From Marine Group II euryarchaeote MED-G33 (lineage in GTDB: Archaea; Thermoplasmatota; Poseidoniia; Poseidoniales; Thalassarchaeaceae): 35,692 bases of DNA. Below, one piece after another: positions 1 to 35,692 of the stretch. The notes beneath the pieces are model-generated. The model saw nothing but the letters and a program-made list of their open reading frames with translations. It was not told the DNA's origin and ran no database searches. Each line of letters begins with the position of its first letter. Position 1 is the first letter of the stretch. The position numbers were made by a program, and so were the translations under genes. The DNA is taken from positions 1-35,692 of the forward strand of contig NTJU01000004.1 in assembly GCA_002457195.1 (NCBI GenBank), written 5' to 3'.

Positions 1-1469
1 AACGCAGGAAGCGATGGGACACTGACCTGACTCGAGGAGCCATCTGGTGCTTGAATCTCTAGAATGGTTGTAGGGGATGAAAGAATTCCACGGTTCTGTA
101 CTGGGACACTGAATGTCAGTTCATCTCCAGGAATTGCATAATAGCCTGTCAATGAATTCAATTGTTGAGACACACCATCGCGTAAACGTGAAACTGAGAC
201 GCCAGAACTAACTGCGACAAGATCTACCTCGACAAGGTTCTCGTCCAATGTTAATGTCGACACACCTATTTCGTCTGTAGCTTCAATCCAGGCGATGACA
301 CCGTGACTGGCAAAGTCGAAATTGGTTGGAGATGAATCCAACTCATGACCTGTGTCAAACTCAAGGTAGGCGCTACCATTGGCTGCGGTGGTCACGACTC
401 GTATGTCTTCTTCAATTTCATACGCGAACTCTACATCTTGGTTGGCCACTGGTTGTCCATTGCTATTGGTCACATTCACCCAAACCCCAAGATCGAAATC
501 TAAAGGCCAAGCTGGGAAAGCGAGATTGACATCGATTTCGTGATTGCGAGATACGGGGTTGTACTGATTCAACTTGAAATCGATATCTGCACCCACATCA
601 ATGCTCTGATGCCACCATGCATCATTTCGAGCATTGTCACACCACCATCGATATCCATTGATGTTGCCTGAACTGGCATTGTATGCTGTGACATTGTAAG
701 CATTTGAACATCCTGAATAAGAAACTCCCGGATCACCCGAGCCTACAACCTCAAAACGTTCTGTTGTCGATTCCTCACTATCATCAGGCAATTCGAATAA
801 ATTGTCGTAAACTTCTCCAGACCAAGCGGTTGAGGTGGTGGTTTCAGTATCCCAGATTTCACCGACATTCATTGGGAAATCATAGATCTCCTTTGGAGGG
901 GAATAATCAGTATCGATACTGAGTGTGGCCAAATCAAGACTGCTGCCAACCACCAAACTAGCCGGGAAGCCAATATTGTTGAAATCAACATCAAGATACA
1001 TGTTGTAAGTAATCTGACCAAGGTCAGAGGCGCGGATGACTTCCTCCATCTCAAGTTCTACTTCGAGATCCCCTCCCACGTTGAATCCAGACGCGACAAT
1101 GGTGGCTCCATTGTAATTGAATGTACCAGATGAGTCGAGGTCGTAAACAAGAGTGGATACGTTGTCGACAGTCGCAATTCGAATATCGACGACTTCACGT
1201 GTGAGTTGGCCCGTCAGAACGCCAACCTGTGACCCAGGAGCGCCACCAACAACCAAATCTTCTACATCGAATTCGGCATCATAGATCCATTCGTCACCGA
1301 TGCGCCAATCGACGACATCAATCAGGGTACCGCTCCTTGTCGATACCAAATTCAATGATGAGTCAGATTCCAATTCAGATGGGTTTTCCGGTTGCGAAAG
1401 CGGCACCAGAATCGAGAAAATTAGCAGCAGTACGAGGCTGATTGGCAGAAGTCGGGAATGGTCACCCAT
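1..1469 (-). CDS. Secreted/surface protein with N-terminal signal peptide, 3' truncated by the window edge (CARDB-like beta-sandwich domain begins near the edge)
   Basis: Uninterrupted minus-strand frame from ATG at 1469 to the window edge: MGDHSRLLPISLVLLLIFSILVPLSQPENPSELES...GVSVSRLRDGVSQQLNSLTGYYAIPGDELTFSVPVQNRGILSSPTTILEIQAPDGSSSQ. It is absent from the ORF track, presumably because no stop lies in the window. Confidence 0.85.
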   Translation of the reverse strand, partial: MGDHSRLLPISLVLLLIFSILVPLSQPENPSELESDSSLNLVSTRSGTLIDVVDWRIGDEWIYDAEFDVEDLVVGGAPGSQVGVLTGQLTREVVDIRIATVDNVSTLVYDLDSSGTFNYNGATIVASGFNVGGDLEVELEMEEVIRASDLGQITYNMYLDVDFNNIGFPASLVVGSSLDLATLSIDTDYSPPKEIYDFPMNVGEIWDTETTTSTAWSGEVYDNLFELPDDSEESTTERFEVVGSGDPGVSYSGCSNAYNVTAYNASSGNINGYRWWCDNARNDAWWHQSIDVGADIDFKLNQYNPVSRNHEIDVNLAFPAWPLDFDLGVWVNVTNSNGQPVANQDVEFAYEIEEDIRVVTTAANGSAYLEFDTGHELDSSPTNFDFASHGVIAWIEATDEIGVSTLTLDENLVEVDLVAVSSGVSVSRLRDGVSQQLNSLTGYYAIPGDELTFSVPVQNRGILSSPTTILEIQAPDGSSSQVSVPSLPA

Positions 1470-1495
1470 AGGGTGACCAGAGAGGAGACCCCTAT

Positions 1496-1849
1496 TCAAT
1501 TGAGCGCAATGCGGATTATGGAGATGAATGTGGTTGCCCACATCCAAAGTAGCATCACATTCCGCGTCAACTGTGTGGGCGGCCTCCAACCGGTAATAGC
1601 CTCAGCAATTTCCTTCACAAACCAACCTTCTTCATGTTCTTCAACATGGTCATTTTGCATCAAACGCTGTTCCCAAGTTGTGAATATGCAAGTGCGCTGA
1701 TTGAAGCGCCAATGCAGCCGGGTGAGAGGTGTCAAAATAGCATGAACCCACCATGCAATCGGCCAAGGTAATGCCCATCCAAGCATCAGAAAAAGCATCA
1801 CGATGAGATGGCTGAAGCGTACGGATTTTGCGGCCACCCAGCGCCACAT
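1496..1849 (-). CDS. Small membrane protein, DUF2784-like; paralogue of the neighbouring gene
   Basis: 117 aa with hydrophobic segments; GWALPWPIAWWVH...LTRLHWRFNQRTCIFTTWEQRL aligns with the 126-aa neighbour. Confidence 0.65.
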   Translation of the reverse strand: MWRWVAAKSVRFSHLIVMLFLMLGWALPWPIAWWVHAILTPLTRLHWRFNQRTCIFTTWEQRLMQNDHVEEHEEGWFVKEIAEAITGWRPPTQLTRNVMLLWMWATTFISIIRIALN

Positions 1850-1853
1850 GATC

Positions 1854-2234
1854 TCACCAAGGGATGTGATTGCCTAGATACAATCTCAATGCACACAATG
1901 CCAGACCCATGTAGGACAAACCCCATCCAAGGTTGGCTGCGGTTTCATCACTCATATGCCAACCCACAAGCGCACCCATTCGTTGAATGAAGCCCCCTTG
2001 CTCACGGGTTCCTGCTTGTGGATGACCTCTCAATTTCATTTCAATCGTTGAAAGAATACAAACGTCGGCAGTCTTCCAATGAATCAACATCGTGGGGATG
2101 AAGAAGAGCCCGAACCACCAAGCTTCAGGCCAAGGCAAAAGCCAGCCCCAAGGTACGAAAAATGTGACTCCGACATGCAAGATGTATACGGCCTTGGCTA
2201 ACGCTAAGCGAATCGGACCGACATTGTCGGTCAT
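1854..2234 (-). CDS. Small membrane protein, DUF2784-like; paralogue of the neighbouring gene
   Basis: 126 aa; GWLLPWPEAWWFG...PTMLIHWKTADVCILSTIEMKL; same layout as 1496..1849. Confidence 0.65.
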   Translation of the reverse strand: MTDNVGPIRLALAKAVYILHVGVTFFVPWGWLLPWPEAWWFGLFFIPTMLIHWKTADVCILSTIEMKLRGHPQAGTREQGGFIQRMGALVGWHMSDETAANLGWGLSYMGLALCALRLYLGNHIPW

Positions 2235-2243
2235 ATCGATGCC

Positions 2244-2861
2244 TCACAAGAGGTCGGCGAGTTCGTCTTGAATGATTTCAACGGCCTCAAGGATCTCATC
2301 CTTGTGGCGTGCGCCGGTAATCACCATCTTGCCACTGCCGAAAATCAGACAGACAACCTTCGGGTAATCGAGGCGGTAAATCAAACCGGGGAACTGCTCG
2401 GGCTCATATTCGACCTTGTCAAATGGAAGGTGGAAGGTTAGGTGGTTGAGGTTGAGTTTGCGAGGTTCTCCTGCTTGAGGTTCGTCGGTCCACTTGTCCC
2501 TGCCATCGTAATCTTCAGGGTAATGTAGAGCATAAGTCGCAACCATATTCTGAACTTCGATTTGAACATCGTCGAGTTCCCATGTCTCGATTCCGGCTGC
2601 ACGCAAATCACCGATCATGCGCTCGATACCAGTGTGGATATTGTCCTCGTTCTTACCACCAGTGCAAACTGCACGGCCGGAGCGGAACATGAGGATAGCC
2701 AACTTGGGGTCAACTACTCGATATACGACACCAGGGAATTGCTCTGGTTCATACTCACAATTCAGTTGAATTGCGATATCTGGTAAGTTCAATTCCTCAG
2801 CCACGCGGGTTGAGGCGACTACATTCACTACAGTTAGGCGGTCTTCATCACTTGTTGCCAT
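2244..2861 (-). CDS. tbp: TATA-box binding protein (TBP)
   Basis: Two imperfect repeats typical of TBP (VNVVASTRVAEELNLPDIA...CEYEPEQFPGVVYRVVDPKLAILMFRSGRAVCTGGKNED / FDKVEYEPEQFPGLIYRLDYPKVVCLIFGSGKMVITGA). ATG at 2861 is preferred over the TTG at 2876 used in the track. Confidence 0.95.
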   Translation of the reverse strand: MATSDEDRLTVVNVVASTRVAEELNLPDIAIQLNCEYEPEQFPGVVYRVVDPKLAILMFRSGRAVCTGGKNEDNIHTGIERMIGDLRAAGIETWELDDVQIEVQNMVATYALHYPEDYDGRDKWTDEPQAGEPRKLNLNHLTFHLPFDKVEYEPEQFPGLIYRLDYPKVVCLIFGSGKMVITGARHKDEILEAVEIIQDELADLL

Positions 2862-2881
2862 GGCCCGCCGTAACAAAACCC

Positions 2882-2890
2882 CTATTTAAA
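2882..2890 (-). promoter_or_regulatory. Candidate TATA box for tbp
   Basis: Minus-strand TTTAAATAG centred about 25 nt upstream of the ATG at 2861; spacing implies a leaderless or near-leaderless transcript. Confidence 0.6.
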
Positions 2891-2938
2891 GCCGCACTCA
2901 GACTTGTTTATAATGAAATGTCGATAGTAAGGCCGCAA

Positions 2939-3925
2939 TCAATCGTTTTCGATTCGCACACCTTGTGCTCCAAGTGGGGACACCATTGTTCGGCCCCCAA
3001 CCAATTCAATTGCCTCAGCTGTTCTCCGCGGTTCCATGGTTAGAGCGATCATACATCCACCGCCTCCAGCGCCTGTGAGTTTTGCTCCAAGACTAGAGGG
3101 CAATGCTGCTTCAACCATACGATCTAAATCATCATCAGATACACCCAGACCCTGTAACAAACGATGACATTCGTTCATGGCGATTCCAACGGCCTGAAGA
3201 TTCCCAAGAGAAAGGGCGGTCGTACCCGCACGGGTAACATTGCCAATTCGTTCGATATCCGTCATTCGTTCCGGCTCATTTTCGAGCAATTCTGCCACCT
3301 TGGCAACCATCTGTGCAGTGGGTCCAGGGCGGCCAGAAAAACCGATTACAAGACTTGCTTCTGATAGAGATTGGGGGATGTCTACGCTGTGGACTTCCCA
3401 GGTTCTTCGTTGACCATCGATCCGTAAATCACGAGTATATTGCCAATTTGCCAGTGATTCTTTCTTGTCAGAGACCAACACAGCTCCACCCAATGTAGTG
3501 GTACTCGTGTCGATTGGGCTGGCACGTCCACCTTGGGCTTCTGCTTCGGCAATATGGGCTGTTGTAGCGATTCCAGAAAGGGGTAAATCGTCGACTTTGG
3601 TCCCACCTATATGCAGTAGACCCGCTGCAACAGCAGAACAAATCGCTGCGCTTGAACCTAGACCTGCTGCACCAAACAACTCGCTTTCGATCTTCACGGA
3701 TAGTGGCCGACCTCCACTGCCAACCCAAACGCGTTTGAGGATTGCATCAAGATGTGGGTGACGATGTTTCTCAAATGGCATTCCGTCGATGAGCCAACCC
3801 GACTCTGATTCCTCGATAATAACTCGAATCCGAGCATCGATAGCGACCGCGACCGCTGGTTGCCCATACACCACCGCATGCTCTCCGAAGAGAATGCACT
3901 TCCCCGGCGCACTGGAGATGACCAT
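2939..3925 (-). CDS. mvk: Mevalonate kinase (GHMP kinase family)
   Basis: APGKCILFGEHAVVYGQPAVAVAI, ELFGAAGLGSSAAICSA, GGRASPIDTSTTTLGGAVL, AKLTGAGGGGCMIAL motifs. Confidence 0.92.
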   Translation of the reverse strand: MVISSAPGKCILFGEHAVVYGQPAVAVAIDARIRVIIEESESGWLIDGMPFEKHRHPHLDAILKRVWVGSGGRPLSVKIESELFGAAGLGSSAAICSAVAAGLLHIGGTKVDDLPLSGIATTAHIAEAEAQGGRASPIDTSTTTLGGAVLVSDKKESLANWQYTRDLRIDGQRRTWEVHSVDIPQSLSEASLVIGFSGRPGPTAQMVAKVAELLENEPERMTDIERIGNVTRAGTTALSLGNLQAVGIAMNECHRLLQGLGVSDDDLDRMVEAALPSSLGAKLTGAGGGGCMIALTMEPRRTAEAIELVGGRTMVSPLGAQGVRIEND

Positions 3926-4030
3926 GTGGGGCCGTGGGAGCGGGGCCTCATATCGGTATCTCTCGCGTGCGCGTGCGAGAACAAGTTCAAGGACAAGTGA
4001 TAGTTAGGGGCGGTTGCCCGAGGTGAATCT

Positions 4031-5596
4031 ATGGACGAAGAAACCGATTTTGACGTCATCATTATCGGTGCGGGTTTCGCAGGAGCATCTACTGCATTCC
4101 AATTGCTAAAGGAGGGTATCGAAGGCGATCGAATCCTGATCGTCGACCGTGGAGAACCGATTGGTAGCAAGAATCTCACGGGTGGAATCCTTTGGGGTCG
4201 AGAACTCGATGATTTTGAAGAATATCTCGGGAACTGGGAAATGGATTGCCCCGGAATTGAGCGCGCTATTAATCACAAGAAAGTCGGATTCCTAAGTAGT
4301 GAGGATGCACTCTTCGTTGAAGGAAGATTTGCATCATGGGATGGAACTGGAGGGACCGATGAACCAAGTCAGCGTTCTTCATGGTCTGTTCTTCGAGCGA
4401 AAGCAGATGCTTGGATGGCCGAGAAAATGGAGGAAGCTGGAATCTTTGTGATGGCTGGCATGAAAATCGATCAACTCCACATCGATGGCCTTGACCACGA
4501 ATCCTATGACTGTCGTGATCTCACCGACCCTGCTGAAGATAGTGGAAAAGGTGCAGCCCAGAAATGGAAGGTTGACAATCTCCCGAAAGAATTGGTCGAA
4601 AAAATTCGAAACGGCACCATCAGTGGAATTGTCCAAGATGGGGAAGTCATGACCAGCAAGGTGGTTGTCATCGCCGAAGGAAGCAACTCTGTGTTGACAC
4701 GAGGCTACCACTTTGATTCAATGCTACACGCTCAATCCAAAGACGATATGTTGCTTGGTGTCAAAGAAGTGATTCATCTGGGTAAAGAGAAGATCGATGA
4801 ACGATTCAATTGCTTTGCTGGCGATGGTGAGCGCCCCCCCAGTGGAATGGCGATGGAATTGGCACTGTCACTCTACAGAGACATGGCACACGACGCCTGG
4901 GAAAAGTACCCCAACACCAAGGGATTGTATCCGCGCTGTGGTGGATTTTTCTACACCAACAAGGAAACTGTATCGTGTGGAATCATCGTACAACTGAAAT
5001 CACTTCCCGAGGGGCTGCATACCTACGATTTGTATCAGGCGTTCAAGGAACAACCAGCAATTGCCGCACTCATTGAAGGTGGAGAAGCGATCGAATATGG
5101 GGGCCATCTCTGCCCTGAATATGGATTGCATCGAATGCCACATAGATTCACCCGCGATGGTGCGCTAGTGGTGGGTGATGCAGCCGGTCTTGTCTTTGCC
5201 AATGGAATGCAAATCCAAGGCATGAACAATGCTCTACACTCTGGCAAATTGGCCGGTAAAGCGATTGCCAAATGTATAGCAGATGGAGATGTGAGTGCAA
5301 AGGCACTCGATGCAACCTACACAAAGTCACTCAAATCCAGTTACATCTTCCGTGATCTCAAGCGATTTGAACCCGCGACCAAATTCCTCAACAATCCTGC
5401 GAACTTCACATGGGTTCCTGAACTGGTTGGCAAAACCGCGAACCGTGTCTTCCGAGAAATCGGTGAAGAAAAAGTTCCGGCCGAGAAGGTTTTACGCCAA
5501 GTTCGCAAGGAAATGCGCGCCGAAAACAAAGCAAACAAGAAGGGGATGGGGCTCTTCGGCATGCTAAAGTTGGCGCTGATGGGGAGAAAACTCTGA
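4031..5596 (+). CDS. fixC: FixC-like FAD-dependent electron transfer flavoprotein-quinone oxidoreductase
   Basis: FDVIIIGAGFAGASTAFQLLKEG FAD motif; LTGGILWGRELD, LGVKEVIHLGKEKIDERF, GALVVGDAAGLVFANGMQIQGMNNALHSG; followed directly by a FixX-like ferredoxin. Confidence 0.87.
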   Translation: MDEETDFDVIIIGAGFAGASTAFQLLKEGIEGDRILIVDRGEPIGSKNLTGGILWGRELDDFEEYLGNWEMDCPGIERAINHKKVGFLSSEDALFVEGRFASWDGTGGTDEPSQRSSWSVLRAKADAWMAEKMEEAGIFVMAGMKIDQLHIDGLDHESYDCRDLTDPAEDSGKGAAQKWKVDNLPKELVEKIRNGTISGIVQDGEVMTSKVVVIAEGSNSVLTRGYHFDSMLHAQSKDDMLLGVKEVIHLGKEKIDERFNCFAGDGERPPSGMAMELALSLYRDMAHDAWEKYPNTKGLYPRCGGFFYTNKETVSCGIIVQLKSLPEGLHTYDLYQAFKEQPAIAALIEGGEAIEYGGHLCPEYGLHRMPHRFTRDGALVVGDAAGLVFANGMQIQGMNNALHSGKLAGKAIAKCIADGDVSAKALDATYTKSLKSSYIFRDLKRFEPATKFLNNPANFTWVPELVGKTANRVFREIGEEKVPAEKVLRQVRKEMRAENKANKKGMGLFGMLKLALMGRKL

Positions 5597-5605
5597 GGTA
5601 TTATA

Positions 5606-5923
5606 ATGTCTGAATCAATCAAATTGGGTCTTTTCACATACGATGTCAAGAATGGTCTTGGCTTGATTGGATACAACGTAGACGAGCATGAACATGCCCA
5701 CATTATCGTCGAGACCAGCAAGTGCAACGACTGTTCCCACATGATGTGTGTCTGGGGTTGCCCCGCACAATGCTACAACTTCCGTGACCAGGGCTTAGAG
5801 GAAATGAAATTCCAGTATGAGGACTGCGTTGAATGTGGTACTTGCTACATCATGTGCGACCAAGGGGCCGTGAGTTGGAATCACCCCCGTGGTGGCTTCG
5901 GAATCACTTACAGTCAGGGTTGA
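5606..5923 (+). CDS. fixX: FixX-like ferredoxin
   Basis: 105 aa; CNDCSHMMCVWGCPAQCYNF...YEDCVECGTCYIMCDQGAVSWNHPRGGFGITY matches the FixX C-terminal pattern; 9 nt after fixC. Confidence 0.85.
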   Translation: MSESIKLGLFTYDVKNGLGLIGYNVDEHEHAHIIVETSKCNDCSHMMCVWGCPAQCYNFRDQGLEEMKFQYEDCVECGTCYIMCDQGAVSWNHPRGGFGITYSQG

Positions 5924-5931
5924 GTGTAGCG

Positions 5932-7440
5932 ATGTCGCTACACGTTTACGATACTCGAACCCGAGAAAAGCGGCTTTTTGAGACCGCAAAGACCGGTGAG
6001 GTCGACATGTATGTCTGTGGGATTACTCCCTACTCACCTTCACACTTAGGACACGCTCGGTGTTACATCGCCTTTGATTTGGTCCATCGCTGGTTGGAAG
6101 CAAGTGGTTGGACTGTCAATTATGTCCAGAATTTTACCGATATCGATGACAAAATCATTCATGCAGCCAGTGAGGAAGGGATTGACTTCCTAGAGGTGGC
6201 CAATCGCAATATCGAGGATTATTATCGAGCCATGGATTTGCTCAATGTGTTGCGAGCGGACCATTACCCACGTGTGACAGAGGTGGTTCCTGAAATCATT
6301 ACCATGGTCGAAACACTCATCGAAAAAGAGCATGCATATGTGGCTGAAGATGGAGTTTGGTTCAGTATTGCTTCAGCACCCGAGAAGTATGGGGTGTTGA
6401 CAGGGCAATCCATCGATGCGGTCAAGGCTGGAGCGGGTGGACGTGTTGAGAAATCAGGCAAACGCGATCACAAGGATTTCGCATTGTGGAAGGTCGCCAA
6501 ACCCGGAGAGCCATCATGGCCTTCACCATGGGGCGATGGACGACCTGGGTGGCACATCGAATGTAGTGCCATGTCACTCAAACACTTTGGCGAGCAGTTC
6601 GACATCCACGGTGGTGGCCACGACCTCCGATTCCCACATCATGAAGCTGAAATATTCCAATCCGAATGTTGTACTGGGAAGACTCCGCTGGTTCAGTATT
6701 GGATGCACAACGGTTTCGTCAACATCGATGGAGAGAAGATGAGCAAGTCCCTTGGGAACTTTTGGACCATTAGTGATGCATTGGGAAATTATGACCCACT
6801 GGTTCTTCGGCATGCACTCCTGAATGCGCATTATCGATCACCCATTGACCTCACAGAACAATTGCTCGAGGATGCCAAAGGCCACCATGTAAAGTTGGTC
6901 GAAGCCTATGGTCATGCATTGGTCGTCACTGACCTGGCCAAGAAGGCAGGATTGCAAGAAGCACCAAGATTGCCGCAAGCAGATGTCGCTTCAACGGATT
7001 TCCTTACGAGTAAACTCGGACTCTTGGAAAAACTTCTGCAAGAAGCAGCGATTGCCATGGATGATGATTTCAACAGTCGTCAGGCATTGGCCAAGGTCAG
7101 CAATGGTGCGCGCTTGATTCCACAGATTCTCAACAACGAAGATATCGATGAACGGGATACTGCCGCCTTTGCCATATATGCCATCGATTGGTTGGAGGAG
7201 TTTGCCGGTTCAGTTCTCGGTCTACTTCCATCGAAGGATGCGGCCATGGCCGTTCACGACCCAAGTTTAGACCCTGCACGACAGGCGATCAAGGACGACG
7301 TTGAGCAACTTCTCGCCCGACGTGCAATTGCCAGGGCAGCCAAAGATTGGGATAGTGCTGATGAGATTCGTGATGCACTTGCCGCAATGGGTGTCTCCGT
7401 CAAGGATACGCCAGATGGTGTGGTGTGGACACTTGAGTAA
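5932..7440 (+). CDS. cysS: Cysteinyl-tRNA synthetase
   Basis: [21 protein letters not shown] (HIGH region), [45 protein letters not shown] at 5932 preferred over the longer track start. Confidence 0.92.
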
Positions 7441-10137
7441 TTACTCATCCTGATTCCGCATGGATTGAATTGCCATAAGGCTCAGTAAGATGATGATGAT
7501 GGCAGCAAGGATTCCAACATCAATCAATCCAGATTCCGATTCAGCATTCTGTTCAGCTCCATCGTTTCCAGCATTGACTTGATCTGTCGCGGTCAACGTA
7601 ATGGATTCACCATTCCAATCAACTCCCGTGTAGGTCATGTTCTGATTGTCGAACGTATGCAATTCCAAAGTTTGAACCACACCTGATGCATCATTCACAT
7701 ATTGATTGGTTGTAGTATCAATCGTGAATCGCTGTTCGTCTGCTCCATTCGTGATGATGATTTGATTAGCAGTTGCTTTGATTGACGAGTTTTGTCCTGC
7801 AATCGTGTAATCCCCAGGTGTCACTTTGAGATTCGTTGTAGGCTCAGGCTCAGGTGAGGGTTCAGGTTCCTCAGGGCAAGAGCAATCCACTGGGTCTCGG
7901 CTTGAACCATCCCAGCACAAATCCTGAGTACAGACTACTGGTTCAGGCGTGTAGTCTGAATCCTCAATGTATGGGCGATTGGATTCGTCATCGTATGTCA
8001 CGTCATAGTAATCGTAGAGCTTGGACATGTCCACATGGAAGTTGGCATGGGTAGAACGATTGATGACATCGAAGTAACGGTCGTCATTCATTGTGAATAC
8101 TGGATCCAGTGTGAGGTTCTTCAGATGAGACACACCATCATTGTAATCGCCATCGTACTTTTCATCAAGATAATCTTGAACTTCTTGGTCTGTATTCAAA
8201 TCTGAGACGAGCCCCCAATTTTCACGGATGTCGCTAACCTCGTTACGCATGGCCATGGCCAATCCGGATTCAATACTCTCCCAAGTTTGAGAGCCATCCT
8301 CTACGGAGATTGATGTGACATCGATGGCCTTGGAAAATCCACTACCATTGATGTATTCCCAATCATCGCCTTGAAGTTCGTTCATCAAATCGACATCCCC
8401 GAAGACGGCTTTGCCCTGAACGATGGTCAATCGAACATCACGATCGATGGCTTCGATCAGGTTGCGGTATGGGTTCTCATGGAAAGTGTCTAGAACCACC
8501 AAATCAGCATACATACCGACTTGGATTTGTCCGACGAATTCTTGCCAATTGCTAATCTCTGCAGCATTGCTAGTGACCATCTGAGCCAACTCATAGTCAC
8601 TGAAATGTCCACCCAAAATATCGCTATTCCACAAATCTGCAGTCTTCAATTCATGCAGATTGGATTTGGAACCACTGGGACCCCAATCCGGTGCGAGAGA
8701 AATGGTGACACCTGCATTGTCGGCAGCCACAACATCAGTGGTATCGCCATACAGCAAGAGATTGGAGATCGGAGACCAAACCAAACCGGCACCTTTCTCA
8801 GCCATCTTTTCGAATTGGCTTGAATCGAGGGCAGTACCATGAATCACGACCGTTTCATCCATGATGAGGCCTTTTTCATAGAGTGAATCAAATTCTGCTT
8901 TGCTAGATGAATCCACACCTTCTGCGAGATGAACAAACCAAGCATTCAGTGAACCTGATTGGTTTTGTGAAATCAAATGGCTTCCTGTATAATCGTCATC
9001 TGCAGCACCACAAACAGCGCAAGTACTCATACCATCTTGACCGAAGTTGTATAACTCGACATTCCGGGAAAGCATGCTATCCCATGCATCGGTTCCACTG
9101 CTGGGAGAACCTTGCACAGCAGTGACGCCACCGGCCACCGCTTGAACTTCTGCAAACTTCATCTGTTGTGTCGACATGTCCCATTGGCTACTCGATTGAA
9201 TATGGGTCTTCATCCAAGTGATACTGGGGCCGTAATCCCAATTGTTACCCCATTGATATCGATTGGTGTAGCCACCTTCTTCGGAACGCTGTGATTCTGA
9301 AAGATGAACTTCGAAATCCCACAATGGAATGTGGTTGTAGTGCATGTGATTGTGTAAGTCAATGAGACCTGGATAGATGGTACCATCCGTTTCGATGACC
9401 TTGATTCCATCGTGTGCTGTTGGGATGTTTGATCCCGACCAAACAGAAGCAATCTTACCCGATTGGATGAGGACTCCACCATCAAAGACTGCACCTTCAC
9501 CCGTCATTGTCACAATGCGGCCTGTCAAGATGTACTCGGTCGATTGTGGACTATCGGAAACCGTGTAGCAGTTCCCGCCTACACTTGGCCCGGTCCAATT
9601 TGCAGGTTCATCCGCACCCGGAGAGGGACCGTCATAATCCTTCCAGTAAGAACCGTCTTCGAGAATTGTGTAAGGGGTATCCCAGTACGAATCCTCACCA
9701 GGATAAGTCATTGTGTGGATGAGGTTTCCTTGATCGTCCTGAAGGTTGACGGTGTCGCCATCCCAGTAGTCCAATTCGATTTCGGTGTAATCACGGAAGA
9801 ATGCAAGTCGTGCACCCGGAGCCAATTCGGTATTCCACCCAATCGAACATGCAGGACTGCCGCCACCAATGACATCGTCCAAGACCCAATCCGAAATATT
9901 CACAGTTTCATCTGTTGGATTCCAGAGTTCAATGAATTGGTCGGATGAGGAACCAATGTAACCATCCCCATTCCAATCCGTACCGTTGTAATTGGCACTA
10001 CTGGCACTGACCAAGACCTCGCTAATCACCACATGATCGTGCCATGAGCCGGATTCATCTGCAGTGGCTGGCATCAAAGGAGCCATGCTCAGCAAGAAAA
10101 GTGAACAGAGTAGGACTGGAAGTCGACTAGAGCGCAT
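7441..10137 (-). CDS. Secreted amidohydrolase with N-terminal lamin-tail domain and C-terminal TM anchor
   Basis: Signal peptide MRSSRLPVLLCSLFLLSMAPLMPATA; LTD-like HVVISEVLVSASS...DQFIELWNPTDETVNISDWVLDD; amidohydrolase IYPGLIDLHNHMHYN, VIHGTAL, SLAPDWGPSG, YADLVVLD; C-terminal VGILAAIIIILLSLMAI. Confidence 0.85.
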   Translation of the reverse strand: MRSSRLPVLLCSLFLLSMAPLMPATADESGSWHDHVVISEVLVSASSANYNGTDWNGDGYIGSSSDQFIELWNPTDETVNISDWVLDDVIGGGSPACSIGWNTELAPGARLAFFRDYTEIELDYWDGDTVNLQDDQGNLIHTMTYPGEDSYWDTPYTILEDGSYWKDYDGPSPGADEPANWTGPSVGGNCYTVSDSPQSTEYILTGRIVTMTGEGAVFDGGVLIQSGKIASVWSGSNIPTAHDGIKVIETDGTIYPGLIDLHNHMHYNHIPLWDFEVHLSESQRSEEGGYTNRYQWGNNWDYGPSITWMKTHIQSSSQWDMSTQQMKFAEVQAVAGGVTAVQGSPSSGTDAWDSMLSRNVELYNFGQDGMSTCAVCGAADDDYTGSHLISQNQSGSLNAWFVHLAEGVDSSSKAEFDSLYEKGLIMDETVVIHGTALDSSQFEKMAEKGAGLVWSPISNLLLYGDTTDVVAADNAGVTISLAPDWGPSGSKSNLHELKTADLWNSDILGGHFSDYELAQMVTSNAAEISNWQEFVGQIQVGMYADLVVLDTFHENPYRNLIEAIDRDVRLTIVQGKAVFGDVDLMNELQGDDWEYINGSGFSKAIDVTSISVEDGSQTWESIESGLAMAMRNEVSDIRENWGLVSDLNTDQEVQDYLDEKYDGDYNDGVSHLKNLTLDPVFTMNDDRYFDVINRSTHANFHVDMSKLYDYYDVTYDDESNRPYIEDSDYTPEPVVCTQDLCWDGSSRDPVDCSCPEEPEPSPEPEPTTNLKVTPGDYTIAGQNSSIKATANQIIITNGADEQRFTIDTTTNQYVNDASGVVQTLELHTFDNQNMTYTGVDWNGESITLTATDQVNAGNDGAEQNAESESGLIDVGILAAIIIILLSLMAIQSMRNQDE

Positions 10138-10197
10138 GGATTCAGCGAGACAAACCAGCCACATAAGACAAACCCATTGGCGCGAAGGGGACAAATA

Positions 10198-10215
10198 CAC
10201 GCGTGCGCACGCGTG
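10198..10215. repeat. 18-bp perfect palindrome CACGCGTGCGCACGCGTG in a divergent intergenic region
   Basis: Read directly; fully alternating purine/pyrimidine, ending 3 nt before the ATG at 10219. Confidence 0.9.
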
Positions 10216-10218
10216 GGC

Positions 10219-11643
10219 ATGAAGCGTCCGGGTCGCACGGCCATCATCGCACTCATCGTCATCAGCCAGATGCTGGCAGGGTGTTTGGGTGGAGATGAGA
10301 AGACGACCGAGGTCGTTCAGGCACCTATTTTCGATTCATACTCGTTGATTGACTCTGCGCTGCACGATGATGCACGCAACTTCACGACCACTGACCTTGG
10401 GATCAATTTGACCACTGGATTGGATTGGGCTGTCTTTGGAAACGAGGAGGGGGGCAACTGTTGTGAGCACTATCTCGCAACCACAAAAGAGGGTTGGATT
10501 CTCAACTTTGGAGGTGAATACCCCACTTGGAGTACCGACCGTGGACACACGTGGGAAGAGTATGTCCCAAGCGTGTTCTCCCAGATTGGTTGCTTAGAAC
10601 CCAAACCCAACGCACCAGGACAAGAAGGGTTGGGTGAAGGGAGTATTGTGCAGGCTACCAATGGCGATTTGATTTCCATGGGTTGGTTCCCATACCCAAG
10701 TGTAAGCGGTGGCGACCAATTCTATGCTTTCCTCTACGATGCTGAAGCCGAAGAGTGGCAATGGTGTTTCAATCGAACCCCTGAACCGTTCTACGATCGC
10801 TCTTGGCAGGTTGAAGTCATTGGACCCATCAATGGTGGTCTCTATGGTAGCGGTGAATATGCAAGTCTTGTGATTTCGAACTTCTGGCATCAAGTCCAGA
10901 ACGTTGGTGGTCAAATCTCAACGGATGGGCTGAACTACGATTACTTTGGATTCCCAGACCGGGACAGCAATCCTGACGTGATGGAAGTTGACCTCAACTT
11001 CGTCGATGCCGACCTCGGTGTAGAGTGGGACTTTACCAAACCACACAAGGAGATGCGTTCCTTCCCAGTGCCATCCGGTGGCCTGTATTTCCCCAACTAT
11101 TTCGTCAATGGCGATGATGCCTATGTCGATACCAGTCTGAACTGGTGGAAGGCGACAACAGTGGGTGGAAACAGTTTGCCATCCGAATACTGTGCATTTG
11201 ATTCCAGTGGATTGCTCCACTGTATACAAGCGGTTGGAACCACCCTACAACACATGGTTAGCTGGGATGGTGGTGAGAACTTCACCACACAGAACTACAC
11301 TCATGAAACCGCCTCGGAGATTGAAGAGTGGGAGTGGCACAGCCAAGGTGAGAACGATTTGTTCGTCTTGGCCGTTCGCTACCAAGAGAACGGTGGACCT
11401 GACAAAGATGTGGCCTACCACGCGCGTGATTACAGTGAATCATTGGAACCTGACCAAATGACTTGGATCGGTTTGGGAGACATTGACAGCACCAGTGGTG
11501 CGGGTCAAGACATTCGATTCGACTTTGCCAGCATGGGCATTCTCCCTGATGGTGGCGCCGTGATTGCATACCACGACAACTCAGACCCAGACCCTCTCTT
11601 CGGGGTCGAATTGACCTTGCCAATGTATGGTCCTCAGGCATAA
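10219..11643 (+). CDS. Lipoprotein with sialidase/BNR-like repeats
   Basis: ATG at 10219; MKRPGRTAIIALIVISQMLAGCLGG lipobox; WSTDRGHTWEEY and VSWDGGENFTTQ resemble BNR Asp-box repeats. Confidence 0.75.
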   Translation: MKRPGRTAIIALIVISQMLAGCLGGDEKTTEVVQAPIFDSYSLIDSALHDDARNFTTTDLGINLTTGLDWAVFGNEEGGNCCEHYLATTKEGWILNFGGEYPTWSTDRGHTWEEYVPSVFSQIGCLEPKPNAPGQEGLGEGSIVQATNGDLISMGWFPYPSVSGGDQFYAFLYDAEAEEWQWCFNRTPEPFYDRSWQVEVIGPINGGLYGSGEYASLVISNFWHQVQNVGGQISTDGLNYDYFGFPDRDSNPDVMEVDLNFVDADLGVEWDFTKPHKEMRSFPVPSGGLYFPNYFVNGDDAYVDTSLNWWKATTVGGNSLPSEYCAFDSSGLLHCIQAVGTTLQHMVSWDGGENFTTQNYTHETASEIEEWEWHSQGENDLFVLAVRYQENGGPDKDVAYHARDYSESLEPDQMTWIGLGDIDSTSGAGQDIRFDFASMGILPDGGAVIAYHDNSDPDPLFGVELTLPMYGPQA

Positions 11644-11814
11644 TATCGTAACAAAATCCGTGGCTTTAAGAGGGGCGGGCCCCGGAAATCCGGTTTTGGA
11701 AAATCGGTTTACCGAACAACATTGGCACTGATAATCTTGTCAAATTGGCGTACATTGATAGGCTCTCCAGACACCGCACTAAGTCCCTGCGCGAGCAGAA
11801 CGGGAGGTCATGGC

Positions 11815-12210
11815 ATGGACGAAGAAGAATTTGAAGACAAGCAAGAGAACGGAAACAGCACACTGAGAGATATCTACGAAGAATTCGTTGGAATGGATTC
11901 TGAAGTCACAAAGCCGAAGAAGAAGGTTTCAAAGAAATTGAAACGACTTTCCGATAAGGTTCTCCGCCAAATCGATCGGATGCTCGGCATGAGGAAAGCC
12001 CTCTTCTTCGACAATGGTTTCCCATACAATCGACGCTTCCATCGAGAAGAGTTCTGGCAATATGCCAAGGACAATTTCAGCGACAGTGAATTGGAGCGTG
12101 GCGACAATTACAACGAGGTTTTGGATTACCTGGTAGAGGAAGGGTACCTAAAGTTCAACGAGCGTGGTTCGGATTCGATGTTCGATGTCTTTCAGGCAGT
12201 CCTCGTTTGA
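11815..12210 (+). CDS. Hypothetical protein, possible winged-helix-like C-terminus
   Basis: MDEEEFEDKQENGN...VSKKLKRLSDKVLRQIDRMLG...NEVLDYLVEEGYLKFNERGSDSMFDVFQAVLV; acidic N-terminus; ATG at 11815 preferred. Confidence 0.7.
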   Translation: MDEEEFEDKQENGNSTLRDIYEEFVGMDSEVTKPKKKVSKKLKRLSDKVLRQIDRMLGMRKALFFDNGFPYNRRFHREEFWQYAKDNFSDSELERGDNYNEVLDYLVEEGYLKFNERGSDSMFDVFQAVLV

Positions 12211-12269
12211 GGGAGGTAATTCGGCGATTTCATACGTGGTAATGGGATGCCGAACTTGGAGGACGTCTA

Positions 12270-13112
12270 ATGGTCACGAAGGAACGTAGGCCGTGGAAAC
12301 CCCGTACGACGGCCAAATCCATGTACGGTTCAGGTGGCGCCGCTGACCCATTTCCATTGAGCCGCTCAAAGTTGGATCAATTCCACAAGTGTCCACGCTG
12401 CTTTTGGGTCGACCGAGTCGCAGGTATGCCCCATCCAGGTATGCCTGGCTTCGCACTCAACAGCCAAGTCGATGCGTTGCTCAAGAAGGAGTTTGATGCA
12501 CATCGCACAGCAGGCACCCCTCATCCGTACATGGTCGAGTATGGATTGGGTCATTTGGTCCCGCTCAATCATGACATGATGGACGACTGGAGGAACAACT
12601 TCAAGGGTGTTAGAACAGGTAAACATGGTCTCGAATTATTCGGTTCTGTGGACGATATTTGGTGTGACCCAAAAGAAGGTGGCGAATGGTTCGTCGTTGA
12701 TTACAAAGCAACTTCAAGTGCAGCTGATATGACTGTAGAACTGTTCTTTGAAGACATCTACAAAGGCAGCTATGTTCGCCAATTGGCCATCTACCAATGG
12801 ATCCTTCGTGAAATGGGTGCACCGGTTTCGAGTAAGGGCTACTTTGTCTACGAGAATGGCAACAAGGCTGTCGACTCGCTGATGGATGGGGGGCCGCCAG
12901 AAGCTCCGCGTGGCATCCCACTGAAACCTGTTCGAGTCATTGAGATTGACACCGCAGACCCCGATTGTGTTGTCGAAGGTGTCCGTATCGACATGGATTG
13001 GGTGGAAAACTTGGTGGCTGGAGCCAAGGCTTGTCTTGAGTTGGCTGCGCCGCCAGATGCCGGTGAGCACTGTGAGCACTGTCCATACGTTGCATCTGTA
13101 TCACAACTTTAG
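12270..13112 (+). CDS. PD-(D/E)XK superfamily nuclease (RecB/Cas4-like fold) with four Cys possibly binding Fe-S or Zn
   Basis: LSRSKLDQFHKCPRCFWVDRVAG, GSVDDIW...EWFVVDYKATSS, QLAIYQWIL, C-terminal HCEHCPYVAS. Confidence 0.82.
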   Translation: MVTKERRPWKPRTTAKSMYGSGGAADPFPLSRSKLDQFHKCPRCFWVDRVAGMPHPGMPGFALNSQVDALLKKEFDAHRTAGTPHPYMVEYGLGHLVPLNHDMMDDWRNNFKGVRTGKHGLELFGSVDDIWCDPKEGGEWFVVDYKATSSAADMTVELFFEDIYKGSYVRQLAIYQWILREMGAPVSSKGYFVYENGNKAVDSLMDGGPPEAPRGIPLKPVRVIEIDTADPDCVVEGVRIDMDWVENLVAGAKACLELAAPPDAGEHCEHCPYVASVSQL

Positions 13113-13399
13113 ATGCCTTTCCAATCAAGCAAACCCGCAAGCATCGGCCAGTGATACTTGAAATCAGCTTCGCTCATCCAATAGATGTCATCCTGCCAGC
13201 CATTTTGCAATCTGTGATGTCTCCAAGCGATGTAATCCTCATGCGTTTTCTCAGGGAAGAAAATGACAAACAGATGGCTAGAGACATACATCGGATCATA
13301 CTTCTCAATACCCATCGACCTCAACTTTGAGGGCCACTGGTTCTGACCGTGCTCTTCATTGAACTTGAGATAAGCATCCAGATACTTGCTGTCACTCAT
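13109..13399 (-). CDS. Uncharacterised 96-aa aromatic-rich protein
   Basis: Overlaps the upstream gene's stop by 4 nt (13396-13399), supporting translational coupling. Confidence 0.65.
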   Translation of the reverse strand: MSDSKYLDAYLKFNEEHGQNQWPSKLRSMGIEKYDPMYVSSHLFVIFFPEKTHEDYIAWRHHRLQNGWQDDIYWMSEADFKYHWPMLAGLLDWKGI

Positions 13400-14733
13400 C
13401 TGTAGTCCACCTCATCCAAGTGGAAGATGATTAATTCCTCAACATGTCCATCGTAGTCGATGAGTGCGGCTTCCAACTCATCCAAAGTCGCTAGACCATG
13501 CGAGATGGTTGCAAGCACATTGCTTTTGGAAAGTCTCAACAATTCTCTGGTCAAGTTCGGCGTGGCATCAGGGCCAGACCAAATCAGATTGGCAACCGGT
13601 CTTTTCCAATTGAAGAACGGTTGAAGATTGACGGCATTCTTAGTCAAAAAGATGTTCTCTTCGAGACACACTACTCTGAGATTTCTTCTCACACAGAGAC
13701 TCGCATTCTTGAGTGACAACCAATCGAGATGCTCTAGGATGTCGCCATGAACCAGCCTCACTTTCGTGTTGCCCATTTGCATGATTCTCTCGTTTCTCTC
13801 AACAGACCTCAACTTGTCTGGGTGGTCGATAAGCCATTGTAACCATTCGTCATACTGCTCGCTCTTCCACGAACTCTCTAGAGGCTCTGGATAGTTCGGC
13901 CTCTCAAACAGATTCGGATGGTCATAGTGATTGAACAACCTCTCACAGTATTCCTCATGCGTGGGGTGCTCAGGCCACCTTTCAGGCAGGGTTCCTTTGA
14001 GCTCCTCCAAATCCTCAGGGGCCAACCTCCTCTCTTTCATTAGGGTCACCAGGAAATCATCGGGATTTCCGAGAGAGTTGCTGTTGGACACCCTGAAGAC
14101 TTCAGCTTCAATCTCATTCTTGCCCCCGTTCAGTTCAACGTCCAGGATGAGCCACTCACCTTTGCCGACATGTTCCAACGTGATCCCAGGCGAGACCTCA
14201 AATTCGCCTTCGGGGAATTGCAACCATTGGTCGTAATCCTCATGCACGTTTTTTCTGTCGATGATGAGCACACCGCCATCCCTGACCTTCTCCACCATTT
14301 TGGGGGCGGCTGCCATGAACGTCGGCTTCCAATCTGGTTCACCATTATGGGTCAGGAAGATATCGATGAAATCGACATACATGATGTCAATTAAGGGGAA
14401 ATCCTCCATTCCCTTGTTGGCTTCCAACCCCCTGTGCACCAGCAAGTTCTGGAATGTTAGGTCGGGATTCCTGTAGGCCTGCCCGACCCCTTGTGGGTTC
14501 TGGAGTCTTGCGAAATACTCCATTCCATTGTTGCTGTGCTGCGCCCACCATCCATCAGGATACGCGGGTCCGAGGTCATCACAAACGAGCACGAACGGCT
14601 CGCCGTGATCGACCATCACGTTCCACGATGCGAGGTAGTTACCGTGGGCACCTGGGTGTGACACGATGAGAGGCCTGTCGTCGGCTTTTGGCAACGGTAC
14701 GTTGCAAAACACCTGATTGTTCTTCCACAGCAT
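13396..14733 (-). CDS. Uncharacterised protein, possible Rossmann/methyltransferase-like N-terminal part
   Basis: Long ORF; ATG at 14733 overlaps the upstream TGA (TGATG); PLIDIMYVDFIDIFLTHNG...KMVEKVRDGGVLIIDRKN resembles motif IV/V of SAM methyltransferases. Confidence 0.75.
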   Translation of the reverse strand: MLWKNNQVFCNVPLPKADDRPLIVSHPGAHGNYLASWNVMVDHGEPFVLVCDDLGPAYPDGWWAQHSNNGMEYFARLQNPQGVGQAYRNPDLTFQNLLVHRGLEANKGMEDFPLIDIMYVDFIDIFLTHNGEPDWKPTFMAAAPKMVEKVRDGGVLIIDRKNVHEDYDQWLQFPEGEFEVSPGITLEHVGKGEWLILDVELNGGKNEIEAEVFRVSNSNSLGNPDDFLVTLMKERRLAPEDLEELKGTLPERWPEHPTHEEYCERLFNHYDHPNLFERPNYPEPLESSWKSEQYDEWLQWLIDHPDKLRSVERNERIMQMGNTKVRLVHGDILEHLDWLSLKNASLCVRRNLRVVCLEENIFLTKNAVNLQPFFNWKRPVANLIWSGPDATPNLTRELLRLSKSNVLATISHGLATLDELEAALIDYDGHVEELIIFHLDEVDYR

Positions 14734-15278
14734 CACACACACCTCTTATGACCCTCAGGGACCACTCTGAAGATTCTCTTCGTCTGTCTTGCGAGCCTGT
14801 GATAATCGCTCGCCTTGCCTTGTGCATACCTATCTCCCTTGGCGGTGTCGATGATGACATCCTTGTGCATCGTTACGATGTGTGCTGTGCACAATTTGCC
14901 ATTATCATCGGGCTCATATGGGGGGTCATGGGAATAGAAGCACAGCAAGAACAAGTCATCGTGTCCGATGATCTCATCAATATAGTACTCAAGCCTCCTC
15001 AAATCGTTGTTACAGTACGCCAATTGCATCCCGTAGGGTGCCAGCGCTTTGGACCATGAGTGGGGGGATTGCGAATTGATGATGGGCATGAAATCCTCAG
15101 GCCCGACATCCGCTCCTGTCGCCCTTGCAAGCATCGCCAATGTTGTTGGCACACAGGTTGGACCAGTCTGCCTGATGTGCTGCAACTTAAGGTTCTCAAA
15201 GAACGGCCCTTCGGGCTCATCCTCGTCTGCAGCATCCCACAAAGGCGCGCTCGCGTTCGGCTTCCAAAGAAGACTCAT
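14733..15278 (-). CDS. Putative papain-like (C39-type) cysteine peptidase
   Basis: RQTGPTCVPTTLAMLARATGADVGPEDF (Gln plus catalytic Cys region) and TAHIVTMHKDVIIDTAKGD (His/Asp region). Confidence 0.7.
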   Translation of the reverse strand: MSLLWKPNASAPLWDAADEDEPEGPFFENLKLQHIRQTGPTCVPTTLAMLARATGADVGPEDFMPIINSQSPHSWSKALAPYGMQLAYCNNDLRRLEYYIDEIIGHDDLFLLCFYSHDPPYEPDDNGKLCTAHIVTMHKDVIIDTAKGDRYAQGKASDYHRLARQTKRIFRVVPEGHKRCV

Positions 15279-15481
15279 TCCCAGTCCTCCTCGAAGTCAT
15301 CTGGCCATGAACTCGGGTCACTACTAATGTTGAGGCCTTGACTCTCAACATGTTTGTTGAAATCTTTTAATCTCACTCTATCAAATTCGGTGCTGACCTC
15401 TACATTTGCCGTTCTTGCTTCAATCATCTTCGTAATTGCAATTATCATTTTCACTATTTCTTTTCCTATCATATATCTCAA
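15275..15481 (-). CDS. Uncharacterised 68-aa protein
   Basis: Overlaps the next gene by 4 nt and starts 1 nt after the preceding ORF. Confidence 0.55.
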   Translation of the reverse strand: MRYMIGKEIVKMIIAITKMIEARTANVEVSTEFDRVRLKDFNKHVESQGLNISSDPSSWPDDFEEDWE

Positions 15482-15482
15482 C

Positions 15483-16247
15483 TCACTGGTATTCCCAATC
15501 TTGGTCGGGGATTCCCCCCGGCCAGTTTTCTTCCATCCATTGCGCTCTTTCTAGGGCATCAACGTCTCTTTGACAGGCATATGCCCAAATCTCTGTATCG
15601 TCAATACACAAGCAAAGTAGGGAATATAGCGCGGATGGAAATGTATCATCCTCTGATTTTGAGAGGCACATCCAAGACTCTGTGAAGTAGGTCTGTGTAC
15701 CCCCTAATTCAGGGACGTGATCTGGACAGACCCAAAGAGCACCCAAACTGTGTTCTATGCAACTCGGTGAATTGTAAGGGATTGACCTCTGGATGAATCT
15801 CGAACCATATTTATCCTGAATTTCTTGAACATAACCCAACAACTCACCGGGTCCAATCCAAACCTCAGATTCAAACGAGATATCAAATGAAAATTCGGCA
15901 CCATGCTGGCCTTGAACTTCAATCGTATATTCGTCGACTTTGATGAATTCATTGTCGTGAATGAATTGCATCACTGACAGCCAGTGGGCCCTCAATGCTT
16001 TGGTTTCATCCGAATCATCATCGTTTTCAAAGTGAATTTCTGGATTCATCGCAGTTAAGCAAAGCTCCCACTCTGGCCACGTATCCCAAGGTATACCTTG
16101 TTGGATGTTGGCTTGATTGTAGGCCACAAAGATGGTCATCACATTCTCAATCTGCGAGAAGTTCGCATGGTTGTGGTCAATCATTTCCTCGGGGGGGGTG
16201 TATCCCGTGCTATTTTGGTCACTTTCATTCATTTTCTTCATCTCCAT
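15483..16247 (-). CDS. Uncharacterised acidic 254-aa protein
   Basis: Full ORF; start ambiguous among several nearby ATGs (MEMKKMNESDQ). Confidence 0.7.
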   Translation of the reverse strand: MEMKKMNESDQNSTGYTPPEEMIDHNHANFSQIENVMTIFVAYNQANIQQGIPWDTWPEWELCLTAMNPEIHFENDDDSDETKALRAHWLSVMQFIHDNEFIKVDEYTIEVQGQHGAEFSFDISFESEVWIGPGELLGYVQEIQDKYGSRFIQRSIPYNSPSCIEHSLGALWVCPDHVPELGGTQTYFTESWMCLSKSEDDTFPSALYSLLCLCIDDTEIWAYACQRDVDALERAQWMEENWPGGIPDQDWEYQ

Positions 16248-16283
16248 ATTTTTGTATTTTCATTTTCATTTTGTTTTTTGAAT

Positions 16284-16359
16284 TGGCGGGCATGCTGGGA
16301 TTTGAACCCAGGTCAGGAGTATCGCAGACTCCTGTGATATCCACTACATTCACATGCCC
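16284..16359 (-). tRNA. tRNA-Arg (anticodon GCG), with encoded CCA
   Basis: GGGCATG...GGAGT CTGCGAT ACTCC...CTGGG TTCAAAT CCCAG CATGCCC G CCA; 7-bp acceptor, anticodon and T arms pair; D arm non-standard. Confidence 0.87.
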
Positions 16360-16379
16360 TTGTAGCAGACTCAAACCGG

Positions 16380-16451
16380 TGAGGGTGCCCGGAGTCGAAC
16401 CGGGATCCAGGGGTTCGAAACCCCCGATGCTATCCGTTACACCACACCCCC
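16380..16451 (-). tRNA. tRNA-Arg (anticodon UCG)
   Basis: GGGGGTGTGGTGTAACGGATAGCATC GGGGG TTTCGAA CCCCT GGATCCCGGTTCGACTCCGGGCACCCTC; acceptor, anticodon and T arms pair; no encoded CCA. Confidence 0.92.
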
Positions 16452-16458
16452 AAGAAGC

Positions 16459-16483
16459 GGGCGTTATCGAAAAGAAAACGCCC
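16459..16483. repeat. Inverted repeat GGGCGTT-11 nt-AACGCCC upstream of the tRNA pair
   Basis: Seven-bp arms read directly. Confidence 0.7.
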
Positions 16484-16519
16484 CCCGGTTTAGAGCCAAG
16501 AGAGGGGTATAACGCGGGA

Positions 16520-16936
16520 TTACAAGGTTTCGAATGCACGCTCATAGGATCGAACTCGACAGCGATGTCGATCCCACCTACTGAACTGTTCCATGTGCAT
16601 TTGACTCACCTTTTCCTCGCAGCAAAACCCCATAAGTGGGTCACCTTTATCAAACTTACGTTTTCCTGTTAGTTTTTCTGAAAACACCTTGGTAAATTCA
16701 TTTTTAGAGCGATTAACCATTTTACCCGTAGGGTAATTATCCACCCAAGTCCACTTTTTTGTTGATTTTAACAAATCAGTGACCACCCGAGCCAACTTCG
16801 TGCCAACAGGTGATACAGGCATAACCGGTCTGACTGAATCCAATGTCTTCTTCCAACCAATGGGCCGCACAAACCCAGCCATCACCCATGCATAGATATC
16901 CTGTACATTTGTGCTCGACAAGACCATCGCAATCAT
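16520..16936 (-). CDS. Uncharacterised basic/Cys-containing protein; 5' boundary uncertain
   Basis: The ORF overlaps the upstream zinc-finger ORF by about 160 nt; the real start may be an internal GTG/ATG near the upstream stop (VVTDLLKSTKKW... or MVNRSKNEF...). Confidence 0.4.
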   Translation of the reverse strand: MIAMVLSSTNVQDIYAWVMAGFVRPIGWKKTLDSVRPVMPVSPVGTKLARVVTDLLKSTKKWTWVDNYPTGKMVNRSKNEFTKVFSEKLTGKRKFDKGDPLMGFCCEEKVSQMHMEQFSRWDRHRCRVRSYERAFETL

Positions 16937-17123
16937 CGATCTGGCAATACTTCGGTTGACTGATTACAGTTTCATATTGACCTTTGCAAGTCGTACAAGG
17001 TAGATGATATCTCCAGGGATGTTTACCCGATTTATTTTCTTTCCAATGTACAGTCCTACCCCTTACACAATCAGGGCATATCACAGTTTTTTCAATCCAT
17101 TCCTCATTCTCTTTTTCACTCAT
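16776..17123 (-). CDS. Small Cys-rich zinc-binding protein
   Basis: VICPDCVRG, LPCTTCKG, YCQIDDCDG, CTGYLCMGDGWVCAAH, YACITCWH. ATG at 17123 overlaps the SprT-like gene's TAA (TAATG). Confidence 0.65.
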   Translation of the reverse strand: MSEKENEEWIEKTVICPDCVRGRTVHWKENKSGKHPWRYHLPCTTCKGQYETVISQPKYCQIDDCDGLVEHKCTGYLCMGDGWVCAAHWLEEDIGFSQTGYACITCWHEVGSGGH

Positions 17124-17662
17124 TATTCCACCTCTATCCATCCTCTATCAGTTGCATTTGGTTTCCTTTTACCGAAGCCAAACCCCCAAAAGTTATGGAA
17201 CATTCTCGCATAATTATCTCTCGAATAAAAGAAGTAAATGCCATACTCTGCGTTCATTTCTCTTTCCATTTTTCTAAACATAGAACCATGGCCATCTGTG
17301 TTGATTTTGAAGTAGTGATGAAAATAGTGATGAATGAATTCATGGATGACTGTATGGACTCTTTCTGCAACCTGATACCTATGCTTGATTTTAATCGGAA
17401 TTGATCTATCATTGCCAGAGATTCTGCATTTTTGTCCATCAAATGCAATATACCTTACAAACTCATCTGATTTATCATCCTGAGCCCACCAAAAGGCGCA
17501 GGCCCAAACACCAGCTCCAGCAAACCATTCCACCCAACTCTTGGACTTCACGATCACTTTGATTGCTGGCACGTCATACTCAATGCACATCTGATTAACA
17601 AATGCTTGAACCTCTGAGCAACTGTCAATCTTAGGCCATTTCTTTATTTTTGATTTCCACAT
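17123..17662 (-). CDS. SprT-like zinc metalloprotease
   Basis: VHTVIHEFIHHYFHHYFKINTDGHGSMFRKMEREMNAEYGIYF: HExxH followed by HGxxF. Coordinates as in the ORF track; my own hand count of the 5' end differed by about 2 nt. Confidence 0.75.
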   Translation of the reverse strand: MWKSKIKKWPKIDSCSEVQAFVNQMCIEYDVPAIKVIVKSKSWVEWFAGAGVWACAFWWAQDDKSDEFVRYIAFDGQKCRISGNDRSIPIKIKHRYQVAERVHTVIHEFIHHYFHHYFKINTDGHGSMFRKMEREMNAEYGIYFFYSRDNYARMFHNFWGFGFGKRKPNATDRGWIEVE

Positions 17663-17686
17663 ATCTGGCCGATATATGTGCTAATA

Positions 17687-17694
17687 TTTAAACT
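17687..17694 (-). promoter_or_regulatory. Candidate TATA box for the SprT-like gene
   Basis: TTTAAATA about 28 nt upstream of the start codon. Confidence 0.45.
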
Positions 17695-17742
17695 TTTCGT
17701 AACATTTTACAGTTTTAGGGGCTTAATTGACCCTTAATTGCA

Positions 17743-20700
17743 TCAATTGACTTGGAAGGAAATCCCAGCCCCATCTACATCGAAGGATTCTGAACCTTCA
17801 GGTGGTTGACCCCCCTGGTCTAGGATTGCAGCCTTGGCTCGCACCTCAGATACGATGTGATCCCAATCTCCACCGAGCAACTCAGGGTTGTTTTCATCGA
17901 GCCAAACAGAAAGGGAAATGGTTGCATCTACATCAAGATCCAAATCCTTGCGCTTTTGCTGAACGCGACGGATAATCTCACGAGCAAGACCCATGGATAG
18001 CAACTCATCGGTGACCGTCATGTCAAGCACCAATGTGACATCGCTGTCTTCGGCAGTCATGGCGGCAAAGCCTTCGCGCTCAACGCGCCTGACTTCGACA
18101 TCAATCGGTTCCAACTCAAAGCCCGCAATGATGCATCTGCCATTCTGAATATCATCCCACAATGCTTCGGGATCTGCTTCTGCGAGAGCGGCCATCACCT
18201 TGGGCAAGTCTTGCCGACATTTGCGTCCGAGCGTTTTGCGATTGGGTGCAACCTCGATGCGCTGGAAGCGATCAAGATCGTTTTCAGTTTGCAAATCAAG
18301 GACGTTGATTTCTTCGGCGAGAATCGGATAAAACTCATCGATTCCACTGGCACCAACCAGCCATCCCGTCTGACAGGGCAAGCGCTGACGATGATCGTTC
18401 TCAACACGGACCTTACGGCCAGCCTCAGCTAGATTACGAACCAGTTGCATGCGTGCCTCGAGGTCTGAATCTTGGTGCTGTGGTGTTGGCCAATCGGCGA
18501 GGTGAACACTCTCGCCCGTAAGGTTGCGATAGATTTCGTCCACCATGAATGGGGAGACTGGGGCGATTAGGCGGCATAGTGTAGTGAGGACATCGTGCAA
18601 TGTGTGTTGGCAAGCCAACTTGTCAGCACTGTCACCCTCATCCCACAATCGGCGACGACTTCGTCGGACATACCAGTTGGACAAATCGTTGACCACGAAT
18701 TCTTCCAAATCACGGCAGGCCTTGTGGAAATCCCAACCTTCGAATTGATCATGGTAGTCTGCTGCGACGGAATTGAGCTTAGACAAAATCCATCGATCCA
18801 ATGATGAACGACTTTCGACAGGGCAATCATTTGCTTCTGGATCGAAGTTGTCTAGCGCTGCATAATCAGCATGGAACCTGTAACAATTCCACAATGTGAG
18901 AAACATCTTGGCATAGGTTTCACGCACGCCATTAGGGTCGAATTTCATTGGATTCCAAGGCGCACCAGCAGTCACCATGTACCAGCGTGTGGCATCGGCA
19001 CCTTCTCGGTTGAAGTGATCCCATGGGTCGACAATATTACCCTTGGATTTGGACATCTTCTTGCCTTCTGCATCCAAGATGAGACCGAGAGACAAACAGC
19101 GCTTGTAGCAAATCGAATCGAACACGGTTGTACTGACTGCAAGCAAGGTGTAGAACCAACCTCGGGTCTGGTCCACCCCCTCGCAAATGTAGTCGATTGG
19201 GAAATTGTTCTCAAACTTCTCAGGATCATCGAACGGATGGTGCCACTGTGCGAATGAGGCGCACCCAGAATCGAACCAACAATCCATGACGAAGGGCTCG
19301 CGGTGCATCACATCTCCACTGTCAGTAACAAGAGTGTAGTCGTCGACGATTGGACGGTGTAAATCGACATCATCGGGGCAATCTGGATTGCTATGACCAG
19401 CTGCATTGGCCTTGGCAACTTCTGCCTGCAATTCTTCAATCGAACCGACACACTTCATTTCGCCAGAGGCGGAACGCCAAACGGGCAGAGGTGTGCCCCA
19501 ATATCGCTCGCGGGAAATCGCCCAATCCTTGACATTGCGCAACCATTCTCCAAAGCGGCCTTCGCCAACCCAATCGGGTGCCCATTCAACTTGATTATTG
19601 AATTCCAACAAGCGTTCCTTGACGGCAGTCATTCGAACAAACCAAGAGTCCATGGCGTAGTAGAGAAGAGGATGATCGGTTCGCCAACAGTGCGGGTATT
19701 CGTGAGCATATTCCTTCTCACGATAGAGGAGATTTGATTCCATCAAAATCTCCATGATGGTGTCATCACATTCCTTGACATAACGACCGTCAAGTTGGGA
19801 GTGTGTTCCTTTGAGGAAGGCACCATCCATCCCCACAGTGTGTTGTGCGGGAAGACCCACTTCCATTCCGAGATTGTAGTCATCCTCACCATACATGACC
19901 GCGGTGTGAACTACACCGGTTCCATCGGTGGTCGTGACCCAATCCGCCTCAAGGATGGTCCATGCGGTTTGTGAATCGCCTCTGTCAACCGCACCAGGGA
20001 AGAGAGGTTCGTAGGCCTTACCAACCAATTCAGAGCCGGGGAATTCTTCGAGGATTGTTGCATGGTGACGAATGACTTCCTTGAACAGGTCCTTGGCGAT
20101 GATTACCACCTCACCCACTTCAGCACCACCACGACCTTCCCAATTGTCTCCAGCTGGTTGGTCGATTCGAACTCGAACATAGGTCACATCGGGGCCAACG
20201 GCCAGACCAACGTTACCCGGTAGTGTCCAAGGCGTTGTAGTCCAAGCGAGGACTGAGGCGTCTTCATCGATGAGTTTGAATTTGACATAGACGGAAGGTT
20301 CGACCACTTCCTTGTAGCCGAGGGCAACTTCGTGACTGGAGTAAGATGTGCCCGTTTGTGGACAATATGGCAAAACCTTGTGACCTCTAAAGAGCAAATC
20401 CTTGTCGAACATTTGTTTCAATGCCCACCAGCAGGACTCGACGTAATTGTTGTGCAGTGTCACATAAGGATCATCCAAATCAACCCAGAATGCCATACGT
20501 TCAGTCATCTCTCTCCATGCTTGCTCATAGGTCCAGACACTGTTGCGACATTCTTCATTAAATTCAGCCATACCGAATGCTTCAATCGCTTCATTGCTCA
20601 TCAAATCTAGACGCTTCTGAACCTCAATTTCAACCGGCAACCCATGGGTGTCCCATCCTCCCTTTCGCTCGACGAAGTGACCTTCCATGGCCTTCCACCG

Positions 20701-20910
20701 ACAAACCAGATCTTTGTAGGTACGAGCGACGACGTGGTGAATGCCTGGTTTACCGTTCGCTGTCGGTGGACCTTCGAGGAAAATGAATGGCTTGCCATCC
20801 TTTCGAGAGGATACCTGCTGGCCGAATGTGTCCTCATCCCGCCAGGTCGCCATCAGCGACTCTTCGAGTGCAACAGGGTCTAGGTCGCCTGCAGCATTGG
20901 GGACTGCCAT
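17743..20910 (-). CDS. ileS: Isoleucyl-tRNA synthetase
   Basis: FLEGPPTANGKPGIHHVVARTYKD, GWDTHGLPVEIEV, EGVDQTRGWFYTLL, KKMSKSKGNIVDPWD. Confidence 0.95.
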   Translation of the reverse strand: MAVPNAAGDLDPVALEESLMATWRDEDTFGQQVSSRKDGKPFIFLEGPPTANGKPGIHHVVARTYKDLVCRWKAMEGHFVERKGGWDTHGLPVEIEVQKRLDLMSNEAIEAFGMAEFNEECRNSVWTYEQAWREMTERMAFWVDLDDPYVTLHNNYVESCWWALKQMFDKDLLFRGHKVLPYCPQTGTSYSSHEVALGYKEVVEPSVYVKFKLIDEDASVLAWTTTPWTLPGNVGLAVGPDVTYVRVRIDQPAGDNWEGRGGAEVGEVVIIAKDLFKEVIRHHATILEEFPGSELVGKAYEPLFPGAVDRGDSQTAWTILEADWVTTTDGTGVVHTAVMYGEDDYNLGMEVGLPAQHTVGMDGAFLKGTHSQLDGRYVKECDDTIMEILMESNLLYREKEYAHEYPHCWRTDHPLLYYAMDSWFVRMTAVKERLLEFNNQVEWAPDWVGEGRFGEWLRNVKDWAISRERYWGTPLPVWRSASGEMKCVGSIEELQAEVAKANAAGHSNPDCPDDVDLHRPIVDDYTLVTDSGDVMHREPFVMDCWFDSGCASFAQWHHPFDDPEKFENNFPIDYICEGVDQTRGWFYTLLAVSTTVFDSICYKRCLSLGLILDAEGKKMSKSKGNIVDPWDHFNREGADATRWYMVTAGAPWNPMKFDPNGVRETYAKMFLTLWNCYRFHADYAALDNFDPEANDCPVESRSSLDRWILSKLNSVAADYHDQFEGWDFHKACRDLEEFVVNDLSNWYVRRSRRRLWDEGDSADKLACQHTLHDVLTTLCRLIAPVSPFMVDEIYRNLTGESVHLADWPTPQHQDSDLEARMQLVRNLAEAGRKVRVENDHRQRLPCQTGWLVGASGIDEFYPILAEEINVLDLQTENDLDRFQRIEVAPNRKTLGRKCRQDLPKVMAALAEADPEALWDDIQNGRCIIAGFELEPIDVEVRRVEREGFAAMTAEDSDVTLVLDMTVTDELLSMGLAREIIRRVQQKRKDLDLDVDATISLSVWLDENNPELLGGDWDHIVSEVRAKAAILDQGGQPPEGSESFDVDGAGISFQVN

Positions 20911-20916
20911 GTCTCT

Positions 20917-20933
20917 CGGGACCTATGGTCCCG
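20917..20933. repeat. Inverted repeat CGGGACC-TAT-GGTCCCG between divergent ileS and the HMA gene
   Basis: Seven-bp perfect arms, 6 nt upstream of the ileS ATG. Confidence 0.75.
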
Positions 20934-20983
20934 CTTTGAAGGGTGCGGCAGAGTTCAAACGCTACCGATTCTCCGCAAGGGTC

Positions 20984-21610
20984 ATGGAGACGGTCACTTA
21001 TGAGGTTGGAGGCATGTCTTGCCAAGGCTGTGTCGCCAATCTGACCTCTGCTCTAGAAGCGGTCGAAGGCGTCTCCTCGGTAGAAGTCGAAGTTGGCAGC
21101 GCGGTAATCCATCACGAAGGTGTGATTTCTGAGATCCTAGATGGCGCCATTACGGGTGCAGGATTTACCGTTGGCATGCCCGAATTCAATTGGGGTGATG
21201 GTGCGGTTTGGAAGCAGTCTGCTCACAATACAAAATGGTGTTTGGTCGGATGTAGTATCGGCGACTTTGGAACCATTGCTGCATTCCAGTTTATCTTCAT
21301 CAATTCAGGGTGGAGTGCAATGATGATCATGGCACTTGCAATGTTCAATGGAATCATGACTTCAATCGCATTGGAAACATTCATTCTCACGGGTCAGATG
21401 CCTTTCAAGGAAGCATTCCGTGTGGCAGTTGGCATGTCACTCATTTCGATGTTGGGCATGGAGGCGGCAATGAATATCGTTGACCTCATATTGACTGGCG
21501 GTGCCATGCTGACTTGGTGGGTCATCCCAATCATGCTGATTGCGGGATTCATAACGCCATGGCCATACAATTATTGGCGACTGAAGAAATATGGAATTTC
21601 TTGCCATTGA
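20984..21610 (+). CDS. HMA (heavy-metal-associated) domain fused to DUF4396-like membrane domain
   Basis: METVTYEVGGMSCQGCVANLTSALEAVEGVSSVEVEV; then NTKWCLVGCSIGDFGTI...FKEAFRVAVGMSLISMLGMEAAMNIVDL. ATG at 20984 preferred over the track start. Confidence 0.8.
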   Translation: METVTYEVGGMSCQGCVANLTSALEAVEGVSSVEVEVGSAVIHHEGVISEILDGAITGAGFTVGMPEFNWGDGAVWKQSAHNTKWCLVGCSIGDFGTIAAFQFIFINSGWSAMMIMALAMFNGIMTSIALETFILTGQMPFKEAFRVAVGMSLISMLGMEAAMNIVDLILTGGAMLTWWVIPIMLIAGFITPWPYNYWRLKKYGISCH

Positions 21611-22096
21611 TCAGTATTTGATGCCGAGTTTGTCGTAGATGAACGACATCAACCAAGCCGGCCCAATCATCAGGTATTGCAAATCCTCGAAGAATGACGG
21701 CTTTTGACCCTCGACTTTGTGTCCATAGAATTGACCGAGCCAAGCCAATACAAAGACGATGATACTGGTTTGCCAAAGCGGGAGTGCTGAAGATTCAACC
21801 GAAGATTCGTACATGTAACAGATTCCGTAACAAAATAAACACCAAATCGTCATTCCAACGGTCAGAGACATGGACAAACGCGCATAGAAAATGAACACTG
21901 GGATCAACATCAATGTGGCAAAGTTGACACATTGGTTCACAGCCATTGCCTCTGGAACGGGGACGCTCCAAAGCAATCCAACAATCGTCAAGAAAATCAA
22001 CGGAACAGCAATCCAGTGAATCTTTTTGTTCAAAGCATTTTGATGACTTTCGCCGTATCCGTCGAGCCAATCTTGCATTGTTCTCGTTTCGCCCAT
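21611..22096 (-). CDS. DUF962 / Mpo1-like membrane protein
   Basis: MQDWLDGYGESHQNALNKKIHWIAVPLIFLTIVGLLW...LAWLGQFYGHKVEGQKPSFFEDLQYLMIGPAWLM. Confidence 0.85.
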   Translation of the reverse strand: MGETRTMQDWLDGYGESHQNALNKKIHWIAVPLIFLTIVGLLWSVPVPEAMAVNQCVNFATLMLIPVFIFYARLSMSLTVGMTIWCLFCYGICYMYESSVESSALPLWQTSIIVFVLAWLGQFYGHKVEGQKPSFFEDLQYLMIGPAWLMSFIYDKLGIKY

Positions 22097-22170
22097 GGCT
22101 TCGTGGTGGGCTAGACAGTCCTTCAGGCCATCGACGCAACGTTGAATGGGGCGCAGCGTAAGGACGGTTC

Positions 22171-23847
22171 GTGACAGTCATCGCGTTGTTGCAGTTGGAC
22201 CCGACGGTCGGCGATATCGCTGGCAACGTTGCAATGGTTGAAGCGGCGGCTGCAAAGGCGGCAGTTGCAGGGGCCGAGATGGCCGTGGCCAGTGAGTTGG
22301 TGATCTCCGGATACCCGCCGCGTGACATGCTGATGGATGAGAGATTCGTATCGGCTTGTGAAGCGGCAGCAATGGCAGTCAATAGCCCGATTCCCTTGTT
22401 GATTGGCACCCCTCTTTCAGCCGAAAAAGATCGTCAAAAACCGTTCAATGGTGCCGTTCGTGTGGCTGATTCAAGAACGCCGAAAGTGGTTGGTCGCAAA
22501 CAATTGCTACCCACTTACGATGTCTTTGATGAAGGGCGATATTTCCAAGCGGATGATGCCCCTGGAATTGATCGCAGCCTGCAGGGAGTTTCGATTGGAA
22601 TCACCATCTGTGAAGATGCTTGGCAGCATATTGGCGAAGTGCCTTCGGATTATCCTGCCGATCCAATTGAACAATTGGCTACTTGGCAGCACCAAGGCGA
22701 GCCCATGGCAGCCAGTGTCAACCTCTCTTCTTCACCCTACCATCTGGCCAAAGAAGGAGTTCGAGCACGTCTAGTACGAAAAGCAGCATCCACATTGGGC
22801 CATCCCTTCTTACTCTGCAACCAAGTTGGTGGAAATGACGACCTGTTGTTCGATGGAAGAAGCATCGTTGGCTGGCCTGAGGGAACGGTTGTTCAGGGCC
22901 CCGCATGGTGCAGTGGAATTTTACTGGTTGATCTTGAGAAACCCGAAGCGGCACGATGGATTTCGCTGGATGAGGGTGAAGAGACAGAATTGCAAATCGT
23001 TGGCCCAGAATCGGAGCCAATCATGCCATCAAAAGGCCAAGATTTACTCTCTGCTGTCACACTGGGACTCGCAGATTATTGTCGTAAATCTGGAATCGGC
23101 AAGATTGTTCTAGGGATGAGCGGGGGGATTGATTCAGCCGTTTGTGCTGCGATTGCTTGCCAAGCAATTGGACCTGGAAATGTATTGGGACTCGCCATGC
23201 CATCCCGTCATTCTTCAGATCATTCGATTGAAGATGCCAAGGCCACTGCTGAAGCATTGGGCATGGAATTGCAGGTGTTACCCATCAATGAAATTCATGC
23301 GAGTGTGGATCAAACGTTGCATGATGAACTGGAGAATGGGCACTCTGTTGCCAAAGAAAACCTCCAGGCACGTATCCGCGGTACTCTCGTGATGGGAGCT
23401 GCCAATGCGAGAGGAGCGATGGCGATTGCAACCGGGAACAAGAGTGAGTTGGCCATGGGCTATTGTACGCTATATGGTGATATGAACGGAGGTTATGCAC
23501 CCCTTGGAGATCTCTACAAGACTGAGGTCTACGAGGTTGCCCATGCCATCAATGAAAATTCAAAGCCTGGGAATCCAATCACTGAATCCACCATGACAAA
23601 GCCCCCCTCTGCTGAATTGGCACCCGATCAGAAAGATGAGGACAATTTACCGCCCTATACGGTTCTAGACCCAATCTTGGAGGACTGGATTGAACTGGGT
23701 ATTCGCAATGATTCACCTCTCACCACAAGCGTGTTGTCACGCCTACATGCAAACGAACACAAGCGCTGGCAATTGTGCCCTGCACCACGTGTATCGAATC
23801 GTGCCTTCGGTCAGGGTTGGCGACAACCTCTGGCTTCGCGAAGATAA
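22171..23847 (+). CDS. nadE: Glutamine-dependent NAD+ synthetase
   Basis: N-terminal nitrilase-like GDIAGNVAMVE...ELVISGYPPRDML...GISICEDAW-like segment; C-terminal LGMSGGIDSAVCAAIA, GNKSELAMGYCTLYGDMNGGYAPLGDLYKTEVY. GTG start. Confidence 0.93.
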   Translation: MTVIALLQLDPTVGDIAGNVAMVEAAAAKAAVAGAEMAVASELVISGYPPRDMLMDERFVSACEAAAMAVNSPIPLLIGTPLSAEKDRQKPFNGAVRVADSRTPKVVGRKQLLPTYDVFDEGRYFQADDAPGIDRSLQGVSIGITICEDAWQHIGEVPSDYPADPIEQLATWQHQGEPMAASVNLSSSPYHLAKEGVRARLVRKAASTLGHPFLLCNQVGGNDDLLFDGRSIVGWPEGTVVQGPAWCSGILLVDLEKPEAARWISLDEGEETELQIVGPESEPIMPSKGQDLLSAVTLGLADYCRKSGIGKIVLGMSGGIDSAVCAAIACQAIGPGNVLGLAMPSRHSSDHSIEDAKATAEALGMELQVLPINEIHASVDQTLHDELENGHSVAKENLQARIRGTLVMGAANARGAMAIATGNKSELAMGYCTLYGDMNGGYAPLGDLYKTEVYEVAHAINENSKPGNPITESTMTKPPSAELAPDQKDEDNLPPYTVLDPILEDWIELGIRNDSPLTTSVLSRLHANEHKRWQLCPAPRVSNRAFGQGWRQPLASRR

Positions 23848-23898
23848 CCGAGGAATAGACCCGCATCTTCATGGGCAAGTGCCGACCGGTTCACAGTG

Positions 23899-25641
23899 AT
23901 GGACATCCCTGCGACGCTCGCCGCCATGCTGGCAGGTGAGCACGGTCCGACCAAGCAGAAAGCAGCACGTTTGGTCGTTGATTTGGCGGCAACTGCAGGT
24001 GCAACCGAGTTTGTCACGTGTGCTCATGCGCACGTTAGTGGGGTGTCTCCACTCACTGGCGGCCACGGGCTACGACGGTTCTTGGCGGACCTTGCAGGCG
24101 ATGACTTGGGTATTGTTGAAATCCCGACCACATTGAACAGTGCCGGCTGTGACAAAGAAAAAATGAAGGAGATGGATATCGAGACCGAAGATTTTCTCAA
24201 GCATCAATTCGAAATTGTTCATGCTTATTCTGAACTTGGAATTGAGGCCACGTTGTCTTGCACACCTTACGACCGAGGAATCGAGAACGAAGGGATTGGA
24301 TCTTGGGCCGAAAGCAACGCTGTGGCCTTTTCCAACTCTTACACCTCACTCATCACCAATCGAGAAAGTGGTCTCTCCGCACTCGCGACCGCCCTCACAG
24401 GATGGGCTCCAAAATGGGGTTTGCATCTAGATGAAAATCGAATCCCAAATATCCATGTCGAAGTAGATTGTGAACTACAATATATTGCAGATTGGAGTGT
24501 TCTTGGAGATTGGATCGGGAAGCAGATTCAACCCGATTGGAATTTGCCATGGGGGATGATGCCACACATCACAGGTTTGCCGGAATACATCTCTTTCGAA
24601 CAGAAAAAAGCGTTGACTGCGGCTGCAGCAAATTATGGATGCCCGATGTTATGGGCACAAGGAATCTCCCCAGAACCACCTGAATATATGCCCGAAGGAA
24701 ATCTTATTTTCACCGAAGATGCACTCATGGAACGTTATGATGATTTGGCGCCGACTGGACAAGTTGATCTTGTGGTCATCGGTTGCCCACAGGCCAGTGT
24801 CGGTGAAGTCAGAACGACCGCAGCCGCTGTACGAAATCGAATGGAATTGGGTCAACGAATTCAAGACCAACGTCTGTGGGTGTTCACGAGCGGACATAAT
24901 CATGAATTGTTGAATCAAGAGGGGACGCTCGATGTATTGGAAGAAGCGGGTGCATTGATCCTCAAGGATACTTGTCCAGAGGTCACACCATACAATCGCA
25001 CACGCTACAACCATCTCTTGACAAACTCACTCAAAGCCGAACATTATCTGACCAGTGGCTTGAATCGGATGCCAACCAGCGTCATGCGAATCGAAGATTG
25101 TGTTGCCCATGCCTTTGATGCAAACATTTCACAGGGGGAAAGACCTGTCCTACACGGAAAAGCTGCCAAGCCTCTGACGACAAACAAAGTTCATCGGGAA
25201 GGTGAATACTCAACCATGGGGCGAAGTTTGCCTTCGCAAACCAGTTGGAATACCAAGGGCAAAGCCTTGGTTACAGATGTACCCATCACATATCTTGGCT
25301 ATGTGAATCGGGATTCGGGTGTAATCGAAGAACCAGGCCATCCATTGGATGGTGTTCCGATTGCCGATACAATTCTCATCTATCCAAAAGGGAGTGGTTC
25401 AACAGTCGCCCCCTTCGTACTCATGGGACTCATTTACACAAACAAGGGACCGAAAGCCATTGTCAATCGCGATGTCTGCCCATTGACCCTGCCAGCCGCC
25501 TCGATTCTCAACGTCCCTTATGCCCATGGATTTGGAAGCGACCCTTGCATGGAAATCAACACGGGGGATGATGTAGAAATGCGCTTGGAAGATGGAATTG
25601 TCACATTACAAGTCGTGAACCGCACGGCAGTATCTCCTTGA
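23899..25641 (+). CDS. Fused aconitase-X (large domain plus swivel domain); candidate phosphomevalonate dehydratase
   Basis: AcnX signatures with three Cys: PTTLNSAGCDKEKM, ATLSCTPYDRG, LKDTCPEVTPYN; C-terminal swivel LPSQTSWNTKGKALVTDVPITYLGYVNRDSGVIEEPGHPLDGVPIADTILIYPKGSGSTVAPFVLMGLIYTNKGPKAIVNRDVCPLTLPAA. Confidence 0.85.
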   Translation: MDIPATLAAMLAGEHGPTKQKAARLVVDLAATAGATEFVTCAHAHVSGVSPLTGGHGLRRFLADLAGDDLGIVEIPTTLNSAGCDKEKMKEMDIETEDFLKHQFEIVHAYSELGIEATLSCTPYDRGIENEGIGSWAESNAVAFSNSYTSLITNRESGLSALATALTGWAPKWGLHLDENRIPNIHVEVDCELQYIADWSVLGDWIGKQIQPDWNLPWGMMPHITGLPEYISFEQKKALTAAAANYGCPMLWAQGISPEPPEYMPEGNLIFTEDALMERYDDLAPTGQVDLVVIGCPQASVGEVRTTAAAVRNRMELGQRIQDQRLWVFTSGHNHELLNQEGTLDVLEEAGALILKDTCPEVTPYNRTRYNHLLTNSLKAEHYLTSGLNRMPTSVMRIEDCVAHAFDANISQGERPVLHGKAAKPLTTNKVHREGEYSTMGRSLPSQTSWNTKGKALVTDVPITYLGYVNRDSGVIEEPGHPLDGVPIADTILIYPKGSGSTVAPFVLMGLIYTNKGPKAIVNRDVCPLTLPAASILNVPYAHGFGSDPCMEINTGDDVEMRLEDGIVTLQVVNRTAVSP

Positions 25642-25663
25642 GGGAGAACACAATCACCCTACC

Positions 25664-26650
25664 ATGCGCTGCATCGTGACAGGAGGAGCTGGCTTTCTTG
25701 GAAGCCATCTGGTCGAACAACTCGTGGCGAGGAATCATTCAGTTGCCGTGATTGATGACATGTTCCGAGGGAAGCAAAAAAATCTCGTAGGATGCAAGGG
25801 GATGGAGGGTTACTACCTACTCATGGGGGATGCTTCGAATCGTGATCTTTACGAAAAAGCAGCAGATAAACTCGGAGGTGTTGATTGTGTATACCATCTG
25901 GCAGCAATCAATGGAACGAGATGGTTCCATGAACGCCCTGATTTTGTGGTTCAAGTCAACCTAGATACGCTTCGAGTTGCCTTGGATTTCGCGATTACAA
26001 GAGGATCCCGATTTGTTTTCACATCATCTCCTGAGGCATTTGGTGAGCAATCTGAAATGCCCTTGAATAACGCATCGAATAGTCTCTTTTCACCTGCTTC
26101 CGAGCATGGTCGACATTCCTATGGCGCAAGTAAATACTTGGGTGAGGTTCTAGTTCAACACGCTGTAAAAAACAGCAGTTTGGATGCGAGAATCGTGCGG
26201 CCATTCAACGCCTATGGACCAAGATTACCAGGAAATTCATATGGGCAAGTGACGGGGATTTTCCTTGAGCAGTGTAGGCTTGGAGAGCCGATTACAATCC
26301 ATGGGGATGGGAAACAAACCCGTTCGTTTTCGTGGGTTGAAGAGGTGGTTGAAGGGATTCGAATCGCGGGTGAATTGGATGAAGGCCTTGATGGGTCCCG
26401 ATTGACCGGTGCTGCATTTAATCTCGGCAATCCAGAAGAGGTGACCATCGAAGATTTGGCCAATCTCTGCCTGAAGATCACTGGCTCAAGTTCTGAAATT
26501 TATTTCCAAGAAGTGGGGCACCCAGGCGACTCAAGGAGACGTGTCCCCGATATTTCGCAAGCCCAGAGTGCGTTGGGTTGGAACCCCTTTCAGAATTTGG
26601 AAGAAGGGTTGCGTTCCTGTTGGCGCTGGTTACAGGCTGAGCACTCGTAG
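25664..26650 (+). CDS. NAD-dependent sugar-nucleotide epimerase/dehydratase (extended SDR)
   Basis: MRCIVTGGAGFLGSHLVEQLV; SYGASKYLGE; RIVRPFNAYGPR; TRSFSWVEEVVEGI. Confidence 0.9.
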   Translation: MRCIVTGGAGFLGSHLVEQLVARNHSVAVIDDMFRGKQKNLVGCKGMEGYYLLMGDASNRDLYEKAADKLGGVDCVYHLAAINGTRWFHERPDFVVQVNLDTLRVALDFAITRGSRFVFTSSPEAFGEQSEMPLNNASNSLFSPASEHGRHSYGASKYLGEVLVQHAVKNSSLDARIVRPFNAYGPRLPGNSYGQVTGIFLEQCRLGEPITIHGDGKQTRSFSWVEEVVEGIRIAGELDEGLDGSRLTGAAFNLGNPEEVTIEDLANLCLKITGSSSEIYFQEVGHPGDSRRRVPDISQAQSALGWNPFQNLEEGLRSCWRWLQAEHS

Positions 26651-26658
26651 GTGATTCG

Positions 26659-27447
26659 ATGAGAATGAAAATACCCACAGGGCTCATCGGGATGGTTCAC
26701 CTCAAAGCACTTCCAGGTTCACCTAATTTTACGGGAGATTTGGATGCGGTTGAGGCTGCAGCTTTGGCAGACACAAACACACTCCTTGCCGGAGGTGTTG
26801 ATGCCATCATGGTCGAGAATTTCGGCGATGTACCTTTTCTGAAACAAGTTGAAACAGTAACCGTTTCTGCAATGACTAGAATCGTTCGAGCAATCGTTGA
26901 ATTGAGTCATGTCCCTGTAGGGGTGAACGTTCTTCGCAATGACCCGCATGCTGCAATGGCCATTGCTGCAACCACTGGCGCCTCATTCATTCGAGTCAAT
27001 GTTCACATTGGTGCCATGCTTACCGATCAAGGATTGATTGAGGGGCAGGCTGCACAAACACTTCGCCTTCGCGAGCAACTGGGTTGTGATATTGCAATTT
27101 TGGCTGATGTAGGCGTGAAACATGCCTCACCTTTTGATGAGCATTGGACTTTGGAACAAGAGGCGAAGGATGCTTGGAATAGAGGTCTGGCAGATGCCCT
27201 AATCGTTTCTGGAAACGGGACGGGGGCACCGACAAAGGTTGACGATCTTGAAAGGGTTAAACTGGCCGTTCCAGAGGCACCACTGATTGTAGGTTCAGGT
27301 GTCCGAAATGAAACTGTTTCTGATTATGAATTGGCATCTTCATGCATTGTCGGAACTGCATTCAAGAGAGACGGACTTGTTGAGAACGAAGTCCAATTGG
27401 AACGTGTCCGAGAACTGTGTCATTCTTCTGAAGCGGGCATGTCTTGA
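26659..27447 (+). CDS. BtpA/SgcQ-family TIM-barrel protein
   Basis: TGLIGMVHLKALPGSP; GGVDAIMVENFGDVPF; VPVGVNVLRNDPHAAMAIA; FIRVNVHIGAMLTDQGLIEGQA; ILADVGVKHASP. Confidence 0.88.
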   Translation: MRMKIPTGLIGMVHLKALPGSPNFTGDLDAVEAAALADTNTLLAGGVDAIMVENFGDVPFLKQVETVTVSAMTRIVRAIVELSHVPVGVNVLRNDPHAAMAIAATTGASFIRVNVHIGAMLTDQGLIEGQAAQTLRLREQLGCDIAILADVGVKHASPFDEHWTLEQEAKDAWNRGLADALIVSGNGTGAPTKVDDLERVKLAVPEAPLIVGSGVRNETVSDYELASSCIVGTAFKRDGLVENEVQLERVRELCHSSEAGMS

Positions 27448-28946
27448 GGCAACTTCCACTTCACGATGATGGCTGCCACAAGGGCAACAATTCCGGCCAC
27501 CAAGCATGCTGCGACCATGCCTTCAATGAACGATTCCCTGGCTGATTGAATCAGAAGGGCACCATCTGAGTTCCCCAGGGCTAGCATGTTTTCTCCGATT
27601 TTAATCGCAGCAGGGAAAGATTCGGAAATGATGGCCGATTGTGCCGAAAGAGATTCGGGAATCAGAATGTTCGATTGGTACACTTCATTGAGAACACTTC
27701 CTCCGATCGCAATCCCAAGTGCCCCACCGACCTCACGACTTGCATCATTGGTCGCACTTCCAACACCGGCCTTGGATTCAGGGATCGCATCCATGACGGC
27801 CGTGGTGGAAGGCGCCATCGTCAAACCCATTCCGAGACCAAGCAGGAAGAAGGTTGCAGCAATTTGCAAGTAACTGGTATCGATGGTGACCAATGTAAAC
27901 AGGAACAAGCCGGTAGCAACCAAACAAAGCCCGACTGAAATCACATTACTGCGTCCGAACTTTTCGACCAAACGATCACTATTGGCTGCCGCGGGCATCA
28001 AAGCAATCGGCAACGGGAAGAAGCGGAGAGCCGCAGAAAAGGGAGAGTGACCCCGAACCAATTGGAAATGTAGCATCTGCATGAACATGAATGAGAACAT
28101 CACAAAGAAAGCCATGGCAATTGCAATCAGACCAATGGTGAATCGTGGATTTTTGAAAAATTCTAGAGGGAGTAGGGGGTGCTTTGCTCTTTTCTGCCAG
28201 AATACAAAGGAAAAACCTGCAACGATACTCAGAGCAAATGAACCCACCACTTCAGAATCCGTCCAACCCAAACTCGGTCCCTCGATGATGGCATAGAGAA
28301 GAGAAGCGAGTGCAATGACTGAGAGAAATGCTCCAATGATATCCAATGGGCGACCTTGTTCATCTTTGGAACGAGGCACGATGATAGCACCTGCACCCAA
28401 GGCGATGATGATGATTGGAACGTTGATCAAGAAAACCATTTGCCAATCATATGTTTCGACTGCCCAACCGCCAAGTAACAGACCGATTGGGGCACCTACA
28501 CCAGCCATGGCCGCCCAGATTCCAATCGCTTTACCACGTTCTTCAGGTGGAAATACAACCAACAAAACCGACAATGTTGAGGGCATGACCAATGCTGCAC
28601 CTAGTCCCATTGTCGCGCGTGCGAGAATAACATCAGATGACGAGTCGGCATAGAGTGCGGTCCATGCAGAAGCAGCGCCTACAATCACCAAACCGACCTG
28701 GAGAGCGCCTTTGCGCCCAAAACGATCGCCTAATGCCCCCATGACGAGAAGCGTACCTCCGAATACCAGAGCATATGCATCCATAATCCACTGTAATTCT
28801 GAATTGTCAGCAGATAATTCTGTGGAAAGATCCGGGAGTGCGACATTCAGCGTGACATTGTTCAGCATCACGATGACGAGACTCAAACTCATTACTGCGA
28901 GAACCTTCCAACGGTTGGCTGGATAGTGGGGTTCCGAATTATCCAT
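27420..28946 (-). CDS. MFS transporter, DHA2 (14-TM drug:H+ antiporter-like) family
   Basis: LNVALPDLSTELSADNSELQWIMDAYALVFGGTLLVMGALGDRFGRKGALQVGL; many hydrophobic segments. Confidence 0.9.
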   Translation of the reverse strand: MDNSEPHYPANRWKVLAVMSLSLVIVMLNNVTLNVALPDLSTELSADNSELQWIMDAYALVFGGTLLVMGALGDRFGRKGALQVGLVIVGAASAWTALYADSSSDVILARATMGLGAALVMPSTLSVLLVVFPPEERGKAIGIWAAMAGVGAPIGLLLGGWAVETYDWQMVFLINVPIIIIALGAGAIIVPRSKDEQGRPLDIIGAFLSVIALASLLYAIIEGPSLGWTDSEVVGSFALSIVAGFSFVFWQKRAKHPLLPLEFFKNPRFTIGLIAIAMAFFVMFSFMFMQMLHFQLVRGHSPFSAALRFFPLPIALMPAAANSDRLVEKFGRSNVISVGLCLVATGLFLFTLVTIDTSYLQIAATFFLLGLGMGLTMAPSTTAVMDAIPESKAGVGSATNDASREVGGALGIAIGGSVLNEVYQSNILIPESLSAQSAIISESFPAAIKIGENMLALGNSDGALLIQSARESFIEGMVAACLVAGIVALVAAIIVKWKLPQDMPASEE

Positions 28947-28999
28947 GTATTCATCGCCCCGTTGAGAGTATATTATCTAGAAAGTTACACAGATGGCAC

Positions 29000-29566
29000 T
29001 TACATAATTGACTCAAGTTTTGTGAATAATTGAGGAGTGAAACCAAGTACTGTTTCTTCTGCACCATCAATGATCTTGGCGAAATTACCCATCGGGCCAG
29101 CATAGTCGTAGCCGCCAGCTTTCCCTCGCCAGGAATCTGAAATCAGCAATGCCTCAAGTACATCGTCGTCCAATGAATCGATTGAAACTGTAGCGGACTC
29201 AACCCAATACTCGACTTTGTCCCCTTGAATGATTGCAGTACCTGTCCAAACTCTGTGATTCCTTCCACTCAATCGAAGCAGCATATTGAGGGCTTGTTGA
29301 CGATTGTTTGGTTGACCGAGTGGTTGCAACGCATCATCAGGATCTTCAACCAACGTATCTGCAACGATAACGATTGGATGCGTACACTCTCTTTGTGCGG
29401 ATTCAATCTTTCCAAGAAGAGTGTTTTTCACCTGTTCTGAAATTGGAATTCCGTGCCCGTGGGGGCGCTCGCGCGCGCGAAGAGGACTCTGGACGACATC
29501 ACACCCAATTGCTTCCAACATCGATGCCCTGCGCTGTGATGCAGAGGCGAGATGCACTGAGTCCAT
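29000..29566 (-). CDS. Maf-family nucleotide pyrophosphatase
   Basis: HLASASQRRASMLEAIG; IVIVADTLVEDPDDALQPLGQPNNRQQALNMLLRLSGRNHRVWTGTAI; SWRGKAGGYDYAG. Confidence 0.88.
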   Translation of the reverse strand: MDSVHLASASQRRASMLEAIGCDVVQSPLRARERPHGHGIPISEQVKNTLLGKIESAQRECTHPIVIVADTLVEDPDDALQPLGQPNNRQQALNMLLRLSGRNHRVWTGTAIIQGDKVEYWVESATVSIDSLDDDVLEALLISDSWRGKAGGYDYAGPMGNFAKIIDGAEETVLGFTPQLFTKLESIM

Positions 29567-29627
29567 GGCAATCCGAAGAGGGTGGCGTTTATCTTCTTGC
29601 AGTGAATCGGTCAGGTTGGTGGCCTAG

Positions 29628-30350
29628 TTGAGCAATGCGTCTGAGAGAATCCCAACCTACATCCAAGGATTGGATGAACAAATGCAAGGTGGAATCCCGA
29701 AAGGGCACCTATGTCTGCTCGCTGGTTCATCTGGATCAATGAAATCGAGCCTTGGATTTGCAATGTTGTACAATGCGGTCTTAGAAGGACGAACATCTGG
29801 AATTTATGTCACACTTGAACAATCGAAGGAATCCCTTGCAGGTCATATGGCCAACATGGGCATGAATGTCGACGACCCACGTGTTCGGAGCAATATCGCC
29901 ATTATCGATCTCGCAGATTTGCGTGTCCAGTTGCATGATGCAGGGACTGCACACCAGGTCGATTGGATGGGGCAGCTCATCAAACAACTGACCAATTATC
30001 GTGAAAGTATTGGCTTTGAAGTTCTTGTTTTCGACTCGTTGGGTGCTTTCTTTACCCTCACACAAATGGAGAACCCTCGCGATGAGACGTTCCGCTTCTT
30101 CGAAGCTTGCCGTCGTCTCGGATTGACGACATTCATCATCTGCGAAATGATGGGTGAAATGAAAAATCAATTCGGTGAATTTGGTATTGAGGACTATTTG
30201 TCCGATGGTGTGATTCATCTAACAATGGAAAGAAGTGGAGATCAAATCAAACGCAAGATTGCCATTGTCAAGATGCGCCACACATCCCACACATTGGGTT
30301 ACCACCCATGGGCTTGGAACCCACAAATGTGTAAATTCACAATTCACTGA
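29628..30350 (+). CDS. Single-domain KaiC/RadA-like RecA-superfamily ATPase
   Basis: TYIQGLDEQMQGGIPKGHLCLLAGSSGSMKSSLGFAMLYNAVLEGRTSGIYVTLEQS; Walker B-like EVLVFDSLGAFF; TTG start. Confidence 0.85.
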   Translation: MSNASERIPTYIQGLDEQMQGGIPKGHLCLLAGSSGSMKSSLGFAMLYNAVLEGRTSGIYVTLEQSKESLAGHMANMGMNVDDPRVRSNIAIIDLADLRVQLHDAGTAHQVDWMGQLIKQLTNYRESIGFEVLVFDSLGAFFTLTQMENPRDETFRFFEACRRLGLTTFIICEMMGEMKNQFGEFGIEDYLSDGVIHLTMERSGDQIKRKIAIVKMRHTSHTLGYHPWAWNPQMCKFTIH

Positions 30351-30352
30351 GA

Positions 30353-32173
30353 TTACTCTACGGTGACTGATTTCGCGAGGTTGCGAGGGCGATCAACATC
30401 GCACTCAAGAGCCAGTGCGGTGTGGTATGCAATCAGCTGCAATGGCAATACAGTCAACATGGGCGAAAACATTGGATCGGTTGCAGGAACTGGAATCGAG
30501 ATGTCCCCCTCTTCTGCTATCGAGTCTCCTTCTTCGTGAATGAGAATGATCTTCGCTCCTCGAGCACGACATTCGTGAATACTCGAAACCGTCTTGTCCT
30601 TTAGTGCATCATTGGGTGCAACGACAATCACTGGACTACCTTCCTCTAGAAGTGCAATGGGTCCATGCTTCATTTCGCCAGCAGGATATGCCAAGCATGG
30701 AATGTAAGCTAGTTCCATCAGCTTGAGAGCGCCTTCCCGGGCAACTGGTGCTGAAATTCCACGGCCCAAGAAAAGTACACTCTTGGCATTCTTGACCGCA
30801 TTCACGACTTCGGCGATGGGGCCTTGGTTGGAAAGATATTGATCGACCAATTGTGGTATTTGTTGCAAGGACTTTGTCAAACGCTTTCCTTTCTCTCTTG
30901 AGAGTGTACGAGCTCTACCAATCTGAATTGCAAACATCGACAATGCAGCAACCATGTTTGAGAATGCCTTGGTAGAAGCCACAGATTGCTCAGGTCCAGA
31001 ATGGATGTAACACCCCTTCCCACATTGTCTAGCAATGGTTGAACCAACGACGTTGATGACACCTCGTATTTCACCACCCTTCAACTGAATCTCCTTCACT
31101 GCGGCAAGGGTATCTGCTGTTTCACCAGATTGACTAACTGCAAAATGAATTGCATCGGTTTCAATCACCGGATTATTGTGACGGAATTCACTGCTGACAT
31201 GTGCAAGCGCAGGGACTCTGGCCAATTCTTCAATCGCGAGTCTACCAACTTGTGCGGCATGCAAAGCAGTTCCACAACCCAGCAAGCGGACGTGAGGAAT
31301 TTTTTGCAATTCCTTGGATGATAATCCCAATCCCCCAAGGCGTGCATTCCCATCGGAAATTGCAAGCCGGCCGGTTAGACATTGTCGAAGTGCTTCGGGT
31401 TGCTCATGTATTTCCTTGAGCATGAAGTGTGGGTAATCGCCCAGTTCGGCTTCACCCCAATCATCATCCAAGATTGTGACTTCAGAATCAATTGATTTAC
31501 CATCAAAGCGACTGGTTTTGATGCCATCTGATGTAACCACTGCCAAATCTCCATCTTCCAATCGAATGACTTGTTGAGTAAGAGTTTGAAGTGGCAATGT
31601 ATCGCTCGCAATCCAATTTTCCCCGTCACCGATTCCAATGACCAATGGGGAACCATTGCGAGCACAGATGATCATGTCATGACCTTCGAAAACGACACAT
31701 AGACCCCATGTGCCTCTAGCACGTTTCAGTGTTCGCCGGACTGCAGTCAAGGGCTTTGCACCATTTTCAACCTCTCGATGAATCAAATGAACCAAAGCCT
31801 CTGAATCGGTATCTGAACGAAGTTTGGTTCCTTCTTTTTCTAAGCGGTTTCGGAGTGAACGTGCATTCTCAATGATTCCATTGTGCACCAAGGCAATCTT
31901 TCCATCGACTGAGCAATGCGGATGGGCGTTTGCATCCGTCACCCCTCCATGTGTAGCCCATCGAGTGTGTGCAATACCACAGGTCCCCTTGATGTTCTTC
32001 GGGATAATTGATTCTAAATCGGCGACCTTTCCGATTCGTTTGTGTACCGTAACATCTCCATTTTTGACTGCGATTCCTGAGGAATCATAGCCACGATATT
32101 CGAGCCTACGGAGTCCTTCCACCAAGAATGGAGTCGCTTGCCGATCTCCGATATAACCAATGATGCCACACAT
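30353..32173 (-). CDS. glmS: Glutamine--fructose-6-phosphate aminotransferase
   Basis: MCGIIGYIGDRQATPFLVEGLRRLEYRGYDSSGIAV; SIS domains; C-terminus RPRNLAKSVTVE. Confidence 0.96.
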   Translation of the reverse strand: MCGIIGYIGDRQATPFLVEGLRRLEYRGYDSSGIAVKNGDVTVHKRIGKVADLESIIPKNIKGTCGIAHTRWATHGGVTDANAHPHCSVDGKIALVHNGIIENARSLRNRLEKEGTKLRSDTDSEALVHLIHREVENGAKPLTAVRRTLKRARGTWGLCVVFEGHDMIICARNGSPLVIGIGDGENWIASDTLPLQTLTQQVIRLEDGDLAVVTSDGIKTSRFDGKSIDSEVTILDDDWGEAELGDYPHFMLKEIHEQPEALRQCLTGRLAISDGNARLGGLGLSSKELQKIPHVRLLGCGTALHAAQVGRLAIEELARVPALAHVSSEFRHNNPVIETDAIHFAVSQSGETADTLAAVKEIQLKGGEIRGVINVVGSTIARQCGKGCYIHSGPEQSVASTKAFSNMVAALSMFAIQIGRARTLSREKGKRLTKSLQQIPQLVDQYLSNQGPIAEVVNAVKNAKSVLFLGRGISAPVAREGALKLMELAYIPCLAYPAGEMKHGPIALLEEGSPVIVVAPNDALKDKTVSSIHECRARGAKIILIHEEGDSIAEEGDISIPVPATDPMFSPMLTVLPLQLIAYHTALALECDVDRPRNLAKSVTVE

Positions 32174-32182
32174 GAAGAATCC

Positions 32183-35100
32183 TCACATCTTTACAGTTTC
32201 ACCGCACAATGGGCACTTTACTCTCCGCGCTTTATTCGCTCGTGCGTTGAAGGTCGATTCACAAGAAGCGCAAGTCACGGGAATCTCAGGTGCTGGCAAA
32301 TCAGGTAAAGGTGGTAATTCCCCTGGTGCCGGTAAAGGTGGCAACTCCCCTGGTGCCGGTAAAGGTGGAAACTCCCCAGAAGTTGGCAATTCGCCGGGCA
32401 CCGGTAATGGGGGCAAACCGGATTCTTCGATTGCTTTGTGCATCTCCTCCATCACCTGTTTCATCTCCGCCTCAACTGCACGACGTTCCCGCCTTGATGT
32501 ACGGGCGGAGCGATTTGAGCTAGAATCAGGATCTTCAGGTCCATCCTCAATGACAACCGCACTCACTGGTGCCGGTGATAAATCATCATCAGCAGATTCA
32601 GTTATTTCCTCTTCAGAGATTACCGAAACGATCGGAGTCACTTCAATTTCATCACCTGATTCATCAGATTCTAAATCAACCCAATTTTCATTGACAAATC
32701 CGACCTTTACATCGGAATCAGCCCTCCGCCTGCGATTCGATGTCACGACGAAGGTGACGAACAGTGAAAGGGAACAGAACGTAATCACGACTGAATTCAT
32801 GAGGGCTTGGAATGTAGATTCATCTAGACTCAACCAAATACGAATCTCATCCAACAAACCATGATCCGGAGTTTCAACGGTCGGATCTTCAACCATCTTC
32901 CGAACACGTAAACCATTACTTGTCACATACGTGAAATGAAGTTCGCCTGAATCATCAGTACGCCATGCGGTCAATAGAACACCACTGCTCAGTCGATCGG
33001 ATAGCCACATGTTTCCATCTCCGTCATCATTGGATAGAAGGCCATAGTGCAGTTTGGGCCCGGTTGGAGAAATCGCATCGTAGAGAATTTGTATACCACG
33101 ATCTGTTTCAATAAGAGCAATATTTGACAACCCACGAGCGGGAGTTCTACTTTCAATCCCTTGAAACCATGACGGTGGAGATATTCGAGTCACCAATTCT
33201 GCATTCGCTTCGGTGCCTTCCCGCCATGCAGTGAAAATTGTTTCAGAACCATCGCTATTCTCAACCAACAGCATTTTCCCGGAAGTCGCATCATCGCCAG
33301 CAGCAATTGAGAATGCCCAGTTTTGTTCATCGATATTCCCATGTGCATAGAACATTCCTAGGCGCTCTTCACCCGTCGAATCGTCACGAAGGTTTTGGTG
33401 TAAAAGGTGGATGTCATCCTCGCCGATTTCAACTTCGATCGATGATGCTGAACGAGGATACAGATCAATATCCAAGATAGTGTTGCGATGGATTTCCCAA
33501 TCATCTGCTGACAGAGGTGAATCCGTTTCAATCAGGAAGATTGTCGTGAGGTCTTGGTAGGTTCCACCCGTCACCAAATCTCGATGGAATCCCGCGATGA
33601 CGACTGAATCGTCTCTTTGGTCAAGACCCAAGCCCCAATAGGTTCCCGATGAGGTGAGGAGGCCTGGCATCAAATCCTGACGTGGAGTCATTTGACAAGT
33701 TCGATCGATTGTTGTATATGATACGGTGGAGCGAATAAACGAATTCTCATCGAAATATGAGCGGGTCCATGCTACAGTCACAATTCCTTGGTAACTATTT
33801 ACTGCGACATCACCAAGCCATTCCGTTTCCAATTCCAAACATGTGTACAATGATTGATCGAGTGCCATGCGATGTACGAACAATTTTGATCCTACAGAAG
33901 TGAACAATAGTGAATCCTCACCCAAACCAGCAGACGCCTCGATCTGATGTGTGGATTGGAGTGCAGGTGTCCGTGCACCTGAGAGAGTGACATAGTCTTG
34001 AACGATGACAAAATCAGCAACATTGTTGTCAGAAACAAGATCTGTTGATGTGATTATTGTTGCTCGATATGAAATTCCGCGTGCGTCTGAAATATTCCCT
34101 GCAAATGTGATTGAAGAACTCATTTGACCAAGGATGACGGTTGCATTGAATACATCATACAACTCATACCCAAATTCATTCATCATACTCAATTCAACTG
34201 AAAATGAATCCGAATCTCTGGCACCAAGATTGTCGATTCGAATCGAAATTGTGTATGGTTCATTGGGGCGTGGGACTGCAGGATTTGTGGTTACTGCACC
34301 AGGTCGAATCGCGAGGTCGACACCGTCGGGTCGCGGTTGTACTGGGAATGTGATGATGGCCGAGTTATCTGAACGGTCAGTTTCAGGAATCGCTTGACCG
34401 GGGTCTATTACAATCTCCAAATCCTGCCCACCACTCGCCATTGGATTCCAATAGAGAACAACCTCAATGACTTGACCTGGTTCGATGAGTGGAATGGTCG
34501 CTTCGCTTCGTTTTGTCCCTTCTTCCCGGAGGTGGACGACTACTTCTTCGGCGTCGGCATCTCCGTTATTTCGTATTTCTGCGCGAACTTCGAGGAACGT
34601 ATTCACATAGGCCTCTTCAATAGGAACACCATATTCCTCGACAGAAATGGAGCCGAAAATTGAGAGAGCGGGGGCAGGAGGGTAATTATCAACCTCAACT
34701 GTACGACGCAATTCATCACTGATTACGCCAGAATGATCATGCCCTCGAACTGCAATACGATATGTGCCATCTTCCACTTCGGTCGTATCCCAATCGAAAT
34801 CCCAAGATGCGTCGGTGTATTCACCTTGGGTGACAAGTCTTGTTTCTTCCCATTCACCCTTTCCAACGCGTATTTCAACTGATTCTGGTTCGGGTGTCAA
34901 GAAAGTACCTTCAACTTCCGTGATTCCACTTAGAGGGGCATTTCCACTCGGACTGTCGATCGAGATACTCTGTGTACCTACCATCACTTCAACCCATGCT
35001 GTCTCCGAGCATATGTCTGTGCTGTCACGTGCCCTGACTTCTATTGTCAGTTCGTCGTCATCAACCCAATCTTGAACGTAAAATATGTGTGACCAATTTG

Positions 35101-35692
35101 ATGCGCCAAGTTCTACCCCATCTGAAAGAGTTGCTTGGGTCCAGCTAAATGCATCCCTCTTTTCACGCGGCGAAGTATGGTTTTCTTGATACCAATACCA
35201 ACCATGGATCAGAACTTCTTCTATTGTTTCTCCTACTTGTTGGGGGTGTTTTGCTTCGCCACGGACCCGATATGATTCACCTTCGATTAACCAAGATCCA
35301 TTCGAATGACTCTGAATGTCAACCCAATCGCCAGAACCTGTGGGAGCAGGGTCACAACCGCCATCGCCACCACCGCCACCACTTTGCCCGGTAAGATTCT
35401 CCAATATTCGTGCACCATCGACAATTCCGAAACCATACTTCTCATTCCAATTTTCATCGAAATCCGTATCATAGGCCCCACCTCTAAGTTCTGAATTATC
35501 ACGAAGCAAGTCCCTGATTTCATCTAGATCTAAATCTTCATCAATACCGAGCATTATGGCAATCAGACCACTGACGTGTGGGGTTGCCATACTGGTCCCA
35601 TCCATCTCTTGGTAATCGTTATCCGCCATCGGTCGAGGTTGATTTGGCAATTGGAGAGAGCCTTCTTGGTGTCGGGGGGCATTGATTCCAGA
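32183..35692 (-). CDS. Subtilisin-like (S8) protease, N-terminus beyond window, with CARDB-like domains, TM segment, Pro-rich repeats and C-terminal zinc ribbon
   Basis: MDGTSMATPHVSGLIAIMLG (catalytic Ser block); CARDB-like EVRAEIRNNGDADAEEVVVHL; TM VVITFCSLSLFVTFVVTSNRRRR; CASCESTFNARANKARRVKCPLCGETVKM. The frame stays open to the window edge. Confidence 0.9.
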   Translation of the reverse strand, partial: SGINAPRHQEGSLQLPNQPRPMADNDYQEMDGTSMATPHVSGLIAIMLGIDEDLDLDEIRDLLRDNSELRGGAYDTDFDENWNEKYGFGIVDGARILENLTGQSGGGGGDGGCDPAPTGSGDWVDIQSHSNGSWLIEGESYRVRGEAKHPQQVGETIEEVLIHGWYWYQENHTSPREKRDAFSWTQATLSDGVELGASNWSHIFYVQDWVDDDELTIEVRARDSTDICSETAWVEVMVGTQSISIDSPSGNAPLSGITEVEGTFLTPEPESVEIRVGKGEWEETRLVTQGEYTDASWDFDWDTTEVEDGTYRIAVRGHDHSGVISDELRRTVEVDNYPPAPALSIFGSISVEEYGVPIEEAYVNTFLEVRAEIRNNGDADAEEVVVHLREEGTKRSEATIPLIEPGQVIEVVLYWNPMASGGQDLEIVIDPGQAIPETDRSDNSAIITFPVQPRPDGVDLAIRPGAVTTNPAVPRPNEPYTISIRIDNLGARDSDSFSVELSMMNEFGYELYDVFNATVILGQMSSSITFAGNISDARGISYRATIITSTDLVSDNNVADFVIVQDYVTLSGARTPALQSTHQIEASAGLGEDSLLFTSVGSKLFVHRMALDQSLYTCLELETEWLGDVAVNSYQGIVTVAWTRSYFDENSFIRSTVSYTTIDRTCQMTPRQDLMPGLLTSSGTYWGLGLDQRDDSVVIAGFHRDLVTGGTYQDLTTIFLIETDSPLSADDWEIHRNTILDIDLYPRSASSIEVEIGEDDIHLLHQNLRDDSTGEERLGMFYAHGNIDEQNWAFSIAAGDDATSGKMLLVENSDGSETIFTAWREGTEANAELVTRISPPSWFQGIESRTPARGLSNIALIETDRGIQILYDAISPTGPKLHYGLLSNDDGDGNMWLSDRLSSGVLLTAWRTDDSGELHFTYVTSNGLRVRKMVEDPTVETPDHGLLDEIRIWLSLDESTFQALMNSVVITFCSLSLFVTFVVTSNRRRRADSDVKVGFVNENWVDLESDESGDEIEVTPIVSVISEEEITESADDDLSPAPVSAVVIEDGPEDPDSSSNRSARTSRRERRAVEAEMKQVMEEMHKAIEESGLPPLPVPGELPTSGEFPPLPAPGELPPLPAPGELPPLPDLPAPEIPVTCASCESTFNARANKARRVKCPLCGETVKM
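32304..32402. repeat. 27-bp tandem repeat (about 3 copies plus a degenerate partial) encoding GELPPLPAP-type repeats
   Basis: ggtaaaggtggtaattcccctggtgcc x3 with substitutions, in the S8 protease tail. Confidence 0.85.

Follow-up and report, generated by a model that had tools for sequence, protein, structure and literature searches.

Why should an operon that stands directly behind genes for two CGN-reading arginine tRNAs contain none of the codons that these tRNAs read? The question is raised by a locus in a 35,692-nt stretch of contig NTJU01000004.1 from the Marine Group II euryarchaeote MED-G33 (hereafter the window), a member of the Poseidoniales, which are abundant, largely uncultured archaea of the surface ocean whose defences are little known. 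We read the locus, at a probability of roughly 0.45, as a conflict module that is linked to tRNAs, exempt from the codons they read and most probably directed against viruses.

Organization and distribution of the unit

The initial annotation had described an operon of five minus-strand ORFs spanning 13109-16247, directly downstream of tandem tRNA-Arg genes. All five ORFs are present (Table 1), and the close junctions that it reported were confirmed, with a 1-nt gap between A and B, 4-nt overlaps at B/C and D/E, and a TGATG at 14733 joining C to D. Gene A begins 36 nt past the end of the tRNA pair, whose GCG member was placed at 16284-16353 by ARAGORN and at 16287-16359 by the covariance model. 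The operon thus stood as described, whereas its limits as a module did not, the unit extending to 17662; the annotation had overlooked that the tRNAs belong to it, that its genes are free of CGN and that further CGN-free genes lie upstream at 16776-17662. No integrase was found among the genes of the unit, and a tRNA-Cys call at 17774-17860, which sits within the IleRS gene, was regarded as a false positive.

Table 1. Features of the unit in the window.
Feature	Coordinates	Strand	Description
Gene E	13109-13399	-	96 aa, optional; 0/3 Arg codons CGN
Gene D	13396-14742	-	448 aa with GTG start, 445 aa with ATG start at 14733; 0/23 Arg codons CGN
Gene C	14733-15278	-	181 aa; candidate C39/papain-like cysteine peptidase; 0/10 Arg codons CGN
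Gene B	15275-15481	-	68 aa, TTG start; 0/4 Arg codons CGN
Gene A	15483-16247	-	254 aa, fast evolving; 0/5 Arg codons CGN
Extra tRNA-Arg(GCG)	16284-16359	-	reads CGC/CGT; CCA encoded
Extra tRNA-Arg(TCG)	16378-16451	-	reads CGA/CGG
Zinc-ribbon-like protein gene	16776-17141	-	121 aa; 19-nt overlap with SprT-like gene; 0/4 Arg codons CGN
SprT-like zinc metalloprotease gene	17123-17662	-	accessory; 0/11 Arg codons CGN

The cassette was found in the Poseidoniales only and is patchily distributed, with C in 62 and D in 55 of 293 genomes. It consists of A-B-C-D with optional E, a GNAT-like gene F and the SprT/Zn-ribbon genes. The gene-neighbourhood check showed an identical order in dozens of Poseidoniales genomes and co-occurrence beyond chance, which upholds the earlier view of a single coupled accessory module. 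A same-strand CGN-reading tRNA-Arg lies 0.4-2.3 kb upstream of gene C in 49 of the 51 testable loci. By single linkage the cassette contexts form 18 groups (three without flanks) and, because the flanking genes vary between loci, tRNAs and operon form one unit. The DNA similarity between the window and a second locus (L002) covers precisely the tRNA through E (13127-16462); its 5′ limit is 11 nt ahead of the complete tRNA pair, so that intact tRNAs move with the unit. Within genera the operon is inherited stably.

The cassette tRNA-Arg genes are extra genes, unlike the canonical tRNA-Arg(TCG), which is present in 257 of the 293 genomes, most carriers included. The tRNA-Arg(TCG) of the window diverges from the canonical one of the same genome, with a D-loop 2 nt shorter, and its homologues precede the operon in nearly all cassettes. 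As a group the cassette tRNAs are divergent and fast evolving, have a shorter D-loop and sometimes bear an ACG anticodon, which is unusual in archaea. The idea that the cassette gene is the sole tRNA-Arg(TCG) of the closed genome G002 was rejected, a canonical intron-bearing copy (L163) being present.

Exclusion of CGN codons

None of the 60 arginine codons of the window unit is CGN, and in all cassettes (197 genes) the count is 21/1893, with 1/478 for gene C. The window's own genome has 77% CGN, with a single CGN-free ORF among 295, and the closed-genome control 83%, with one among 289. Other codons are unaffected: the next most depleted stands at 0.68-fold, and GC3 equals that of the flanks. 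The observed/expected ratio of CpG is 0.01 in CGN, 0.90 in NCG and 0.84 across codon borders, and these phase-resolved counts, together with GC3, exclude CpG depletion or base composition as the cause. A codon compensation, by which the tRNAs would supply codons needed by the operon, was discarded, since those codons are missing from the operon.

Only two C copies lack a same-strand tRNA-Arg upstream, and they use CGN for 7/12 and 12/16 arginine codons. A fragmentary D copy beside a tRNA-Arg(ACG) in genome G059 (L052) has CGN at 8/9, and a decayed cassette in G122 retains the cassette-type tRNA, yet uses CGN. The last gene of the c85 variant contains 1/33 CGY and 18/33 CGR. We abandoned the idea that c85, c87 and c48 form a uniform set of "variable effectors", since clear codon avoidance was confined to c85 and, within it, to CGY; c48, a membrane protein, is not part of the codon signal.

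An exclusion of this kind could be tied to codon ambiguity, if CGN were read as a different residue or as a modified arginine through the cassette tRNAs or through enzymes that act on these, and avoidance kept the operon proteins accurate. The divergence, fast evolution and occasional ACG anticodon of these tRNAs are consistent with it, and so is the GNAT-like F; however, these tRNAs retain the GGATA core of the D-loop and the NCG anticodons of canonical arginine tRNAs, and ambiguity, if constitutive, would be harmful to a genome with 77-83% CGN, so that we consider this improbable. A still smaller probability is given to an ordinary tRNA-adjacent island or housekeeping operon on a tRNA promoter, with CGN avoidance as translation-rate or regulatory tuning and no conflict. 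Its tight placement behind the tRNAs and stable inheritance inside genera would be accounted for, but the near-absolute loss of exactly one codon box is far beyond tuning, and both the patchy distribution and the same avoidance in virus-like contigs argue against it.

Proteins encoded by the unit

Protein C, the product of the most conserved gene of the operon, is probably a C39/papain-like protease, judging from its sequence. The protease-like character proposed earlier gained support from residues Q37, C42, H133 and D144, which are invariant in a 23-member alignment and follow the catalytic order expected for the C39/papain-like family, and from a match to PF13529 (Pfam C39_2), which is below the threshold (12.8 bits against 24) and recurs sub-threshold in 11 of the 23 members. 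A weak structural match points the same way: with an AF2 model of pLDDT 45, built on a two-sequence alignment, Foldseek ranked the C39 peptidase PCAT1 second (probability 0.84, E 0.11) and staphopain third (probability 0.35, E 0.36). Profile searches of the PDB gave no match for C, and no transporter or precursor peptide was recognised nearby.

The possible methyltransferase-like segment noted in the 445-aa product gained no support as a canonical class I SAM methyltransferase: D is below all family thresholds and without GxGxG. Matches to FtsJ- or GNMT-like methyltransferases were too weak, the best being 30 residues that resemble glycine N-methyltransferase (E=0.2). No Pfam family could be assigned to D, whose conserved segment is HPxAxxxY and whose residues ~116-164 form a possible Rossmann-like segment; its structure model, with a pLDDT of 34, was too poor to be used, and a CARF match in PADLOC (E 0.024) was judged to be chance.

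Protein A has a conserved C-terminal tail, WPxGxPxDWxYx; an Rpo13-like segment (E 0.003), an acidic helical stretch, was taken as a chance match, and so was a PUF match. Protein B resembles A-family proteins in their N-terminal part, several B proteins matching profile A positions 25-88. Neither a nuclease nor a tRNA-modifying domain was assignable to any of A, B, D and E, and PADLOC recognised no protein of a known defence system among the operon proteins. By its sequence F is GNAT-like, with a nearly invariant RxxGHG-type acetyl-CoA loop and matches to Acetyltransf_1 (E 2.2e-4, best member only) and to RibT in the PDB (E 2.8e-4). It occurs in part of the cassettes, being missing from the window and from most g12 and g13 cassettes. 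The SprT-like protein scores 28.3 bits against the Pfam SprT-like cut-off of 25.6 and has relatives in 10 of the 293 genomes; the 121-aa protein that travels with it shows a weak Elf1-type Zn-ribbon match, below cut-off, and elsewhere in Poseidoniales the two genes form a stand-alone CGN-free pair.

Codon avoidance in virus-like contigs

The link to viruses consists of one binned 49-kb virus-like contig (G114:C25) and a few relatives. This contig carries a SprT relative and a tRNA-Arg(TCT), and only 1 of its 563 arginine codons is CGN. Two viral relatives drop CGT/CGC only (L340, CGY 2/275 and CGR 64; L339, CGY 4/123 and CGR 41), and others avoid nothing. No homologue of A-F was found in the virus-like contigs. 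IMG/VR held no cassette protein, with no match for C, D or SprT, and on this ground the cassette was rejected as a part of known viruses.

The SprT relative in a CGN-free virus-like contig could suggest that the cassette derives from a CGN-free virus lineage and simply retained its usage. Against such a relic, all other codons and GC3 equal the host's, the identity of C falls to 53-60% across carriers, time enough to regain CGN, C copies no longer linked to the tRNA have indeed regained it, and the virus-like contigs are without A-F homologues; we hold this origin to be quite improbable.

We know of no established case of virus-encoded shut-off of CGN-reading tRNAs, which counts against a further explanation, in which viruses disable the host's CGN tRNA-Arg, and resistant divergent tRNAs with CGN-free genes keep a defence, C and its partners, makeable. 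Such an arrangement would account jointly for the extra divergent tRNAs and the CGN-free genes, and a CGN-purged virus with its own tRNA-Arg(TCT) would be immune to its own attack. Phage tRNAs have indeed been proposed to evade tRNA-targeting enzymes (PMC10264068). On the other hand, no tRNA nuclease was recognised in the virus-like contig, and the attack would need to vary, as its relatives avoid CGY only or nothing. We regard this explanation as unlikely, though worth keeping in mind.

Discussion

Our preferred reading remains the codon-exempt conflict module. The "defence/toxin" function raised by the initial annotation fits it, by way of a reason which that annotation had not seen, namely that CGN is excluded at the codon level in genes linked to the tRNAs for CGN, which bears on tRNA targeting indirectly. 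Against this reading count the CGN-using D fragment in G059 and decayed cassette in G122, the negative domain and PADLOC searches, the absence of cassette proteins from IMG/VR and from the virus-like contigs, a virus link built on one binned contig and a few relatives, and the poor structure models. More specifically, and a little more tentatively, we propose a host-virus fight in Poseidoniales that disables the decoding of CGN, or of its CGY half, with both sides codon-purged and the operon plus its tRNA-Arg pair as the host's codon-exempt weapon.

In this proposal the operon would be read through from the tRNA transcription unit and translated at times when the usual tRNA-Arg for CGN codons have been destroyed, blocked or mis-charged. 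The module itself would cause this state, with the protease C releasing D or some other effector by its action on A/B or on a different protein; in F-bearing versions, acetylation of Arg-tRNA may contribute, although it cannot be the general mechanism, since the window and most of the g12/g13 cassettes have no F. CGN-rich genes of host and virus would stall and the CGN-free genes of the module would not. The structurally distinct cassette tRNAs may be spared, allowing recovery, or may serve as a guard that holds the effector in check, and viruses would respond by purging CGN, or CGT/CGC only.

Several known systems share parts of this picture. PrrC/RloC anticodon nucleases, Septu, PARIS and VapC are tRNA-targeting antiviral systems; as here, the conflict seems to be fought over individual tRNA isoacceptors, with the opponent adapting its tRNAs or codons, but no homologous protein was found at this locus, which carries tRNAs and genes purged of their codons. 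TacT and AtaT are GNAT toxins that acetylate aminoacyl-tRNA, and the GNAT-like F is encoded beside tRNA-Arg genes in some cassettes; F differs by its C-terminal cluster of Cys and His residues, and a DNA-binding antitoxin was not seen to accompany it. An arginine tRNA is among the targets of CreT toxins. The archaeal RNA toxin-antitoxin CreTA is likewise centred on a tRNA, which CreT sequesters (PMC8501985), but CreT is an RNA toxin under CRISPR-Cas control, whereas here a protein operon is combined with tRNA genes and no CRISPR was seen. Phage-encoded tRNAs likewise differ from the host's own set and add to it where tRNAs come under attack, with no codon-frequency difference reported for their codons (PMC10264068). 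The tRNA genes described here, by contrast, belong to host chromosomes, where they are linked to a protein operon that totally excludes the codons they read.

The open-licence literature that we searched held no precedent for codon-box exclusion coupled to genes for the matching tRNAs and, to our knowledge, the near-total exclusion of one codon box together with genes for the tRNAs reading that box is undescribed. CGN exclusion offers a homology-independent sequence signature for genes that have to function in the absence of a particular tRNA, and it makes testable both an isoacceptor-specific shutdown of translation as an archaeal defence and viral codon rewriting in reply.

A recurrent gene cassette with its own tRNA-Arg genes

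The sequence contains, as the initial annotation described, five ORFs (A–E) with the stated overlaps and, upstream of them, two tRNA-Arg genes; the window is a complete contig of a Poseidoniales genome of 75% completeness. The co-occurrence of the five genes elsewhere was likewise borne out, as the order A-(B)-C-D-(E) recurs in other carriers. C was present in 62 and D in 55 of 293 Poseidoniales genomes, both being rare in the window's own family, with most carriers in a second family; of 390 genomes sampled from the phylum, 33 carried C, every one of them a member of Poseidoniales. Many cassettes contain an extra GNAT-like gene, F, which follows the tRNAs, precedes A or C and is absent from the window, and in a few carriers the unrelated genes c85 or c87 stand in place of D.

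Features of the cassette and its upstream neighbours in the window
Feature	Coordinates	Position	CGN codons
A	15483-16247	minus-strand operon	no CGN
B	15275-15481	minus-strand operon	no CGN
C	14733-15278	minus-strand operon	no CGN
D	13396-14742	minus-strand operon	no CGN
E	13109-13399	minus-strand operon	no CGN
tRNA-Arg(GCG)	16284-16359		
tRNA-Arg(TCG)	16378-16451		
Zinc-ribbon gene	16776-17141	upstream of tRNAs	no CGN
SprT-like gene	17123-17662	upstream of tRNAs	no CGN

Excluding three of the 54 C genes examined, which lay too near a contig end, a same-strand tRNA-Arg gene was found 389-2304 nt upstream of C in 49 of the 51 testable cases, the tRNA pair being ordered TCG (sometimes ACG), then GCG. 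The genes flanking the cassettes vary (18 context groups by single-linkage grouping of neighbours, 3 flankless), and L002, a close relative of the window, shares ~82% DNA identity with it over 13127-16462 only, a stretch that begins at the end of E and stops 11 nt past the first tRNA. Because of these varied flanks and similarity limits, the sequence comparison places the tRNA-Arg genes within the unit. These tRNAs are extra, since a different, canonical tRNA-Arg(TCG) lies on another contig of the window genome; the canonical gene occurs in 257 of 293 genomes, in both families. Two D-loop bases, present in five of five canonical tRNA-Arg examples, are missing from the aligned cassette tRNAs.

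An ACG anticodon replaces TCG in the cassette tRNA of seven loci (L035, L036, L037, L039, L040, L246 and L052); A34 tRNA-Arg is unusual in archaea. In the closed genome G002, L163 (G002:C1:31780-31877) is an intron-bearing canonical tRNA-Arg(TCG) with Ns within the stored sequence. An ARAGORN tRNA-Cys call at 17774-17860 of the window, inside the isoleucyl-tRNA synthetase gene, is probably false.

None of proteins A–E reached a Pfam threshold, and neither PHROGs nor the PADLOC defence models gave a convincing match. The papain/C39-type peptidase assignment of C was upheld in part: its Gln, Cys, His and Asp follow the C39/papain-like order, and a C39 peptidase and staphopain were among the best three structural matches of a low-confidence, two-sequence AlphaFold model, but the Pfam match was below threshold. 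The methyltransferase-like segment suggested for D found no support. Family A proteins, whose N-terminal part is the region matched by B proteins, are divergent except for a conserved C-terminal tail, WPxGxPxDWxYx, plausibly a recognition or cleavage site.

Near-exclusion of CGN arginine codons from cassette genes

None of the 45 Arg codons in A–E of the window belongs to the four-codon CGN box, nor do any of the 15 in the SprT-like and zinc-ribbon genes, while CGN makes up 84-85% of Arg codons in the rest of the window. Taking the genomic probability of 0.77 for each Arg codon, the chance of 0/60 is near 10^-38. Across all loci, HMM-trimmed cassette genes contained 21 CGN among 1893 Arg codons (C alone 1/478), after removal of seven loci that were degenerate, detached or divergent in A. 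When ORFs with five or more Arg codons were counted, 1 of 295 lacked CGN in a 400-kb portion of the window's genome, and 1 of 289 in a 400-kb portion of a closed genome. The former is L311 842-1312 (G000:C13), which encodes 156 aa, with 0/11 Arg codons CGN and a GC of 0.40.

The CpG observed/expected ratio was 0.01 in the CGN phase versus 0.90 in NCG and 0.84 across codon borders. Non-CGN codon usage equalled that of the flanks, the next most depleted codon being CTC (0.68-fold), and GC3 was 0.458 versus 0.452 in the flanks. This phase-limited loss amid flank-like composition indicates that the depletion acts at the level of codon reading.

The C copies in G122 and G182, which have no same-strand tRNA-Arg, use CGN in 7/12 and 12/16 Arg codons. 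There are reverse exceptions: a D fragment in G059 (L052), downstream of tRNA-Arg(ACG), has 8/9 CGN, and a broken-up G122 cassette (L186) also uses CGN; both look degenerate. In c85, the last gene in carriers L182 and L183, the 33 Arg codons comprise 1 CGY and 18 CGR. CGY accounts for 45% in the L182 neighbour genes (deficit p about 8e-8 at 0.45), and these scarce codons are those of tRNA-Arg(GCG).

Codon avoidance in virus-like contigs

In other genomes, SprT and zinc-ribbon genes also occur as a pair on their own, again free of CGN. Such pairs at L332 1464-2383 and L334 1555-2449 have CGN-rich neighbours and no tRNA cassette. A SprT relative lies on G114:C25 (loci L329, L330, L341), a contig of 49 kb and 32% GC. 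Its genes include those for ribonucleotide reductase, a PCNA-like protein, ERCC4 and a 5'-3' exonuclease; it also carries a tRNA-Arg(TCT) of its own, a protein of 1146 aa with a CCA-transferase-like domain, and a weak match to class I tRNA synthetases. We infer a viral origin for the contig because, judged by reductase and ERCC4, its nearest relatives are IMG/VR contigs of 34-150 kb. CGN accounts for 1 of its 563 Arg codons, and CpG is normal in the other phases.

Among its relatives, L337/L338 use CGN freely, L339 and L340 use CGA/CGG and nearly lack CGT/CGC (4/123 and 2/275), and L343/L344 avoid mainly CGT. The codons avoided in the IMG/VR contigs L339, L340 and L343, where CGA/CGG are used, match tRNA-Arg(GCG). 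Low GC was rejected as the sole cause of viral avoidance, since in L340 CGT is near-absent and CGA common. No A–F homologues are encoded on G114:C25 or related virus-like contigs.

Proposed role of the cassette

Searches of open-licence papers turned up no account of an operon of this kind; closest in concept are phage tRNAs evading tRNA-targeting defences (PMC10264068) and archaeal CreT toxins sequestering tRNA (PMC8501985).

A CGN-independent gene set with spare CGN tRNAs would be suited to expression while ordinary CGN decoding fails. The parallel avoidance seen in virus-like contigs, some of which shun just the codons read by a single isoacceptor, points towards tRNA-Arg as the object of a host-virus conflict. 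We favour a module that would itself attack CGN tRNAs, and would serve as a defence. It may instead withstand a viral attack on CGN tRNAs, which is the main rival, or the pattern may reflect codon ambiguity at CGN, which we rank third.
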